NCBI RefSeq assembly: GCF_026130545.1
Contig: NZ_JAMOIM010000026.1
Location: 1-64,000, forward strand
Length of the DNA: 64,000 nucleotides
DNA from: Lichenifustis flavocetrariae
GTDB lineage: Bacteria; Pseudomonadota; Alphaproteobacteria; Rhizobiales; Beijerinckiaceae
Reading direction: 5' to 3'
The notes under the pieces were generated by a model. It was not told where the DNA came from and did no database searches. It worked only from the letters and a program-made list of their open reading frames with translations. Shown one piece after another: positions 1 through 64,000 of the stretch (its first letter is position 1; each line of letters opens with the position of its first letter). The translations under genes and the position numbers were made by a program.

Positions 1-130
1 GCGAGCCCTCCGGCCCAGCCATAACGCAAGTTTACCCTAGCGGAAACCTACCGGCGTGCGCAGGCTGGTTCCCGTAGACAACATCCCTAACACGCCACAG
101 TAACGCACAAGCCAATGGCGCAACCCCTTC

Positions 131-2623
131 ATGCCGGAACGCCGGGACTGTTCGTACTGCCGACAGCCGTGCCACCCGGGTGTCGCTCATGATGGTGAGC
201 TTGAAACGCTTTTGGCGACAGGGTCCGTCATGCCGGCGAGCGGTGACACGATCTTCCGCATAAGACTGGACCGCTGGGCGGGAAACCCCTTACAAGGCCC
301 AATTTGGGTCACTAGAGCGGAATTGAAGGGGTGTCGTTTGGCAGACGACTCGGCAGAGCCTGCGGGTACCGGAAGGCTGCGCGAGCAGCTTGCGGCGAAA
401 CTCGATGCGACGGAAATAACGTCAGAACTGCTCGAAGCGACCTTGATTGATCTTCGGTCTGTCGAACGGCAGTTGCGCGATGATCTTGCGGAGATCAAAA
501 CCGCCAACCTGGTCCTTTCTGCCGCGCTTGAAGCGGAAAGAATGCAAAATCAAGCGCTGCGGACGGGGACGATCTCACGCGCGGCGGGTGTGCTCCAAGA
601 TCTTTTGCGCCGACTCCCGCTTCCCGCGCGAGCATTGCTGCGTCACAGCGCAAAGGGTGCTTGGTGGGCGATCACGCCTCACCTCGCCTCGCGATGGAAC
701 GCCATTGAGCAAAACGGGCCCGATCAGATTGGATTCACTCAGCCTGCATCTGTTGCCTCGCTAGCCGGCCCGCAAGGACTGCGGCTGGATCGGTCGAGCG
801 ACTTGGAAACAGGATCGCGGACAGCTATTACGCCGCCGCCAGCAGACCTGTCGCACAAGAATCGTCGCGCTGTGATCGCGTTCAATCCGTTGCCGAATGG
901 AAAGCAGAACCCCCGCCAAACGGTCGATCGCAACGGTAAATACGCGTTCGAAAGCGCTCGCGGCCGGTATGTCTATATTCCGCCGCGTCGACCGGATCGC
1001 GGCCCCGACGCTTTCTCGCCGGCAACCCATAAAATCAAGTTCTCCATCGTGGTTCCGGTTTACAACACCGAGCCTGACTTGCTGGACCGCATGGTGGCCT
1101 CCGTGCTGGTGCAATGGCATGCTGATTGGGAGTTGATCATCGTGGACGACGCCAGTCCGGATGAGCGGACACGGGTCGCACTCGCCCAACTCAGCGACCC
1201 GCGCATCCGTGTCGAACGTCAGGCCCGGAACGGCGGCATTTCGGCCGCGACGAATGCGGCCCTCGATCTGGCGACGGGCGACTTCGTCGTCTTCCTCGAC
1301 CACGACGACGAGCTCACGGCCGACTGCCTTCATGAGCTCGCCCTCTGCATCGCAAGGCAGGATCCCGACTTCATCTACAGCGACGAAGACAAGATCGACA
1401 CGGACGGCGGTTATATCCAACCTTTCTTTAAGCCGGATTGGTCTCCCGACACCATGATGAGCACGATGTTCACGTGCCACGTCATGTGCGTGCGGCGGGC
1501 GATATTGGACGTCGTGGGTGGGTTGCGGAGCGAGTTCGACGGGTCGCAGGACTACGATTTCGTGCTGCGATTGGTCGAGAAAACCGACCGCATCGCGCAC
1601 ATTCCAAAGATTCTCTACCATTGGCGCATCATCCCGGCATCGGTGGCCGCGGATATGAACGCAAAGCCCTACGCCATCGACGCATCCCGCCGTGCCCGCG
1701 AAGCTGCCCTGCACCGCCGCGGATTGCCCGGCACCGTCGAGCCGGTCGCTCAGATGCCGGTCTACTTCCGGGTGAACTACGCTCTGCGCCACACGCCGAC
1801 GATCTCCATCATCATCCCGACCAAGAACAATGCCGTCGTGCTGGAGCGGTGCATCCAGTCGATCTACGAGAGGACGCGCTACGCGCAGTTCGAGATCATC
1901 GTCATGGACAACGGCTCTACGGAGGCCGACGCCTTTGCGGTCCTGCGAAAACTGGAGCGCCAGCCGAAGACCCGCGTCCACGTCCATCGCAAGCCTTTCA
2001 ATTATTCCGAGATCAACAATGCCGGAGTCCGGCACGCGGCCGGCGACCTTCTTCTCTTCCTCAACGACGACACGGAGGTGATGTCCGAAGACTGGCTCGA
2101 CCGCATGGGTGGATATGCGCAGCTGGCGCATATCGGCGCTGTCGGAGCCAAGCTGCTCTACCCCGGAACACGTCGGATCCAGCACAATGGTGTCCTCAAC
2201 CTCGACGACGGCCCGACCCACGCATTCCACAACATGGCTGCCGACGACCCCGGATATTTCATGCGCAATTTGCTGGAGTGGAACTGGGCGGCGGTGACGG
2301 GCGCCTGCATGATGATCGAGCGACGCAAGTTCGACGCCGTCGGTGGCTTCGACGAAGGCTTCCCGATCGCCTACAACGATGTCAAGCTCTGCTTCGATCT
2401 GCGGGACCGCGGCTTCTACAATGTCGTGTGCCCTTCGGTCGAGCTGATCCACTACGAGTCGCATTCGCGCGGATTGGATGCCCATTCGCTTGAAAAGACG
2501 AGGCGCTTGGAGCGGGAGCGGGCGCGCCTCTACCAGGAATGCCCACAGCATTTCATGCGTGATCCCTTCCACAGCCCTAATTTGAGCGCGACGAGCACGC
2601 ATTTCGACCTGCCTGCGGCCTAG
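131..2623 (+). CDS. two-domain GT2 glycosyltransferase
   Basis: An 830-residue protein carrying two family 2 (GT-A fold) glycosyltransferase domains. The first begins near residue 303 (SIVVPVYNTEP), with IIVDDAS near 336 and a metal-binding FLDHDDE near 390. The second begins near residue 557 (ISIIIPTKNN), with LFLNDDTEV near 644. The first 300 residues are not a transferase domain; they include a short predicted coiled coil around residues 80-140. Proteins with tandem GT2 domains elongate O-antigen or exopolysaccharide chains on the cytoplasmic face, usually with two linkage specificities. The HAD-like gene follows 41 nt downstream on the same strand. The start is the first ATG of the open frame and lacks a strong ribosome binding site, so an internal start is possible. 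The sugar specificity cannot be assigned. Confidence 0.85.
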   Translation: MPERRDCSYCRQPCHPGVAHDGELETLLATGSVMPASGDTIFRIRLDRWAGNPLQGPIWVTRAELKGCRLADDSAEPAGTGRLREQLAAKLDATEITSELLEATLIDLRSVERQLRDDLAEIKTANLVLSAALEAERMQNQALRTGTISRAAGVLQDLLRRLPLPARALLRHSAKGAWWAITPHLASRWNAIEQNGPDQIGFTQPASVASLAGPQGLRLDRSSDLETGSRTAITPPPADLSHKNRRAVIAFNPLPNGKQNPRQTVDRNGKYAFESARGRYVYIPPRRPDRGPDAFSPATHKIKFSIVVPVYNTEPDLLDRMVASVLVQWHADWELIIVDDASPDERTRVALAQLSDPRIRVERQARNGGISAATNAALDLATGDFVVFLDHDDELTADCLHELALCIARQDPDFIYSDEDKIDTDGGYIQPFFKPDWSPDTMMSTMFTCHVMCVRRAILDVVGGLRSEFDGSQDYDFVLRLVEKTDRIAHIPKILYHWRIIPASVAADMNAKPYAIDASRRAREAALHRRGLPGTVEPVAQMPVYFRVNYALRHTPTISIIIPTKNNAVVLERCIQSIYERTRYAQFEIIVMDNGSTEADAFAVLRKLERQPKTRVHVHRKPFNYSEINNAGVRHAAGDLLLFLNDDTEVMSEDWLDRMGGYAQLAHIGAVGAKLLYPGTRRIQHNGVLNLDDGPTHAFHNMAADDPGYFMRNLLEWNWAAVTGACMMIERRKFDAVGGFDEGFPIAYNDVKLCFDLRDRGFYNVVCPSVELIHYESHSRGLDAHSLEKTRRLERERARLYQECPQHFMRDPFHSPNLSATSTHFDLPAA

Positions 2624-2664
2624 TTCTCGAACATCCAACCCGACAGACTGAATTTTCATTTCAC

Positions 2665-4461
2665 ATGCAGACTGCCTTTCTGGCCGAACCACGGCTCCCG
2701 ACGATCCTGATGGATAGCATCGCTGACGCGGCAGCTGTCTCCTTCGACGTGTTCGATACGCTGTTTGTCCGTCCCCTCCAGGATCCCGAGGACGCTTTCG
2801 ACATGCTGGGCGCGAAGTTCGGCATCCCGGACTTCCGAGCCCTGAGGCGTCAGGCCCAGCAACGCGCATTCGCCCGCATGCACCAGGAGGGTGGTCGTGA
2901 GATCACGCTCGCGGGCATCTACGCCGGCTTCGACGAGCTGCCGGTGCCAGCAGCGATCATGCAGCAAGCCGAATACGATCTCGAACTCGCGCTCACGTTG
3001 CCGAATCCCGAGATCATCAACCTGTTTTCGAGCCTGGTGGCGCAGCAGCGGTCCGTCGTCCTCACCTCCGACATGTACATGCCGGTGGCGTTTTTCCAGG
3101 ATTTGCTGCGACGCCACGGCCTTCCTGAAGTCCCGATGTTCATCTCATCGGACAGGAACGCGACGAAGCGGGATCACGGCGAGCTGTTCGCCATCGTGGC
3201 GCGAGACCTCGGACTGCCGCCAAGCCGCATTCTCCATATTGGCGACAATCCGGTCTCTGACGTGCTACGGGCGAGGGAAGCCGGGTTCAGCATCTTCCAT
3301 TACGTTTCTTCACGCTTCTACCGCCCGCTCCCTCGTTCGACTCCCTCCGCCTCGTTGGCCAGCGCCGTCGCGAAGATCCACGAGAAGGACATTGTGGGAG
3401 GAACGTTCTACGAGCTCGGCTTTCACTATGGCGGTCCCGCCGCCGTCGGTTTCCTGCATTGGATCGAACAGCGCGCGCTCGCGGACGGCATCGACCTTCT
3501 GCTGTTCGTCTCACGCGACGGTTATATCCTTCACCGATTGGCCGAGCAGGAGGACCCCGCTCTGCTGCCGCGGCATGTCTACTTCAAGGGATCGCGCACG
3601 GCCTTCATCCTCTCAAACATGAACGAGGGCAATTTCGACACCTCCATCGACTTTCTGGTGAGTGGTGCCTACGGCCTGTCGCCTTCGGAACTCTTCGACC
3701 GCATCGGCGTCGCTCCTCCAGCGGATTGGGTCCTGTCCGACCTGGGGTTCAAGCCCGACTCGGTGGTTTCGGACGCTAATGTCAAGTCGGTACGGGATCT
3801 GATCGCGGCGACTCGCTCGGAGATCCTGAAGGTCTGCCGGCGAAACAGGCGCGGCCTCTTCCAGTATCTCCATTCGCTCGAGATCCGGTCCGGCATGCAT
3901 CTCGGCCTCGTCGACATCGGCTGGAACGGCACGACCCAGGAAGCCTTCGAGCTCACCGTCAAGGGCATGCTGAACATCGACGTCACGGGCTATTACTTCT
4001 GCTTGACCGACATGCCCGATTGCCTTCGGCGACAGGCGACAATGAACATGCAGGCGATGATCACCAGCAAGACGCTGTCGCGCCAAGTGGTCGACGACAT
4101 CTACTTAAACCGCACCATGGCCGAACTGTTCTTCTCGGCCCCGCATGACGCGGTCATCGGCTACGACGCCGATGCCGCGGGCCACATCACCTTCGTCGAG
4201 GACAGGGGGCGCGGTGACGTCACCGACACGCGCCAGGCCAGCGAGGACATGGTCGCGGGCGCGCAAGAATTTGCCGGGCGCTTCCGAGAGATCTGCCGCG
4301 CGGCAGATTTTGTGCCATGGCCGCTCGACACGGTCACGCCCTTCCTCGATCTCGTCACGGCCCGGGATCGAGATTTGCATCTCATCAACGACATCCAGAA
4401 TTTCGACTGTTGGGGCAGCACCCGCAATCGGGTGATGCGCGTGCGCGACTACCTGCCTTAA
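2665..4461 (+). CDS. HAD-superfamily hydrolase-like protein (COG5610 type)
   Basis: A 598-residue protein. The N-terminal third shows the HAD phosphatase motifs: SFDVFDTLF near residue 28 (nucleophile and general acid Asp), VVLTSDMYMP near 130 (motif II), and IGDNPVSDVLRAREAG near 193 (acidic motif IV). The remaining 400 residues form a second conserved region with a RDGYILHRL stretch. This is typical of long HAD-like proteins found in capsule and O-antigen clusters, whose substrates are unproven. It lies directly after the tandem GT2 gene and is probably co-transcribed with it. A sugar-phosphate phosphatase role is inferred from context only. Confidence 0.7.
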   Translation: MQTAFLAEPRLPTILMDSIADAAAVSFDVFDTLFVRPLQDPEDAFDMLGAKFGIPDFRALRRQAQQRAFARMHQEGGREITLAGIYAGFDELPVPAAIMQQAEYDLELALTLPNPEIINLFSSLVAQQRSVVLTSDMYMPVAFFQDLLRRHGLPEVPMFISSDRNATKRDHGELFAIVARDLGLPPSRILHIGDNPVSDVLRAREAGFSIFHYVSSRFYRPLPRSTPSASLASAVAKIHEKDIVGGTFYELGFHYGGPAAVGFLHWIEQRALADGIDLLLFVSRDGYILHRLAEQEDPALLPRHVYFKGSRTAFILSNMNEGNFDTSIDFLVSGAYGLSPSELFDRIGVAPPADWVLSDLGFKPDSVVSDANVKSVRDLIAATRSEILKVCRRNRRGLFQYLHSLEIRSGMHLGLVDIGWNGTTQEAFELTVKGMLNIDVTGYYFCLTDMPDCLRRQATMNMQAMITSKTLSRQVVDDIYLNRTMAELFFSAPHDAVIGYDADAAGHITFVEDRGRGDVTDTRQASEDMVAGAQEFAGRFREICRAADFVPWPLDTVTPFLDLVTARDRDLHLINDIQNFDCWGSTRNRVMRVRDYLP

Positions 4462-4865
4462 GCATGCCGATATCGCTCGTTGTGGTCGGCGTGCCCGGCA
4501 CGCAAGTTTCTTTTGGCCGAGACTTCGTCGCCGGTATTGGTGGGAGAGCTTCCCGATGAGACTCTTCGTCCCCAGCCTCTTCCGGGTCCGACACTCCGGC
4601 AGCCGCTTTGGAGCGAATGCTGCGCGGTCAGCGGCTTTCAACTCAATGTCCGATTTCAACGCTCCGCGATGCCTGGATGCGAGTGGTAGTCTCTTATTCC
4701 GTGGGCTAACCTCTTCAAATCAGTGAGGGTTTACGATAGCAATTCAGCTTCCTGCAGGGGATGCTGCGGAAATGAAGATGGGTAGCGGTTAATGAAAACC
4801 TGCCTAGGCGATTGAAGGTCCCTTAAGCAAGCTAAAGGCGGCATAGCCGAGGAACCTAGCATTCG
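4462..4865. other. intergenic region, no gene recognised
   Basis: About 400 nt between the HAD-like gene and the large membrane protein gene. A reading frame opens at an ATG just after the HAD stop (near 4464), but it is only about 30 codons and matches no family I know. Base composition falls towards the right end (4690-4860), which would suit a promoter for the next gene. I cannot point to convincing -35 and -10 boxes. Confidence 0.4.
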
Positions 4866-7211
4866 ATGATGTTTGATATTGCAAAGCGGCTAGACGCTAA
4901 GGGCCGGCGTTCAAGGCTAACCTCGGCTCTTTTTAGAGATCTCTGCATAGCCGTCGCGGTTAGTGTGGCATCCATCCTTATCCTGGTGCCTCTTGATGGG
5001 ATTCTCCCCGAGACGGGTCTTGATGCTTCTTGGGGCTATGTGCTTGCCGATGCGGCTGAACACCATCGGGCCTTCGGGCGAGAGGTAATCTTCACCTTTG
5101 GACCTTTGTCTTCTCTGTACTCACATGTCTTCCTGCCCAGCCAACGAGGTGAGGTTTTCATACTGAACGCTGTTCTTGTAACGACGTTCTGCCTGTGCGC
5201 CATTGTGATAACGCGCCCGCGCTTCCGCCTTCTCGTCCTCTTGCTTCCCTTCATATTCAGCAACTTCACCCTCGTTGACGCCTTCTTTCTGACCCTCCCT
5301 TGGTTGGTTGTCCCGATGGCTGAAGGGTCGCGCGGTGGCGAGCGCTGGCGAAGTGTCGCCGTCCTGGCTCTCTCGGTCGTGCTTGGCCCGTTACTTCTGG
5401 TCAAGGGAACCATGATGATCCCGCTTGTCGGTTCGATCGGCGCGGCGTCGCTCGTGATCGCGCGCCGAAGTCTGGTCGAGGCCCTGGCAGTCCCCTGCGC
5501 GGCAATTGCATCCGTGATCGCCGTCTGGCTTACGGTCGGTCAGCACCTATCTGATCTGCCTGCCTATCTACGGGGTGTGTTCGCTATAGCCACGGGCTAC
5601 ACGGATGCCATGTCGGATCGCGGGAATTCCCGCGAGATCTACGTCTACATCGCCGCCTCTGTTGCGCTGATCGTCGCCCAGATTGTCCCGCGGCGCGCTC
5701 CCATCATGCCGACGCTGGCCGCAGCGCTCATTCTTTTCGTCGCCTTCAAGGCCGGGTTTGTCAGACACGATGGCCATGCCGTCATCGCCTCCTCGACCCT
5801 GTTATTGGTGAGTTTTCTACTCTTTCTCTACTCTGCCGATTTGGCGAGAGGCGCCGGGTTCGTCGTAGGCGTCGCCGGCTGGGCGTTCATCAGTGCCCAT
5901 TATTTCCCGGTCAACCCCGCTGCTCAGCTGGCAAACGCTGTAGAAGAGTTGCGGCGTGCTTCGAGTGCCGTCGCGGCGACAATCGCCGATCCCGACGCAT
6001 ACCGCCGATCGTTCGAGGAACGGAAAGCCCGGATAGCGGCCGACGTGGCCCTCCCGCCCACCACCGGGACAGTGGACCTTTACTCGAACAGCCAAAGCGC
6101 CGTCCTGGCATCGGACAGGGACTATGACCCTCGCCCGATCTTTCAGAGTTATTCAGCCTATACTCCGCGGCTTGCGCAACTCAACGCCGATCATCTGACC
6201 GGGCCGCAAGCACCTCAGACTATATTTTTTGCTCACGAGCCGATCGACAATCGCTATCCGGCCCTGGAGGACGGGCCGAGCTGGCCGGCTCTATTGGGCC
6301 AATATCGTTTTCGATCATTCGCGAAGGGATACGCCGTTCTTGACCGCATCAACGGCGCCTCGCCGGCCTCGATCGGGGCTGTGATGACGAGCGGCTCCTT
6401 CGCGTTCGGTAAGCCTGTCCAGGTGCCGCTGACGGCACCGTTCGTGTGGGCGACCATGACGTTTCACCCCACGCTTCTCGGAAGTCTCGCGTCAATTTTG
6501 TACAAGCTTCCACCGCTCACCATGTCGGTGACCACGACCGATGGTCAGACGAAAGACTACCGGTTGATAGCCGGCATGGCGAGCGCCGGTTTCCTGATGT
6601 CACCTTCCGTGACGTCCGTCGCCAATTTCGTAGCCCTGCGTTCAACCTCCGCCGATCCCTTGGCCATGAACCGTGTGACGTCGATTTCGGTGCGCCAAGG
6701 CTCCGGTTTCGGCTCATGGGGATCGAACTTTGAACTGAGGTTGGCTCCGCTGCTCGTTCAGCCTGACGCTGGAGTGGACGAGGTCGCGCTCGGGCATCTG
6801 GATCCAGGAACCCCTTCTGGCGATTTGCCGACCGCCGGGGATTGCGTGATCGACTTCGTGGGCAACAAGAGGGTAGACGGCGCTCCCATCACAATCACGG
6901 GTTCCACCGCCACAGCGAGCGGGTGGGGTCTGGTTTCATCAGCTAAGGGGCAAGACGGAGGTCGGCTGCGGGTCTCGATGACGCCTGAAGGAGGCCCTAC
7001 TTTTTATTCCCCAGCTGACCGATTGGCCCGGCCCGACGTCGATGCATACTTCAAACTGCAGCATCCCACTAAAGCAGGATTTGTATCCCAGCTCAATCTG
7101 CAGGCCTTGAAGGGAGCCATCACCCTGCGGGTCGTCCAGGATAGCCAAGATGGGGCTGCGGCCTGTGGAAAGCCCGTCATCGTACTGCATAAGGATGGAG
7201 GAGGGGGCTGA
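4866..7211 (+). CDS. large polytopic membrane protein, family not recognised
   Basis: A 781-residue protein. A basic N-terminus is followed by a hydrophobic segment near residues 25-45. About eight to ten further hydrophobic helices run to roughly residue 370. The last 400 residues are hydrophilic, rich in Ser, Thr, Gly and Asp, and look like an extracytoplasmic beta-rich domain. This outline (N-terminal membrane block plus large outer domain) resembles membrane glycosyltransferases or O-antigen-processing proteins, but I see no defining motif, so the function is open. It stands alone between two glycosyltransferase genes. A ribosome binding site is not obvious, and the adjacent ATGATG allows either Met. 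The stop codon lies inside a terminator-like hairpin. Confidence 0.6.
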   Translation: MMFDIAKRLDAKGRRSRLTSALFRDLCIAVAVSVASILILVPLDGILPETGLDASWGYVLADAAEHHRAFGREVIFTFGPLSSLYSHVFLPSQRGEVFILNAVLVTTFCLCAIVITRPRFRLLVLLLPFIFSNFTLVDAFFLTLPWLVVPMAEGSRGGERWRSVAVLALSVVLGPLLLVKGTMMIPLVGSIGAASLVIARRSLVEALAVPCAAIASVIAVWLTVGQHLSDLPAYLRGVFAIATGYTDAMSDRGNSREIYVYIAASVALIVAQIVPRRAPIMPTLAAALILFVAFKAGFVRHDGHAVIASSTLLLVSFLLFLYSADLARGAGFVVGVAGWAFISAHYFPVNPAAQLANAVEELRRASSAVAATIADPDAYRRSFEERKARIAADVALPPTTGTVDLYSNSQSAVLASDRDYDPRPIFQSYSAYTPRLAQLNADHLTGPQAPQTIFFAHEPIDNRYPALEDGPSWPALLGQYRFRSFAKGYAVLDRINGASPASIGAVMTSGSFAFGKPVQVPLTAPFVWATMTFHPTLLGSLASILYKLPPLTMSVTTTDGQTKDYRLIAGMASAGFLMSPSVTSVANFVALRSTSADPLAMNRVTSISVRQGSGFGSWGSNFELRLAPLLVQPDAGVDEVALGHLDPGTPSGDLPTAGDCVIDFVGNKRVDGAPITITGSTATASGWGLVSSAKGQDGGRLRVSMTPEGGPTFYSPADRLARPDVDAYFKLQHPTKAGFVSQLNLQALKGAITLRVVQDSQDGAAACGKPVIVLHKDGGGG

Positions 7212-7223
7212 AGCCCTCCTTTC
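7196..7223 (+). terminator. probable intrinsic terminator
   Basis: The end of the membrane protein gene forms a G-rich/C-rich hairpin (GGAGG-GGGCT, then AGCCC-TCC) that encloses the TGA stop and is followed by TTT. The U-tract is short, so efficiency may be low. Confidence 0.45.
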
Positions 7224-7386
7224 GAGGGATGTGCTTCATCCGGGTGCGATCGAGATCGAACACGACGGAAGGTCTGGAACAAATGGAACAATTAGAATCT
7301 AGATTGAGATTCGGCTATTTTCGGAAAGCGCGATAGTCTGATGAAGCCGAGATTTCACACGCTCAATTCTGAGTTTCAGTGCATAT

Positions 7387-8424
7387 ATGATGAAAGATAA
7401 CGTATCCGATAAGCGTAGCCAAAACAATACTGCTGCCGTTATTGCACTCTACAATGGCGAGCATTTTATAGAGAGGGCGCTGAAGAGTGTTCTTTCGCAG
7501 ACGCAGCGCCCTAACGAGGTGCTTGTCGTTGATGATGGTTCCACGGACAAGGGGGTCTCGGTTGCCGAGAGCTTGTCCAACCATTTCCCACTCCGGATCC
7601 TACGGAAGCCCAATGGAGGACAGTCCTCCGCTCGCAATCTGGGCGTTGCCAAATCGTCATCGTCGCTGATCGCCTTTCTTGATCAGGACGACCTGTGGTA
7701 CCCCGAACACATTGCGGAATTGTCGAAGCCCTTCGCCGATCAGGACACGCTTGCGTGGAGCTATTCAAACCTGGACCATGGTGATCTTCATGGACAGTTG
7801 AAGACAGCGAACTTCCTGAACTCTCGGCCGGGACCGCATCCGAAGACATCGATCCGTGAATGTTTGGCCAGGGACATGTTCATTCTTCCCTCGGCCTCGC
7901 TCGTGGCCCGGTGGGCGTTCGACGCGGTGGGGGGATTTGATGAAAGACTATCCGGCTATGAGGATGATGACCTCTTCCTCAGAATGTTCGCGGCCGGCTT
8001 CGAACATGCTTATGTGGATCGCCCTTTGTCGATGTGGTGCATCCACAGCACCTCGGCGACGTCGCTTCCGTCAATGTCGCGATCGCGGATGATCTATGCC
8101 AACAAGCTTCTTGAGCGGTTTGGTTCAGTTGAGGCCGACAGCGGAACCTTAGCCTCGGTAGCGATCGTGCCCCGCTTCACCGTAAGCCTGTTGGGCGAGT
8201 ATGTCCGGGCCGTGCAAAGCCGGGACGATGCACGGGTCGCTCAGACTTTGGAAGAGCTGCAAAGGTTGGTCCTACCCTATGCGTCCGCGCGCAAGCGTTG
8301 GGCCGTGAAAACTGCGGTGTTGTTTATGTCGTTCCGCTGGTTTGGCAGGCTGGTCACGTTCCCGCAGGCTCTCTTGCTCGTTCGACGAGTCATGGGACTG
8401 CCGCTCCCGAAGGATCACCAGTGA
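7387..8424 (+). CDS. GT2 family glycosyltransferase
   Basis: A 345-residue single-domain GT-A transferase. Residues 17-25 give AAVIALYNG, then VLVVDDGSTD near 47, NGGQSSARNLG near 78 and the metal-binding FLDQDDLWY near 98. A later segment, GGFDERLSGYEDDDLFLRM, carries the usual acidic catalytic region. The C-terminal 100 residues are helical and basic. The closest analogues transfer single sugars in capsule, LPS or O-glycan assembly. It is transcribed alone on the plus strand and converges on the next gene, which is on the minus strand. Two adjacent ATG codons allow a start at 7387 or 7390. Confidence 0.85.
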   Translation: MMKDNVSDKRSQNNTAAVIALYNGEHFIERALKSVLSQTQRPNEVLVVDDGSTDKGVSVAESLSNHFPLRILRKPNGGQSSARNLGVAKSSSSLIAFLDQDDLWYPEHIAELSKPFADQDTLAWSYSNLDHGDLHGQLKTANFLNSRPGPHPKTSIRECLARDMFILPSASLVARWAFDAVGGFDERLSGYEDDDLFLRMFAAGFEHAYVDRPLSMWCIHSTSATSLPSMSRSRMIYANKLLERFGSVEADSGTLASVAIVPRFTVSLLGEYVRAVQSRDDARVAQTLEELQRLVLPYASARKRWAVKTAVLFMSFRWFGRLVTFPQALLLVRRVMGLPLPKDHQ

Positions 8425-8523
8425 GCGGGATGAGACGAACTTTGACGTGCCGGCATGCAGATTGGCGATTGCAAGATCTCGCTCAGCAATGTGACGCCAA
8501 GGTTTAAACGGGCGGGACTGCGG

Positions 8524-10764
8524 CTAGACCTTCCAAGGTTTTTGTCGCTGCGGCTGGAAGGATAAGCGGTAATCATTGTCGTAATTATCAAAAGCGGGGT
8601 TGTAGAACGGATCGCGCTGAAGCAGGTCACCCCATTTGTCCCGCATAAATCGGCACTCGCCGTGGAAGCGGTCCATTTTTTCCCCCGCGAGATCCGATCC
8701 GCGCGAAGCCGATTCCAGATGGTACAGCTCGGCAAATGGTGTCCAGATCACTTTATAGCCGGCCGCCCGGACCTTGAGACACAGATCGATATCGTTGAAC
8801 GCGACCCCGAGATGATCCGCCTCAAGTCCACCTACCTGCTCGTAGAGGTTGCGTCGCACGGCCAGACAGGCGCCCGTCACCGCACTGACGTCCCGGGCTA
8901 GCGCCAGGGAGCCGAAATAGCCGAGATCGTCACGGTCCTGAAACCACCCGAAATGGCCGGCGATGCCCGGGCCACCCTCAAAAGTTCCTGCCCCAAGTCT
9001 CACACCGGCGTGTTGGATACGTGTGTCGGCATAGATGAGCTTGGCGCCGACGACCCCCACGTCGGCCCGCTGCAGTAGGCTGACCATTTCCAAAAGCCAG
9101 TCTGGTTTGATGACGTCGATGTCGTTGTTCAAAAGCAACAAGATCTCGCCTTGTGCCTCACGGGCGGCCGCGTTGTTCAAAGCCGAGTAGTTGAACGGCC
9201 CGGCTTGCGACAAGACGCGTACCCTTGGGTCCAAAGTCAGCTCAGCGAACAAGTCATGCGTCTCCCTCTCGACGCTGCCATTGTCGACGATGATGACTTC
9301 GAATCGCCCATAGGCCGTCCGTTTGAGCAAGCCCTCCAGGCATTGCCGCATCAGATCCGCGCGATCTCGCGTCGGGATGAGGATGCTGACGAGAGGTTCC
9401 GGCTGACAAAGGACCCAGCGGACACGGTTCCAGGGGACGTGTTCAGACACACGACCGACCGTCGCGATCGGGTTCGCTCCGTCTCGGTTCAGAAATTCGG
9501 CCACGGCCCGCTGGGCTGATTGGATGCAGCGGTCAAGATAGGCCTGAGAAAACGACTCGCCGCCGCTGGTTTGACGCCAGTGGTAGAGCACGGCCGGAAT
9601 ATGCCGGATCTTCTCCGGCGTCGTCATGGCCACGATACGGAGCGCAAGATCGTAATCCTGACTGCCCTCAAAGCCCGGACGAAATCCGCCGACACTGTCG
9701 ACCAGCGATTTCCGATACACCGTCAGGTGGTTGAACATGTTCTGGCCGAGCAGAAGGTCCAGGCTGAAATCGGACTTGAAATAGGGGTCGTAACGGCGCC
9801 CGTTCTCGTCGATCTTGTCCTCGTCGCTGAAGACGATATCGGCGGCCGGATGCACATTGAGTTCGACCGCGATCTCATAAAGTGCCTGCTCGGCAAGCAG
9901 ATCGTCATGATCGAGCAGAGCCACGAATGCCCCCGTGGCGAGCCCCAATGCGCTGTTCGAAGCCGCCGCGATGTGCCCGTTCTCTTGCCGATGCAAGTGC
10001 TTTACGCGCGCATCGGCTTCAGCGAAACGATCAAACAGCTTGGCGATATGAGGTTCTGTCGAGCCGTCGTCGACAATGCAGAGTTCCCAATCAGGGTAGA
10101 GCTGGTCGAACACGGATTGCACCGTGCTGGTCAAGACGGACTCCGGCGTATTGTAGACCGGAACGATGATGGAGATCTTCGGTCGATACTCCAACCGAGC
10201 CACATGCTCTTTGATCGCCCCGCGATCGGCGGCGGTCAGCCGATCCAGTTGTTTCACCCAGCGGCCGTAGGCTTGGTCGTTCGTGCGATCCCGTGGTGAA
10301 ACGGTGGGCGCATTCAACATGATCCGCTGAATGTTCGTCCAAACCCCAATTCGATTGCGCCGATTCATTCGCCGCAGGATCTGCAGGCGCATCGGCAGTC
10401 GATGCGGGGTGAGCAGCCAATACAGCAAGCGCATCCACCCCTTGTGGGTCGAATGAGGCTGGTTTCGAGCTTCCCAGACTGTTTGCACCACCCTCATGAT
10501 CCGCCGCATGACACCACCATTCGTCGTGCGATGGGCGACCTTGGACGCTTTTGATGACATCGTCGCTTGAACGCGCGGGCTGGCGCTTACCGCGGGAGGC
10601 CGACCCGATTCGTGTTCGTCAAGCGGAACCATGCCGGTCCTCTCCGGCGTGGAGACACGACGAAGTTCCACCGATGGAGCACGAACCGAAGGGCCGACGA
10701 GCGCCGATGACTCGAAGTGTTTGACATCACCATGGGGCAACCTAAATCCACTTCGCTCTTGCAA
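8524..10764 (-). CDS. two-domain GT2 glycosyltransferase
   Basis: A 746-residue protein with tandem GT2 domains. The first has SIIVPVYNTPE, CIVDDGSTE and LLDHDDLLAE; the second has SILIPTRDRADLM, IIVDNGS and LLLNNDIDVI. About 170 residues precede the first domain and contain no recognised fold. Several internal Met codons (about residues 45, 69 and 86) could be the true start, so the listed start is the outer limit. The architecture matches the protein at the left end of the window, which suggests two enzymes acting in the same glycan pathway. No close neighbour shares its strand immediately upstream. Confidence 0.85.
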   Translation of the reverse strand: MQERSGFRLPHGDVKHFESSALVGPSVRAPSVELRRVSTPERTGMVPLDEHESGRPPAVSASPRVQATMSSKASKVAHRTTNGGVMRRIMRVVQTVWEARNQPHSTHKGWMRLLYWLLTPHRLPMRLQILRRMNRRNRIGVWTNIQRIMLNAPTVSPRDRTNDQAYGRWVKQLDRLTAADRGAIKEHVARLEYRPKISIIVPVYNTPESVLTSTVQSVFDQLYPDWELCIVDDGSTEPHIAKLFDRFAEADARVKHLHRQENGHIAAASNSALGLATGAFVALLDHDDLLAEQALYEIAVELNVHPAADIVFSDEDKIDENGRRYDPYFKSDFSLDLLLGQNMFNHLTVYRKSLVDSVGGFRPGFEGSQDYDLALRIVAMTTPEKIRHIPAVLYHWRQTSGGESFSQAYLDRCIQSAQRAVAEFLNRDGANPIATVGRVSEHVPWNRVRWVLCQPEPLVSILIPTRDRADLMRQCLEGLLKRTAYGRFEVIIVDNGSVERETHDLFAELTLDPRVRVLSQAGPFNYSALNNAAAREAQGEILLLLNNDIDVIKPDWLLEMVSLLQRADVGVVGAKLIYADTRIQHAGVRLGAGTFEGGPGIAGHFGWFQDRDDLGYFGSLALARDVSAVTGACLAVRRNLYEQVGGLEADHLGVAFNDIDLCLKVRAAGYKVIWTPFAELYHLESASRGSDLAGEKMDRFHGECRFMRDKWGDLLQRDPFYNPAFDNYDNDYRLSFQPQRQKPWKV

Positions 10765-11166
10765 ATGTCCCTCATGACCGGGCTAGCTAAGCTCACGCGC
10801 TCGCTCTTTCGTGCATAATGCAGAAACGAATGCCTCGATAGACCTTTCCGGACAAGCTGCGACCACCGTGCCGGGGCTGCCACACACGTTCTGTTCGTCC
10901 CCATTTTCGGGCTTTGCTTTCGTTGGGACCCGCTCGTGTCATCAGCGATCGAGTTTTTCCTGGGTTCGGGATCGTGAACGGAAATTTGTGTCTGATTGTC
11001 TTCAAGTCTCACAGACCGCGAAAATCCATAGCTGTCCCGGCGAAAAAACGGGTCCATCAACCGAGTGGGTCGACAATCAACAGACTCAAGGCCGCATGCC
11101 CGTCGCCGTCCGCGGATCACGCTTACACTTGCCGAAGGATGTAAGCAGGGCTAGGAAAATCTAGAG
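10765..11166. other. intergenic region without a recognised gene
   Basis: About 400 nt upstream of the minus-strand GT2 gene. A plus-strand frame of about 76 codons (10914-11144) and its overlapping alternatives match no family, are basic and Ser/Pro-rich, and lack a ribosome binding site. I treat them as chance ORFs. The promoter of the GT2 gene is presumably here. Confidence 0.4.
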
Positions 11167-11323
11167 ATGTCCAAGGATCGGTTGGTCGACGTACTGGTCG
11201 TCCAAGATGTGAGTGGGCAGAGTCGGTTCACGTCAACTTCTTCGGTAATCCTGTCGTCGAGCGTGGCGATTTTATGAGGGACCCCCGCTGATTACGCCAG
11301 CCTATCGGGACCATCTGCGTCGG

Positions 11324-11659
11324 TTGAAGAGCGAGTTCGACGCGGCCTGTGCGGATGTAGAAGATTTTTCTGACCGGAGCAGCACATCTTTTCGGACTGC
11401 TCAAGACCTTTATCGAACTTGGATCAAAGCGATCGACGGAGCCGCCTTGGCGCTGCTGGACGACCTTGATGCTCTGGACAGGGCTCAGTCTGACGCGACC
11501 AAAGGCAGCAGTTTTTCTCCTGTGTACTCTCCCGTGGAAGCGATGCGTCCTGGAGAGGTGGATCATGTCTTCGCGGAGATCGACGATGCACTGCAGGCCA
11601 GGGCGATCGTAAGCGCGTCCGATGACGACAACGACAATAGCGATCTGTTCGGCGAATAG
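11324..11659 (+). CDS. small hypothetical protein, probably 5'-broken
   Basis: A 111-residue acidic, largely helical protein ending in a run of Asp/Asn/Ser (SDDDNDNSDLFGE). The frame has no ATG; the first usable codon is TTG. In the adjacent frame, just upstream, the sequence SVHVNFFGNPVVERGDFMRD stops at 11288-11290. Adding one C to the C5 run at about 11284-11288 would join it to PLITPAYRDHL in this frame. The gene therefore looks like the 3' part of a longer ORF broken by a one-base deletion. No family was recognised. It converges on the GT4-GT2 gene with only 6 nt between the stops. Confidence 0.4.
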   Translation: MKSEFDAACADVEDFSDRSSTSFRTAQDLYRTWIKAIDGAALALLDDLDALDRAQSDATKGSSFSPVYSPVEAMRPGEVDHVFAEIDDALQARAIVSASDDDNDNSDLFGE

Positions 11660-11665
11660 GCCAGT

Positions 11666-13663
11666 TTAGGCGAGATCTCCCGTGAGAGCGTTGCGCACGG
11701 ACAGATCGACCAAGCGTTGCAAGCCTGGTGGGAGCTGATCGGCGTAAGCACGCCAGATCTTCGCCGTGTTGGCGAAGAGGTTGGTCGAGACTGACATCCC
11801 CGTAGGCAGCCGCCGATACCAAAAGAGCGGGACAGGCAGCGAGACTGTTTTGAACCCTGCGAGCGCGGCTCTGGCGTGAAGATGCCAATCTTCGAAACCC
11901 ACCCCGTGCTCCTCATGGAAGGGACCGATCCCCTCGAAAACCTCGCGACGATAGATCCCGGTGGCATCGCCGAAACAATTGATCGAAAGTCCGAGTTCGA
12001 GTGGGCCGCCGAGAAACCCCCACCGGTCCGTCGTGAGAAGCTCGGCCGGATCCGCAGGATGCAGCGGATTGCGGAACAAGGCCATCTGGCATGTCACGAT
12101 GTCGGCTTGGCTCATCGTCATCGCACGATCAAGGGTTTCAACCAGGTCGGGAAAGGCGAGGTTGTCATCGTCCATGAAGATGAGGCGCTCCGCATCCGTG
12201 CTTCGCAATCCGGCATTGCGAGCCGCGCCAAGATAGCGGTTGGTTTCGCGCATCACTTTGAGGCGAAACGGCCACAGACGGTTTTCTGCCGCCGCAAGAC
12301 CTCGCTCCGCTTCAAGCGATGGACTGCCGTCGTCGACCAGGATCAAATCAAAGTCGGTGTAGGTCTGAGCCGCCAGCGCTTCCAAAGCTTGATTCAGGAG
12401 CACGGGCCGTTCGTAGTGGGTGACGATCACGGCAATGCGATCTTCGTGGCGTCGCTCCGCCTTGGCGTCGGAGACAGGCGTGCGCCTCGGACGCGGCAAG
12501 CCATCGAGCCAGCTCAGCCAGCTCCGAGCCACCTCGGGCTCATGGTAAGCCGCTTGCGCCGGCGCGAACGGCTGGCCCAGCAAGCTGGCCAGCCGCTTGG
12601 CGAGGGAGGCCGGACGAGGCTCAACCAACACCCGCTCGACATCCACTGCGGAGATGAGCTCCGGAATGCCACCGCTCAACGTCGATAAGAAGGGAATGCC
12701 CTTTCGAAGGCACTCCGAGATCACGCAAGGCGCATTGTCCGTCAGCGAGGGAATGACCGCCAAGGCACCGCTTTCACGCAGGAACCGCTGCGCGCCATCC
12801 GTGTCGAGGTCCGTCTCGAAGGAGATGCGCGGCAGGAGATCCGGGCGACGCTGCCCGACGATCCCCCGGATCATGTCAGGCGTGTGGGAAGCTGGTTTGC
12901 CCAAGAACACAACGTCGAAGTCGGACCCCGTCAACTGCTCTGAGAGGATGGCTTCGAGGAAGAGGTCGACGCCCTTGCGGGTCTCAAGCCGGCCGAAAAA
13001 AGCGAGCGTGTTGACGGATGACAAACCTGAGGGGTCAACCTGAGCGATGTCCTCCGGATCCGACCAAAGATACAGCGGCAAGGCAGTGCTGTTCGGCGGA
13101 AGGACCTGGCCGGATGTACGAAGCCAATCAAGCATATAGCGTGATGGGCTCACCACAACGTCGGCGCCGCTGAAAGCCTCACCCTCGGTGTGAAGCTGCG
13201 CCAGCGTCCGCTGGTCCCGCACAAGCATCTGGTTGGCGCCGAGCAGCCAGGCTGTCGGTCCATGGGCGAAAATGCCCAGGACTGTCTGCGCGAAGGCAAG
13301 CCCCGTGCGCTTGGCGACGATACTGCTGAAAGCGGGGCCCTCCCAATCCTGGAACAGCACCAGGTCGTCATCGCGGGTGCGCAAGTGTTCGAAGATCACG
13401 CAGGTCTCGCGCAACAAGACCGGATGCATCTCGCCTCTGCGCGCATCGAGGTGGATCAGCGAGACCCCGGCGGAAATGCAACGCTTCGGCCAGACGTCCA
13501 TATAGTCTATGGCGGCGGCACCGGTATAGAGAACCGTCACCCGGTGGCCCGATCGGGCCAAGAACAACGCCAAGTGAGTCGTGGCCGTTCCGATACCGCC
13601 ATTCTTATGCGCGCCAAGGAGCTCGCTCGCGACAAGACAGATGCGCAGGGATGGGCCGGTCAC
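11666..13663 (-). CDS. GT4-GT2 bifunctional glycosyltransferase
   Basis: A 665-residue fusion. The N-terminal half is a GT-B enzyme of the GT4 type: a Gly-rich KNGGIGTATTHLALFLA loop near residue 20, a donor-side LAFFGRLETRKGVDLFLEA and a later conserved acidic region. The C-terminal half is a GT2 domain (IAVIVTHYERP, LILVDDGSP, RLIFMDDDN). I place the start at a GTG whose last three bases overlap the TGA of the upstream sulfotransferase gene (GTGA). The longer open frame upstream runs inside that gene. The fusion probably adds two successive sugars. It is the last gene of the minus-strand run that includes the secretion genes. Confidence 0.85.
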   Translation of the reverse strand: MTGPSLRICLVASELLGAHKNGGIGTATTHLALFLARSGHRVTVLYTGAAAIDYMDVWPKRCISAGVSLIHLDARRGEMHPVLLRETCVIFEHLRTRDDDLVLFQDWEGPAFSSIVAKRTGLAFAQTVLGIFAHGPTAWLLGANQMLVRDQRTLAQLHTEGEAFSGADVVVSPSRYMLDWLRTSGQVLPPNSTALPLYLWSDPEDIAQVDPSGLSSVNTLAFFGRLETRKGVDLFLEAILSEQLTGSDFDVVFLGKPASHTPDMIRGIVGQRRPDLLPRISFETDLDTDGAQRFLRESGALAVIPSLTDNAPCVISECLRKGIPFLSTLSGGIPELISAVDVERVLVEPRPASLAKRLASLLGQPFAPAQAAYHEPEVARSWLSWLDGLPRPRRTPVSDAKAERRHEDRIAVIVTHYERPVLLNQALEALAAQTYTDFDLILVDDGSPSLEAERGLAAAENRLWPFRLKVMRETNRYLGAARNAGLRSTDAERLIFMDDDNLAFPDLVETLDRAMTMSQADIVTCQMALFRNPLHPADPAELLTTDRWGFLGGPLELGLSINCFGDATGIYRREVFEGIGPFHEEHGVGFEDWHLHARAALAGFKTVSLPVPLFWYRRLPTGMSVSTNLFANTAKIWRAYADQLPPGLQRLVDLSVRNALTGDLA

Positions 13664-15015
13664 GAGCGACCCAGAAAAGTGCGGGCGAACAAGCGCAGCG
13701 GGGCAGCGAGACGCCACGATGTCGACCGCTCCATGGCCGAAATGCGGACCTCAGCAGCCCCAAGACCGAGCTCCGCGCGCTGAAGGGCATCGGCCAACCG
13801 GGTTCGCTCGGCTTCGTCGGCCGCCGCCCGTGCCTGCTCGGCCGCAATCGCCGCCCTGTGTTGGGCGAGCTCGCCATCGATACTCCTGATCCGAGCCTCC
13901 TGAGAGTCGACTGTTTGCTGCAGGGCGAGCTTGTCGCTGTTGGCTCGTGTCAGTGCCACCCAGGTTCGCTGGAGATTTGCACGAATGTCGGCTTCGGCGA
14001 GGCTCGCGGCACCCAGGCGCTGCTGCGCACTTTCAGCCTCTTGGTAAAAGCGCCAAACAACGGGATACAGACCTTCCAACGTCACGATGAGGTCGCGTGT
14101 CCCGGCCATCCTCCGAAGAAAGCTGGCCTCAACGGCCGCGATGCCGGTTTCATCCCCGTCGCAAAGGCAATGATAGAGCTCTCCGGCGAGATCCTCGGTG
14201 GTTAGCGCGTCGGGGGTCGAGGACTTTGCTCTCCTTACATGCCCGGAGTCAGATCTGGCGTTTGCATGGAGAAAGGTCTGCACCTCGACGGATGCGTCGG
14301 ACACATCCCGGGTCCACATGCGACCCATCGCGCTGCTGATCCGCCCCGCAACCGAACGCCAATCGGACAGAAGGTCGCTGTAGCGCACAAAGACCTTGGC
14401 ATGCCCTTGGGCTCCGCGAATAGAAGCCAGCATATAGCGCAGCCATACGGCCTCGCCGCGCGGGGAAACCCAGGCATCATAGGGAAAGTCTTTGAGGTGA
14501 CGTCGCCGCAAAGAGTCAGCGACATCGACGGGGTGGCGCAGGGGAATGACATGCACCACGCGATATCCGCAGTTGGACAAAGCTTGGTTCCAGATCGGAG
14601 CCAGCAAGGCTGTTCTGGGATCCTTTAAGACGACGATGTCACCCGAAATGGACCGCCTCGCAAAATCCGCAGCCTCCGTTTCGAAAAGTTTCGCGGCCGG
14701 CGAAGTGAACCAATCCGGGTGAATCTCGACCGCGCTATAGATGTCGGACTCCGCATCGGCGAGCATGCGATCGTTGAGCGCCACCATACCGCTCGGTTCC
14801 CAATGCCCGTGCGGGTTACCGGCATTCGCAGGAACGAGATCTTCGGGAAGCGAAGCCCCCAACAGTGACAAGGTCCTGGCCAGTGCAGACGTTCCGCTGC
14901 GGTGCATGCCGCTTATCAAAATAGCCGTCGGCGTATCGGCATCTGGACCGCCGGCACCCGACCCATCCCGCAGGGGACTCCGGGAAAATGGCACGGCCTG
15001 CGCTTGAAGCGGCAT
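13660..15015 (-). CDS. sulfotransferase-like P-loop protein with C-terminal coiled coil
   Basis: About 451 residues. The N-terminus has the sulfotransferase 5'-phosphosulfate loop ISGMHRSGTSALARTLSLLG, and a later stretch RVVHVIPLRHPVDVADSL resembles the 3'-phosphate-binding region. A role in sulfating a glycan or protein is likely but unproven. The last 110 residues form a coiled coil (heptad-like Leu/Ala with many Gln/Glu) and end with STSWRLAAPLR and a basic tail. The same kind of tail ends the coiled-coil protein encoded at 22.2-23.1 kb. I prefer the second candidate start (ATG at 15015) over a GTG 33 nt upstream, without strong evidence. The gene overlaps the GT4-GT2 gene by 4 nt and follows the HlyD gene. 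Confidence 0.7.
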   Translation of the reverse strand: MPLQAQAVPFSRSPLRDGSGAGGPDADTPTAILISGMHRSGTSALARTLSLLGASLPEDLVPANAGNPHGHWEPSGMVALNDRMLADAESDIYSAVEIHPDWFTSPAAKLFETEAADFARRSISGDIVVLKDPRTALLAPIWNQALSNCGYRVVHVIPLRHPVDVADSLRRRHLKDFPYDAWVSPRGEAVWLRYMLASIRGAQGHAKVFVRYSDLLSDWRSVAGRISSAMGRMWTRDVSDASVEVQTFLHANARSDSGHVRRAKSSTPDALTTEDLAGELYHCLCDGDETGIAAVEASFLRRMAGTRDLIVTLEGLYPVVWRFYQEAESAQQRLGAASLAEADIRANLQRTWVALTRANSDKLALQQTVDSQEARIRSIDGELAQHRAAIAAEQARAAADEAERTRLADALQRAELGLGAAEVRISAMERSTSWRLAAPLRLFARTFLGRS

Positions 15016-15117
15016 CTGCTTCACTTTCTCATACGAAAAGGCGAGCACACCGGTTCGACGAAGGCACGCACATACTGATGCAAGTGTCTGGCAAAGCGAG
15101 GCTCGGCCGTCCAGGCA

Positions 15118-16623
15118 TTATCGTTCGTGGGCGGCCTGAGACGACGCTTCCCATATGGGAGCCAGAGCATACTGAATAACCCTGCGATCGCCGGTCTGGA
15201 TTTCCGCCGTCACCATCATACCCGGCAGCAAAGGTACATTCTTTCCGTCGGCGTTGATGATGGTTTTATCCATTTCCACGGTCACGGGGTAGACGAGGTT
15301 CTGCACCTTTTGGTTTCCGCTCAAAGCCGAGTTGTTGATCGGACGTGCGAGCGTGCTTGCGTCCGAAGAGGCTGTGGCCTCCTGCGAGTCCACGGCTTCG
15401 TTCGAAATGCGTTTCACCGTGCCCTTCAGCGTGCCGTAGTGGCTGAACGGGAAGGCATCCACCTTGAGAACCACTTCTTGGCCCACCTTGATGAAACCGA
15501 TGTCTTGATTCTGTACCAGCGCCATGACTTCGAGCGCCTTTGTCGAAGGGACGATCACCATGAGCGGCTGGCCCGAGGTGACCACCTGCCCGACGGTGGT
15601 CACCGCAAGCTGCTGTACTGTGCCGTCGATCGGCGCAACGATGCGCGCTTGCTGTACCCGATTGTTCGCCTTGATGTAGTTCTGCTCCACATCCTCGCGC
15701 CGTCGCTCGGCATCGCTTAGCTTCTGGTTCTGTGTCGCCAGGAATTCGCGCATGGCCTGATCGAGCTTCCGCTGCAGCGATACAACCGCGGCGTCGTTCT
15801 CAAGAACCTGCCCATGATCGTCCATTAAATTGCGCTGCTCGTTCTCCAGTTGCTGGCTCGCGTCGATCACGGCTGCGTGGCTGCCCGACTGGCGGTCCTC
15901 CAAGGTCTGCTTCATGTTCAGTCGCTCGGCCATGAAGTTAATGACCTTCTGGCGAGCGACTATATTGTCTTTGAGGCGCTGATTGTGTGCCGTCTTCTCG
16001 GACAACTGCGCTTTCAGGGAATCCACTTGCGACTGATACTGGCTTATCTCTGCTTGGAACAGCGCGTCGTCTCGCTTGCGTAGCGCCTCGGGGACATCTC
16101 CGGGATAATTGATACTCGCATTGGCACCGCCGGATTGAACAACAGCGATCTCGGTTCCGCGACGGGCAATCTCTGCATGCAGCGATTGCAGCTCCGCCTG
16201 CGCGGAAGTGCGATCGGCTTGGCTCAGCGTCGCATCGAGCTGCACAAGAAGATCGCCCGCCTTGACGACGGAGCCGTTTTGGACAGCAACTTCAGATACG
16301 CGTCCGACATCGAGTGGCTGCACGACCTTCGAGCGACCGCTTGGCTGGATCCGCCCCTGAGCTTCAGCGAAGATGTCGATCCTGGCAAACGTACTCCAGG
16401 CAATCGCTGCGGCCAGCATGCCGCAGATCGTCCACAGCATCAGGTGCATCTTCGGTGAGGCTGGCCTCTCGAGGATCTCGAGATGAGCGGGTAGAAACTC
16501 GGTGTAAAGCGCCGGAGTGCGGGCAGGGGCACTATTGCGCCGCAAGAGGGCCGGAAGCCGCGACACCAATGCCGGCAGACGGTTCGGCTGCGGCGGCACG
16601 GTAAGATCGGTCTGCGTGCTCAT
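15118..16623 (-). CDS. HlyD-family type I secretion periplasmic adaptor
   Basis: A 501-residue membrane fusion protein. A cytoplasmic N-terminus of about 70 residues is followed by one transmembrane helix (near residues 62-82). Next come a lipoyl half (GRIQPSGRSKVVQPL), a long alpha-helical hairpin (about residues 140-330) and the second lipoyl half with the family signature region IVAPIDGTVQQLAV. The C-terminal beta-barrel ends near residue 490. It links the inner-membrane ABC exporter to an outer-membrane TolC-type channel; no TolC gene lies in this window, so a distant one is presumably used. The ATG overlaps the stop of the ABC transporter gene by 4 nt (ATGA), so the two are co-translated. 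Confidence 0.93.
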   Translation of the reverse strand: MSTQTDLTVPPQPNRLPALVSRLPALLRRNSAPARTPALYTEFLPAHLEILERPASPKMHLMLWTICGMLAAAIAWSTFARIDIFAEAQGRIQPSGRSKVVQPLDVGRVSEVAVQNGSVVKAGDLLVQLDATLSQADRTSAQAELQSLHAEIARRGTEIAVVQSGGANASINYPGDVPEALRKRDDALFQAEISQYQSQVDSLKAQLSEKTAHNQRLKDNIVARQKVINFMAERLNMKQTLEDRQSGSHAAVIDASQQLENEQRNLMDDHGQVLENDAAVVSLQRKLDQAMREFLATQNQKLSDAERRREDVEQNYIKANNRVQQARIVAPIDGTVQQLAVTTVGQVVTSGQPLMVIVPSTKALEVMALVQNQDIGFIKVGQEVVLKVDAFPFSHYGTLKGTVKRISNEAVDSQEATASSDASTLARPINNSALSGNQKVQNLVYPVTVEMDKTIINADGKNVPLLPGMMVTAEIQTGDRRVIQYALAPIWEASSQAAHER

Positions 16624-18791
16624 GCTGCCTCGCTTTCACCGGCTTGGATCCGCCAGAGGCGGCCGTAAAGACTGGTCGGGAGCGCTAGCAGTTCGCCATG
16701 CGACCCGTCTTCGATAATCCGGCCGTCCTGCACCGCGATGATGCGGTCGCACTCCCGCACGGCCGCGAGACGATGCGCGATGATGATGACTGTGCGGCCT
16801 TTCACGATATGCCGCATGTTCTCCTGGATGATGCGCTCACTCTCGTAGTCAAGAGCGGAGGTCGCCTCGTCGAGGATGAGGATGCGCGGGTTCGCGGCGA
16901 GCGCGCGAGCGATCGCGAGGCGCTGGCGCTGGCCGCCTGACAAATTCGCGCCGCGCTCGACGATCATCGTGTCGTAGCCCAGCGGTAGTCGATTGATGAA
17001 CTCGTCGGCACCCGAAAGCCGCGCCATGGCTATGACCTGGGCGCGCGACATCGCCGGGTTTACGAGAGCGATGTTCTCGTGCACCGTCTTGTTGAAGAGC
17101 AAGTTTTCCTGCAGCACGACGCCCACTTGGCGTCGCAGCCAAGCCGGATCTACTTGGGCGATGTCGATGCCGTCGACCAAGATCTGCCCGCGCTCGGGGT
17201 TGTAGAGCCGTTGTATGAGTTTTGTCAGGGTCGACTTGCCCGATCCCGACGGGCCAACGATGCCGATCACCTGTCCAGCAGGGATCTGCAGGTTGATGTC
17301 CTTGAGGATCTCGCGGCCGCCCGAGTCGTAGCGGAACGTCATACCTCGAATATGGACCTGGCCCTTGGCGGGCGGTAGATGCGCCTGTGCCATAGGCGTC
17401 GATTCGGGGAAGCTGTTCATGATATCGCCGAGCCGGTCGACCGAGATCTGAACTTGCTGGAAATCCTGCCAGAGCTGCGAGATGCGCAGAATGGGGCCGG
17501 TGACCTGGCCGAAGATCATATTGAAGGCGATGAGGCCACCGACCGTGAGGTCGCCGTTGATGACCGCCTCGGCCCCAAAAAACAGCACCGCGGCCGACGA
17601 GAGCCGGCTCACGTATTGAAAGGCGTTCTGCCCGACATTGGCGACCGAGACCGCATCGAAAGACGAGCCAACATAGGAGGCGAGCTTCTCTTCCCACTCC
17701 GACCGCAGCACCGGCTCGATCGCCATGGCCTTGATGGTTTGGATGCCGACAACGGATTCAACCAGAAATTGCGTCGACAACGCACTCTTGTTGAACTTTT
17801 CGTTCATACGTCGCCGCAGGATGGGTCGCAACGCGATGCCGATGAGCACGTAGATGGGCAGGGACGCGAGAGCGATGGCCGACAGCAAAGGCGAGTAGGC
17901 AATCATCACCGCGATGAGAACGAAGGAGAAGATGACATCGAGACCCGTCAGCAGTGCTTGACCGGTCAGAAAGTTGCGGACCTGTTCGATCTCGCGCATA
18001 CGGGCCACTGTCTGCCCCGCGGCGCGGGCCTCGAAGTAGGCGAGCGGTAGCCGCACCATGTGGTCGAACAGCTTGGCGCCGAGTTCGACGTCGATGCGGC
18101 TCGTGGTATGGGTCAGCATGTACGTGCGCAGCCACGTGAGCAGCGCCTGGAACAGGCCCACGAGGCACATGGCGAGCACGACCATGTACAGGGTCGACAT
18201 CCCCTTGTGAACCAAGACCTTGTCGATAACGATTTGGAACAGGAGCGGCGTTGCCAGGACGCAAAGCTGGATGAACAGCGACGCCACAACCACGCTGGCG
18301 AGCGGCCGGCGGTAACGCCACATCGACGGCAGGAACCAGGCAAGCGAGAAGTTGCCCACTTCCTGCTTCAGCGACACGCGTCGCGCGAACAGAAGGACCG
18401 CACCGGCCCATTCCGCCGTCATTTCCTCGGGCGTAAGATTGCGCACTTCCCGGGTCACGGCGTTGACGAGGCGCATCTTGCCGTCTTCGTGACGCCGGCC
18501 GTAGATCAGCAGTTCGCCGCTCTTCATCTCCACCACGGCCGGGAGGGGCACGTCGGCGAGCGTCTTCAAGTTCTGACGCTGGAGGCGCCGTGCCTTGAGT
18601 TGCACCAGCTTGCTGGCGCGTACGACGTCCAGGCCCGTACAGAGCCGCTCACCGAATCCGAGTTCATGCCGGATCTGGCCCACGTCGCAACTGATCCGGT
18701 GGAAATTGGCGATCAAAGCCAGCGCTGGTAGACCGGTGTCCACCTGCGGCGCCTGAGCGTCTTTCGGTGTCGAGGGCTCCGCAAGGCTCAC
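16620..18791 (-). CDS. type I secretion ABC transporter with C39-like domain
   Basis: A 723-residue exporter of the HlyB/RTX type. The first 140 residues form a C39-peptidase-like domain, but the catalytic Cys region reads ALIANFHRISC and lacks the cysteine at the active position. It should therefore bind substrate rather than cleave a leader, as known for HlyB. Six transmembrane helices span about residues 160-440. The nucleotide-binding domain shows Walker A GPSGSGKST near 512, signature LSGGQRQRLAIARAL near 616, Walker B ILILDEATSALD near 637 and the switch His in IIAHRL. The start is GTG. The RTX protein at 25.0-26.6 kb is the obvious substrate. Confidence 0.93.
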   Translation of the reverse strand: MSLAEPSTPKDAQAPQVDTGLPALALIANFHRISCDVGQIRHELGFGERLCTGLDVVRASKLVQLKARRLQRQNLKTLADVPLPAVVEMKSGELLIYGRRHEDGKMRLVNAVTREVRNLTPEEMTAEWAGAVLLFARRVSLKQEVGNFSLAWFLPSMWRYRRPLASVVVASLFIQLCVLATPLLFQIVIDKVLVHKGMSTLYMVVLAMCLVGLFQALLTWLRTYMLTHTTSRIDVELGAKLFDHMVRLPLAYFEARAAGQTVARMREIEQVRNFLTGQALLTGLDVIFSFVLIAVMIAYSPLLSAIALASLPIYVLIGIALRPILRRRMNEKFNKSALSTQFLVESVVGIQTIKAMAIEPVLRSEWEEKLASYVGSSFDAVSVANVGQNAFQYVSRLSSAAVLFFGAEAVINGDLTVGGLIAFNMIFGQVTGPILRISQLWQDFQQVQISVDRLGDIMNSFPESTPMAQAHLPPAKGQVHIRGMTFRYDSGGREILKDINLQIPAGQVIGIVGPSGSGKSTLTKLIQRLYNPERGQILVDGIDIAQVDPAWLRRQVGVVLQENLLFNKTVHENIALVNPAMSRAQVIAMARLSGADEFINRLPLGYDTMIVERGANLSGGQRQRLAIARALAANPRILILDEATSALDYESERIIQENMRHIVKGRTVIIIAHRLAAVRECDRIIAVQDGRIIEDGSHGELLALPTSLYGRLWRIQAGESEAA

Positions 18792-18958
18792 AGAGAACTG
18801 TACCTTCCGAGGAAAAAGCCGCGCCAGGGTGAGAAGCCGATCAAGATTGTAAATGTCCTTCTTCGAGCAGGAGAGAGTCCGTCTACGACAGAGACTTCAC
18901 ATGATCGAGAATTGTGGCGGGACCGCGAAGCCCGGTTGTGGTGTCGAAGAGGCTGCAC

Positions 18959-20074
18959 TTACTCGGCAGCTTGGGAAGCCGGCGCCGTCTGTCGTGCATT
19001 CTCGCTCGAAAGATACGTCTGACGCAAGGCTGCACCCGCTTCGTCATACACGAAGGGCAAGAAAGCATAGCGGCGCCCCGAGGTTACCTGCGACACCATA
19101 TGAAGGGCAGCGCAAGGGAACACCACGGCCCAACCGGGCGGCGCTTTGATCCCCCGCGGATTATATTCCGGGAAGCTGACCGCGCCCCCTTCAAAATCGC
19201 CGTTGAGGTTGATTGACACCGCGAAGCGTCGATGCTGGGTGATGCCCGAATTGTTGTCGCGATGCGGTCGGAAATGTCCACCGTCCTCGGCGGCATAACA
19301 GCCCACGATATAGCGTTCCATACGCGTGATCTTCATAAAGAAGAGCCGCTCGATATCAGGCAGCACACGGCGCGCGATCAGACCCTGAATGCGGCCGATC
19401 AGACCGGCGTCCTCGACCGTGTAATCCTTGCGGCTTTTGAAACTGCGATCGAACACGCCGGTGTTGTTGCGCATCACGCCCGACTCGTCGCCACCCTGCG
19501 CGTTGTAGAGTCCGATGAGATGGCGGCAAAGATCCTGATCGAAGACGTTGGGGATCACAAGGACGGGAGCCGGGATCTCGAAGCCTGCGAAGCGAGCCGG
19601 ATGGGGCTGCCGATCGAGCAGGTCGAACACCTGTTCCTGGTCGCTCCCATCCGGTGCGAAGGGGATCGCTGCCATGACACGCAGCGAAGGATCGACCACA
19701 AGCCAGAACTGCCTGAATGTGCTTTCATCTTCGGTTTCCCGAGGAGCAGCGCCGAGTAGCCGGCTCACGGAGCGGTCGAAATCCCACATGACCCGGATGC
19801 CCGGGAGGACGTCGCTCATACGCTTCGATCGCTCATCCTCGGGGTCGGTGCTGATGGCGAAGAGGCTCATGCGGGCATCGTCGAACCGATCGCGATGGGC
19901 CATGACGGCCTTCAAAGCAGCTCGTCCCCGCGGGTCTGCGCAGGATCCGTAGAAGCAAAATACCAGGAAGCGCCCCGCCATTGCGTCGGGATGGAATTGG
20001 ATCCCCTGGCAGAGCTGGGTAAAGCGCGGCAGAGGATCCCCGGCGGTGAGATGAACGAAGGAGAGTTCTGGCAT
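18959..20074 (-). CDS. peroxiredoxin-like / prolyl-4-hydroxylase-type 2OG-Fe(II) oxygenase fusion
   Basis: About 371 residues from an ATG at 20074. A longer open frame upstream would overlap the preceding gene and is rejected. The N-terminal 160 residues resemble an AhpC/TSA thioredoxin fold (RFLVFCFYGSCADPRGR, then LFAISTDPEDE). The C-terminal 190 residues are a P4Hc-type dioxygenase: HFRPHRDNN supplies the first His and Asp iron ligands, CAALHMVSQV the distal His, and TSGRRYAFLPF the Arg that binds 2-oxoglutarate. The likely reaction is hydroxylation of a protein or glycan, with the thioredoxin-like part of unknown role. It sits between the type I secretion ATPase and glycosyltransferase genes, all on one strand. 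Confidence 0.8.
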   Translation of the reverse strand: MPELSFVHLTAGDPLPRFTQLCQGIQFHPDAMAGRFLVFCFYGSCADPRGRAALKAVMAHRDRFDDARMSLFAISTDPEDERSKRMSDVLPGIRVMWDFDRSVSRLLGAAPRETEDESTFRQFWLVVDPSLRVMAAIPFAPDGSDQEQVFDLLDRQPHPARFAGFEIPAPVLVIPNVFDQDLCRHLIGLYNAQGGDESGVMRNNTGVFDRSFKSRKDYTVEDAGLIGRIQGLIARRVLPDIERLFFMKITRMERYIVGCYAAEDGGHFRPHRDNNSGITQHRRFAVSINLNGDFEGGAVSFPEYNPRGIKAPPGWAVVFPCAALHMVSQVTSGRRYAFLPFVYDEAGAALRQTYLSSENARQTAPASQAAE

Positions 20075-20181
20075 CTGCGGACCGTGGTCGAAGGAACGCT
20101 TGGCCTTTAGGGCACCAAGGCCGCCGAAGCAATCCCGACCGAGACTCGGAGTCGGTTCAGCTTTGCGGCTGGTTCGGCAGG

Positions 20182-20946
20182 TCAGCGCGGCAGTCGAAGC
20201 CAGGGATGACGGGCCGTCATCTTGATGGGAATTTGCGAAAGCAGTTTGGAGGTGTGTTCGAGCGTCATGGAAGAGCCGTGAACACGATAGCGGCACAGCA
20301 CCTCCGGCACGAAAAGTCCGGTCATCCCTGCTTCCGCGAACTTGCACCAGAAGTCATAGTCCTCCCAACCGCCCTCGATGTGGTCATAGCCGCCAACCTG
20401 CTCCCATGAGCGGCGCCGCACGAGCGACATCGCGTCGATGTAGGGGCCAAGCGCCAACCGGCGGCGGCTCCAGACATCGGCGGTTCCCAGCCCCTGCCTG
20501 TCGCCGAAAATCTCGATCTGCGAATAGGCGGCATCATACGGCTCGTCCGTGACCATCGCGAACAGCCGTGCCACGGCATCGGAATAAACCACGTTGTCGG
20601 CATCAAGCACGAACACGTAATCGGTTCGCGCCAGCGCAAATGCCGTGTTCCGGGCCGCTGCCAAACCGCGGTTGTGGACATGCTTCAGCAGCAGGGAGTG
20701 CTCAAAACGATCCGCATGGCGCTCCATCCAGGCGCGCGCCGCCCCGGTCGAGTCATCGAGCCGCGAATCGTCGTCAACGACGATCAACTCAAGGCGCGGA
20801 TGCGACTGCGCCGAAACCGAATCGAGGCAGGCTTCGAGGAAGCGCTGGTAATTGAACAGGCTGATCGCCACCGTGACGGCTTGCGGATGCACGGGCGCAC
20901 GCGACGGCTGCTCCCAAAGCGTGTCGTAGCGGGAGAATGCCGGCAT
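20182..20946 (-). CDS. GT2 family glycosyltransferase
   Basis: A 254-residue GT-A transferase with VAISLFNYQRFLEACLDSV at the N-terminus, LIVVDDDS, NRGLAAARNTAFALA and the metal-binding FVLDADNVVY. A later GGWEDYDFWCKFAEAG gives the acceptor-side acidic motif. The start is the ATG whose A is the last base of the upstream stop (TGATG). A GTG three bases earlier (GTGA overlap) is equally usable. The open frame extends 88 codons further upstream inside the previous gene and is not used. Translational coupling to the CgeB-like gene is likely. Confidence 0.85.
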   Translation of the reverse strand: MPAFSRYDTLWEQPSRAPVHPQAVTVAISLFNYQRFLEACLDSVSAQSHPRLELIVVDDDSRLDDSTGAARAWMERHADRFEHSLLLKHVHNRGLAAARNTAFALARTDYVFVLDADNVVYSDAVARLFAMVTDEPYDAAYSQIEIFGDRQGLGTADVWSRRRLALGPYIDAMSLVRRRSWEQVGGYDHIEGGWEDYDFWCKFAEAGMTGLFVPEVLCRYRVHGSSMTLEHTSKLLSQIPIKMTARHPWLRLPR

Positions 20947-22244
20947 CACGGTGTGGCCCACAAGGCGGCCGCTCTTGAGGGCCAGGGCGCCGCCGCCTGA
21001 AAGTCCGCAAGGAGGCCCTGGCTCGCCGCCTGGGCGGCATCGGCGGCGGCGCGCCCGTCCGGATCTTCCAAGAGCCAGCGGATGACGTCTGGAAGATGCC
21101 GGGAATCGTCTTGGAACAGGTGAACGCCCGCTTTGAACTCGCCATGCGGGGGACAAGTATCGGTCACCACCACGGCGCCCCCCGCCATGGCCTGGAATGT
21201 CATCTGCCAATCCAGGCTGTCGAATTCGTCCTCTGCGACGTGAAGGGCAATCTTGCTACGGGCCGCGAGGTGGCCCGCAAATCGATAGTGGGCGCGCGTG
21301 AGGATGAGTTGATCGATCAGCTCGGCGGCGGCCAACTGAAGTTGGAAGAAGGTCTTGTAATTCCTCAATTCTGGTGTGATCCGCGCCAAGAATGCACTTC
21401 GGGTCGGTGTATGGCGTCCGACAAAGGAGACATCGATTGGACGTGAATCGGTCGCGACGAGTTCGGGCCGACGCGCTTCTGCCGGCAAGGCACGCACGAG
21501 CGGGTGATCTGCGTCCCGGTCTTCGAGCCAACGATCCCGCGGCGGCATCCGGGGCCGGATCTGCAGGGCCGGAATGCCGGCTTGTGCGATGATGTCGGCG
21601 ATCTGCGGCGAGAGATCCAGTACGCCGCGGCTGGCGAGCAGATACGGCAGTGCCGCCGCAAATGCATCGGAGGCCAGAGATGCCGTGTTGAGCATCAGCG
21701 CCGAACGAGGCAAGGCGGTCTTACGCCAGGCCGGTCCGAAGCCGAGCCGGAAGAAGTCATGTGGAGCGACAACGATCGCAGCTCCAAGTTCGGATCCCGG
21801 TATTGTGCGTTCGGTTTCGATTGTCGCCGTGGCACCCTGATGCGTCAGGTCTTGGACGAGGCATTTGGCGAGATCGCCGATCGCCGGTTCACTCCAGGAA
21901 CTGACGAACACCGAAACGGATTGCGGAAGGTCTGCCGCAGGCTGTTCTGCGCCGGCGGATGCTGGAGATTGCGATGTCCGCGCGATCGCTTCTCCCCAGG
22001 AACGGGCAAGCTGATCACGCCGGAAAATCTGCCGCCTCTCGGCACACCCGTACAGAAGGGCATGCTCGGCCAAATTCATCCCGGCTTGCGCGACATCCGC
22101 GTTCAATGCGGCATAGTCGGACGCTGAAAACACCGGGAGCCGAACCAGCCGGGAGACCGCCTGGTCGAGCAGCGCCTTCATGGTCTCACCGTCCGCTTCG
22201 GCCGGAGAGGCCGATGCGGCAATCGATTCCGCAAGCGCCTGCAT
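20946..22244 (-). CDS. CgeB-like GT-B glycosyltransferase
   Basis: A 432-residue protein. The N-terminal 110 residues are helical and Ala-rich. The middle has a Rossmann-like domain (DVSFVGRHTPTRSAFLARI). The C-terminal domain contains FQAMAGGAVVVTDTCPPHGE, which resembles the donor-binding region of CgeB/YkvP-type GT-B enzymes (Glyco_trans_1_2 family). The start is the ATG overlapping the previous stop by one base (TGATG). An open frame of 21 further codons upstream lies inside the neighbour. Substrates are unknown. It sits in a tight three-gene set: coiled-coil protein, this enzyme, GT2. Confidence 0.7.
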   Translation of the reverse strand: MQALAESIAASASPAEADGETMKALLDQAVSRLVRLPVFSASDYAALNADVAQAGMNLAEHALLYGCAERRQIFRRDQLARSWGEAIARTSQSPASAGAEQPAADLPQSVSVFVSSWSEPAIGDLAKCLVQDLTHQGATATIETERTIPGSELGAAIVVAPHDFFRLGFGPAWRKTALPRSALMLNTASLASDAFAAALPYLLASRGVLDLSPQIADIIAQAGIPALQIRPRMPPRDRWLEDRDADHPLVRALPAEARRPELVATDSRPIDVSFVGRHTPTRSAFLARITPELRNYKTFFQLQLAAAELIDQLILTRAHYRFAGHLAARSKIALHVAEDEFDSLDWQMTFQAMAGGAVVVTDTCPPHGEFKAGVHLFQDDSRHLPDVIRWLLEDPDGRAAADAAQAASQGLLADFQAAAPWPSRAAALWATP

Positions 22245-23104
22245 CACTTTCGGCTCAGCCAGCGAAGCACGCGGCCCACGCCCCTGAGCGGGCGGGCCGC
22301 CCGCCAACTCGTCGACGACAGGAGTTCGTGGATGCGTCTATGGGCTGCGGCAGTCTCGGCGTGGATCACGTGCAGCTCCGACGTCAGGGCTGCAATCTGC
22401 TGCCTCAAGGCCGCCTCATCGACCAAGCGGGCGGAAAGTTCTTGCCGCACGGAGTCGAGGCCACTTGCATGATTGGATGCTAAAACAGCCTGCTCATGCG
22501 CGCGCCGTCGCGCCTCTTCATCGGCCCTGGCTTGATAGTGCTCCGCCTGATGCTGCATCGCCTTCGCGTTTTTGACGGCAATGTCCTGCAACTCCTGGAA
22601 ATAGCGTTGCGAGAGCTCGTGCGCCTGCGCTTCGAGCCGTTCCTGATGCGCAACCTGCAGCTCCGTCATCGCGGCGCGATGCGCGGACGCCCATTCCTCG
22701 CGTAACCCGATCAAGGTTAGGGCGGACGCGGGGCTGGATGGTTCCGCCTGGAACACCTCGGCATCCCTCACCCGGTCGAGACCCAATGCCGCCAGCTTTT
22801 CCTCTTCGAGGCGCCGACAGGCCGAGAGAGCCGCCGCAAGCTCATCATCGACCTGGTCTCGCTGCAACCGAAGTCGCCGTTCAGCGCTCTCGCCAGCGAG
22901 GCGGGCTTGTTCGAGGGCCTCCTCCAGACGGGTGATCGATGCGGCGAGGTCTTCGGTCACCGGCTCGCTCGCGATGCTTTGCTCCGGGACGGACGCCGGA
23001 GACGCATCCAACGGATCATGTGTCGACGTTCGCACATCCCCGGGTTGTCGGAGATCTCCATCGACCTGAGGCGACGAAACTGAGTTGCGGTTGGGTGCGT
23101 TCAC
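22244..23104 (-). CDS. coiled-coil protein with TSWR-type C-terminal tail
   Basis: A 286-residue hydrophilic protein. After about 60 low-complexity residues, heptad-rich sequence runs from about residue 55 to 260 (many Leu, Ala, Glu, Gln and Arg), indicating a long coiled coil. It ends with LLSSTSWRAARPLRGVGRVL and a basic tail. Similar tails terminate coiled-coil domains of glycosyltransferases and related proteins in polysaccharide loci. Here the coiled coil is a free-standing protein coupled to the CgeB-like transferase by a TGATG overlap. A scaffold or membrane-docking role for the enzymes is a reasonable inference. No enzyme domain is visible. Confidence 0.65.
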   Translation of the reverse strand: MNAPNRNSVSSPQVDGDLRQPGDVRTSTHDPLDASPASVPEQSIASEPVTEDLAASITRLEEALEQARLAGESAERRLRLQRDQVDDELAAALSACRRLEEEKLAALGLDRVRDAEVFQAEPSSPASALTLIGLREEWASAHRAAMTELQVAHQERLEAQAHELSQRYFQELQDIAVKNAKAMQHQAEHYQARADEEARRRAHEQAVLASNHASGLDSVRQELSARLVDEAALRQQIAALTSELHVIHAETAAAHRRIHELLSSTSWRAARPLRGVGRVLRWLSRK

Positions 23105-23287
23105 CCGACTTCCATAGAACAGAAGGCCGGGAACCGTCTAGGGTTGGGGTATCCTCCCAGGGCGGACCGGGTACGTCCTCGAACGACGATCGTTGCGACG
23201 CACAGGCATGCACCGTACGGGTCCACCTTCCGGGATGGATCGAAGTCGGAGCGACTTCCTCATGAAGGCTTGAACCTGGAGAGGGCC

Positions 23288-24937
23288 TTACGGCACCACC
23301 CGCAGGACGCCGATCTTGGCGAGTAGGAGGACAGCCCGAAGAACGCTGGCCGGCGTATGATTGGGTAGGCTTACGCGCAATTTGACTAGCGTTGCCGTGC
23401 CCTCGTGAGCCAACTGCGAGAAAAGGTCGTGAACCAACCGATCGCTTGGAAGCAGCGATTGCGCGAAAGCGACGGACTTCAGGTCGCGACGCATCATGGC
23501 GTCCCGTGGTCCGAGTTGACCGATCAGGGAAATCTGGCTCTCGTCTCGCAGTACTGCGGTGGGGTATGTGCGAAACAGCGTGAAGGGGTCGGGACGTTCA
23601 GGTCGTCGCGCGCGAATGCGCTCGCCCGGTGTCGCGACATCAGCCCTGCGCCGTTCAGCGAGTTCGTCCCAAAGCGCGACGTAGCGACGGAACACCAGTG
23701 ACCAATCATAGGTGGTTTTCGCCCGTCTACGACCAGCTTCCCCCATCTGGCGACGCAGATCCGGCGATTCGATGAGTTTCGCATAGGCGTCCGTCGCCGC
23801 TTCCACATCGACAGCCGTCAGGAGGCAAGCCGAGCCCACGTAGCGATCATAGTCGATCGAGTCGGCTTCATACTGATCCGCGATGTCCTCACCCGTGCCT
23901 GGAGGCGCCATGAGTGTCGGCACTCGAAAACCATCGATGCCATTGCGAACCGTATCCCTGTAACCGTCCCAGTCGCTGACAACGACCGGGAGTCCCGCGG
24001 CCATGGCTTCGACTGGCGTGAGCCCGAATGTTTCCTGCAGATTGTCGGCCAGGGATGTGAAAATGTCAGCCGCTGACCACGCCCGGTCACGATCGATGTC
24101 GCTGCGCCCGTCCAGCACGTGCAGGCGCACGGAGGGGGCGAGCTGTGCGGCCTCCTCCCGAAACGCAGCCGCAACGGGCTCCGAGGGGAACAGTCCGAAG
24201 AGGATCAGGTGCAAAGGGACGTGTGAACGCGACGCCGCAGCCTCAAGCGCGAGGAACATGGGAGCGGGGTGGGCCTTCACATGGAATGAAAGACGGCCTG
24301 CGAAGAGAACCGCCACATCGCTTTCGGCAAGGCCGAGATGGGCACGGGCCGCGTCCCGCGTGCCTGGCGGGAACGCGAAAGCCTCTGGGTGAACGCCGAG
24401 CGGGATGAGCGGAAACTGCGGCATCGGGATGTGAGCAGCTCCAAACCGCGACCGCAGATACTCGATCTCGGCTTCAAGGCCATGACGCAGGACATCGCGG
24501 GCAGCCGTCGAGGTGCAGATCAGGGCATCCCAGGATTGCAGCGGCGCGCGGACCAGCGCCGGCACGCAATCCATGGCGGCTTTGCTGGAGAGGGTATGGG
24601 TGATGCCGCAGATGCTCCATGATCGAGCCTCGGCGGCACGCTGGCGTCGCCACGCATCGTCGGCCAGACCTGGATCGGGGCGAAACAGCGTTCCAGCCTG
24701 AAGAAGGCGGGCCGGCTGGCCCCAGGAAATGAAACGTATTTCGGGCGGATGAGGATGCAGACGGCGCGCGTCTCGCCCAAATGCCTCGGCTTCCGCGCGT
24801 GTCCGAGCGTAACACCAGATGCGTTCCGGACCGGCCGCCAAGGCGGCCCGCAAAAACCCTTCTCCAGCCGCTTGCCGCCCCATCATGCGGGTACGGGTGT
24901 CGAAGACAGCGGGTGCGTAGGTCAGGGCAAATTGCAT
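23288..24937 (-). CDS. GT4 family glycosyltransferase
   Basis: A 549-residue GT-B enzyme. The donor domain starts near residue 205 with AVLFAGRLSFHVKAHPAPMF. It is followed by TSLADNLQETFGLTPVEAM, which includes the conserved Glu of the E-x7-E region, and by GLPVVVSDWDGYRDTVRNG. The last 120 residues extend beyond the usual domain. It is the first gene downstream of the RTX gene but is separated from it by a strong terminator, so it probably has its own promoter or depends on read-through. The start ATG lacks a clear ribosome binding site. Sugar specificity is unknown. Confidence 0.85.
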   Translation of the reverse strand: MQFALTYAPAVFDTRTRMMGRQAAGEGFLRAALAAGPERIWCYARTRAEAEAFGRDARRLHPHPPEIRFISWGQPARLLQAGTLFRPDPGLADDAWRRQRAAEARSWSICGITHTLSSKAAMDCVPALVRAPLQSWDALICTSTAARDVLRHGLEAEIEYLRSRFGAAHIPMPQFPLIPLGVHPEAFAFPPGTRDAARAHLGLAESDVAVLFAGRLSFHVKAHPAPMFLALEAAASRSHVPLHLILFGLFPSEPVAAAFREEAAQLAPSVRLHVLDGRSDIDRDRAWSAADIFTSLADNLQETFGLTPVEAMAAGLPVVVSDWDGYRDTVRNGIDGFRVPTLMAPPGTGEDIADQYEADSIDYDRYVGSACLLTAVDVEAATDAYAKLIESPDLRRQMGEAGRRRAKTTYDWSLVFRRYVALWDELAERRRADVATPGERIRARRPERPDPFTLFRTYPTAVLRDESQISLIGQLGPRDAMMRRDLKSVAFAQSLLPSDRLVHDLFSQLAHEGTATLVKLRVSLPNHTPASVLRAVLLLAKIGVLRVVP

Positions 24938-24964
24938 GGGCTCGAAGCGGACCGCGTCTCAAAC

Positions 24965-24993
24965 GCAAAAAAGGGGAGCAGCAAGCTGCCCCC
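24965..24993 (-). terminator. intrinsic terminator of the RTX gene
   Basis: On the minus strand, about 26 nt past the RTX stop, GGGGGGCAGC pairs with GCTGCTCCCC (one G-T pair) around a tiny loop. It is followed by a run of six to seven T. This is the clearest factor-independent terminator in the window and fits a highly expressed surface protein gene. Confidence 0.85.
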
Positions 24994-25018
24994 CTCCTAA
25001 TTTTAAATCAAATCAGCC

Positions 25019-26569
25019 TTATGCGAAGTTCGACGTTCCGGTCAGGACCGAAGAACCAACGTTGACGAGCGCGTCGGTTGTCGCACCGTTGGTGAGATTG
25101 AAACCAGCGGTTCCGTCCAAGTTCACCGCAACGTAGTTGGTCCCACCATATGTGAACTCCACTGCGTTCACAGCGGTCGTTGCACCCAGCGCGGTGCCGG
25201 CAGTGGTGACCGCCGAGTTCGCTGCAAGGGCTAGCGTAGCTTGGCCCGAGACCGTCGCATTGGCGCGATAATCCGTGAACGAAGCCACCGTGGCTCCAAG
25301 GACCAGCTTGTCGGCATCGGTTGCGCTGAAGTCGGTGATCGAGTCGACACCGGTCACATTGGTACCGTCCGCCGTATAGGTCTGGCCAGCAACAGACGCG
25401 AAGGTATCGGCACCCGTGCCACCGGACATCGTATCGATACCCGCGCCACCAGTAATCGAGTCGTTGCCAGCGCCGCCGAAGATCAGGTCATTGCCAGCGC
25501 CGCCACCGATTGTGTCAGCACCGTCGTTGTTGCCACCACCTGTCGTCGAGTCCGAACCACCATAGATCGTGTCGTTGGCGCTACCACCGGTCAGCGAATC
25601 TGCGCCGTCATTTCCATACAGCAGTTGGGCGGTCGTTCCGCCTGCCGCAGTGGTGATCACGTCGTTGTCAGCCCCGCCATAAACGGTATCCAGCGCCGTA
25701 TTTGCAATGGAGATGGTGTCGGCACCCTGGTTACCCAGGATCAGGTCGTTGCCGGTCGATGTGACCGAGTCATTGCCGAAGCCGCCGACCAGCGAGTTAG
25801 CGCCCGTACTACCGATGATCGTGTCGTTACCGCCGTTGCCGAGGATAAGATCAGCTCCCGAGCCGCCGGTCAGCGAATCAGCGCCGTCGGTCGAATCGTC
25901 ACCGCCAACGATCGTGTTGCTGCCGCTGCCGCTCAGCGTAATCGTGTCTGCACCTGCGCCGCCGTACGCGAGGTTGGCGCCCGAACCGCTTAGGTTCACC
26001 ACATCGTTGCCAATGCCGCCATAGACGGTGTTCGCCCCGGTACCCGTCCCGGTGATGCTGTCGTTGCCCTGGTTGCCGAGCACGAGGTCAGAAGCGTTCG
26101 AAGCGCCCAGAGCAACCGTGTCGTTACCGAAACCGCCAACAACAGACGAGACGCCCGTGCCAACCGTAATGGAGTCGTCGCCACCGTTGCCCAGAACCAA
26201 ATCTGTGCCGGTATCGATCGCCAGGTTAATCGTGTCGTTGCCGTCGAGCGAGTCGTCACCACCGACGATCGTGTTGGCTCCCGAACTACCCTGCGACGTG
26301 ATGCTATCTGCGCCGGCATTGCCATAAATCAGCGATGCACCGGCGTCGCCCGCTACACCGAAGCTGATGATATCGTCGTCAGTGCCGCCGTAGATCAGAT
26401 CACTTCCGCCGGCACCGGTTAGCGTGTCGGCGCCAGTGTTTCCGAGGAGAGTGTCATTGCCGGTGCCGCCGGTGAGGCTGTCACTGCCAGCAGCGCCTGT
26501 AGCGGTGCCGCCGCCCGCGCCGCCCGTGAAAGTGTCGTTGTTCTGCGTGCCGGTAAAAGAAAATGCCAT
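25019..26569 (-). CDS. RTX (hemolysin-type Ca2+-binding) secreted S-layer-like protein
   Basis: A 516-residue protein without an N-terminal signal peptide. From residue 14 to about 390 it is built of degenerate nonapeptide repeats of the GGxGxDxLx type (for example GGTGNDTLLG, GGAGNDLIFGGAGNDSITGG), which bind calcium and form a parallel beta-roll outside the cell. The last 120 residues are repeat-free and end SNFA, as expected for an uncleaved C-terminal type I secretion signal. The protein is very acidic, with one Lys, one Arg, and no Cys, His, Trp or Pro. Many Ser, Thr and Asn residues could be glycosylated. The HlyB/HlyD-type genes 8 kb downstream are the probable exporter. A G-rich ribosome binding site precedes the ATG. 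An adhesin rather than an S-layer monomer is possible. Confidence 0.88.
   Translation of the reverse strand: MAFSFTGTQNNDTFTGGAGGGTATGAAGSDSLTGGTGNDTLLGNTGADTLTGAGGSDLIYGGTDDDIISFGVAGDAGASLIYGNAGADSITSQGSSGANTIVGGDDSLDGNDTINLAIDTGTDLVLGNGGDDSITVGTGVSSVVGGFGNDTVALGASNASDLVLGNQGNDSITGTGTGANTVYGGIGNDVVNLSGSGANLAYGGAGADTITLSGSGSNTIVGGDDSTDGADSLTGGSGADLILGNGGNDTIIGSTGANSLVGGFGNDSVTSTGNDLILGNQGADTISIANTALDTVYGGADNDVITTAAGGTTAQLLYGNDGADSLTGGSANDTIYGGSDSTTGGGNNDGADTIGGGAGNDLIFGGAGNDSITGGAGIDTMSGGTGADTFASVAGQTYTADGTNVTGVDSITDFSATDADKLVLGATVASFTDYRANATVSGQATLALAANSAVTTAGTALGATTAVNAVEFTYGGTNYVAVNLDGTAGFNLTNGATTDALVNVGSSVLTGTSNFA
25661..26275 (-). repeat. two-copy supermodule inside the RTX protein
   Basis: Residues 99-189 and 218-303 are two copies of a larger unit with the same order of motifs: NTIVGGDDS, then LVLGNGG or LILGNGG, then VGGFGND, then LVLGNQG or LILGNQG, then TVYGG. 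The units are about 91 and 86 residues, so the gene grew by duplicating a block of roughly ten RTX nonapeptides. Confidence 0.75.
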
Positions 26570-26682
26570 TTTTTATACCCCCGGGGGATCGCGTTTCTGA
26601 AGGCCCGAAAGCCTGCTCAACCAAAGATCGTATCTCGGCAAAGCCAACAAATCGGTTCTCAAAGTCGGCCTTCGACGGTCCG

Positions 26683-26925
26683 CTACGAGATGAAGAATTT
26701 CGTAGCTGACCGTCTCATTTCCCGCAAGCCGGTTGTGCATGCACGCAGAGCAACCTTCGGCTCGTGGTTTATCGGCAACAGCCCGACCTCTACGGCTAAG
26801 CCGTTGAGTCGAAACGGAGCCGCTTCAAGCTCTGCAAGAATCTTCTGAGCCGCGGCGCATCGAGAAAGCGTCGTTAAGCGATGCTGAATCGGAGCGGGCC
26901 AAGGTGTACTGCGCGGCAGCGTCAT
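26683..26925 (-). CDS. small hypothetical protein coupled to the methyltransferase
   Basis: An 80-residue basic protein with no recognised family. Its ATG overlaps the TGA of the methyltransferase gene by 4 nt (ATGA), a common coupling signal, and it ends about 110 nt before the RTX start codon. The composition is not strongly that of a real protein and no conserved motif is visible, so it may be a chance ORF. Confidence 0.3.
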   Translation of the reverse strand: MTLPRSTPWPAPIQHRLTTLSRCAAAQKILAELEAAPFRLNGLAVEVGLLPINHEPKVALRACTTGLREMRRSATKFFIS

Positions 26926-27521
26926 GTCGGGAAGAGCCGACCGGCCAAGGCGTTTCCGGCCTCCTCACCCGGGTCGGTGCGCATAGCCACGGCCCAGAGG
27001 TCGAAATGCGGTTGCCGGCGATGAATCACGACACGGCCGAAACCGGTCTCCTGAAGCGCGGCGCCAAGAGTCCGCATGGTGAAGCCGCCGCGATGGGCCA
27101 TGAAGTGATTGCCGCGCGCGATCGATTCGCGGTGGCCGTAGAGGATGTCCAATGGGGTGATCGGACCGAGACCAGACTGGTAAAGCGGATCGAGCAGGCG
27201 GCCGTTCGCGACATGGCTCGCAACAGTCTGGAGATCGGGGCAGGTGATCAGTGCGAAGCCGGTCGGGCCGAGCACACGCTGGAATTCGGCGAGTGCGACC
27301 GGCACCTCGTGAGGGAACAGGTGCTCGATGTTGTGCGATGAAAAGACGGCTTCGACCGAGCCGCTCTCGACCGCCCCCATGTCGGTCATGCTTCCCAGAA
27401 CGTCCGGCCGCACCGCGGCGTCGATGTCGAGACGAATCTCGCGCCAAGTCCCATCCTGGAAATAGGCCGGCATTCGCCGGATGTCCTTGGGTCCGCAGCC
27501 CACATGCAGCACAACAGGCAT
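26922..27521 (-). CDS. class I SAM-dependent methyltransferase
   Basis: A 199-residue protein starting at an ATG preceded by GGAAGGGGAGCGAG. The longer open frame upstream runs into the neighbouring gene and is rejected. Motif I is VVLHVGCGPKD, with the acidic residue after strand 2 in IRLDIDA. The segment VFSSHNIEHLFPHEV has the EHL signature of the Methyltransf_11 group, followed by GFALITCPDLQTVA. Such enzymes methylate sugars or sugar nucleotides and are common in LPS, capsule and S-layer glycan clusters. It lies between the RTX gene and two glycosyltransferases on the same strand. The acceptor is unknown. Confidence 0.8.
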   Translation of the reverse strand: MPVVLHVGCGPKDIRRMPAYFQDGTWREIRLDIDAAVRPDVLGSMTDMGAVESGSVEAVFSSHNIEHLFPHEVPVALAEFQRVLGPTGFALITCPDLQTVASHVANGRLLDPLYQSGLGPITPLDILYGHRESIARGNHFMAHRGGFTMRTLGAALQETGFGRVVIHRRQPHFDLWAVAMRTDPGEEAGNALAGRLFPT

Positions 27522-27561
27522 CTCGCTCCCCTTCCCGCTCAGACCGGCTCGATCGCCGAGA

Positions 27562-28494
27562 TCAGACGCGTTCCGACCAGAATTCAACAAGCTTGGCTTG
27601 GGTGTTCCCCATATTGAAGCGGGCGGCGGTTGCCTGGGCCTCGTCGAGAACATCGGCGACCTCGCGGCTTCCCGCGGCCAGCATATGGCATGCCAGCGCG
27701 AGCGCGTCGGCGCATCCCAATAGATCGCCTTCCGCGAGCCAGTAGCCGTTGCGGGACGTGGCATATTCCCGGCCACCGTCGCCGTGGAAGCCGACCACCA
27801 ACGTTCGGTAGCTCATCGCCTCGACAGGGGGAAGACCGAAGCCCTCACGATGGGACAGTGAAAGGAACATCGCCGCGCTGCCCAGGGCCTTCATGGCGTC
27901 GGCATGGGCGCATTTGTCGATGGAGCGCCAGGAGATATCCTTCAGATCCTTGTGCTTGCGCCGGAAGAGATCCCTTATAATCCCCGCATCCGCGCCGGCC
28001 TTGCGGGGCATGAACGCGACGACGAGGGATTTATCCTGCGGGATCGCTGCTGGGAGTTCGATCCCGCACGGAACGACCCGGACGTCACTCACGCCATAGT
28101 AGCGTTCGAGGTGATTCGCGACGATGCGACTGCAGCAGAGGACGGATTCTACTCCGAACGTGCTGAAGTCCTGTCCCGGTGCGAAAGTACGATGCACATT
28201 GAAGTGATTCTGGCAAAAGCAAACCTTTTCGGCGGCCGTCCCATTGAGCCGGGTGAAGTGTTGATGCCACCCCTCCGGGATCACCAGAATGTCGTCACCG
28301 GTAATATGGAAATCCCGTTCCAGCACCACCGGGACACCCAAATTGTAGAAATGAGCGTCGGACAGATCGTTCGTGACAAGCGCGGCATCGAAGCCGGCCT
28401 CGACAAGCATCCTCACGTGACGCCTGGTCTGGTGACACCCGCCGGATGGCTCCGGAAAGGATCGTAGCATGTAGCGAATGCGGCGCTTGCCCAT
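27562..28494 (-). CDS. GT-B glycosyltransferase (GT4-like)
   Basis: A 310-residue protein shorter than usual GT4 enzymes. The N-terminal domain holds SFPEPSGGCHQTRRHVRMLV and a nucleotide-binding-like core. The C-terminal donor domain contains AAMFLSLSHREGFGLPPVEAM, with the conserved Glu-x7-Glu spacing, and a GFHGDGGREYA loop. It begins one base after the stop of the upstream GT4 gene (TGA-C-ATG), so the two are certainly co-transcribed. A methyltransferase gene follows 40 nt downstream. Its role is transfer of one sugar during glycan assembly; specificity is unknown. Confidence 0.75.
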   Translation of the reverse strand: MGKRRIRYMLRSFPEPSGGCHQTRRHVRMLVEAGFDAALVTNDLSDAHFYNLGVPVVLERDFHITGDDILVIPEGWHQHFTRLNGTAAEKVCFCQNHFNVHRTFAPGQDFSTFGVESVLCCSRIVANHLERYYGVSDVRVVPCGIELPAAIPQDKSLVVAFMPRKAGADAGIIRDLFRRKHKDLKDISWRSIDKCAHADAMKALGSAAMFLSLSHREGFGLPPVEAMSYRTLVVGFHGDGGREYATSRNGYWLAEGDLLGCADALALACHMLAAGSREVADVLDEAQATAARFNMGNTQAKLVEFWSERV

Positions 28495-28495
28495 G

Positions 28496-29734
28496 TCAAT
28501 CGCCTCGCCCTGGTCCGGAGGCGATGAGGTTCTCGATCAGCGCCAATTGCCGCGGAAGGCAAACCGATTGGAGGTCATAGCGCGCCAGGACCGTGTTGCG
28601 CGCAGCCCGGCGCAGGTCCCGAAAGCGTTCGGGTTTCGACAGGGCTTCGTTCACGCGGTCAGCGAGGCCTGCGACGTCGAAGAAATCGACCAATAGGCCA
28701 TTGTGGCCATCCTCGATCACTTCCTCTACGGGGGCCGTTCTTGACCCGATGACGAGGCATTCGCTCGCCATGGCTTCCAGCATCGACCAAGACAATACAA
28801 ACGGGTAAGTCAGGTAGACGTGGGCGGCCGAGACGTGCATGACGGCACGGAATTCCGGTGTCGCCAGATGGCCTGTGAAATGGATCTTGCTGAGGTCGAG
28901 CGACACTTCAGCCAACATGCGCTTTTTGTAACTGTCACCCTCGGGCAACCTGCGGCCATAACTCACTCCTTCCTGACCGACGATCAGGATCTCGGCGTCG
29001 GGATGGCGACGCTGGATCTCGGGGAGTGCCCGCATGAAGATATGGAAGCCGCGATAAGGTTCGAGGTTGCGAGCCACGAATGTCACGATCTTCTGGCCCG
29101 GTCGAAGTTCCCGCCCATCGGGCAGGATGAAGCGGGCTTCAGGGTTTGGTCGGATGGCGTTGGTGTCGATCCCCTCGTGGATCACCGACATCTTCTGACG
29201 AAATTCGTTCGGATGGGTGCTGAACTGCCACTGGGTCGGCGTCAGCCCCCAGTCCGTGGCATGATTCGAAAGCAACGCCACCGAATTCCTGATTCGAAGG
29301 GACAGCCAGGCGTCAATCGAGGGTGGCTGTTCGGGATCGAATCCGACGTCCTGCCCGATCGCTTTGAAAAAAAACTCGAAGTAGGTCAACAGCGGCACCC
29401 GAGGCGCCGCATCCTTGACGAACAGGGTTTCGCCCCAGCCGGCATGTCCGACGATGATGTCGGGCTTAAAACCGTGCTTCTCAAGGTTCTTGACCGACCG
29501 GAAAGCTGCCTGGCCATACAGAACCGCCGATTCCAAACTCTTCACATAAGGATGGCTGGCCTCATGGGCTTCCCTCGGCGTCGGATACATGACTTTCGTC
29601 ACGCCCGCGATCTGGTTGATCTGGTTCTTCGTGATGAATGCCACGTCGTGGCCGTGTGCCTTGAGGTATCGACAAAGGTGCAGAAACTGCGCCGGCATGT
29701 TCTGGTGGATAAAAAGGTAGGATCTCTTGGTCAT
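28496..29734 (-). CDS. GT4 family glycosyltransferase
   Basis: A 412-residue GT-B enzyme. The N-terminus reads SYLFIHQNMPAQFLHLCRYL. The donor domain begins near residue 218 (IVTFVARNLEPYRGFHIFMR), continues with EILIVGQEGVSYG, and holds WSMLEAMASECLVIGS and the DGHNGLLVDFFD loop that contacts the nucleotide sugar. The N-terminal pattern matches GT4 enzymes found with RTX/S-layer and exopolysaccharide loci. It is the first gene of a pair with the following GT-B gene and has about 70 nt of non-coding DNA to the acyltransferase gene upstream. Confidence 0.85.
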   Translation of the reverse strand: MTKRSYLFIHQNMPAQFLHLCRYLKAHGHDVAFITKNQINQIAGVTKVMYPTPREAHEASHPYVKSLESAVLYGQAAFRSVKNLEKHGFKPDIIVGHAGWGETLFVKDAAPRVPLLTYFEFFFKAIGQDVGFDPEQPPSIDAWLSLRIRNSVALLSNHATDWGLTPTQWQFSTHPNEFRQKMSVIHEGIDTNAIRPNPEARFILPDGRELRPGQKIVTFVARNLEPYRGFHIFMRALPEIQRRHPDAEILIVGQEGVSYGRRLPEGDSYKKRMLAEVSLDLSKIHFTGHLATPEFRAVMHVSAAHVYLTYPFVLSWSMLEAMASECLVIGSRTAPVEEVIEDGHNGLLVDFFDVAGLADRVNEALSKPERFRDLRRAARNTVLARYDLQSVCLPRQLALIENLIASGPGRGD

Positions 29735-29804
29735 GCCGCAGACAGCTGAATTTCACAGGATCGGTTAAGACCGCCCGTCCTATAGGATGATCCTTCTTGT
29801 TCGC

Positions 29805-31025
29805 CTATATGGCTTCGCCGGCGCCGGCAAGCTGTGGGGTGCTCCTATCGAGTCGACGCAGAACGCTTAGCGCCGGCTGCTCCACCAAACGCCATGACAT
29901 CAGCGCGCAGGCGAGGGTTCCGGCGGCGGATAGGGCGACGACGAGATGGAAATTGTGGCCATCGAAGAGGCGCGTCGTCACGAGGTTTTGGATCGGATAG
30001 GCGTAAAGGAAGGTGCCATAGGAGAGATCGCCGATCCGGCGATAGGTCCGGCTATAAAGCCAGCGCGTCTTGCCGAGTTCGATCACCGACAACGTGAGCA
30101 GCAGGATGATGCCGGCGCGGCCGAATGCCGGCGAGGGACCGAAGGTGATCAGCCCCGCGGGAACGAGGAGGAAGATCAGACGGACGCGCTCGGTGAGGGG
30201 CTCCGAAGCCGCGTAGGTGGCTCCGGCCAGGAAGGTCATGAAGAAGCGCAGAAGATTGAAACTATTGTATCGCGAGAAGAACACCGCGGGGTCGGGGTTC
30301 GGCGTGGTGGAGATGTGGTGGATGTAGGCGCCTGCGAACAATGCCGCCGCGATGGCCGGGACGGCCGGGCGGCCGAGGAGGCGCAAAGGCGTGAGCCTGT
30401 GCAGGACGAGCAGCAGGGCGTAGCACAGAAGCTCGTATTTGACCGTCCAGATCGAGCCGTTGATGACCGGCCAGCGCGCATCGGCCAGGACGCCCGGGAG
30501 CTGGAACTGTGTCGGCGTTGTCACGATGGGCAGGTCGTGGACCAGGAAGCTGTGGGTCTGAGCGTCGCTCCAGAAATCCATCTGAGAAAGCGACGTGACG
30601 ACCGAGCCGAGAACGACGCAAAACAGCATGTTGACGATCCATGCCGGGTAGATTCGCAGAAGCCGCGCGGCGGAAAAGCGCAAGATGCGTGGATCGCGCG
30701 CAAGGCTGAGGGCAACCAAATAGCCGCTCAGTCCGAAGAAGATATAGAGGCCTGTGCTGGATAGAGTGATGCCGAGCGGACCGAGCGGAGGCTCCAGATA
30801 ACCGGCCATGCCGAGCTCATGGCTGTAAAACACGCAGAAGGCCGCAAACATCCTGATCGCGTCGAAAGAGTTGCGGCGATCGGCCTTCGCGGGCTGAGGA
30901 AGGTGTGGCTTCTGATCGGTCGCGAGATCAATCGTCTGGGCCGTTACTGCGGCCTCTTCTGTGAGGGATGCGTTGCCGTTTGGACGCGTATCTGTGGACG
31001 TAGCCGGCAAGAGTCTTGGCCTCAC
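29805..31025 (-). CDS. acyltransferase 3 family membrane protein
   Basis: About 406 residues with ten or so transmembrane helices. The family markers are an N-terminal NSFDAIRMFAAFCVFYSHE (the catalytic His is the one in YSHE), GLYIFFGLSGYLVALSLARD and SAARLLRIYPAW. These proteins O-acylate (usually O-acetylate) glycans at the periplasmic face. The first 50 residues are hydrophilic and may not all be translated; the listed GTG start is the outer limit. It begins the long minus-strand run that contains the RTX gene. Confidence 0.85.
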   Translation of the reverse strand: MRPRLLPATSTDTRPNGNASLTEEAAVTAQTIDLATDQKPHLPQPAKADRRNSFDAIRMFAAFCVFYSHELGMAGYLEPPLGPLGITLSSTGLYIFFGLSGYLVALSLARDPRILRFSAARLLRIYPAWIVNMLFCVVLGSVVTSLSQMDFWSDAQTHSFLVHDLPIVTTPTQFQLPGVLADARWPVINGSIWTVKYELLCYALLLVLHRLTPLRLLGRPAVPAIAAALFAGAYIHHISTTPNPDPAVFFSRYNSFNLLRFFMTFLAGATYAASEPLTERVRLIFLLVPAGLITFGPSPAFGRAGIILLLTLSVIELGKTRWLYSRTYRRIGDLSYGTFLYAYPIQNLVTTRLFDGHNFHLVVALSAAGTLACALMSWRLVEQPALSVLRRLDRSTPQLAGAGEAI

Positions 31026-31047
31026 AGGTCACCGGATCGGAGTCGGG

Positions 31048-32193
31048 TCATGCGGCGGATCCTACTTGAGGCGGTGATCGTCTGCCCAGCCGCAAAATCG
31101 GCTTCTCGACAGCCAGGTGGATGAGCGCAGCGCCGATCACCGTGCTCGCCGTGATCAGCATGAGTTGGACAAGACTCGCGGCGCGAACGTCACCCGAGAA
31201 GGCCGCCACCAAAGAGGGAAGGGTCGATCGCAGCAGGATGATGACGATCGGGTGGACGAGGTAAAGCGCGTAGGACGCGTCGCCCAGGAAGCCCAGAAGC
31301 CGATGCGGAGACGCAGCGGGACCGCGCTTGAGCGTGAGCCCGGCGAAAACGGCCGCACAGGGCAGGCCCCAGAACAGCCAGCGCCACGCCGCGTGCTCCG
31401 GGTCGTCCGGCGAGAAGCCGATGTTGGCGCGGGCGACGACAATGAGGGCCACGAGACCGGCCATGATGGCGAGTATCGCGGCGGCCCGGGGAAGCCGCCC
31501 TTTGTGGCGGTAAAACATGCCAAGCAGAAGGCCGAAGATAAAGTCGAGCAGCACAGGATGCGCCCAGAACCTCAGCGCTCCCGGGAGGTCGATTAAACGC
31601 CCGCACAGGACGAATGCGCAGAGAGAGGCTACGATCAACCACAATCCCCGTTGCAGCCGAAAGCCGAGCGCCACCGCGAAACAGACATAGAAGAACATCT
31701 CGTAGTTGAGCGTCCAGCCGATCCCGTAGGTCGGCAGCATTGACCCCATCTGATTGCGCACGGGCCAGAACACCAGCGATGCGGCGAGCCCGCTCGCGTC
31801 CAAGCCATGCCAGTTGCCACGGGCCATCAGCAACAACAGGTAACCCGTCGTCGCGAGCCAATAGAGTGGCACGACACGCAGCAGGCGTCTGCCGAGGAAC
31901 ACACGTCGACTGCCGGGTTGTCCGAAGAGATGCGCTGAACTGTGCACCATCACGAACCCCGAGATGATGAAGAACAGGTCCACGCCGGCCGCACCGATAT
32001 TGAAGAAGGCGGTGAGATCAGACCCGCCGTGGGAGGCCACGTCACCCACCGCATGCGACAGCATCACCGCGAGGGCCGCAAAAGCGCGCGCATATTGTAT
32101 TCCTGCGAGGCGTTCATGAGACGCCCTGACGCCGACCGTGCTCAACGGCCGGTCGACGGATTGCGGGGCAGGGGCGAGGGAGGTACAAGACAT
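31048..32193 (-). CDS. acyltransferase 3 family membrane protein
   Basis: About 381 residues starting at an internal ATG; a frame 129 codons longer exists but would cover the divergent gene. Family markers are IQYARAFAALAVMLSHAVGD (His near the end of helix 1), GVDLFFIISGFVMVHSS and RRLLRVVPLYW. Ten hydrophobic helices are visible, and the C-terminus ends after VEKPILRL, a common ending for the family. It probably O-acetylates the same surface glycan as its neighbour, and is only 22 nt from the next acyltransferase gene downstream. Confidence 0.85.
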   Translation of the reverse strand: MSCTSLAPAPQSVDRPLSTVGVRASHERLAGIQYARAFAALAVMLSHAVGDVASHGGSDLTAFFNIGAAGVDLFFIISGFVMVHSSAHLFGQPGSRRVFLGRRLLRVVPLYWLATTGYLLLLMARGNWHGLDASGLAASLVFWPVRNQMGSMLPTYGIGWTLNYEMFFYVCFAVALGFRLQRGLWLIVASLCAFVLCGRLIDLPGALRFWAHPVLLDFIFGLLLGMFYRHKGRLPRAAAILAIMAGLVALIVVARANIGFSPDDPEHAAWRWLFWGLPCAAVFAGLTLKRGPAASPHRLLGFLGDASYALYLVHPIVIILLRSTLPSLVAAFSGDVRAASLVQLMLITASTVIGAALIHLAVEKPILRLGRRSPPQVGSAA

Positions 32194-32211
32194 CGAACCG
32201 GGAGGGTGTCT

Positions 32212-33273
32212 TTGGATCGCGTCGTCGCACCAGGTGGCCTTGGGCATCAGCCGCGCCGCTTGGCTGGCTTGGACGCATTGCGGGGAATAGCCGCCGTTGC
32301 GGTGTGTCTGTTCCATTGGGAACATATCGCCCTCGACACGCCCAATAGCACGCAGTTCTTTCGTTTCGGCCTGCTCGGCGTGGAGCTGTTTTTCCTCATC
32401 AGTGGTTTCGTCATTCTGATGGTGGCGGAACGCACAACGTCCGTGCAGGACTTTTTGAGTGCGCGAGTCGTTCGGCTCTATCCCGCTTATCTCCTGTCGG
32501 TGTTTCTGACGGCCATCTATGTTCTTGGCGTCGGCAAATACGATGCCCGCACGGTGCTGCTGAATACCACCATGCTGCAATCCTTTTTCGATATTCCCAA
32601 CATCGCCAATCCCTACTGGACGTTAGCCTTCGAAATCAGCTTCTACCTGGCGATGGCGGTCGTCCTGGCTTGCAATTCCCTCCGCCATATCGAAAGGCTG
32701 GCACTCGGGTGGCTGCTGCTTGCGGCCCTCTATCGCTTCGCCCTTCCTGGCTGGATGAGTTTCGATCCGCAACGGCCCTTGGTGCAGGCGAGCTACATCA
32801 TCGTCGCACCGCAGTTCGCACCCTTCTTCGTTCTCGGCATGTTGACATATCGGGCTTACCGAAAACAACTTGGCTGGATCGGCGCCGTGGCGATCGGTGT
32901 GGCCCTTCTGCTTACGGCGCAAGGTCGCGGCGATTTTGCCGAAATCCCGGGAACGGTTTACGCTGGATTCGCTTGCATTTCGGTGTGTTTGTTATTGGCC
33001 GCTTCCCGGTCGGTGATTCCGGGGGTTGCATTTCAAGCCATTGGATGGCTCGGGATCATCTCTTATCCTTTGTACTTGGTTCATTGTACGGCCGCAAACC
33101 TATGCGTCGTTGCTCTCGGCGGCATTATTTCTAAGCCTGCTGCGGTACTAATTTCGATTCCATTGTCTCTTTCACTGGCTGCCGCTATCCATTACGGGGT
33201 GGAGAAGCCTATTGCATTGACGCTTCGCCGCCACAGCAGGACGCCTTTCAGGGAAGCGCGCCTAACGGTTTGA
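32212..33273 (+). CDS. acyltransferase 3 family membrane protein
   Basis: About 353 residues, divergent from the previous acyltransferase. Markers are LAGLDALRGIAAVAVCLFHW, GVELFFLISGFVILMVAE and ARVVRLYPAYL, with around ten transmembrane helices and a VEKPIALTLRR ending. I place the start at a TTG six bases after a GGGAGG ribosome binding site; a GTG at 32206 is the alternative. The open frame extends far upstream through the divergent gene and is not used. The 18 bases between the two start codons leave no room for separate promoters, so one or both genes must be transcribed from within the other. Confidence 0.8.
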   Translation: MDRVVAPGGLGHQPRRLAGLDALRGIAAVAVCLFHWEHIALDTPNSTQFFRFGLLGVELFFLISGFVILMVAERTTSVQDFLSARVVRLYPAYLLSVFLTAIYVLGVGKYDARTVLLNTTMLQSFFDIPNIANPYWTLAFEISFYLAMAVVLACNSLRHIERLALGWLLLAALYRFALPGWMSFDPQRPLVQASYIIVAPQFAPFFVLGMLTYRAYRKQLGWIGAVAIGVALLLTAQGRGDFAEIPGTVYAGFACISVCLLLAASRSVIPGVAFQAIGWLGIISYPLYLVHCTAANLCVVALGGIISKPAAVLISIPLSLSLAAAIHYGVEKPIALTLRRHSRTPFREARLTV

Positions 33274-33560
33274 CCCCGGCCCTATGTTGTTCTGATCGGT
33301 AATGCGTGGGCAAAGACAAGGCGTGATGCGGCGTCTCGTTTGGACACGATGTCCGCTACTCTGCCGGCGTGCCGATAAACCGATCCTGCCGCCGACAGCA
33401 AGTTACGCTTCCCGCGCCGATCCAATCTTGGTGTCGTGTCTAGCCGGCGAAAGCGTCTGTTTTTTCCCTTAAATTTATCAGTCCTTTGGCGCACCCTTTG
33501 TTTAGATATTCAGCATTCCATGGCTCGGGTAAGTGAGACCGTCGTCCAGGAACTACGCGT

Positions 33561-35678
33561 ATGAGGATCAAGACCCAACTTCTCCTCAGTTTCGCGCTTA
33601 TGTTTTTGTTGCTGGCGGGTGTCGCAGGCGTCTCGATCGAGCGAATGGGGCAGATCGGGCGAATTGCGGGTGATCTGAACGGGCGGGTTGTCGACAAAAC
33701 ACGCATTGCCGCGAACATCACCGATCTTGAGCAGCAGATCCGCTTCGTCGACAGCTTCCTCCTCAAGGCAAGTGATCCGGACCAGGACCAGCTCGCGCGG
33801 GACCTTATCGAGAGTCGCAACAAAGCCGTCGACTCGCAGATCTTCAGCTACATGCGCTTTGTGGACTCGCCCTTGGAGCGCAGCCTGCTCCAGAACCTCG
33901 AGCGCAGTCGCTCCGTGTATTCCAGGCTCCAACAAGACATCCTGGGCACAGCAGCCGAGGGCCGACACAGACAAGTCGCCGACGATGAGGCAAGGCTAGC
34001 CAACGCTTTCGACCAGGTGAAGCGCCAAACCAAGGGTCTGGCCCTCGTTGCGGAAACGGAAGCGAGAGCGGCCCGCCAAGACGCCATTGTGATCGCCCAA
34101 GGAGCTGGCCGCACCGTGCTTGTCGTGGCAGGGATCGCGATGGCTACTGGCGTGATCATGATGGGTGTGCTGCTCACCGGCGTCTTCCGGCCAATGGCAC
34201 ATATCACCGAAGCCCTGATCGCCCTCTCCCAGGGGCGCCTCAATGTCGTCCTCCCGCCCTCCGGCCGCAATCGCGAGATCGACAGGATGACCCAGGCACT
34301 GGACATCTACCGAAACAACGCGGTCGCCTTGGCCAAGGCGCATGAGGAAACCAAGGCGGCGCACAGCCGCGCGGATGCCCTTGCCCGTCACGATGTTCTG
34401 ACGGGCTTGCCCAATCGCCGCGTGCTCGCCTCGGCGGTGAACGATATCATCAAGCGGAGTGCTCGCCGCAGCCTCGCCGCGGCGGTGCTGGTTCTCGACC
34501 TCGACCGATTCAAGCCCGTCAACGACATTCACGGTCACAGTGCGGGCGACAAGGTTCTGTGCGAAGTGGCAACACGGCTGGGTGCAATTCTCCGTGTCGG
34601 AGATGTGGCCGCACGCCTCGGCGGCGACGAGTTCGCAATCATCTTGGAATTTGAACCCGGCTCAGATACGCCGCACCGCGTCGCCAAACGCATCCTTGCA
34701 TGCATCAACGCCCCCATCCTGTTGGACGGGCGTAGCGTCTCTGTCGGCACATCCATTGGCATCGCCGTATCTCCCACAGACGGGGATGACGCGGAGACCC
34801 TCCTGCATGCGGCTGACCTCGCCATGTTCAAGGCGAAGCGTGAAGGACGTGGAAGCTTTCGTTTCTTCGAGGCGGAAATGGACGTGCAGTTGCGCGCCCG
34901 CGCCGATCTGGAAGCCAGGATCTGCCATGCGATCTTAAAGGGCGACATCCGGCCGCACTACCAGCCGCTGGTCGACTTGCGGACGGATACGATCGTGGGT
35001 TTCGAGGTTCTGGCGCGCTGGCACGACGGCGAGTTGTTGCGGTCCCCAGACGAGTTCATTCAAATCGCCGACGAAGCCGGCCTGATGCCGCAATTGACCT
35101 ATTCGGTGCTTCGACAGGCCTGCCGGGACTCCCTGGCGTGGCCGAACACCCTCACGCTCGCCGTCAACGTGACACCGGCGCAAATTTCTGACCCGGGTTT
35201 GCCCGGAGCCCTGTTCGAAATCTTGCAGCAAGAGAAATTCCCACCCTCGCGGCTTGAATTGGAGATCACCGAGAACGCATTGATTGGTGACATCGCGAGC
35301 GCCAAGAACGTCATGGCCATCCTGCGCCAACATGGCGTGAGGATCTCCCTCGACGATTTCGGCACGGGTTACTCCAGCCTGCACCACCTGCGCGAATTGA
35401 AGTTCGACAAGATCAAGATTGACCGGTCGTTCGTGCAATCGATGCCGACCAACGCGGAGTCCATGAAGATCGTCGAGACTATTTTGGCGTTGGGTCGGAG
35501 CCTCGGCATCGATACTTTGGCTGAGGGCGTCGAGGACGTTGGTCACCTTCGCCACCTTGTGGACCAGGGATGCGAATTCGGACAGGGCTACCATTTTGGC
35601 AAGCCTCTGCCAGCCGGCGCGGCCAGCGATCTACTCACCAAGCAGAATCCGCCCGCTCTTCTCACCTCGGCGGCGTAA
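33561..35678 (+). CDS. membrane GGDEF-EAL c-di-GMP protein with HAMP linker
   Basis: A 705-residue protein. It has an N-terminal transmembrane helix, a helical periplasmic sensor domain of about 150 residues, a second helix near residues 185-210 and a HAMP linker. A GGDEF domain follows with an intact GGDEF motif at residues 354-358. The EAL domain starts with EVL in place of EAL (Glu482 kept). It retains ITENALI, the DDFGTGYSS loop near residue 598, KIDRSFV, EGVED and GQGYHFGKP, so the phosphodiesterase site looks complete. It could both make and degrade c-di-GMP. Given the neighbourhood it may tune secretion or polysaccharide output. An AGGAA ribosome binding site precedes the ATG. Confidence 0.92.
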   Translation: MRIKTQLLLSFALMFLLLAGVAGVSIERMGQIGRIAGDLNGRVVDKTRIAANITDLEQQIRFVDSFLLKASDPDQDQLARDLIESRNKAVDSQIFSYMRFVDSPLERSLLQNLERSRSVYSRLQQDILGTAAEGRHRQVADDEARLANAFDQVKRQTKGLALVAETEARAARQDAIVIAQGAGRTVLVVAGIAMATGVIMMGVLLTGVFRPMAHITEALIALSQGRLNVVLPPSGRNREIDRMTQALDIYRNNAVALAKAHEETKAAHSRADALARHDVLTGLPNRRVLASAVNDIIKRSARRSLAAAVLVLDLDRFKPVNDIHGHSAGDKVLCEVATRLGAILRVGDVAARLGGDEFAIILEFEPGSDTPHRVAKRILACINAPILLDGRSVSVGTSIGIAVSPTDGDDAETLLHAADLAMFKAKREGRGSFRFFEAEMDVQLRARADLEARICHAILKGDIRPHYQPLVDLRTDTIVGFEVLARWHDGELLRSPDEFIQIADEAGLMPQLTYSVLRQACRDSLAWPNTLTLAVNVTPAQISDPGLPGALFEILQQEKFPPSRLELEITENALIGDIASAKNVMAILRQHGVRISLDDFGTGYSSLHHLRELKFDKIKIDRSFVQSMPTNAESMKIVETILALGRSLGIDTLAEGVEDVGHLRHLVDQGCEFGQGYHFGKPLPAGAASDLLTKQNPPALLTSAA

Positions 35679-35791
35679 TGCAGCCCAAGCGAGAGGAAAG
35701 CGGGTGTCGAGTTGCGGTGCAGGATCTCTCATTCCGACAGGGCGAGAATGGCCATCTGCTCATGCGATTCCCCGACGCATGCTGGCTTGGC

Positions 35792-36808
35792 TCAAATCTC
35801 TTTTGCCCCGCTGCCACACACACGTTTCGGGACAAGCTGGCCGCTCCGTCGGCCATGAGAATGGTCGTCGCCGCCTTCGAGACCTCGTGGTGGTCCGAGG
35901 CGTGCCGCGAGTCCGTCACGGACGCCGAGCAGTAAGAGCTTCAGGACGGACCACTTCAATCGGTGATGGAGCAGGAAGGCGCCCGTCTGCACCGGAAGAT
36001 AGGCAACCTGCTTCAGCTTCCAACTTAGGGGAATATGCCCGAGACGCAGGCCGTAGACGGTATTCCGGACCACGCAATACATGCGGAAGGGGCGCTGTTT
36101 CGGCATGCGCCACCCGAACCGCCGGCTGCCGATCACCCCGGATCCGACCGCGTGCGGCATCGCGCAACTCGTCTGGACCCAGCAGGAGTACCCCTGGCGC
36201 ACCGCGCGGAAACTCCATTCCAGGTCGATGCCGTCGATGAAGTAGTCGGCCCGGAAAAACCCGATGCGGCGCAACACGTCCGTCGCGACCAGCGACCCGG
36301 ACGTCGGCACGAAGGAGACCTGCCGCGCGGAGCCGAGGGCAGGGCGATTGAGGTATTGGTAGGTCGGCGCCTTGCTGATCGTCCCCGGTTCTGGAACGAG
36401 GACCGGGCTGACGACAGCCGGACGCACCCCGGCATCGACGAGGTCGGCCCATGCCGCGTCGAGCCGTCCAATGAGTCCCGATGGAGGGGTGGAATCCTGG
36501 TCGAAGAACACGATGCCACCGGCACCTCTGAGGCAGGCCGCCAGGGCGAGGATGTTGAGCCCGACGCCGATGCCGAGATTCGAGGTCGCCTCGATCATGC
36601 TCACATCCGGCAGGAATGCAAAATCGTGGCGCAGATCCTCAGGCAAGGCACTGTTGAGGAAGAGCACGACGCCCGTCGCCTGCTTCCGGAGCTCGTCAAC
36701 GAGCGTGCGCAACTGGACCGGGTTGGGATTGAACACCACCACGCCGGCCAAGATCGGCTCAAGTCTTGTTTTGCGGAGAGCGCTCGACACCATCTCCTGG
36801 TCAGGCAT
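35792..36808 (-). CDS. rhamnosyltransferase-like GT2 enzyme
   Basis: About 338 residues. The N-terminus reads LAGVVVFNPNPVQLRTLVDE, typical of rhamnosyltransferases of the RfbF/WbbL group. Next come NLGIGVGLNILALAA, the acidic FFDQDSTPP metal-binding segment and the acceptor-side YFIDGIDLEWSFRAVRQG. A longer open frame upstream adds 45 Arg/Ser-rich residues and is unlikely to be translated. The last 25 residues look unrelated to the family, so the 3' end may be altered. It converges on the GGDEF-EAL gene. Confidence 0.75.
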   Translation of the reverse strand: MPDQEMVSSALRKTRLEPILAGVVVFNPNPVQLRTLVDELRKQATGVVLFLNSALPEDLRHDFAFLPDVSMIEATSNLGIGVGLNILALAACLRGAGGIVFFDQDSTPPSGLIGRLDAAWADLVDAGVRPAVVSPVLVPEPGTISKAPTYQYLNRPALGSARQVSFVPTSGSLVATDVLRRIGFFRADYFIDGIDLEWSFRAVRQGYSCWVQTSCAMPHAVGSGVIGSRRFGWRMPKQRPFRMYCVVRNTVYGLRLGHIPLSWKLKQVAYLPVQTGAFLLHHRLKWSVLKLLLLGVRDGLAARLGPPRGLEGGDDHSHGRRSGQLVPKRVCGSGAKEI

Positions 36809-37149
36809 GCATTGTGCAGACCTGCGCGCGCGGCGCGACGCCGCGGTTGGTCGATGGCCACCGGACGATCCGGCGCGCGATGCTGTGACCTCCCCGTGTG
36901 AGGAGGCGGCCGAGCGGATGATAGCCGGAGAGCGCCGCGACACGCCTGATGGCGAGCGTCGGCAGCACCGAGAGGCGCGGCATCATCAACCCGCGAAGGT
37001 CATCGAGAGCCGCATGCATGTCAGTGCCATCACAAAGCGTTAGAGTCGTTGAGCGATGTGATCCGGATATCACGCGACATCCTGACCGCAAAGGCATCAT
37101 GGATCGCTTTGTCCCGGAGGCGCACCGTTCCTCGATTGGAGAACAAGCA

Positions 37150-37533
37150 ATGACCCGCATCTTATTCGTTGGCCAGAAACCGGAAACCGTTGACTTCTCC
37201 GATCCGTCCCTGCCGCCGGGCTTCGACGCGCAGAAGATCAACGCGGGCATCAGGGTGGCGGTCGAAAAGATAGGAGAACGTGGATGGGAGTGCGACCTTT
37301 GCATGGTCACTCCCGACGATACGGCAGGGCCCGCCATCGAGAAGCAGTTGCAGAGCGCGCGCTACGATTGCGTGGTGATCGGCGGCGGCCTCAGGCTTCC
37401 GCCGAAGAGCCTGGCCTTGTTCGAGACCGTGGTGAACGCCGTCCACCGAGCAGCGCCCAATGCGGCGATCGCCTTCAACACGCGTCCCGAGGACACTGCG
37501 GAGGCGGCGGCACGCCAACTCACGCCCGGCTGA
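37150..37533 (+). CDS. conserved hypothetical protein, Rossmann-like
   Basis: A 127-residue protein beginning TRILFVGQKPETVDFSDP, with a mid-region YDCVVIGGGLRLPPKSLALF. The alternating hydrophobic strands and the VVIGGG loop suggest a small alpha/beta nucleotide-binding-like fold. Similar short proteins occur as orphans in proteobacteria, without assigned function as far as I know. The start is the ATG after GAACAAGCA; a frame 67 codons longer exists but is Arg-rich and implausible. No obvious operon partner. A hairpin follows the stop. Confidence 0.6.
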   Translation: MTRILFVGQKPETVDFSDPSLPPGFDAQKINAGIRVAVEKIGERGWECDLCMVTPDDTAGPAIEKQLQSARYDCVVIGGGLRLPPKSLALFETVVNAVHRAAPNAAIAFNTRPEDTAEAAARQLTPG

Positions 37534-37547
37534 GGCGCGCTGATTGG

Positions 37548-37571
37548 CGAGCACCTTTGGCGCGGTGCTCG
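37548..37571 (+). terminator. hairpin, possible terminator
   Basis: CGAGCACC and GGTGCTCG form an eight-base perfect stem with an eight-base loop, 14 nt after the stop of the 127-residue protein gene. There is no T-tract, so termination may need Rho or may not occur. Confidence 0.35.
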
Positions 37572-37736
37572 ACCTCACGAGCTGGAACGGCTTGTCGCAA
37601 CGTGGCCCATCTCGGCCGAAAGCTCGAGCGCTTTCCATGATGTAGATACAGCTAGAAAACTCATCATGCCGGTGCCGCGCCGCCCCTCGAGCCGCGCGAC
37701 GCACCGACCGCCGATCGGTACTCAGGAGCCGTGCGC

Positions 37737-38150
37737 TTAGCCCGCCAGTTTTGTGGTGTTGTGCGGATCGATGACGAACTTCTTGGATGACCCTTCACGG
37801 AATATTTTGTACGCCTCCGGCGCCTTCTCCAGCGGAATGACCTCGGTGTTCAGCAGGGGGGTTAGGTACGGCATCCGGTCCCAAAGGATCGCCATCATCA
37901 GGCCGCGGTTGTACCGCATCATGGGACATTGCCCGGCCGTCAGCGATGGCGACTTGACCCAGGCCTTGGGGAGTTTCCAGGCCAGCTTGCCCAGCTTGCC
38001 GAGTTCATTCGGCGCTCCGGGGTCCAGATTGGTGTAAACTCCTGGGATGCCCATGGCACCGACCGGCTTGACCACTTTCATCAGCATGTTGATGACGGCT
38101 TCCTCTTGGTTGCCTGTGCTGCTCGGCCCATAGCCGTGGCACTGCGTATT
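37737..38150 (-). pseudogene. 3' remnant of a zinc-dependent formaldehyde/alcohol dehydrogenase
   Basis: Reads as the C-terminal third of a glutathione-independent formaldehyde dehydrogenase-type MDR enzyme: CHGYGPSSTGNQEEAVINM, GAMGIPGVYTNLDPGAP, LTAGQCPMMRYNRGLMM and LEKAPEAYKIFREG. The frame is open from an in-frame TGA at 38151-38153. Everything N-terminal, including the zinc ligands and most of the NAD fold, is missing. The truncation point abuts IS21-like terminal repeats, so a transposition event probably removed the 5' part. It has no start of its own beyond an internal ATG (giving 116 residues) and is unlikely to be functional. Confidence 0.7.
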
Positions 38151-38157
38151 TCAGAGC

Positions 38158-38226
38158 ATCATGGGCACGGATTTCACGGGATCATGGGCAGTGATTTCAC
38201 GGCATCGCGGGCACCCGTTTTAGGGC
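38158..38226. repeat. three tandem 22-23 nt repeats, IS21-like terminus
   Basis: Three successive units follow each other: ATCATGGGCACGGATTTCA, ATCATGGGCAGTGATTTCA and a diverged CATCGCGGGCACCCGTTTTA. Multiple short repeats of this kind mark the ends of IS21-family elements, where they bind the transposase. No istA/istB gene is present, so this is a remnant. It lies exactly where the dehydrogenase remnant loses its reading frame. Confidence 0.5.
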
Positions 38227-38386
38227 GGTGATGCAGCCTCGACCGACAATCTGACCGGGTACTCAGCCGCTCGTTTCGAACACGAGGGGCCTGATGCCGA
38301 CCGAGAGTGTAAATCGGATTGGGTTTGAACCCCTGATCGGCTCCGAACAATGACCCCAAACTCCGGCTGTTAAGGTACGGATCACG

Positions 38387-38890
38387 TTGAGATACCGGCC
38401 GTTCCGCTGGGGTGAACCTTATAAGCCGAACTGGGGTCAAACCCTCGCGCCCATTTACATCCTGCGGCTCCTGCAGGCCGACGGACGACTTAGCAACGCT
38501 GACTTGGCCGAGCGCGTCAGCCTGTCGCCATCAGCGTGCCTGCGCCGCGTCCGTGCTTTGGAAGAGGCCAATCTGATTGAGGCCTACGCTGCCGTGCTGA
38601 ACGCCCGTGCCGCTGGGCTTGCCGGTGTCGCCTTCGTTCTCATCACTCTCGATCAGCAAGGTCGCCTCGCGCTCGACAGGTTCGAAGCAGCAGTCGGGAA
38701 TCACCGTGAAATCCAGGAATGCTACCTCTTGGCCGGCGCGGCTGACTACATGGTGCGCATCGTTTACGCCGACGCAGAGGATTTCGAACGCGTCCATACG
38801 GCGATCTTGACCCAATTACCGGGCGTGGTGCGTGTGCAATCCACGCTCGTACTTCGCACCGTGAAAAAGTCGACGGCGCTTCCAGTCTGA
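38387..38890 (+). CDS. Lrp/AsnC-family regulator, 5'-truncated
   Basis: The family match starts at ILRLLQADGRLSNADLAERV, the first helix of the Lrp winged helix-turn-helix. It continues through SLSPSACLRRVRALEEANLI and the RAM ligand-binding domain to residue 167. The usual N-terminal segment (an Asp-x-x-Asp pattern before ILR) is replaced by a 20-residue stretch from non-homologous DNA, and the frame now opens at a TTG. An inverted pair of short repeats (38351-38367 and 38425-38439) sits at this junction, consistent with a transposon scar. The DNA-binding domain is nearly complete, so residual function cannot be excluded. Confidence 0.65.
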   Translation: MRYRPFRWGEPYKPNWGQTLAPIYILRLLQADGRLSNADLAERVSLSPSACLRRVRALEEANLIEAYAAVLNARAAGLAGVAFVLITLDQQGRLALDRFEAAVGNHREIQECYLLAGAADYMVRIVYADAEDFERVHTAILTQLPGVVRVQSTLVLRTVKKSTALPV

Positions 38891-39134
38891 CCGCGCGGTG
38901 TGAGCCGTTGAGCAAGCATCGTTAGATGTGCCGTTACGCTCGGATTGGCGTCGCGATGATCACATCGGCGCAGGAGGCTATGACCCTGCACCGCAGGCTT
39001 ATTACCGAGCTTTGGAAACCGTCGTTGAAAGGCTCGGACGCCGTGCGCTTCCTGCGCGACCTGCTGGATACGGCCGACCGGGCCTCTGACCAGGCGAGCC
39101 ACCAGAGCGCCCCTGCCCACAGTCTGACCAAGTC

Positions 39135-40514
39135 TCAAGCCAGCGCCGCAGGATGCCAGTCCTGCCAGCCGCCGATCCTCTCCCACGCGGCCGCGATTGC
39201 CAGAAGCGTCGCCTCGGCGTGGTAGCGCGCGACGAACTGCACCGAGAGCGGAAGGCCATCTGACGACAACCCGGCCATCATGGCCAGGGCCGGGTGGCCA
39301 GTGACGTTGAACGGCGTCCGCGCCTGCCGGGGGTAGGTCCTCGCCATTTCCGCAGCGTCGTCGATCCTGCAGGGCGGATCCATGGCACTTGCGGTGAGCA
39401 GCACGTCCACGGTGCCCATCACAGCCTCGACAGCCTCGATCAGGGTGCGGCGACGCCGCTGCGCCAGCACGTAGTCCTCGGCCGTGAGGAACGCCCCGGC
39501 GAGAAGACGGCGCCGCGTCGACTCCGCGTAATCTTCCGGACGCTCACGCAGCCACCGCGCATGAATGGTCCAGGCCTCGGCCTGCAGCAAGATTCGGTTG
39601 ACCGATGAAAAGCCGTTAAGGGCGGGCAGGGTGACCTCCTCGATTAGGGCCCCTTCCCGGGCGAGTGCCGCCGCGACCTCGTCCAGCGCAGCCGCGACGT
39701 CCGGGTGGGCGGGCATGTCGCGTTCGTGGAAATGGCGGACGTAGCCGATCCGGAAGCCGCGCACATCGCCATGCTTACCCTTAGATGAGCCGCCATGCGG
39801 GCCGGCCGGCCTGTGTCCGGCCAGAACGGCCAGCATGGCGGCGACATCCGCGACTGTGCGCCCCATCGGTCCGACATGGTCCAGGGTCGGCGCGAGCGGG
39901 AAGACGCCCTCGCGGGACACGAGCCCGTAGGTCGGCTTCAGGCCGACCACACCGCACGCGCTGGCAGGGTTGCGGATCGAGCCGCCCGTGTCGGTCCCGA
40001 GCGCCAGCGGGAACAGCCCCGCCGCGAGGCCTGCGCCGGCCCCTGAGGAGGAGCCGCCAGGATGACGTTCGCGGTTCCACGGATTGCGGGCAGGTGGGAA
40101 AGGCAGGTCGAAGCTCGGGCCGCCGAGCGCGAACTCATGGGTCGCCAGCTTGCCGACGATGATCGCGCCAGCGCGGCGCAGGGCCGCGACCGCCGCCGCG
40201 TCGCTGGCCGCCACATGGTCGCGCAGGATCTTGGAGTGGCAGGTACACGGCAGACCGGCGACGTCGATAATGTCCTTGATGCCGACCGGAATGCCCTGGA
40301 GCGGACCACGATCGAGGCCGGCCCGAAGGTCGCGCTCGGCCTCCTGGGCCGCCTGAACGGCACCGGCGGCGTCACAGTGCACAAAGGCGTTTACCAGCGG
40401 GTCGATGGCCGCGATGCGCTTGAGTGTCGCCTCCAGGGCCTCGACAGGCGACAGGTGGCCGCTCCGGAAAGCGTCCCCGAGCGCCGCGGCCGACATCCAC
40501 TGCAGATTGTCCAC
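39135..40514 (-). CDS. amidase (amidase signature family)
   Basis: A 459-residue amidase-signature enzyme that hydrolyses a carboxamide. The catalytic Lys80 is in VGIKDIIDVAG, the cis-Ser in HPGGSSSGAG (155-157) and the nucleophile Ser179 in GTDTGGSIRNPA. The Ser-cisSer-Lys triad is therefore intact. The start is GTG, two bases after the stop of a 70-residue ORF resembling the small partner of AtzE-type amidases in position and length. GatA of tRNA amidotransferase is unlikely because no gatB/gatC lies nearby. It probably releases ammonia from a small amide imported by the neighbouring transporter. Confidence 0.88.
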   Translation of the reverse strand: MDNLQWMSAAALGDAFRSGHLSPVEALEATLKRIAAIDPLVNAFVHCDAAGAVQAAQEAERDLRAGLDRGPLQGIPVGIKDIIDVAGLPCTCHSKILRDHVAASDAAAVAALRRAGAIIVGKLATHEFALGGPSFDLPFPPARNPWNRERHPGGSSSGAGAGLAAGLFPLALGTDTGGSIRNPASACGVVGLKPTYGLVSREGVFPLAPTLDHVGPMGRTVADVAAMLAVLAGHRPAGPHGGSSKGKHGDVRGFRIGYVRHFHERDMPAHPDVAAALDEVAAALAREGALIEEVTLPALNGFSSVNRILLQAEAWTIHARWLRERPEDYAESTRRRLLAGAFLTAEDYVLAQRRRRTLIEAVEAVMGTVDVLLTASAMDPPCRIDDAAEMARTYPRQARTPFNVTGHPALAMMAGLSSDGLPLSVQFVARYHAEATLLAIAAAWERIGGWQDWHPAALA

Positions 40515-40516
40515 GA

Positions 40517-40729
40517 TCAGCGCTCTGTCGGCACGGGAGTGACGATCATGGGAGGCCAGGGCTCCGACGCCGCCGCGACGCCCGTGGCGGCGTCACGCTG
40601 CGCCGCAACCTGGCGGGCGGCCGCGAGCACGTCGTCGCGGAACTGCGTCCAGGCGCGGTCGAGCCCGGCCGCACGCACCTGGCGCTCGACCTCGCTCATG
40701 TCCGGTCCGGCAGGGGCGCGCTTGGCCAT
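40517..40729 (-). CDS. small ORF upstream of amidase, AtzG-like by position
   Basis: A 70-residue protein with one predicted helical stretch (EVERQVRAAGLDRAWTQFRD) and a Pro-rich C-terminal tail. Amidases of the AtzE type often follow a 55-70 residue partner (AtzG, DUF4089) that stabilises them and likewise ends in an extended tail. Sequence similarity is not obvious to me, so the assignment rests on size and position. The ATG overlaps the TGA of the upstream remnant (TGATG), and a second ATG is directly before it. Confidence 0.4.
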   Translation of the reverse strand: MAKRAPAGPDMSEVERQVRAAGLDRAWTQFRDDVLAAARQVAAQRDAATGVAAASEPWPPMIVTPVPTER

Positions 40730-40893
40730 CATCGCATCACCAACACGGGCCGGCCGCTCGCGGTCCTGTCCCGCAGGCTCGCGATCGCGTCGCCGACGCG
40801 ATCGAGGGGATACAGCGAGAGGGTCCTGGGCTCGATCCGCCCCGCATCGTAGAGCGAGAACAAATCGTCGTAGCAGGCCGTCACCATGTCGGG
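40729..40893 (-). pseudogene. C-terminal fragment of a quinone oxidoreductase-like MDR protein
   Basis: The last 53 codons of an open frame read MVTACYDDLFSLYDAGRIEP and LDRVGDAIASLRDR, ending GRPVLVM. This matches the C-terminus of NADPH:quinone oxidoreductase-type dehydrogenases. Nothing of the catalytic or NAD domains is present, since the preceding DNA belongs to a decayed aldolase gene. Confidence 0.55.
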
Positions 40894-41631
40894 CCTGCGC
40901 TTGCCGGCATATCGTCCAGCGCCATCGCCTGGGTCCGAACGCGCGCATTTACGTACGTGCAGATCGCACGATAGACCGCCTCCTGCAGGCTCCGTCCCAC
41001 CGCCACCAAGCCGTGGCCGCGCATCAGGGTCACGCAGGCGCAGTGCATCGCCTTGGCGGGGCTCCTGCCCATCACAGCGTTGCTGATCAGCATGTCCGTG
41101 GCGTCTACGAAATCCTTGCTGATTTCGCACCGGGCGGTTTTGGCCAGAAAAGCCGACATGTGATAGCCGGGCCGAAGGGGCGTCCGCGACACGAAGAACG
41201 GCAGAGCCGACGGCGTGTGGCTGTGGACGATCGCCATGACGTCGGGGAGCGAGCGTTAAACCTCGCTGTGGATGTACCGCTCGAGGTAGCCAGTCCGCCC
41301 TCCCGCGTTCAGCCCGTTGCCGTCGAGGTCGTACGTGATGATGTCGCCCGCCTCGACCAGGGCCGGTGCCATCGGCCGCGCCGGGAGGAAGTGGGCTCGC
41401 CTCGTCAGGCAACCGAACGCTCATATGGCCGAATCCGTCGACGATGCCCTGGTCGGCCAGGATGTGGTTGGCCGCGACGAGCTCCTGGACGAGGGCTGCG
41501 CGGGGGGAAGGTCCGGCGTCACTGAAGTTCCTTTCAGGATCGTGCTGCTTGCCATACGCAGTCTTTTCACTGAGACCAGCGAGACCAACGCCGCGGAAGA
41601 ACACTATCTCAGACCGCCAGCGTCTCTTCAC
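40881..41631 (-). pseudogene. frameshifted class II aldolase/adducin-family gene
   Basis: Two frames together give a class II aldolase-like protein. One frame holds the N-terminal LVQELVAANHILADQGIVDG and FGHMSVRLP. Another, opening near 41237, holds the metal-binding MAIVHSHTPSALPFFV, the stretch GYHMSAFLAKTARCEI, and LMRGHGLVAVGRSLQEAVYR (HGL supplies the distal His). They are joined only through at least one frameshift around 41.25-41.4 kb. The 118-residue second part could be translated but lacks the N-terminus. In catabolic clusters such enzymes cleave sugar-phosphate-like or hydroxy-acid substrates. Confidence 0.65.
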
Positions 41632-41660
41632 GCAAAGATCGAGAGTAGTTGGACTTCCGA

Positions 41661-42551
41661 CTAGGCGGCCGGTCGGACGCTCGCGAAGTGGGCGGCCACT
41701 TGGCCCGGAGTCGTTAGCCAGACGTCATCGCGACAGGCCGCAATATGCGCAAACGCCCGACGCAGCGCGCGAAGCCGAAACGGATGACCGATGACGAAAG
41801 GATGGGTGATGATGGTGCACACAAGCGGCCACTTTTCGGACTGAAGCAGCATCTCGTCGAACTGATCGATGATCATCCGTTCGTATTCCGTGGCGCCATG
41901 CTGGCGAAACACGATGGCTGGCGAGTCGTTCACCTCCAAGGAGTAGGGGACGGACAGGAGCGGCCCAGAACGGGTGCTGAGCCAGAACGGCTGATCGTCC
42001 GCCGGCCAGTCCAGCACGTAGGTGTAGCCAGCCTCCTTCAGGAGGTCGAGCGTGACGGGGGACTGCGCGAAGTAGGGGCCCATCCAGCCGCGTGGCTGCT
42101 GTCCAGTCGCCTTCCTGATCGTGTCGGTCGTCTCCGCGATCAGTGCGCGCTCCTCCGCTTCGGAAAGCGTGTCCTGTCGTTCGGCGTTGGTGCGACCATG
42201 ACCGATCAGCTCGTCGCCGCGACTGATGATTCTTTCAATCAGCTGGGGGCATTCTTGAAAGGTCAGTGAATTGATGTTGTGCGACGTCGGAAATTCGTAC
42301 TCATCGAGCAGATCGAACAGGTACCACTGCCCGACGCGGTTGCCATAGTCGCGCCAGGCATAATTGCGGGTGTTTTGAGTCGCGTTCGGAGTGGTGTTGT
42401 CACTACCCAGCCCACTCAGAAAGCTGAACACCTCAATATTATTACAAATGGCAAGCGCTAACCGCTTGCCCCCCGGCCAGGAGAAGTGCGGCCGCACCGT
42501 AATTGGCGAGTAGGCGTACCGGCCATGCTTGATAAGGTCGATGAGGGGCAT
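41661..42551 (-). CDS. polysaccharide deacetylase-family protein (PuuE/allantoinase-like)
   Basis: A 296-residue NodB-homology TIM-barrel protein. The N-terminus LALAICNNIEVFSF replaces the canonical metal-binding Asp-Asp motif, as in PuuE-type members. EFPTSHNINSL and DELIGHGRTNAERQDTLSE give further family segments, and IITHPFVIGHPFRLRAL is the C-terminal His motif. PuuE-like members act on amide or ureide bonds (allantoin, for example) rather than on chitin, which would suit the amidase and transporter genes nearby. The substrate is unknown. No signal peptide is visible. Confidence 0.75.
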   Translation of the reverse strand: MPLIDLIKHGRYAYSPITVRPHFSWPGGKRLALAICNNIEVFSFLSGLGSDNTTPNATQNTRNYAWRDYGNRVGQWYLFDLLDEYEFPTSHNINSLTFQECPQLIERIISRGDELIGHGRTNAERQDTLSEAEERALIAETTDTIRKATGQQPRGWMGPYFAQSPVTLDLLKEAGYTYVLDWPADDQPFWLSTRSGPLLSVPYSLEVNDSPAIVFRQHGATEYERMIIDQFDEMLLQSEKWPLVCTIITHPFVIGHPFRLRALRRAFAHIAACRDDVWLTTPGQVAAHFASVRPAA

Positions 42552-42720
42552 GGGATTCCTGCATCAGCACATTAATCGGGGACCGTCGAGACTAAGCTTC
42601 ACCGCGGACTTGCCCGCTAGCTTCTCCACTGAGGCAGCGCCGTTTTCGACGCCGCCCTAGCGATCCGGGCACTCTCTGACCAGCGACAAGAAGCGCCGGT
42701 TCGAGACGATCATCGTGCGA

Positions 42721-44133
42721 TCATTGCGCAGCCAGATCGCGAATGGCTGGTGTCGATAATTCGAGCGCCCGCGCATAGCGTTCGACACCTTCATCGATTT
42801 CGTCCCGCGTGATCGAAAGGGGCGGCGAGAAGGCGTTGACGTCGATGTAGGGCAGGCCGCGCACCAGAACCCCCTCGGCTATGGCGTTCTTCGCGACGAC
42901 CCGTTGAGGTCCGGTCTTGGCGGCGAAGGCGCGCTTGGTCTTCTTGTCGGCGACGAACTCGACCCCAAGCATGAGACCTGTGCCACGAACGTTACCGACG
43001 TAAGGGTGATCGCCAACTCTTTCGGTGAGGCGAGCCAGCATGTAGGGGCCGAGCTCCGCGGCGTTCTCGACCAGGCGCTCTCGCTCGATGATGTCGAGGT
43101 TCACGAGCCCGATGGCTGCGCCGACCGGGTGCCCCGCATAGGTGGACCCATGCATGACGGGGCCGTACTGGGGCGATGCCGCCTCAAGCACCGCCCAGAT
43201 CTCCTCGGAGATCACCGAAGCGGAAACCGGGAAGTAGGCACTCGTGAGGCCTTTCGCGAGCGTGACGATATCGGGCTTCAGGTCGAAATGAGCGGTGCCG
43301 AACCACGAGCCGAGCCGGCCAAAGCCCGTGATGACCTCATCGGCGATGAACAGGATATCGTTCTCGGCAAGGATCGGCTGCAGGCGAGCGAAATAGCCGA
43401 CCGGCGGCAGGCAGACGCCGCCTGAACCGATCACGGGCTCTGCGATGAAAGCGGCGATCGTCTCCGCACCTTCGCGCCGGATCAGGTCCTTGATCTCATT
43501 GATGAGGCGCTCCGTGAATGCCTCCTCGCTCTCGCCCTCGTGGCCAAAACGGAAGTAATGCGGGCAGGACGTGTGGAAGACACCTTCCACGGGGAGGTCG
43601 AAGGCAACATGGTAGGCCGGAATACCCGTCATGCTGGCAGATGCCAGAGTCGTTCCATGATAACCGCCCAGGCGCGAGATCACCTTCTTCTTTTGAGGCT
43701 TGCCGCGAAGATTGTTGTAGTAGCGGACCAGCTTATAATTCGTATCGTTAGCATCTGAGCCGGAAGTGCCGAAGAACACCTTAGACAGGTGTCTGGCGCC
43801 GGCCTTTTCGCGCAGCAATGACAAAACCCGGTCTGCCAATCGAATGGCGCTCTCGTTGGAGGACGAGCCGAAGAGGTGGTAGAAGCTCAGATCGGTGATT
43901 GCCTTAGCGGCAGCCTCGGCAATCTCGGTTCGCCCATAGCCGACGTTGACGCACCATAGGCCGGCCCCGAGATCGACCAGCACGCGTCCCGTCTGATCCT
44001 TGATCCGAGCCCCGTGCGCATCCGACAGGATCAGCGGCCCATTCTTGAGGTGGTCGGCAATGGAGGTCGCCGGATGGAACAGAGCCTCGCGATCCATATC
44101 GGCGAGCGAGAAGTTTCGCGGCATCTCAGTCAT
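42721..44133 (-). CDS. class III PLP-dependent aminotransferase
   Basis: A 470-residue omega-amino acid or diamine transaminase. VFFGTSGSDANDTNYKLVRY binds the cofactor phosphate, FIADEVITGFGRLG holds the pyridine-N-binding Asp (about residue 265) and LAKGLTSAYFPVSA the Schiff-base Lys (about 294). Typical substrates are beta-alanine, GABA, putrescine or aromatic amines, with pyruvate as acceptor. AAGGAG seven bases before the ATG at 44133 sets the start; a GTG at 44136 directly precedes it. It is divergent from the SDR gene across an AT-rich region. Together with the polyamine-type importer it suggests amine catabolism. Confidence 0.9.
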   Translation of the reverse strand: MTEMPRNFSLADMDREALFHPATSIADHLKNGPLILSDAHGARIKDQTGRVLVDLGAGLWCVNVGYGRTEIAEAAAKAITDLSFYHLFGSSSNESAIRLADRVLSLLREKAGARHLSKVFFGTSGSDANDTNYKLVRYYNNLRGKPQKKKVISRLGGYHGTTLASASMTGIPAYHVAFDLPVEGVFHTSCPHYFRFGHEGESEEAFTERLINEIKDLIRREGAETIAAFIAEPVIGSGGVCLPPVGYFARLQPILAENDILFIADEVITGFGRLGSWFGTAHFDLKPDIVTLAKGLTSAYFPVSASVISEEIWAVLEAASPQYGPVMHGSTYAGHPVGAAIGLVNLDIIERERLVENAAELGPYMLARLTERVGDHPYVGNVRGTGLMLGVEFVADKKTKRAFAAKTGPQRVVAKNAIAEGVLVRGLPYIDVNAFSPPLSITRDEIDEGVERYARALELSTPAIRDLAAQ

Positions 44134-44398
44134 CACTTGTCTCCTTGTTTAGCTACCAATGGGACGTTCCCGCACCCTGAAGGTGGGCTAACCTGCGTCT
44201 CTGAACGCGATCTCAACTTACATTCATATTGACCAAGATATCGATGGCCTCACCATGAGGTTTATACTTAGTATCTAATGCATCAATCTGTAGTAATAAT
44301 CTAAAAAATCAGGTTGTATCAGGTTATAATGAATAATAAAACTTGATTAACGAAATATATTACAATACATGAACCACAACACTATCTGGAGAATTTGC
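44134..44398. promoter_or_regulatory. AT-rich divergent promoter region
   Basis: The sequence from about 44215 to 44390 is strongly AT-rich compared with its neighbours. On the plus strand a consensus TATAAT lies at 44325-44330. Two adjacent copies of ATCAGGTTRT (44308-44317 and 44318-44327) overlap it, a layout expected for a regulator site covering a -10 box. No strong -35 box is visible 17 nt upstream. Confidence 0.4.
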
Positions 44399-45130
44399 AT
44401 GGAACTCAATCTTCGCGGCAAGACCGCGCTTGTGACAGGTGGATCCAAGGGGATCGGGCTCGCGATTGCGGCGGCGCTCGCCAGCGAGGGCTGCGCTATA
44501 CATCTCGAGGCTCGCACCGAGGCCACACTCACCGCGGCGCGGGAGGCGATCCGGGCGCGCTACCCGGTCCCGGTTACGCTGCATGCGCTGGATCTCGCCC
44601 GAAGCGAGTCGGTCGAAACCCTCGCCGAGCGCTGTCGTGACATCGACATCCTGGTCAACAACGCTGGCGCCATTCCCGACGGCTCGCTCGACACACTCGA
44701 CGAAAAGAGCTGGCGCGCCGCATGGGATCTCAAGGTTTTCGGCTACGTCAACATGACGCGCGCGTTTCTCGGGCTGATGCAGCAGCGAGGTCATGGTGTT
44801 ATTCTCAATATCATTGGACTTGCGGGCGAAAGGCCGGATGCAGGCTTCGTGGCTGGAACGGCGGGCAACGCCGCCCTGATGGCGTTCACACGCGCTGTCG
44901 GCAGCACCAGCCTCGACCACGGCGTTCGCGTTCTCGCCGTCAATCCCGGCCCGGTGGATACCAGCGGCGGATTGAGTGATCCGGCCCTATCGCAGCAATC
45001 GGCGGGTCCCCGTGCGGTGACCGCAAGGGACGTGGGCGACCTCGTTGCCTTCCTGGTGTCCGAGCGCGCCGCCTCCATCACCGGTACGATCCACACGATC
45101 GACGGCGGGCTTGGCGCGCGACGGTCGTAG
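44399..45130 (+). CDS. SDR-family oxidoreductase
   Basis: A 243-residue short-chain dehydrogenase. The NAD(P)-binding motif is TALVTGGSKGIGLAIA near residue 9, and DILVNNAGAIPDGSLDTLD gives the NNAG motif. The C-terminus ends HTIDGGLGARRS. The usual catalytic YxxxK appears as AGFVAGTAGNAALMAFTRAV, with no Tyr or Lys at the expected positions. It is therefore an atypical SDR (compare related AtuG or Fab-like variants) and may not be catalytic. TGGAG seven bases upstream supports this ATG over one ten codons earlier. It runs divergently from the aminotransferase gene. Confidence 0.8.
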   Translation: MELNLRGKTALVTGGSKGIGLAIAAALASEGCAIHLEARTEATLTAAREAIRARYPVPVTLHALDLARSESVETLAERCRDIDILVNNAGAIPDGSLDTLDEKSWRAAWDLKVFGYVNMTRAFLGLMQQRGHGVILNIIGLAGERPDAGFVAGTAGNAALMAFTRAVGSTSLDHGVRVLAVNPGPVDTSGGLSDPALSQQSAGPRAVTARDVGDLVAFLVSERAASITGTIHTIDGGLGARRS

Positions 45131-45395
45131 ATCGACCGTCCTCGGCCACCATCGGCGTCTCCAGATGCAGCGCGAGGGCTGTGCTGGAGGCGAGCCGGCT
45201 TCGCCGATGCGTCGGACGAGTTCTCTGTCGCATCTTCAAGCCGAGGACAAACAACATAGGACGACTCGTGTAGGTATGGAAATAACTTCGTACTAAAAAC
45301 CGCAGATATATTGAAGAGTCAAGTCTTACATCTGGACATTCTACAATTTTCTATTTATATGATGCCTCGTTCGGAATCATGAGAGGGAATCTAAC
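45131..45395. promoter_or_regulatory. AT-rich upstream region of the solute-binding protein gene
   Basis: The last 130 nt before the solute-binding protein gene are markedly AT-rich, with TACAAT (near 45339) as a possible -10 box. AGAGGGAA lies about nine bases before the GTG start. No terminator for the preceding SDR gene was seen. Confidence 0.3.
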
Positions 45396-46568
45396 GTGAA
45401 AGATACTGTTAGTCAGAGATCATCGGACGCGACAATTCTAGCGGTGCGTCAATTTAACCGGCGAACATTGCTACAGGCGGCGGCGGTAGTCGGGTCTGTT
45501 ACGGCGGCTGGGCCATGGGTGGTGCGTGACGCATGGTCATCGTCGGGTGAACTGACGTGGTTCACTTGGGACGACTACAATGCCAAGCCGTTTGTCGAAC
45601 AGTTCACTAAAGACACCGGCATCAAGATGAAGCTCGAGATCTTCACGGGGAACGAGGACGGTCTCAACAAGCTGCGTGCGGCCCGCGGCGAGGGATACGA
45701 CCTGGTGACGCCGGGTCTTGCCTGGGTCAGTGCCGGTGTCGATTTCGGGCTGTATCAGCCGATCGATCTGGCGAAGGTGCAGAACTACGGCAACATCGAC
45801 AAGGCGTTCGGCGAGCGAGCGGGCCAGCTCGGTGGAACGCGCGACGGCAAGACCTACGCGATCCCCTTTACCTGGTCCAACGAGGCGCTTGCTGGAGCGG
45901 CCGAGGTTCCGCTGGTGGCCGGGAAGACCTCCTACGGAATTCTGTGGGACCCGCAATACAAGGGTAAGGTGATGGCGCGGGCGCGCACCCTGTTGCTCGC
46001 GACGGGGCTGTGGATGGAAGGATCGGGCAAGCTGGCGCCGGGTTCCATGCTGCGCGCCTTCGACGATGAGGCGACGATGAAGGCGGCCTACGGCACCGCG
46101 CTTGCCTATGCAATCGCCAACAAGGCGCAGATCAAGCAGTTCTGGTTGGGGGGCGGCGAACAGAAGGCCGCGCTTCTCCAGAACGGCTGCGTTCTTGGCC
46201 TCGCCTGGGATAGCGTCATGTTCGGGCTGATGAAGGAGAGCAATCCCCTCAAGTACGCCGCGCCGGCCGAAGGTGCGCTGACCGTCATGGACACGCATGC
46301 GATCGCCAAAGGCGCCAAGAACGTCGAGCAGGCCTATGCGTTCATCAACTGGAGCCTGCAGGCCAAGACCGGCGCATTGATGACCAACAACATCGGGTAC
46401 AACAGTGTCGTCTCGGGCGCCCCGGCGTTCTACGACGATGCCTACAAGAGCTTCTTTGCAGCGACGTTCCCGGCTGACGCGCTGTCCAAGCTGTTCATCC
46501 AGGGAACCGAGCGCCCCTGGTTCATCGCGGCGCGTCAGCAGATGGTCGATCAACTGCTCGCCGCCTGA
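45396..46568 (+). CDS. spermidine/putrescine-type periplasmic solute-binding protein
   Basis: A 390-residue binding protein of the PotD/PotF family. The N-terminus has a long Tat-like signal (FNRRTLLQAAAVVGSVTAAG). The mature part starts near LTWFTWDDYNAKPFVEQFTK and contains GNEDGLNKLRAARGEGYDLV and FTWSNEALAG, with the family's two-lobe arrangement. The single-Arg-pair motif NRRT suggests export of a folded protein. Ligands of this family include polyamines, and also aminoethylphosphonate, GABA or carboxylates. Unusually it converges on its permease genes (3' ends overlap by 19 nt) instead of lying in the same operon. The start is GTG. Confidence 0.88.
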   Translation: MKDTVSQRSSDATILAVRQFNRRTLLQAAAVVGSVTAAGPWVVRDAWSSSGELTWFTWDDYNAKPFVEQFTKDTGIKMKLEIFTGNEDGLNKLRAARGEGYDLVTPGLAWVSAGVDFGLYQPIDLAKVQNYGNIDKAFGERAGQLGGTRDGKTYAIPFTWSNEALAGAAEVPLVAGKTSYGILWDPQYKGKVMARARTLLLATGLWMEGSGKLAPGSMLRAFDDEATMKAAYGTALAYAIANKAQIKQFWLGGGEQKAALLQNGCVLGLAWDSVMFGLMKESNPLKYAAPAEGALTVMDTHAIAKGAKNVEQAYAFINWSLQAKTGALMTNNIGYNSVVSGAPAFYDDAYKSFFAATFPADALSKLFIQGTERPWFIAARQQMVDQLLAA

Positions 46569-47392
46569 TGACCGATCCGGCGGGAGCGGCTTCGGCTCCG
46601 CTTCCGTCGGTACAAACGAGCGAGTTCGAACGACAGACCGGCCAGCAGCGTGGCTGCGATCATGGCGCACGCCACCGCATTGATGGCTGGTGTGACCCCG
46701 ACCCGAAGCTTGCCGGCGATGTAGATCGGGAGGGTCTCGTCGATCCCGATGCTGAAGAGCGTCGTGTTGTAATTCTCGAACGATTGAATGAACGCGAGTG
46801 CGACGGCCGAGAACAGCGCTGGGCGTAGATACGGCAAGGTCACGGTCCAGAAGACCTGACGCGGTGAGGCGCCCAGATCAAGCGCTGCCTCCTCGAGCGT
46901 CTCGTCGAAGCGCTGAAGGCGGGCCATGAAGATCAGCATGCAGTACGTGCTGATGAAACTCGATTGGCCGAGCACCGCGAGACCCCAGAAGCCGCTCACC
47001 TGGGCGGCGCGGTCCCAGAAGATTGCGGTCGAGAGCCCGATAACGATGCCCGGCATCAAGACCGGCGCAACGAGAAGCGCATAGAGGAGGCCGCGCCCAC
47101 GCGCCTTGAGCCGCGACATCAGGAGCGCGCCAGCCAGGCCCAGGGTGATCGACAGCACAACGACGGCACATCCGACGAGAAAGCTCGTTCCGAGCGCCTG
47201 CCAGAGCCTGTCGTCCTGCCAGGCGACGGCAAACCAGTGGAGCGTGAAGCCCCGCCAAGGGCTCAGCGTCGGGACGGAGCTGCGGTTGAAGGCTGCCGCT
47301 ATCATATAGAACAGCGGGGCAAACAGATAGGCGAAGAACAACCCCAGGTAGGCCCGCGCACAAAACCGACCGAGGCGTTCCATCAGCATCAT
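46550..47392 (-). CDS. PotC-like ABC transporter permease
   Basis: About 280 residues with six transmembrane helices. The EAA loop for ATPase contact is EEAALDLGASPRQVFWTVTL. The start is one of two adjacent ATGs overlapping the stop of the PotB-like gene (ATGA). The frame stays open upstream through the whole neighbouring gene, but that part is antisense-like in character and not translated. The last 20 residues are Arg/Ser-rich. It forms a heterodimer with the PotB-like permease to import the substrate captured by the solute-binding protein. Confidence 0.88.
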   Translation of the reverse strand: MMLMERLGRFCARAYLGLFFAYLFAPLFYMIAAAFNRSSVPTLSPWRGFTLHWFAVAWQDDRLWQALGTSFLVGCAVVVLSITLGLAGALLMSRLKARGRGLLYALLVAPVLMPGIVIGLSTAIFWDRAAQVSGFWGLAVLGQSSFISTYCMLIFMARLQRFDETLEEAALDLGASPRQVFWTVTLPYLRPALFSAVALAFIQSFENYNTTLFSIGIDETLPIYIAGKLRVGVTPAINAVACAMIAATLLAGLSFELARLYRRKRSRSRSRRIGHQAASS

Positions 47393-48266
47393 CGCGCGAT
47401 GTCGCTCAGTCGAACGCGCAACAGCCACATGACGATGACGATGAAAACGAGGCAGAGGATCACGAGGCAGAAGGCATAGGCCGCGCCCATGTTCCAGTTG
47501 ATCGCATTGAACTGGTTGTAGATGAGCTGGGTAAACCACAGACTGCCGGTTCCCCCCAGCAACTGCGGCACGGCAAACGAGCCGGCGGCAAGCATGAACG
47601 TGACGATGCAGCCGTTGGCGAGTCCTGGCTTGGCGTGCGGAAGGACGACGTCCCAATGGATCCGCCACCACGGCGCGCCAAGGTCGCGCGCCGCGTCCAC
47701 CAGATTGGGGTCGAGGCTTTCCAATGCGGTGTAGAGGGGCAGGATCATGAAGAGCAGGTAGGTGTAGACGAGGCCGACGATCACGCCGACGTTCTTGTTG
47801 ATGAAGTCGAACGGTTCGGAGATGAAGCCGAGACTCATGAGGACCTGATTGAACAGGCCTTTGTAGGAAAGCAGCAGTTGCCAGGCGAAGGCACGGAGGA
47901 GTTCGTTCACCAGAAACGGGATGATGAGCGCTATCGCGAGCCACCGCGCCCTGCCGCTCCGCTTTTCGCGCGCCAGCGTATACGCGACCGGATAGCAAGC
48001 CGCTAAAGACAGAACAGTGACGAGGACGCTCGCCCAGATGGTCTTGAGGAAGATCGTCTGGTTGAACTTGTTGAGCAGCACGACCGCGAAATTGTCGAAC
48101 GTATAGCGGTCGTTGGGACCGCCCCAGTCGACCGGCGGCAAAAACGGCCGGAAGGCGTAATCGATCGTTACTATGAGCGGTAGAAGCATGAGGACCAGGA
48201 GCCAGAGCCCGGTGGCTGTGAAGATGTAGGCGAGGCCGAGGCGGCCGAAGCGCGTCAGGGCGCTGC

Positions 48267-48270
<4 letters not shown>
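47389..48270 (-). CDS. PotB-like ABC transporter permease
   Basis: A 293-residue permease of six helices; the first helix lies near residues 12-35 (LAYIFTATGLWLLVLMLLPL). The EAA loop reads VDAARDLGAPWWRIHWDVVL. The GTG start overlaps the stop of the ATPase gene by 4 nt (GTGA), so translation is coupled. Pairs with the PotC-like protein in the inner membrane. Confidence 0.9.
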
Positions 48271-49373
<1,103 letters not shown>

Positions 49374-49428
49374 GGAAGGGCCGCGCCGTTCGACATCGGA
49401 GTCCTGCGACAGCACCGGATCAACGGTT

Positions 49429-50802
49429 TCATATGCCGTGCTGACCCAGGAACGATGCCATGTCGGGCACCGCATCGATCGTCAGCAGTCCGTCGAGAAA
49501 CCCCGCACTCTGTTCTTGCGTCCATGCTCCGGCGGTCAGCGCGAGGAATTTGTCACGCAATTCCGCGGGGCTGTGAGGCCTTTCGGCCTCGCCCTTAGTG
49601 TGCTCGCCTCTGCCCTTCCACGTCTTTCCACCGCACGGCGTCACGGTAACCTCAACCATCTGCCTGCCGGGGAAGGCCTTCGTGAATTCTGGACTCTCCG
49701 TAACGACGACGCGCCGTGCCAGCGCCTGGATGGCCGGATTATCGACGGCCGGTTGTTCGAAGTTTTCGAGGCCTGGCTTGCCGTGGACGATCAGCGACGC
49801 GATAGCGAACGGCACGGAAAAGCGCGCATCGAAGCTCGTGCGACATTCCGTGCGGTGTAGGCTTGCGAGGAAGCTGTAGCCGACCACATGGACGCTTTCG
49901 ATCGACGTGGGATCGACGCGGTCTCCACCCTCGGCAAGCCAATCCTCGATGAGGTCGAGTGCCGAGTGGGCGTAGCGCCCGCACGCGTGGATCTTGAAGT
50001 AATTGCGCGCCGTCAGGTATTCGCTACCGAGCAGGTTGACTGTCGCGGCGCTGTCGAAGCCGTCGCCATAGATCTTCCCGAACACCGAGCCTACACCATC
50101 GCGCTCGCCGGTGAAGCCGCTCTCCACCATCTCGCAGGCGAGCTGCCCGTTGAAGCCGCTCATCCCGGTGTAGATGTTGCGCACCGTCACGCCCTCGATG
50201 ATCGTATTGCGGCTGGTCGCCACCCCGCACGTGGCTGCAACGTTCAGTAGTTGGCGCATCCGGTCAGGGTCGTAGCCACTCAGCCTGCCGACCGCCACCG
50301 CGGCGCCGAGCACGCCGTAAGTCCCGTGCGGATGAAAGGCGAACCGCGAGTTGGATGCGCGGTTGATGCGCGCCGAGATCTCGTAGCCGAGGAGCACCGC
50401 GAGCAGCGTGTCGGCGCCCGAAAGACGCCGGGCCTGCGCGACCGCGATGGCGGCAGGGACGACCTGGATTCCGGGATGGCCCTTGGCGTGAAGATTGCCT
50501 TCGTCCTGCTCCTGCCAGGTGCCTGCGGTGCCGTTGAGAAGCGCCGCGTCGCGTGGGTCGGCGGCAACCCCGGCGCCGATCACGGACGCCGCCCCCGCGG
50601 CACGCCCGGTCAAGTGTCGAGCCACGAAGGCCCGCATCTCAGGAGTCTGCATGCCGCCAGCGACCGCACCTATACAGTCCGCAATGATCCAGCGGCCGCG
50701 CTGCAGCAAGCTGTCTGGCAAGTCGGCAATCTGAGTCGTGCACGCAAAGTTGGCGAGAACGGTCAGGTAGTCGTCCGCGGAGCCATCTTGAGTGCGATCC
50801 AG
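49429..50802 (-). CDS. MmgE/PrpD-family protein, probable CTG start
   Basis: About 457 residues of the MmgE/PrpD family (2-methylcitrate dehydratase, cis-aconitate decarboxylase and relatives). Visible segments are ADCIGAVAGGMQTPEM, QEQDEGNLHAKGHPG (Asp/His of the active-site region), FAFHPHGTYGVLGAAVA and KIHACGRYAHSALDLIEDWL. A family-like N-terminus (DDYLTVLANFACTTQIADLP) extends upstream of any ATG or GTG. An AAGGAG lies eight bases before a CTG at 50802, which I take as the start; a TTG at 50721 gives a 430-residue alternative. It probably dehydrates or isomerises a tricarboxylate-like intermediate. The aldehyde dehydrogenase gene diverges from it. Confidence 0.85.
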   Translation of the reverse strand: MDRTQDGSADDYLTVLANFACTTQIADLPDSLLQRGRWIIADCIGAVAGGMQTPEMRAFVARHLTGRAAGAASVIGAGVAADPRDAALLNGTAGTWQEQDEGNLHAKGHPGIQVVPAAIAVAQARRLSGADTLLAVLLGYEISARINRASNSRFAFHPHGTYGVLGAAVAVGRLSGYDPDRMRQLLNVAATCGVATSRNTIIEGVTVRNIYTGMSGFNGQLACEMVESGFTGERDGVGSVFGKIYGDGFDSAATVNLLGSEYLTARNYFKIHACGRYAHSALDLIEDWLAEGGDRVDPTSIESVHVVGYSFLASLHRTECRTSFDARFSVPFAIASLIVHGKPGLENFEQPAVDNPAIQALARRVVVTESPEFTKAFPGRQMVEVTVTPCGGKTWKGRGEHTKGEAERPHSPAELRDKFLALTAGAWTQEQSAGFLDGLLTIDAVPDMASFLGQHGI

Positions 50803-50891
50803 TTTGTCGTCTCCTTACGTTGCAGCGGCTCGCGTCGACAAGCGACGACCCATCCAAACCGCAGTTTGAGTGAAGCCCTAGCGAGCTTCCG

Positions 50892-50928
50892 TTGACATTG
50901 AATACGAATGTACACATAAATATACGAA
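50892..50928 (+). promoter_or_regulatory. candidate promoter of the aldehyde dehydrogenase gene
   Basis: TTGACA at 50892-50897 is a consensus -35. ATAAAT at 50916-50921 would be a -10 at 18-nt spacing. ATACGAA occurs twice (50902-50908 and 50922-50928), and ATGTACACAT lies between the copies. These are plausible binding sites for the nearby GntR regulator. The same 189-nt interval also serves the divergent MmgE/PrpD gene. Confidence 0.4.
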
Positions 50929-50991
50929 AGGTTCAAGGGGCGTGACGAGGTCTTTTTGGTCTCGGTCGATGACCCACACGGAAACGCTGCC

Positions 50992-52488
50992 ATGAATGTC
51001 ATCAGTCCCATGATTGCTGATCGCCATCCGTTCCTCACCGGCAAGCCGAAGCGCCTTTTCATCGATGGCAAGTGGGTCGAAGCCGTGTCCGGCAAGACCT
51101 TCGAGACCCACAACCCGTCCACGGGCGACGTGCTGGCCTCGGTTGCCGAAGGCGATAGCGCGGACATCGATCGGGCTGTGGCTGCCGCCCGGCGCGCCTT
51201 CAATGGCCCCTGGCGCAAGTTCAAGCCTTATGCACGTCAAGCGCTGCTGTTGAAGCTGGCCGATCTGATCGAGGCCCACTTAGACGAACTGGCGACGCTC
51301 GACACGCTCGACATGGGCGCGCCCATCGCGCGCACGGGCGGCAGCCGCCAGCGTGTGCTGGGTCTTTTGCGCTACTACGCCGGACAGGCGACATCGATCC
51401 ACGGCGAAACGATCGAGAACTCGTTGCCGGGGGAGTATGTGAGCTACACGCTGAAGGAGCCGCTCGGCGTCGTCGGCGCGATCATCCCGTGGAACAGTCC
51501 GCTCATCTCGAGCGTCTGGAAGATCGGACCCGTTCTGGCGACGGGCTGCACGGTGGTCTTGAAGCCTGCCGAGGAAGCGTCGCTGTCGCCGCTGCGCCTT
51601 GCCGAGCTGTGCCAGGAAGCGGGGATCCCGCCCGGCGTCGTCAACGTAGTCACCGGCTACGGTGAGACGGCCGGATCGGCCCTGACCCGGCATCTCGATG
51701 TGGACAAGGTGGCGTTCACAGGCTCGCATGTGACCGGCCAGAAGATCATCCAGGCATCGGCTGGCAACCTGAAGCGCTTGTCGCTGGAACTCGGCGGCAA
51801 GTCGCCGGACGTCGTCTTCGCGGATGCCGATCTCGACGCTGCGGTGCCGGGCGCTGCCATGGCGGTGTTTGCGAATTCCGGCCAGATCTGCAGCGCCGGC
51901 ACCAGGCTGTTTGTGGAGCAAAAGATCTACGAGGAGTTTACGGCCCGCGTGGCGGATTTCAGCCGAACCCTTCGTGTGGGCAACAGCATGGACTCGGAAA
52001 CGCAAATCGGTCCGCTCGTGTCGTCCGAGCAGCTGGACCGCGTCACCGGCTATCTGTCGCTCGGCCAACAGGAGGGCGCACGCGCCCTGTCAGGCGGCGC
52101 GCAACTGACCGAAGGCGACATGGCGAAGGGCTTCTTCGTGCCACCCACCGTCTTCGCGGACGTGAAAGACGACATGCGCATCGCCCAGGAAGAGATTTTC
52201 GGCCCCGTCATCTCCGCCATCCCGTTCACCGACTTCGACGAGGTGATCGAGCGGGCGAACAAGACGACGTTTGGCCTCGGCAGCGGGGTGTGGACCCGCG
52301 ACCTCTCCAGAGCGCACAGGATGGCCGCGCGGATCAGCGCCGGGTCCGTCTGGATCAACTGCTACCAGGCGATGGATCCGGCCGTACCGTTCGGCGGCTA
52401 CAAGATGAGCGGCTATGGTCGCGAAAGCGGCAAGCAGCACGTTGACGAGTATCTCAATGTGAAGTCGGTTTGGATCAAGACGGCTTAG
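50992..52488 (+). CDS. NAD(P)-dependent aldehyde dehydrogenase
   Basis: A 498-residue enzyme of the ALDH superfamily. PWNSPLISSVWKIGPVLATG and KPAEEASLSPL form part of the cofactor site, LELGGKSPDVVF holds the general-base Glu and FANSGQICSAGTRLF the nucleophilic Cys. The C-terminal segment VWINCYQAMDPAVPFGGYK matches betaine- or gamma-aminobutyraldehyde-type enzymes. It probably oxidises an aldehyde produced by the aminotransferase. I chose the ATG before NVISPMIADRHPF; a TTG 12 codons upstream is an unlikely alternative. It is divergent from the MmgE/PrpD gene. Confidence 0.92.
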   Translation: MNVISPMIADRHPFLTGKPKRLFIDGKWVEAVSGKTFETHNPSTGDVLASVAEGDSADIDRAVAAARRAFNGPWRKFKPYARQALLLKLADLIEAHLDELATLDTLDMGAPIARTGGSRQRVLGLLRYYAGQATSIHGETIENSLPGEYVSYTLKEPLGVVGAIIPWNSPLISSVWKIGPVLATGCTVVLKPAEEASLSPLRLAELCQEAGIPPGVVNVVTGYGETAGSALTRHLDVDKVAFTGSHVTGQKIIQASAGNLKRLSLELGGKSPDVVFADADLDAAVPGAAMAVFANSGQICSAGTRLFVEQKIYEEFTARVADFSRTLRVGNSMDSETQIGPLVSSEQLDRVTGYLSLGQQEGARALSGGAQLTEGDMAKGFFVPPTVFADVKDDMRIAQEEIFGPVISAIPFTDFDEVIERANKTTFGLGSGVWTRDLSRAHRMAARISAGSVWINCYQAMDPAVPFGGYKMSGYGRESGKQHVDEYLNVKSVWIKTA

Positions 52489-52780
52489 ACCGGATGTGCT
52501 GCCAAATGAGCCGCGATGCTTGTTTGAGATTGTGCCTGTTGCGGCGCTGACGTCCTGCCAACGTAATCCGCAGGTTCGGATCTGATCCCGCATAGTCGAT
52601 GGGGCGTCGGGGCTCGTCAGGCCCCGCCGCGCACCCATCGCGGACGCAGCCGTCACAGGCAACACCGCTCTGTTCTTCTGCGGCATCTGCGACGGTGGGC
52701 CTGCCTCAAGCGGCAAGACGGTCCGGCCAGCCTTTGCTAAGACGCTTCTCAGGCGCGTGAATGGGCGTGCAAGGAGCAGG

Positions 52781-53446
52781 ATGATGGCGGCAACGGCGTC
52801 GCGCAATTTATTAGGGCAGAACGCCTACCGCGCCATTCTCGAGTCCATCCGCGAAGGCGTGTATTCTCCGGGGGACCACCTGCGTGAACAGGAGGTTGCA
52901 GAGCATCTGGGGGTCAGCCGCACGCCGGTGCGCGAGGCCATGGGACGCCTTCAGGAAAAAGGGCTCTTGGAGGCCGCGCCGGGCAGGGGCCTCGCCATTG
53001 CCACCCTCACGACGGAAAAGGTGTTTGAGCTGTATGCGATGCGCGGTGAACTTGAGGCCGTGGTGGCCCGCTTCGCTGCACAGCACGCAACCGACGCCGA
53101 GATCGAGAACATGCGCCGGGTCAACCTTCAGTTCGGGGCCGCTCGTGTCCCAAACGATGCGGCGAAGCTGAACAGGGTTTTCCACGCCCTCCTCTACGCG
53201 GCCGCGCGTAATCGATATTTGCAGGCCGCCGTGGAGGATCTTCAGGAGACCATCACGCTCCTGCGTTGCACGACCTTCACGCAAAACGGGCGGGTCGAGG
53301 TCGCATCGGAGGAGCATATCGCCATCCTCGCGGCTATCGCCCTGAGGGACGCACCCGCGGCGGCTGAAGCCGCCCGGAATCACATCAAGTCGTCGCTGGG
53401 GACCCGTCTCACGATGATCCGCGCCGACGAAGGCACCCATCATTGA
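52781..53446 (+). CDS. GntR-family regulator with FCD domain
   Basis: About 221 residues. An N-terminal winged helix-turn-helix (SPGDHLREQEVAEHLGVSRT, PVREAMGRLQEKGLLEAAPG) is followed by an all-helical FCD ligand domain with conserved Asp/Asn and His positions (LNRVFHALLYAAARN). AAGGAG precedes two adjacent ATGs (52781 and 52784); the second has the better spacing. FCD regulators typically repress catabolic genes and respond to an organic acid. Its position between the aldehyde dehydrogenase and TcuA genes makes both flanks likely targets. The nearly 300 nt upstream hold no recognised gene. Confidence 0.9.
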   Translation: MMAATASRNLLGQNAYRAILESIREGVYSPGDHLREQEVAEHLGVSRTPVREAMGRLQEKGLLEAAPGRGLAIATLTTEKVFELYAMRGELEAVVARFAAQHATDAEIENMRRVNLQFGAARVPNDAAKLNRVFHALLYAAARNRYLQAAVEDLQETITLLRCTTFTQNGRVEVASEEHIAILAAIALRDAPAAAEAARNHIKSSLGTRLTMIRADEGTHH

Positions 53447-53452
53447 CGGTAT

Positions 53453-53466
53453 GGCCCCGAGGGGCC
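53453..53466 (+). terminator. GC-rich hairpin after the GntR gene
   Basis: GGCCCC-GA-GGGGCC forms a perfect six-base stem seven bases past the stop codon. There is no T-tract; it may act as a weak terminator or RNA-end stabiliser. Confidence 0.3.
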
Positions 53467-53655
53467 GCCAGCGCGCAATCGGCTGCGCCCGCCTCGGGTG
53501 GGCCAGAGCCTCGCGTCAATATCATAACTCAGGGAGCGGCGTTGGCGCATGCCGCGTGCATCCTGATAGCCAGTCCGGCAGCGGGAAGATTTCGCATACC
53601 GATCGGCTAATCGGCCCCTGCTGATGACCTGCGACCTCGCCGACCAAGACATCGC

Positions 53656-53684
53656 TTGCACGATTTTGTATACGATCGTATGCC
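53656..53684 (+). promoter_or_regulatory. candidate promoter and palindromic operator of the TcuA gene
   Basis: TTGCAC (53656-53661) and TATGCC (53679-53684) are spaced by 17 nt, as -35 and -10 boxes. A perfect 12-base palindrome, ATACGATCGTAT (53670-53681), overlaps the spacer and -10 region. FCD-type GntR regulators bind short palindromes of this size, and one is encoded just upstream. Confidence 0.45.
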
Positions 53685-53705
53685 GGTGCTGGGGGAGGCT
53701 GTTGC

Positions 53706-55085
53706 ATGTCGGCGGTGGACGTTCTGGTCATCGGAGGTGGAAACGCGGCTCTTTGTGCGGCGATCGCCGCGAGTCGGGAAGGGGCGCGGGTTCTGGTCCT
53801 CGAAGCCTCGAACGCGTTCTGGCGAGGCGGCAATACGCGACACACGCGCAATATGCGTTGCGCGCATGACCAGGCGACTGAAATCCTCACGGGACCGTAC
53901 TTCGAGGATGAGTTCTTCGAGGACCTCCTGAGGGTCACCAACGGACAGACGGACGAGACGTTGGCCCGTCACATGATCCACGAATCAAAGGAGATGCTGA
54001 CGTGGATCGCCGAACAGGGGGTGCGCTGGCAGCCCTCTTTGGGCGGTACGCTCTCCTTGGGACGCACGAACGCGTTTTTCCTCGGCGGTGGCCGCGCCAT
54101 GCTGAACGCACTCTACGCGACTGCGGAGCGGCTCGGCGTGGAGATCCGGTACGAGGCGGAAGTGACAGACATCGAGATCGACGACGGCATGTTTCTTTCC
54201 GCTACCATCGGATCGACGGCCGAGCGCATCGAGGCACGGTCGCTCGTCGCGGCCGCTGGCGGCTTCGAGTCCAACATCGAGTGGCTCAAACGTTATTGGG
54301 GCGACGCCGCCGACAACTTCATCATCCGTGGCACGAGCAATAACAAGGGCACGATCCTCAAGCTCCTGCTCGACAACGGGGTTCAGGAAGTAGGCGATCC
54401 GACACAGTGCCATGCCGTCGCCATCGATGCCCGGGCGCCGAAGTATGACGGCGGGATCATCACCCGGCTCGATTGCGTCGTGTTCGGGATCGTCGTCAAC
54501 AAGAACGCCCAGCGCTTCTATGACGAGGGCGAGGATATCTGGCCCAAGCGCTACGCGATCTGGGGGCGCCTAGTGGCTGCACAGCCTGACCAGATCGCCT
54601 ACATCGTTTTCGACGCATCCTCGCTGACACTCTTCATGCCGTCGCTTTATCCGCCCATCCAGGCGCCCACCATCGGGGAACTCGCGCAGAAACTCGGCCT
54701 CGACCCGGCCGCGCTCCAAGGCACCGTGTCGGCCTTCAACGAGGCGGTTCGCCCCGGCACGTTCGACTACAAAATTCTCGACGACTGCCGCACGGACGGT
54801 TTGACGCCGCCGAAGTCGCATTGGGCGCGCCGCATCGAAACGGGTCCCTTCTACGCCTATCCGGTCCGGCCGGGGATCACCTTCACCTATCTGGGTACGC
54901 GGGTGAACAAGGACGCCCGCATGGTGATGGCTGATGCCCGTCCGGCCGCCAACATGTTTGCGGCAGGCGAGATCATGGCCGGGAACGTGCTGGGAGAGGG
55001 TTACGCCGCTGGGATCGGCATGACCATAGGAGCAGTGTTCGGACGCATCGCAGGACGGGAGGCCGCGCGCAATGCCCGCAATTGA
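53706..55085 (+). CDS. tcuA: FAD-dependent tricarballylate dehydrogenase-like protein (TcuA)
   Basis: A 459-residue flavoprotein of the fumarate reductase/TcuA type. The ADP-binding motif is VLVIGGGNAALCAAIAA near residue 6. FLGGGRAMLNALYATAERLG and FAAGEIMAGNVLGEGYAAGI are conserved family stretches at the substrate and FAD sites. TcuA oxidises tricarballylate to cis-aconitate and passes electrons to TcuB. The TcuB gene follows with a 14-nt overlap, and no tcuC transporter is present. The substrate here may be tricarballylate or a relative. GGGGGAGG upstream could serve as ribosome binding site. Confidence 0.9.
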   Translation: MSAVDVLVIGGGNAALCAAIAASREGARVLVLEASNAFWRGGNTRHTRNMRCAHDQATEILTGPYFEDEFFEDLLRVTNGQTDETLARHMIHESKEMLTWIAEQGVRWQPSLGGTLSLGRTNAFFLGGGRAMLNALYATAERLGVEIRYEAEVTDIEIDDGMFLSATIGSTAERIEARSLVAAAGGFESNIEWLKRYWGDAADNFIIRGTSNNKGTILKLLLDNGVQEVGDPTQCHAVAIDARAPKYDGGIITRLDCVVFGIVVNKNAQRFYDEGEDIWPKRYAIWGRLVAAQPDQIAYIVFDASSLTLFMPSLYPPIQAPTIGELAQKLGLDPAALQGTVSAFNEAVRPGTFDYKILDDCRTDGLTPPKSHWARRIETGPFYAYPVRPGITFTYLGTRVNKDARMVMADARPAANMFAAGEIMAGNVLGEGYAAGIGMTIGAVFGRIAGREAARNARN

Positions 55086-56235
55086 GCTCGCACCCGCCCA
55101 GACGTCGGGCACGACCGCCGCCCATGCCAGCGCCGCCCTGGCCGAGGCGGACAGACTGATGACGGTCTGCAACTCCTGCCGATATTGCGAGGGCCTTTGC
55201 GCGGTGTTTCCCGCGATGGAGATGCGGCGCTCTTTCGCCGACGGCGATCTGAACTACCTCGCCAACCTCTGCCATTCATGCGGCGCCTGCTACTCCGATT
55301 GTCAGTTCTCGCCACCGCACGCCTTCGCGGTGAACGTGCCCCGCGTCCTTGCCGAGGTGCGCAACGAGTCCTACGCCCAATACGTCTGGCCTCGCGCCCT
55401 GGCGCCCCTCTTTGCCCGGAACGGCATGGCGATCGCCATTGCGGCGGCAGTTTCGGTGGCGGCGTTCCTGTTCGGCTTCATGGCCCTCAACGATCGGGCG
55501 GTGATGTTTGGGGTCCAGGCTGGCGAAGGCGCCTTTTATCGACTGATGCCGCACAACGTGATGGCGCTGCTGTTCGGCGCCGCGTTCCTCTATGCGATCC
55601 TGGCGATCGGGCTCGGCCTACGCGCCTTCCGGCAGGACATAGGCGCGCCGAGCGGCATGATGCGCGATCCCGGTGATAATTGGCAGGCGGCGCAGGATAC
55701 GGCGAGCCTGCGCTACCTCGACGGTGGCGGTGCGGGCTGCATGAACGAGGACCGCCAGCCTGAGAAGGATCGGCGGAAGCTTTACCACCACCTGACCTTC
55801 TACGGTTTTTTGCTCTGCTTCAGCTCGACCTCGACCGCGACGCTCTACCATTACGTTCTCGCGCGCGAGGCGCCGTACCCGTGGTGGGACCTGCCCGTGG
55901 TGCTCGGAACGCTCGGCGGCATCGGGCTCCTGATCGGGCCTCTCGGACTGATGCGACAAAAGGCGGTGCGCGACCCGGTGATGCGCGAGCCGAGTGGCCG
56001 CAGCATGGAAGCCGCCTTTACCCTGATGCTTTTCGGCCTCGGGCTTACCGGCTTGGTGCTGCTTCCGCTGAGGGCCACACCTGCCATGGGAACGCTGCTG
56101 GCGATCCATCTCGGCTTCGTGTTCGGCTTTTTCATCACGATGCCGTACGGCAAGTTCGTGCACGGCATCTACCGCTATGCGGCGCTTGTGCGCTATGCCC
56201 AAGAGCGAAAAGCACTGCACGGGACAGTTCCATAA
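55072..56235 (+). CDS. tcuB: TcuB-like iron-sulfur membrane protein
   Basis: A 387-residue protein. Two 4Fe-4S motifs lie near the N-terminus: Cys33, 36, 39, 43 in CNSCRYCEGLC and Cys67, 70, 73, 77 in CHSCGACYSDC. Several transmembrane helices follow (about residues 125-145, 165-185, 235-255, 275-300 and 325-350). TcuB reoxidises the FADH2 of TcuA and delivers electrons to the membrane quinone pool. The start overlaps the TcuA gene by 14 nt, so the pair is co-translated. The operon ends here; decayed IS sequences begin about 120 nt downstream. Confidence 0.9.
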   Translation: MPAIELAPAQTSGTTAAHASAALAEADRLMTVCNSCRYCEGLCAVFPAMEMRRSFADGDLNYLANLCHSCGACYSDCQFSPPHAFAVNVPRVLAEVRNESYAQYVWPRALAPLFARNGMAIAIAAAVSVAAFLFGFMALNDRAVMFGVQAGEGAFYRLMPHNVMALLFGAAFLYAILAIGLGLRAFRQDIGAPSGMMRDPGDNWQAAQDTASLRYLDGGGAGCMNEDRQPEKDRRKLYHHLTFYGFLLCFSSTSTATLYHYVLAREAPYPWWDLPVVLGTLGGIGLLIGPLGLMRQKAVRDPVMREPSGRSMEAAFTLMLFGLGLTGLVLLPLRATPAMGTLLAIHLGFVFGFFITMPYGKFVHGIYRYAALVRYAQERKALHGTVP

Positions 56236-56352
56236 GCCAAGCCCCCGCTGGCGATCTTGGGCGCCACGTCAAGTTATAGAGCCGCCGGCCCACCCCCCCC
56301 CCTTTGTGCTCGCCGCGACCGATCCGGCCTGGAGGCAGGGCGATGCGTGGCC

Positions 56353-56609
56353 AGGCTAGGTTCTTTCAATATTGACGAGCGCCTGAAGGAAATCTCGGCC
56401 AAAGGCGACGATCTTGTGCAGCTCAACGCGATCGTCGATTTCGAGGCGTTCGGTTCGATTTGCTCGCTCGGATGGCAGCAAGGGTGGCCGTCCCCCTTTC
56501 GATCATGTGGAAGATGCTGATCCTGCAGGCGAGCCGCTCGCCGTCGGACGAGCTGACCGAGGCCCTGATCAAGGTCACGCTGTCGTTCATGCGGTTCCTG
56601 GGACCCTAG
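56353..56609 (+). pseudogene. IS5-family transposase N-terminal remnant
   Basis: Three frames together read as the first 85 residues of an IS5-type transposase: LGSFNIDERLKEISAKGDDL, VQLNAIVDFEAF, then GSKGGRPPFD, then MWKMLILQASRSPSDELTEA and LSFMRFLGP ending at TAG. At least two frameshifts and the loss of the ATG (AGG at 56353) make it non-functional. The catalytic DDE part is absent. A run of ten C lies just upstream at about 56292. Confidence 0.7.
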
Positions 56610-56924
56610 TTCGACCACCTGTGCCTCGACCGATCGGCCGTCCGTGGACACCTGGCGTAGCCGACGATCGCCACCTGAGTCGTTCTCCTATTCGCACGTG
56701 AATTACGCCCAGGGTAAACGATTGATGCAAAACAGCCTAAATCCCGTGCGAAATTCCTGCAGACCGTGTGGAAACTCCTGATCCTGAGGTTTTGGGTGCA
56801 GCACGGCTCGGCATTTGCGCGAGGAGGTGCATTCGGCGTCTGATTGCACTGTTGGGCGTCGTGAGGTCGCTGGAAGCCTGATAGCGGTCCGCGAGCGCGT
56901 GACTAGGAACAAAACGGGCGTGTC

Positions 56925-57412
56925 TCATGCCCTTGCGGTAGCGATCAGGTCCGGCACCCCGACCAGGGTGATAGTCCGCCGGATGTTGTAGGCGAGCGCC
57001 GTCAGGCTGAACTCGCCACGCACGTTTTCCAGCCGCCGCATCAGGAAGGCACCTTGCCCCATCCATTGTTTGATGGTGCCGAACGGATGCTCGACGGTCT
57101 CGCGCCGGCGATCGAGGATGTCGGGGCTGTCCGGCTTCAGGTGCCGCAACAGCCAGATCACCTCGACGTTGCGATGGGTTTCGGCCTCCAGGCGCCGGCT
57201 CGACCGGACCCGGTTCAGATAGCCGTAGACGTACAGCTTCAGCAGGTCGGCCGGATCGTAGCCGGGGCGTCCCGTCGCCTTCGGCAGGACACGGGCGAAC
57301 CACGCTGCCGCAAGATCCAGCCCGTCGACAAAGGCCTCGATGAACCGGACCGGATTGTCCGTTCCGACATAGTCGTCCACCGCTTCCGGCAGAAGCAGCA
57401 TGGGATTGGGAT
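56925..57412 (-). pseudogene. IS1182-family transposase with internal deletion, cut by IS3 copy
   Basis: Reads MLLLPEAVDDYVGTDNPVRF, then FARVLPKATGRPGYDPADLL and VEVIWLLRHLKPD. It then jumps directly to SPDILDRRRETVEHPFGTIK, and ends with FLMRRLENVRGEFSLTALAY. The middle of the protein, which carries most of the DDE catalytic region, is missing without a frame change. The 5' end is interrupted at 57412 by the IS3-family element. The copy cannot be active. Confidence 0.75.
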
Positions 57413-57460
57413 TGCCCCGGTTTGGTGGACACCCTGAAGCTTTTGCCAAAGGTGTTCCCG

Positions 57461-57784
57461 ATGCCCAAGACGCGCGCGGCGTATTCGCCTGAGTTTCGTC
57501 GTCAGATGATCGATCTTGTTCGTGCAGGTCGCGATCCTGATGATCTTGCCCGAGAGTTCGAGCCGACCGGGCAGTCGATCCGCAATTGGACCGCGGCGCC
57601 GGACCGACAAGAGAGTCGGCGGGAAGAGGTGGTGCCTGCTCTGGGCGTGGCCGAGCGGGACGAACTGGTTCGGCTGCGGCGGGAGACTAAGCAGCCCCGC
57701 GTCGAGCGGGACATCCTGTCAAAAGCCGCGGCCTGGTTTGCACGGGAGACCGGGACGCTCCCGTCCGGCTCTTCCGGTTCATGA
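57461..57784 (+). CDS. IS3-family transposase OrfA
   Basis: A 107-residue helix-turn-helix protein: AYSPEFRRQMIDLVRAGRDP, then LAREFEPTGQSIRNW, then the leucine-zipper-like RDELVRLRRETKQPRVERDI. It is the DNA-binding part of an IS3-type transposase. Its TGA overlaps the ATG of orfB (ATGA). Isolated OrfA proteins can bind the inverted repeats and inhibit transposition, so it may be translated although the element is dead. Confidence 0.75.
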   Translation: MPKTRAAYSPEFRRQMIDLVRAGRDPDDLAREFEPTGQSIRNWTAAPDRQESRREEVVPALGVAERDELVRLRRETKQPRVERDILSKAAAWFARETGTLPSGSSGS

Positions 57785-57786
57785 GC

Positions 57787-57840
57787 GGAGCCAGCTTGAG
57801 GCTCCGGCCAGCGAAGCTGGTTGGAGAAGCTGGCGGAGAG
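57787..57840 (+). repeat. palindromic element copy 1 (54 nt, in frame)
   Basis: Inserted between codons 2 and 3 of orfB. Outer arms GCCAGCTT/AAGCTGGC and inner arms CCAGC/GCTGG around GAA are perfectly complementary, framed by GGAG and CGGAG. It adds 18 codons (GASLRLRPAKLVGEAGGE) without a stop or frame change. Confidence 0.8.
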
Positions 57841-57888
57841 GCGAACCAGGCCTGCTTCCCGGTTGCCGCCATGGCGCGCGTGCTCGGC

Positions 57889-57942
57889 GGAGCCTGCCAG
57901 GGCCCACGCCAAGCGTAGCTTGGTGGGGTGGCAGGCGGAGGT
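57889..57942 (+). repeat. palindromic element copy 2 (54 nt)
   Basis: Inserted after the VLG codons of orfB. Outer arms are GCCTGCCA/TGGCAGGC and inner arms CCAAGC/GCTTGG around GTA, all perfectly paired. The length keeps the frame, but the loop base change creates a TAG codon. Confidence 0.8.
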
Positions 57943-58154
57943 GTGTCCAAGGCGGGCTACTATGCCTGGCGGCAAAGGCCGCCGTCTCGCCACGCGGTTG
58001 CCGATGCGGCCTTGCTGAAGCGGGTCAGGACCGTGCACGGCAGTTCGCGCCAGACGTACGGCGCACACGTGTTCACGCCGATCTCCAGGGCCTGGGCGAG
58101 CGCCATGGCCGCAAACGGATTGCGCGTTTGATGCGAGAAGCCGGGCTCGTGGGC

Positions 58155-58206
58155 GGAGCAGCCAGAGGCTCCGGCATGCGAAGCATGTTGGAGTGGCTGC
58201 GGAGGG
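58155..58206 (+). repeat. palindromic element copy 3 (52 nt)
   Basis: Follows the codons for LMREAGLVG. Outer arms are GCAGCCA/TGGCTGC and inner arms CATGC/GCATG around GAA. Compared with copies 1, 2 and 4, each outer arm is one base shorter, so pairing is kept while the length falls to 52. Confidence 0.75.
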
Positions 58207-58320
58207 GCCAGCCACAGGCGTGGGCGGCCCGATCACGACGCTGCGGGACACGGAGGCCCGACCCGCGCCGGATCTGGTCGACCGCAACTTCACGGCTTCC
58301 GGGCCAAACCAGCTCTGGGC

Positions 58321-58374
58321 GGAGCCTGCCAGAGGCTCCGCGCGGCGAAGCCGTGTGGAGTGGCAGGCGGAGGG
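58321..58374 (+). repeat. palindromic element copy 4 (54 nt) at a deletion junction
   Basis: Lies between the NQLW and VGDAYDN codons of orfB, exactly where the catalytic middle of the gene is missing. Outer arms are GCCTGCCA/TGGCAGGC and the inner stem is CGCGGC/GCCGTG (one G-T pair) around GAA. It is open in the OrfB frame. Confidence 0.8.
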
Positions 58375-58908
58375 CCGGTGGGCGATGCCTATGACAACGC
58401 CATGGCCGAGAGCTTCTTCTCGACGCTCGAAGCCGAACTGCTGAAGCGGCGGCGGTTCGCTTCCCAGGCGGAGGCCCGAATGGCCTGCTTCAGCTACATC
58501 GAGGGATGGTCCAATCCGATCCGCCTGCATTCGGGTCTAGGTTACCGCTCACCCGTCGCCTATGAAGCCGAAGCAGAAGTGGCCATGAACGACCCCTAAT
58601 CCCCAAGCCTGAAAACCGTCCACCGAAACCGGGCAACCTCAGTCTCGCCATCCGGGCGCGCCAACCTTTACAAGCACTTGTGCTGATCGGCTGTCGAAGC
58701 TTTGTGCTCGTACGGAAAAAACACGGAATACTGGTCTCTGATCAGCTGCGATGTGTCGAGGGTTTTCGGTCGCGCAAACATTTCACGCGCTCGGCCCGGC
58801 CGCGCTTTCGGTGCCCGCTCGCCCGGCTTGCTGCGCGGAGAAGCCGATGCTCGTGCTCAGCTTCCAGCATTGGCCGGAGCCTTCTGAGAGCCAAACCAGC
58901 GCCAGTTC

Positions 58909-59781
58909 TCACTCACCAGGTTTGCAGAGGACGGCCGTGAACTCGTTTTTATGGAACGCCGTCTGGTAGACGCGCTCCACAACCAGGTCGATCAAGCCTT
59001 TCCGGTGCAGCGCCGCCATCACGGCCCGAAAGCTGTCGGGCGTAAACTGCCAAGCATGCACGTCGACGTAGCCACCTGCCGCCGCCTCGAACTCTTTCAA
59101 AGCGGCGTTGGTCCTGGGCAACACGCTCTCCCAGTGTGTGTCATCGAGATGATCGCCTGCCCAATGCCGGCTGGTGTCGTTGTGGGTTGTGAATGCGCGA
59201 TGTTCGATCACGCTCAGAAGCTTGTGCACGGTGGCACCGCGGGCCTCGATGATATCTGCAACGCTGCTCTCCGGAATGAGGGCATCGAAGCAAAAGCGCT
59301 TGTCGGGAACGACAAGATAGTAGCGCCCGCCAGCCTTGAGAACGTTGGCCACCGCTTTGAGATGTCGGATCAGGTCGGGCTGATGTTCAACGCAATGCGA
59401 ACTGACCACGGCCGTGAACCGACGATCAACGATCGAAAGGTCGCCGACCGGCGAGACCCAATCGATGGCCGGAACGCGATCTGGATCAAGACCGATGCGC
59501 TCGGCCCGTGCCTTCAGATCGTCTTGGCTTAGGACATCGAAGTATGAGACGTGCGGCCCGGTGACGACGGGCTTGCCGAAAGGACCGATCTCAAGGATTG
59601 AAGTTTCCTCCGACAGGAAAGGGATGAAGTTCTCCCGGATCGCGAGCCGAGATCCTAGTCGACCTTCCCGTATTCCAAACTGATGCCAGTGATCTTCAGC
59701 CGTGGTCCGGTCCATATGCTGTAGATCGGGGTAGCTTTTCCGATAGAAATCGGCGTCGAACTCGGGGTCGAGGGAGTTCAT
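58909..59781 (-). CDS. SAM-dependent methyltransferase domain protein
   Basis: About 290 residues. The first 60 residues (DADFYRKSYPDLQHM, then HWHQFGIREGR) are a short repeat region often found at the N-terminus of glycan-related enzymes. The methyltransferase core follows: ETSILEIGPFGKPVV (motif I), VSSHCVEHQPDLIRHLKAV and VLKAGGRYYLVVPDKRFCFD. The start is the ATG before NSLDPEFDADF; the longer frame upstream is not homologous. It stands alone among IS remnants. The N-terminal segment links it functionally to the glycan genes far to the left, from which it may have been separated. The acceptor is unknown. Confidence 0.75.
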   Translation of the reverse strand: MNSLDPEFDADFYRKSYPDLQHMDRTTAEDHWHQFGIREGRLGSRLAIRENFIPFLSEETSILEIGPFGKPVVTGPHVSYFDVLSQDDLKARAERIGLDPDRVPAIDWVSPVGDLSIVDRRFTAVVSSHCVEHQPDLIRHLKAVANVLKAGGRYYLVVPDKRFCFDALIPESSVADIIEARGATVHKLLSVIEHRAFTTHNDTSRHWAGDHLDDTHWESVLPRTNAALKEFEAAAGGYVDVHAWQFTPDSFRAVMAALHRKGLIDLVVERVYQTAFHKNEFTAVLCKPGE

Positions 59782-59866
59782 CCAATCGCCTCTCAAACAG
59801 CATAAAATGAAAAGCTCGCTTACTTCCTTGCTGTGAGTCAACACGGTCGACACAGGAGGTGAACCG

Positions 59867-60199
59867 ATGCAACACCTCGGCTTGGGCCGCGCCGAGCGAA
59901 TCTTGTGCGACTCCTCGGCATGTGCCCCTTTATTCGCGAGATCAGGATCGGCGACCGGCGCGATCCGCGTTTTCACCGACCTTCAGGCAAGAACATGGAG
60001 CGCCCCGACTGATTTTGCACGCACCGTGACGGAATCGCGGCAGCACGCACCAAGGGAAAGCTGCTGGGTGCACCCCTCGACGGCGCACTCGACCCGTCTA
60101 CCGGGAGATGAAACGCTGAGGAGTCGCTTGACCAGCGCCACTGAGCTGGTCAGCAACACCAAGCGTGAACGCCTTGTCCCAGCAGGAGTCAGCAGATGA
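59867..60199 (+). CDS. hypothetical 110-residue ORF with strong ribosome binding site
   Basis: AGGAGGTGAACCG directly precedes the ATG, giving a near-perfect ribosome binding site at ideal spacing. The stop overlaps the start of the arginase-family gene (ATGA). Both signals favour real translation. The sequence itself is Ser/Thr/Arg-rich, has no recognised domain and could be a leader peptide-like ORF or chance coding. Confidence 0.4.
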   Translation: MQHLGLGRAERILCDSSACAPLFARSGSATGAIRVFTDLQARTWSAPTDFARTVTESRQHAPRESCWVHPSTAHSTRLPGDETLRSRLTSATELVSNTKRERLVPAGVSR

Positions 60200-61053
60200 A
60201 AATTACGATCTACGCTGGCAACGCGGGCGATCGGAACGATCGAGGAATGCGCGGTGCCGTTGACCTCGGTTCAGCGATCGCCGAACGTTGTGGCGTGCCG
60301 GCACGAACCGTCGCCGCAACGGTAAAGCCGATCGAAGGCGGATGGGCAGAGCAGTTGCAGGCTGCCGCTCCCAACCTACGGTTGCTTGCTCAGCGGGTGG
60401 TCGAGCGTCTCGACGCGGGAGAGCCCATGGTCATCACCATGGGCCGCTGCGCGGCCAGTATCGCCACGCTGCCGCTTGTCGCGCGGCGCTTTCCTGATGC
60501 GGCCATCGTCTATTTCGACGCCCACGGCGACTGTAACGTGCCGGTCGAAGATCGCGTCACCGACTACCTTGGAGGCATGGTCATCTCGGGCGCCGCAGGC
60601 GAATGGGATACTGGATTTGGCCAGGACGTTGATCTTACCAACGTAATCCTCGTTGGTGCTCGCGACCTCGATCCACCGGAACAAGTCCGCATCGATAGCG
60701 GTCAGATCAGGCTGGTGCCGGTGGGACCCCGATTGGGAGCCAGACTGAAGAACGCCATTGGTGGCCGCCGCGTTTACGTGCACTTCGACTGTGACGTGCT
60801 GGACGCGGGCTTGCTGGCAACCGAGTATCAGGTTCCTGGCGGGCTTCAGTGGATCGATCTTCTCGACGCTTTCGAAATCCTTGCAGCGCATGAGCTGCTG
60901 GGGCTGGAAATCACCGAATACGAAGCATCTTGGCCGGGGGGCAAGCCCACCGATCCATCCCAGTTGCTCTCTGCCATGCAACCCGTCCTGGCCGTGCTTC
61001 AATCACGCCGTTTTGGGAACTCCTCGGCAGAATCAGCGCCTTGCCCTCCATGA
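60196..61053 (+). CDS. arginase/ureohydrolase-family protein with altered metal site
   Basis: A 285-residue alpha/beta protein of the arginase-agmatinase-formiminoglutamase superfamily. The second motif FDAHGD (Asp108, His110, Asp112) and the third HFDCDVLDAG (Asp198, Asp200) are present. The first motif, normally GGDHS with a manganese-binding His, reads GRCAAS (83-88) with no His. A complete binuclear site is therefore doubtful, and the natural substrate may differ (guanidino or formimino compounds) or activity may be lost. AGGAG lies seven bases before the ATG. It is possibly coupled to the 110-residue ORF upstream. IS remnants follow. Confidence 0.8.
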   Translation: MKITIYAGNAGDRNDRGMRGAVDLGSAIAERCGVPARTVAATVKPIEGGWAEQLQAAAPNLRLLAQRVVERLDAGEPMVITMGRCAASIATLPLVARRFPDAAIVYFDAHGDCNVPVEDRVTDYLGGMVISGAAGEWDTGFGQDVDLTNVILVGARDLDPPEQVRIDSGQIRLVPVGPRLGARLKNAIGGRRVYVHFDCDVLDAGLLATEYQVPGGLQWIDLLDAFEILAAHELLGLEITEYEASWPGGKPTDPSQLLSAMQPVLAVLQSRRFGNSSAESAPCPP

Positions 61054-61274
61054 TCCGAAGGACGCCAAAGCACTCGCCCCAACGCTGTTTCTGCTCGGTA
61101 TTTGAAGTTCGACGGATCGCCATACTGACGCATAAGTCGCCGAAGCTCATACCTCGTAGTTCGGCTGCTGGGTCATCGTTGGACCCTGATCCTCCCCCAT
61201 CGAAGTGGTCCGTCCTGATGTATGGCTTTTGAGCCTGAGCGAGGACGGATGAGATGCCGAGGAAGAGACACAAC

Positions 61275-61324
61275 CCTCCGCCAGCTTCTCCAGCAGGCAA
61301 GCCTGCCGGAGCCTTGTAACTCCT
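61275..61324 (-). repeat. palindromic element, inverted diverged copy
   Basis: On the minus strand: GGAG, TTACAA, GGCTCC, inner arms GCAGGC/GCCTGC around TT, GGAG, AAGCTGGC, GGAGGG. The inner stem is intact, but the left outer arm no longer pairs. About 50 nt, inserted after the eighth codon of the IS3 orfA. Confidence 0.6.
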
Positions 61325-61455
61325 TCACCAGCCGACGCGCTTCTCGCTAGAGTGCAAATCGGTTGCTGGGAGAGGGTCGCCGCAGGAGCCATGAGGGCCT
61401 CGTGTGTGCGGCGATTGGTCGGCATCGCTCGACGTAACGCAAGACGCCGCGGGGC

Positions 61456-61508
61456 GGAGTGGCCAGGGCCCACGGCCTGCGAAGCAGGACGGGGTGGCAC
61501 ACGGAGGG
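61456..61508 (+). repeat. palindromic element copy (53 nt) in the second IS3 remnant
   Basis: GGAG, outer arm TGGCCA, CCCACGG, inner arms CCTGC/GCAGG around GAA, GGGG, outer arm TGGCAC, CGGAGGG. One base shorter than the 54-nt copies. The OrfB reading frame changes across it by exactly that one base. Confidence 0.7.
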
Positions 61509-61792
61509 CAGGAAGACGAAGAAGCGCTAACCGCTGACATCCTCGAGTTTGCGAGACAATACGGCCGATACGGCTATCGCAAGATCGGCGCTCTGTTGCG
61601 CGATGCGGGCTGGCTGGTGAACGACAGGCGGATCGAGCGGGTCTAGCGGTGCTAGGGGTCTAAGGTGCCGGCCAAGCAGCCGAAGAAGGGACGCCTGTGG
61701 CTCGATGACGGCTCCTGCGTCCGTCTTCGGCCCCAGCACCGTGATCATGTCTGGTCGTATGACTTTGCCGAGGATCGCACACATGACGGAGG

Positions 61793-62383
61793 AAGGCCGC
61801 TTCCCAAAACGATTTCCGCCAAACTGCAGGTCAGCGGCGTTCAGGGCACCATAAAACTTCCGGCGCCATCACGACTGTCCCGGACGGCTTCATTCCTGGA
61901 CGAGAGGGCGTATGACGCCTATCGTAATCCCGCTTGCACAGTACGCAGGACATTCGCGGAGCTTAATGGTTCACGACATTCAAGCAGCCAGTTCCGCCTT
62001 GTTGCCAGAGACTGCGAGATGAGCGCGATCACGCACGGGGTAGATTGGGCTTGGACGTCGCTTGCCACCTCCAAGACCTGGTGGCCAACCCTGCCAACGA
62101 TGACCGGCGTGCTCGTGGCCAATCGCGAAGACCGCAATGGAGGCATGCGTCATCGGAGCGGGGACTTTGGGCAATAATATCGAGGACGCTCCCTTATCCC
62201 TCCGTACCTCATCGGCCCCCGATGGCAAGTCTTGAAAATCCGCGACGACGTTCCCGTGGGTCTGTTGTCAGCGCGCGCCAGAGAAGAAGCTTGCCCGAAT
62301 GACTGCACGTCGGGGCCGACGACGACCCTCACTATGCCGTTCACCACGTCTGAGCTGCTCGCAAGGATCGGTTCGATGTCTGC
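61793..62383. other. non-coding or unrecognised interval
   Basis: About 590 nt between the IS3 remnant and the histidine kinase gene. Open frames on both strands are short, overlap each other and match no family. The right part may hold the kinase promoter; no convincing boxes were seen. Confidence 0.4.
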
Positions 62384-64000
62384 ATGTCTCGCCTCAGCCA
62401 AGCTGAACTTTCGGTCATGACCCGGCTGCATGCATTGAGCACGCCGCTGACCGCGATGTCCGATCTGACGGCGATCCTGAATGAGGCGCTCGAGGCGATC
62501 ATGGAACTGCAGGGCGCCGATTTTGGCAACATCCGGTTTTATGACGACGCGACCAAGACGCTCAAGATTGTTGCCCATCGGGGTTTGGGTCAGGAGTTCC
62601 TCAACCGTTTCGAGACCATGGACGCAAGCGATGCGACAATCCAAGGGTCGGCGCTGCGGAGCGGGGCTCGCGTGCTCATCCATGACATCATCACGCATCC
62701 TGACCACAGACAGGATCGGGACATCGCGGCGTAGACGGGATATCGCGGCGTCCAAGCGACACCTCTGCTCGATCGGAGTGCCGGCAGGCCCATCGGAATG
62801 CTCTCAACGTTCTTCCGCGAGCCGTACCGGCCATCGGCCCGCGATTTGCGTTTGACGGACCTCTACGTCCGGCAAGCTGCCGATGTGATTGCCTCCCGGC
62901 TCGCGGAACAGCGATTGCGCGACAGCGAGGGTCTGCTGACGGCAATCTTGAAGCACGCTCCGGGAGCCGTCGGGCTGTTCGACCTTGAGGGAAACCTGCT
63001 TTTCCGGGGCGGCCCGTTGGCCGAGTTGTGGGGCAACATCATTCCGTCGCGTGAGCCGGAAGCGGCCCACCGCTGGCGCGGCTTCGACGCGAAGGGCGGG
63101 CTGCTACCCCGGTCGCAATATCCCGGCGCCAGGGCGCTGCGGGGTGAGGTCGTCACGCCGGGTATCGATTTCATCTACGATGGCGATCGTGGCGAAGAGA
63201 CCTGGATCCGCGTCAGTGCCGCACCGTTCCGCAACGATGCCGGCGAGATCACCATCCTGCAAAATGTCAACGAGGAGAAACATGCCGAGCAACGGCTTCG
63301 CGAAAGCAAGTCGAAGCTCCAGGCCGCCGTCGATCTCGTTAAATTGGGTCGCTATGCGTGGAACCCCCAGACCAATGACATGCAGTGGGATTACGCGCTG
63401 CGAGAAATGTGGGCCTGCCCAAGGACGCGCCTGTCGACTACGACGTCTGGCGCGCCGGTGTCCATGCCGAGGATCTGCCGCGTATCGAAGCCGCAGTACA
63501 ACGGAGCACTGACCCGCAGGGCGACGGCGTCTACGACGTGGAGTACCGGGTCATCGGCAAGAACAACGGCGTGGAGCGCTGGATCGCCACGCGCGGCCAG
63601 GTACATTTCGAAAACAAGAGAGCGGTTTCGTTTTATGGTATCGCCCTGGACATTACCGATCAGAAGCGGATCGAGCGCATGCTGGAGCGCCGTGTCGAGG
63701 TGCGAACCCGTGAATTGGAGGATGTCAATCGCCAGTTGCGCGCCCAGATCGAGCAACGAATAAGCGCCGAAGCTGCTGTCCAGCAGCTGTACCGGCTTGA
63801 TGCGATCGGGCAGATCACATCCGGGGTGGCGCATGATTTCAACAATCTGCTCAGTGTCGTGCTCACCAATACGCGTCTGATGTTGCGCAAGTCGCATGAC
63901 CCCGACGTTCAAGAAGGGCTGGAACTGATTCACGCTGCTGCAGAGCGTGGCGCCAAGCTCACGGGGCAGCTTCTCGCATTTTCGCGCAAGCAGCGGCTCG
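62384..64000 (+). pseudogene. GAF-PAS sensor histidine kinase with amber codon and frameshift, cut by window end
   Basis: Begins SRLSQAELSVMTRLHALST, followed by a GAF domain (ADFGNIRFYDDATKTLKIVA). It is interrupted by TAG at 62732-62734, after which the same frame continues GYRGVQATPLLDRSAGRPIG and FREPYRPSARDLRLTDLYV. A PAS domain (AILKHAPGAVGLFDLEGNLL) comes next. A one-base G loss in GGG at 63411-63413 shifts the frame inside a second PAS (DYALREMW, then LPKDAPVDYDVWRAGVHAED). The kinase region has GQITSGVAHDFNNLLSVVLT, with the phosphorylatable His, and runs off the window at RKQRL. Two lesions make this a pseudogene unless they are sequence errors. Confidence 0.75.

What the first reader, a model, noticed from the sequence alone, without database searches (positions are those of the whole stretch)
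57787..61508. Family of ~54-nt structured palindromes inserted in two IS3 transposase genes
Six copies (57787, 57889, 58155, 58321, 61456, and an inverted one at 61275) share one architecture: GGAG, outer arm, CTCC or CCAC, inner arm, GAA loop, inner arm, GGAG or GGGG, outer arm, CGGAGG. The arm sequences differ between copies while complementarity is kept (for example outer arms GCCAGCTT/AAGCTGGC versus GCCTGCCA/TGGCAGGC versus GCAGCCA/TGGCTGC). This compensatory change implies selection for, or generation of, a folded single strand. All lie inside coding DNA of transposases from two different IS3 subgroups, always with GC just before the first GGAG in the five direct copies. This resembles the in-gene palindromic elements known from Rickettsia, but the sequence is different. 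It may be a mini-element family mobilised by a transposase acting on hairpins.
Basis: partly seen in the sequence, partly recalled or inferred. Interest (0 to 1): 0.86.

Follow-up and report, generated by a model that had tools for sequence, protein, structure and literature searches.

The report
Tiny jumping hairpins in transposase genes
These are copies of a roughly 54-letter hairpin sequence that has jumped, very precisely and often into the genes of other jumping elements, in one family of soil and methane-oxidising bacteria, and the enzyme that moves it was not found.

Summary
Five direct copies (57787-57840, 57889-57942, 58155-58206, 58321-58374, 61456-61508) and a decayed inverted one (61274-61328) belong to a family with 41 matches in this genome, 35 loci after merging repeats. 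In 50 distinct copies from several genomes 90.3% of stem cells pair and 15 of 19 pairs change on both sides. Empty copies of the same IS in this genome and in Roseomonas mucosa show precise insertion, usually of 54 nt, without target-site duplication, 3' of a tetranucleotide that is GGGC in 46 of 56 sites. The 'GC' before GGAG is target, not element. Near-identical elements at unrelated sites in different genomes show that they move. Hosts are transposase genes of many kinds, plus other sites. Carriers: 18 of 397 genomes searched in its taxonomic family (Beijerinckiaceae, from two named species), 0 of 384 others drawn from the class (lower bounds). A RAYT partner is not supported: 13 of 18 carriers lack any Y1_Tnp match. 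Best reading: a new single-hairpin, non-autonomous mobile element, probably inserted as single-stranded DNA; mobiliser unknown.

The parts
57787..57840 (+). element copy c1, 54 nt, GGAG...GGAGAG; target GAGC at 57783-57786
   Evidence: Roseomonas mucosa IS3 lacks these 54 nt
57889..57942 (+). element copy c2, 54 nt, GGAG...GGAGGT; target CGGC at 57885-57888; carries a TAG in the host frame
   Evidence: absent from the IS3 copy on contig C96 and from R. mucosa
58155..58206 (+). element copy c3, 52 nt (outer stem one pair shorter); target GGGC at 58151-58154
   Evidence: absent from copies on C92 and C96 and from R. mucosa
58321..58374 (+). element copy c4, 54 nt; GGGC before it at 58317-58320; its two flanks map to points about 258 nt apart in the R. 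mucosa IS3, so the stretch between is missing
   Evidence: flanks map to L085 982-1020 and 1279-1317
61456..61508 (+). element copy c5, 53 nt, in a second IS3-type relic; target GGGC at 61452-61455
   Evidence: HTH_21 match beside it (L049)
61274..61328 (-). decayed inverted copy near the start of the second IS3-type relic
   Evidence: 25.4 bits, E 0.01; flank similar to that of copy L083 elsewhere in the genome
57422..58600 (+). host: broken IS3-family transposase relic carrying c1-c4 (limits approximate)
   Evidence: R. mucosa plasmid IS3 covers 83% of the stretch at 79.9% identity; HTH_Tnp_1 and rve_3 matches
61252..61640 (+). host: second IS3-type transposase relic carrying c5 and the inverted copy (limits approximate)
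   Evidence: HTH_21 match; reading by eye

Best explanation
A family of about 54-nt non-autonomous mobile elements, each one two-tier hairpin. Shown: the element runs from GGAG to GGAGGG; it inserts on either strand directly 3' of GGGC (less often GAGC or CGGC) without target-site duplication; its folding is conserved through paired changes; near-identical copies occur at unrelated sites in different genomes. Inferred: the GGAG strand acts as a single-stranded hairpin that an enzyme supplied in trans joins to the 3' side of a cut GGGC, in the manner of HUH single-strand transposition (IS200/IS605-like, with the target tetranucleotide left outside the element on its 5' side). Copies close together can then recombine and delete what lies between (c4). 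That it moves as a site-specific element I hold at about 0.93; the single-strand HUH-like step at about 0.45. The enzyme is not identified.
For: 41 matches in the genome, best E 5.6e-14 (the model includes some of them). Of 21 empty/filled pairs from 13 loci in the same genome the largest gap is 54 nt in 18, 55 in one, 53 in one, and one (L128) aligned in pieces. Empty sites for c2 and c3 in C96 and for c3 in C92, and for c1, c2, c3 in R. mucosa. Host reading resumes exactly after the insert, e.g. TKTGQLW[insert]YARDDRPW in L001. Target GGGC in 46 of 56 sites, length 54 in 48 of 56; beyond it the strongest bias is T at -5, 23 of 56. Copies 2-4 letters apart at sites with background flank identity, several between genomes, e.g. 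L146/L042: 3 of 54 differ, 20 of 60 flank letters shared, mean of all pairs 18.9. Paired changes. Mispairs favour the GGAG strand: G-T/T-G 67 cells against A-C/C-A 19, or 35 against 18 without the conserved G-T column; G-A/A-G 44 against C-T/T-C 5.
Against: No enzyme of the expected kind tracks the element: Y1_Tnp 5 of 18 carriers and 3 of 18 non-carriers, Y2_Tnp 8 and 3 of 18 (Fisher p 0.69 and 0.15). IS200/IS605 elements use two hairpin ends, this has one. I could write no pairing scheme between the GGAG foot and GGGC. Sense orientation in transposase genes (26 of 32) does not follow from single-strand targeting alone. A few joined flanks are one letter short of the empty copy (L032) or meet an empty copy with other letters at the target (L117, L124).
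Confidence: 0.5

Rival explanations
1. RNA route: the hairpin is an RNA that is joined into an mRNA at GGGC (reverse-splicing-like), or primes on DNA, is copied by a reverse transcriptase and returns to the genome.
For: Bias towards the coding strand, 26 of 32 against an expected share of 0.538 (p 0.002; 21 against 6, p 0.012 after merging related sites); a G-U pair is the commonest pair at one stem position (32 of 50); insertion without duplication; RVT_1 in 12 of 18 carriers and 7 of 18 non-carriers (Fisher p 0.18).
Against: 6 of 18 carriers have no RVT_1 match; several copies seem to lie between genes, e.g. L055 and L061; no Rfam match; the bias could reflect an exposed coding strand during transcription or survival.
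Confidence: 0.2
2. Classical REP/REPIN moved by a cognate RAYT (Y1 transposase) of the same genome.
For: Small palindrome with a tetranucleotide at the 5' foot; REPs within genes are on record (PMC3733652, passages read).
Against: The foot is GGAG 39, GAAG 10, GGAA 4, GTAG 1 and two others of 56, not GT[AG]G; the one Y1 gene here has different hairpins by eye; no Y1_Tnp match in 13 of 18 carriers.
Confidence: 0.07
3. The insertions are aimed at transposase genes, as a host measure that cripples mobile DNA.
For: 25 of 35 merged loci in this genome are in transposase genes by Pfam, linkage or paralogy, and 10 of 25 examined loci in other genomes by Pfam.
Against: Transposase relics tolerate insertions, which would give the same picture; GGGC is frequent enough to supply sites anywhere (12 per kb on both strands of the window); 8 of 35 loci here are elsewhere.
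Confidence: 0.1
4. No mobility: ancestral IS sequence, or chance palindromes in GC-rich DNA.
For: GC-rich DNA gives many look-alikes: 24 of the 28 stretches score 26.6 bits or less, or not at all, with R1.
Against: Empty sites, E-values down to 5.6e-14, near-identical copies at unrelated sites.
Confidence: 0.01

Closest known systems
Rickettsia palindromic elements (RPE) and CGTC-tagged repeats
   Same: small palindromes found inside genes; CGTC families predominate in Alphaproteobacteria and have no associated transposase (PMC3733652, passages; PMC10969869, passages)
   Different: tag GGAG instead of CGTC; about 54 nt with a two-tier stem; target GGGC with empty sites shown; hosts mostly transposase genes; reading frame not kept as a rule
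REP/REPIN with RAYT
   Same: short hairpin, tetranucleotide at the 5' foot, dispersed
   Different: foot is not GT[AG]G, no tracking RAYT, most loci here inside transposase genes, precise insertion at GGGC
IS200/IS605 single-strand transposition
   Same: a fixed tetranucleotide flanks the left end, hairpin recognition (passages of PMC6006769); no target duplication (recalled)
   Different: one hairpin instead of two ends, no transposase gene in the element, guide pairing not evident
Yeast mitochondrial GC clusters (GC42); bypassed inserts of Magnusiomyces capitatus
   Same: tiny hairpin-forming inserts with constrained stems and unsettled mobiliser; the Magnusiomyces inserts lie in coding DNA (PMC4478555 and PMC5009743, passages)
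   Different: GC clusters are flanked by short direct repeats read as target duplications and lie mostly between genes; no evidence here of ribosome bypassing
Small dispersed repeats of cyanobacteria (recalled; the paper I tried was not held)
   Same: very small insertions, some in coding DNA (recalled)
   Different: shorter and in another phylum (recalled); not compared in sequence

Membership tests
REP/REPIN with RAYT | GTAG or GTGG tetranucleotide at the 5' foot | tested here: not met
   GGAG 39, GAAG 10, GGAA 4, GTAG 1, other 2, of 56
REP/REPIN with RAYT | co-occurring Y1 (RAYT) gene | tested here: not met
   5 of 18 carriers, 3 of 18 non-carriers have any Y1_Tnp match, p 0.69
MITE | terminal inverted repeats of a parent IS and target-site duplication | tested here: not met
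   no duplication; a parent IS was not searched for systematically
IS200/IS605-type single-strand element | insertion 3' of a fixed short target without duplication | tested here: met
IS200/IS605-type single-strand element | two hairpin ends, or being a shortened copy of such an element present in the genome | tested here: not met
   single hairpin; the one tnpA/tnpB locus has other hairpins by eye
IS200/IS605-type single-strand element | guide/cleavage-site base interactions | tested here: inconclusive
   some rare end variants go with rare targets, with exceptions
Rickettsia palindromic elements | insertion in genes in frame and readable | tested here: not met
   frames placed by eye: open and in frame 10 of 22 (L036=c1, L030, L037, L033, L001, L053, L056, L078, L080, L148); stop 7 (L041=c2, L039, L042, L044, L054, L146, L149); length not a multiple of three 5 (L043=c3, L049=c5, L038, L051, L062)
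Rickettsia palindromic elements | CGTC tag (RPE-4, RPE-6) | tested here: not met
known structured RNA family | match in Rfam 15 | tested here: not met
   0 matches up to E 1 in window 57000-62000

The most novel reading that the evidence does not exclude
A retro-inserting hairpin: a 54-nt RNA stem-loop that enters mRNAs of transposase genes at GGGC, an intron-like reverse-splicing event without an intron body, and returns to DNA through a reverse transcriptase, with no dedicated transposase at all.
Probability: 0.1. Interest if true: 0.93.

Novelty: new variant of a known kind. Interest (0 to 1): 0.72.

Why it matters
How very small palindromes get into genes is open for the Rickettsia elements as far as the passages I read tell. 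This family offers a fixed unit, a defined target (GGGC), paired empty and filled sites in one genome, orientation data and several carrier genomes, so the question becomes testable with one reporter. It also suggests that a mobile element can be little more than one hairpin, and it offers a clean set for asking whether single-stranded DNA or RNA is the moving form. My literature searches listed no paper whose title or shown abstract describes such an element, and the passages opened in three likely genome papers were about other repeats; that library lacks most subscription journals.

Tried and rejected
Partners by co-occurrence: Y1_Tnp 5 against 3, Y2_Tnp 8 against 3, RVT_1 12 against 7 of 18; Fisher p 0.69, 0.15, 0.18. 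The 18 non-carriers were ones listed without a match, not matched by genus, and two RVT_1 carriers (G198, G277) are below the family cut-off. A code between element end and target: end GAG with GAGC (L036 family, L059) and end GGT with YGGC (c2, L148/L156) look matched, but L037, L055, L052, L046/L047 and L030 do not; left unexplained. Reading frames by longest ORF were unreliable because antisense ORFs often won, so frames were placed by eye and checked; insertion phase was not used as evidence. Ribosome bypassing between matched GGA codons (phase-0 inserts begin GGA and end GGA GGG): considered, no test run, not scored. Pattern scan of GTDB contigs: 28 stretches, 4 supported by R1. Virus contigs: one stretch, 21.4 bits. 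Blastn of copy c4 against plasmids and phages: none. Rows dropped: L070 and L073 (weak or decayed); six of the 41 rows of this genome as repeats of one insertion or site in related IS copies (L033, L034, L035, L040, L047, L081; L033 shares its whole element with L032 but only 165 of 240 upstream letters, so it may be a separate event); L158, whose place I misread; the further matches that came without a locus were not examined. Counts are lower bounds (14 candidates scored per genome; G000 shows 14 there against 41). Blastn of window 60196-61050 against plasmids, to name the host, found nothing.
Full report
What is there. The common fold is an outer stem of 8 pairs, a bulge of 3-4 nt on the 5' side, an inner stem of 11 pairs and a 3-nt loop. 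On ten copies 95.7% of stem cells pair and 8 of 19 pairs show changes on both sides, reached by none of 500 shuffles; one measure, further pair types, was reached by 87 of 500.

More copies. A covariance model of those ten (R1) finds 41 matches in the genome, the weakest at E 1.5e-4 (the ten are among them by construction). Merging six rows that repeat one insertion or site in related IS copies leaves 35 loci (my merging). With 50 distinct copies from several genomes, 90.3% of cells pair, 15 of 19 pairs have changes on both sides (reached by 1 of 500 shuffles), and the covariation score is 0.498 against at most 0.113 when partners are slid. Rfam has no match in the region.

They are insertions. 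The window's first IS3 relic has close copies on contigs C92 and C96. All three carry c1; C96 lacks c2, and C92 and C96 both lack c3. A Roseomonas mucosa plasmid IS3 lacks c1, c2 and c3 by 54, 54 and 52 nt. For other loci I searched the genome with 31 pairs of joined flanks and aligned 21 empty/filled pairs from 13 loci: the largest gap is 54 nt in 18, 55 in one, 53 in one, and one pair (L128) aligned in pieces. In ten the aligner puts the gap exactly after GGGC or GAGC; in the others it lies a few letters off, where letters repeat or the empty copy differs (L117 and L124 have other letters at the target, L032 is one letter short). I saw no target duplication. The host peptide resumes right after the insert, e.g. 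TKTGQLW[insert]YARDDRPW, YLKVAGWG[insert]WFYLSTVL, RPDHVW[insert]MDITYIP.

Target and unit. Over 56 sites (12 of 68 rows dropped as duplicates, homologous sites or decayed) the four letters before the element are GGGC in 46, GAGC in 3, CGGC in 3 and four others once each; the element starts with GGAG in 39 and GAAG in 10, ends in GGAGGG in 38, and is 54 nt long in 48. GGGC occurs 12 times per kb over both strands of the window.

They move. Copies only 2 to 4 letters apart sit in unrelated flanks, within and between genomes: L153/L061, L150/L146, L146/L042, L067/L048. In genome G145 an identical element lies at the same codon of two IS copies whose flanks are only 63-77% identical (L148/L156): either the same site was hit twice or the element was transferred by conversion.

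Where they sit. By Pfam, 22 of the 35 loci of this genome touch transposase-type domains: rve and HTH types, IS66, Y2_Tnp, DDE_3, DDE_5, Transposase_mut, DDE_Tnp_1_4, DDE_Tnp_1, Mu-transpos_C_2. L036 (same IS3), L079 (paralogue of L044) and L058 (Y2_Tnp remnant beside it) make 25. L054 and L083 look like transposases by eye only. Eight do not: L052, L055, L057, L074 (beside a DUF7146 match), two in L076, L077 (beside a GGDEF match) and L082. In other genomes 10 of 25 examined loci have a transposase match (L069 was not sent). Reading stretches for these calls were picked by a codon score and, where it disagreed with the reading by eye, by eye.

Orientation. Of 32 transposase stretches with a Pfam match, the element strand equals the coding strand in 26; GGGC lies on the coding strand in 78 of 145 places in those stretches. 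The difference has p 0.002, or p 0.012 with 21 against 6 after merging related sites. Four of the 32 (L050, L053, L150, L155) score under Pfam's own cut-off. Of 22 sites whose frame I placed by eye, the insert is open and in frame in 10, holds a stop in 7 and has a length that is not a multiple of three in 5.

Who carries it. R2 finds 18 of 397 genomes of the same taxonomic family, this one included, in 6 of 43 genera, and only this one among 385 drawn from the class; both are lower bounds at E 1e-4. R1 found 9 of 100 relatives including this genome, none of the 40 in other families of the order. Named loci come from Methylocapsa aurea KYG (76 bits) and Methylocella tundrae isolate 2 (63 bits), found by a pattern scan and checked with R1; the first is identical in 250 nt on each side to a locus of genome G270 in this family. 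NCBI places Methylocapsa aurea in Beijerinckiaceae. The species of the window itself is not named.

No partner found. Y1_Tnp: 1 in this genome, present in 2 of 6 genomes of the genus, one of which showed no element, 5 of 18 carriers against 3 of 18 non-carriers. Y2_Tnp 8 against 3, RVT_1 12 against 7. Fisher p 0.69, 0.15, 0.18. Each is missing from at least 6 of the 18 carriers.

How it may work. Shown: precise insertion 3' of GGGC without duplication; paired changes; more mispairs of the kinds that a folded GGAG strand tolerates than of their complements; spread. Inferred: a single-stranded hairpin joined by an enzyme in trans, in HUH style (IS200/IS605 mechanism as read in passages of PMC6006769: hairpins at both ends, a guide tetranucleotide at the hairpin foot, a target tetranucleotide flanking the left end). 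An RNA route is the main rival because of the sense bias. Copy c4 joins two points of IS3 that lie about 258 nt apart in R. mucosa, which I read as recombination between two elements; L071 in genome G005 joins a nucleoside hydrolase stretch to an IS transposase at an element and reads the same way, unless it is a misassembly.

Known kinds. In-gene palindromes are known (RPE; GTAG and CGTC repeats: passages of PMC3733652 and PMC10969869), and tiny mobile hairpins are known in yeast mitochondria (PMC4478555, passages). This family differs in tag, target and hosts and fails membership tests of REP/RAYT, MITE and RPE. I call it a new variant of a known kind. Searches of the paper library listed nothing that describes it; I saw listings, and passages of PMC3794950, PMC5082802 and PMC7285482, which concern other repeats.

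Noticed in passing
L084 (G000:C101) 1471-2988: What looks like an IS200/IS605-type tnpA-tnpB pair, the only Y1_Tnp match in the genome; its flanking hairpins look different from the elements.
   Followed up: partly
L148 and L156 (genome G145): An identical 54-nt element at the same codon of two IS copies whose flanks are only 63-77% identical.
   Followed up: partly
L071 (genome G005) 1501-1557: An element sits at the joint between a nucleoside hydrolase stretch and an IS transposase, as if two elements had recombined.
   Followed up: no
L060 (genome G004) 1501-1556: Both GGAG boxes are changed (start GGCG, end AGCGGG), hinting that the two ends may be read together.
   Followed up: no
L074 (G000:C21) near 1501-1556: Insertion beside a DUF7146 match; a 383-aa reading frame spans the joined flanks and stays open through the element (antisense to it).
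   Followed up: no
L055, L076, L082 (G000 C180, C111): Another short intergenic repeat (GGGAGAAGGT...GGATGAGGG) recurs next to several elements, some of which seem inserted in it.
   Followed up: no
window 60196-61053: A full-length reading frame between the two IS relics that looks like an arginase-type enzyme by eye.
   Followed up: no
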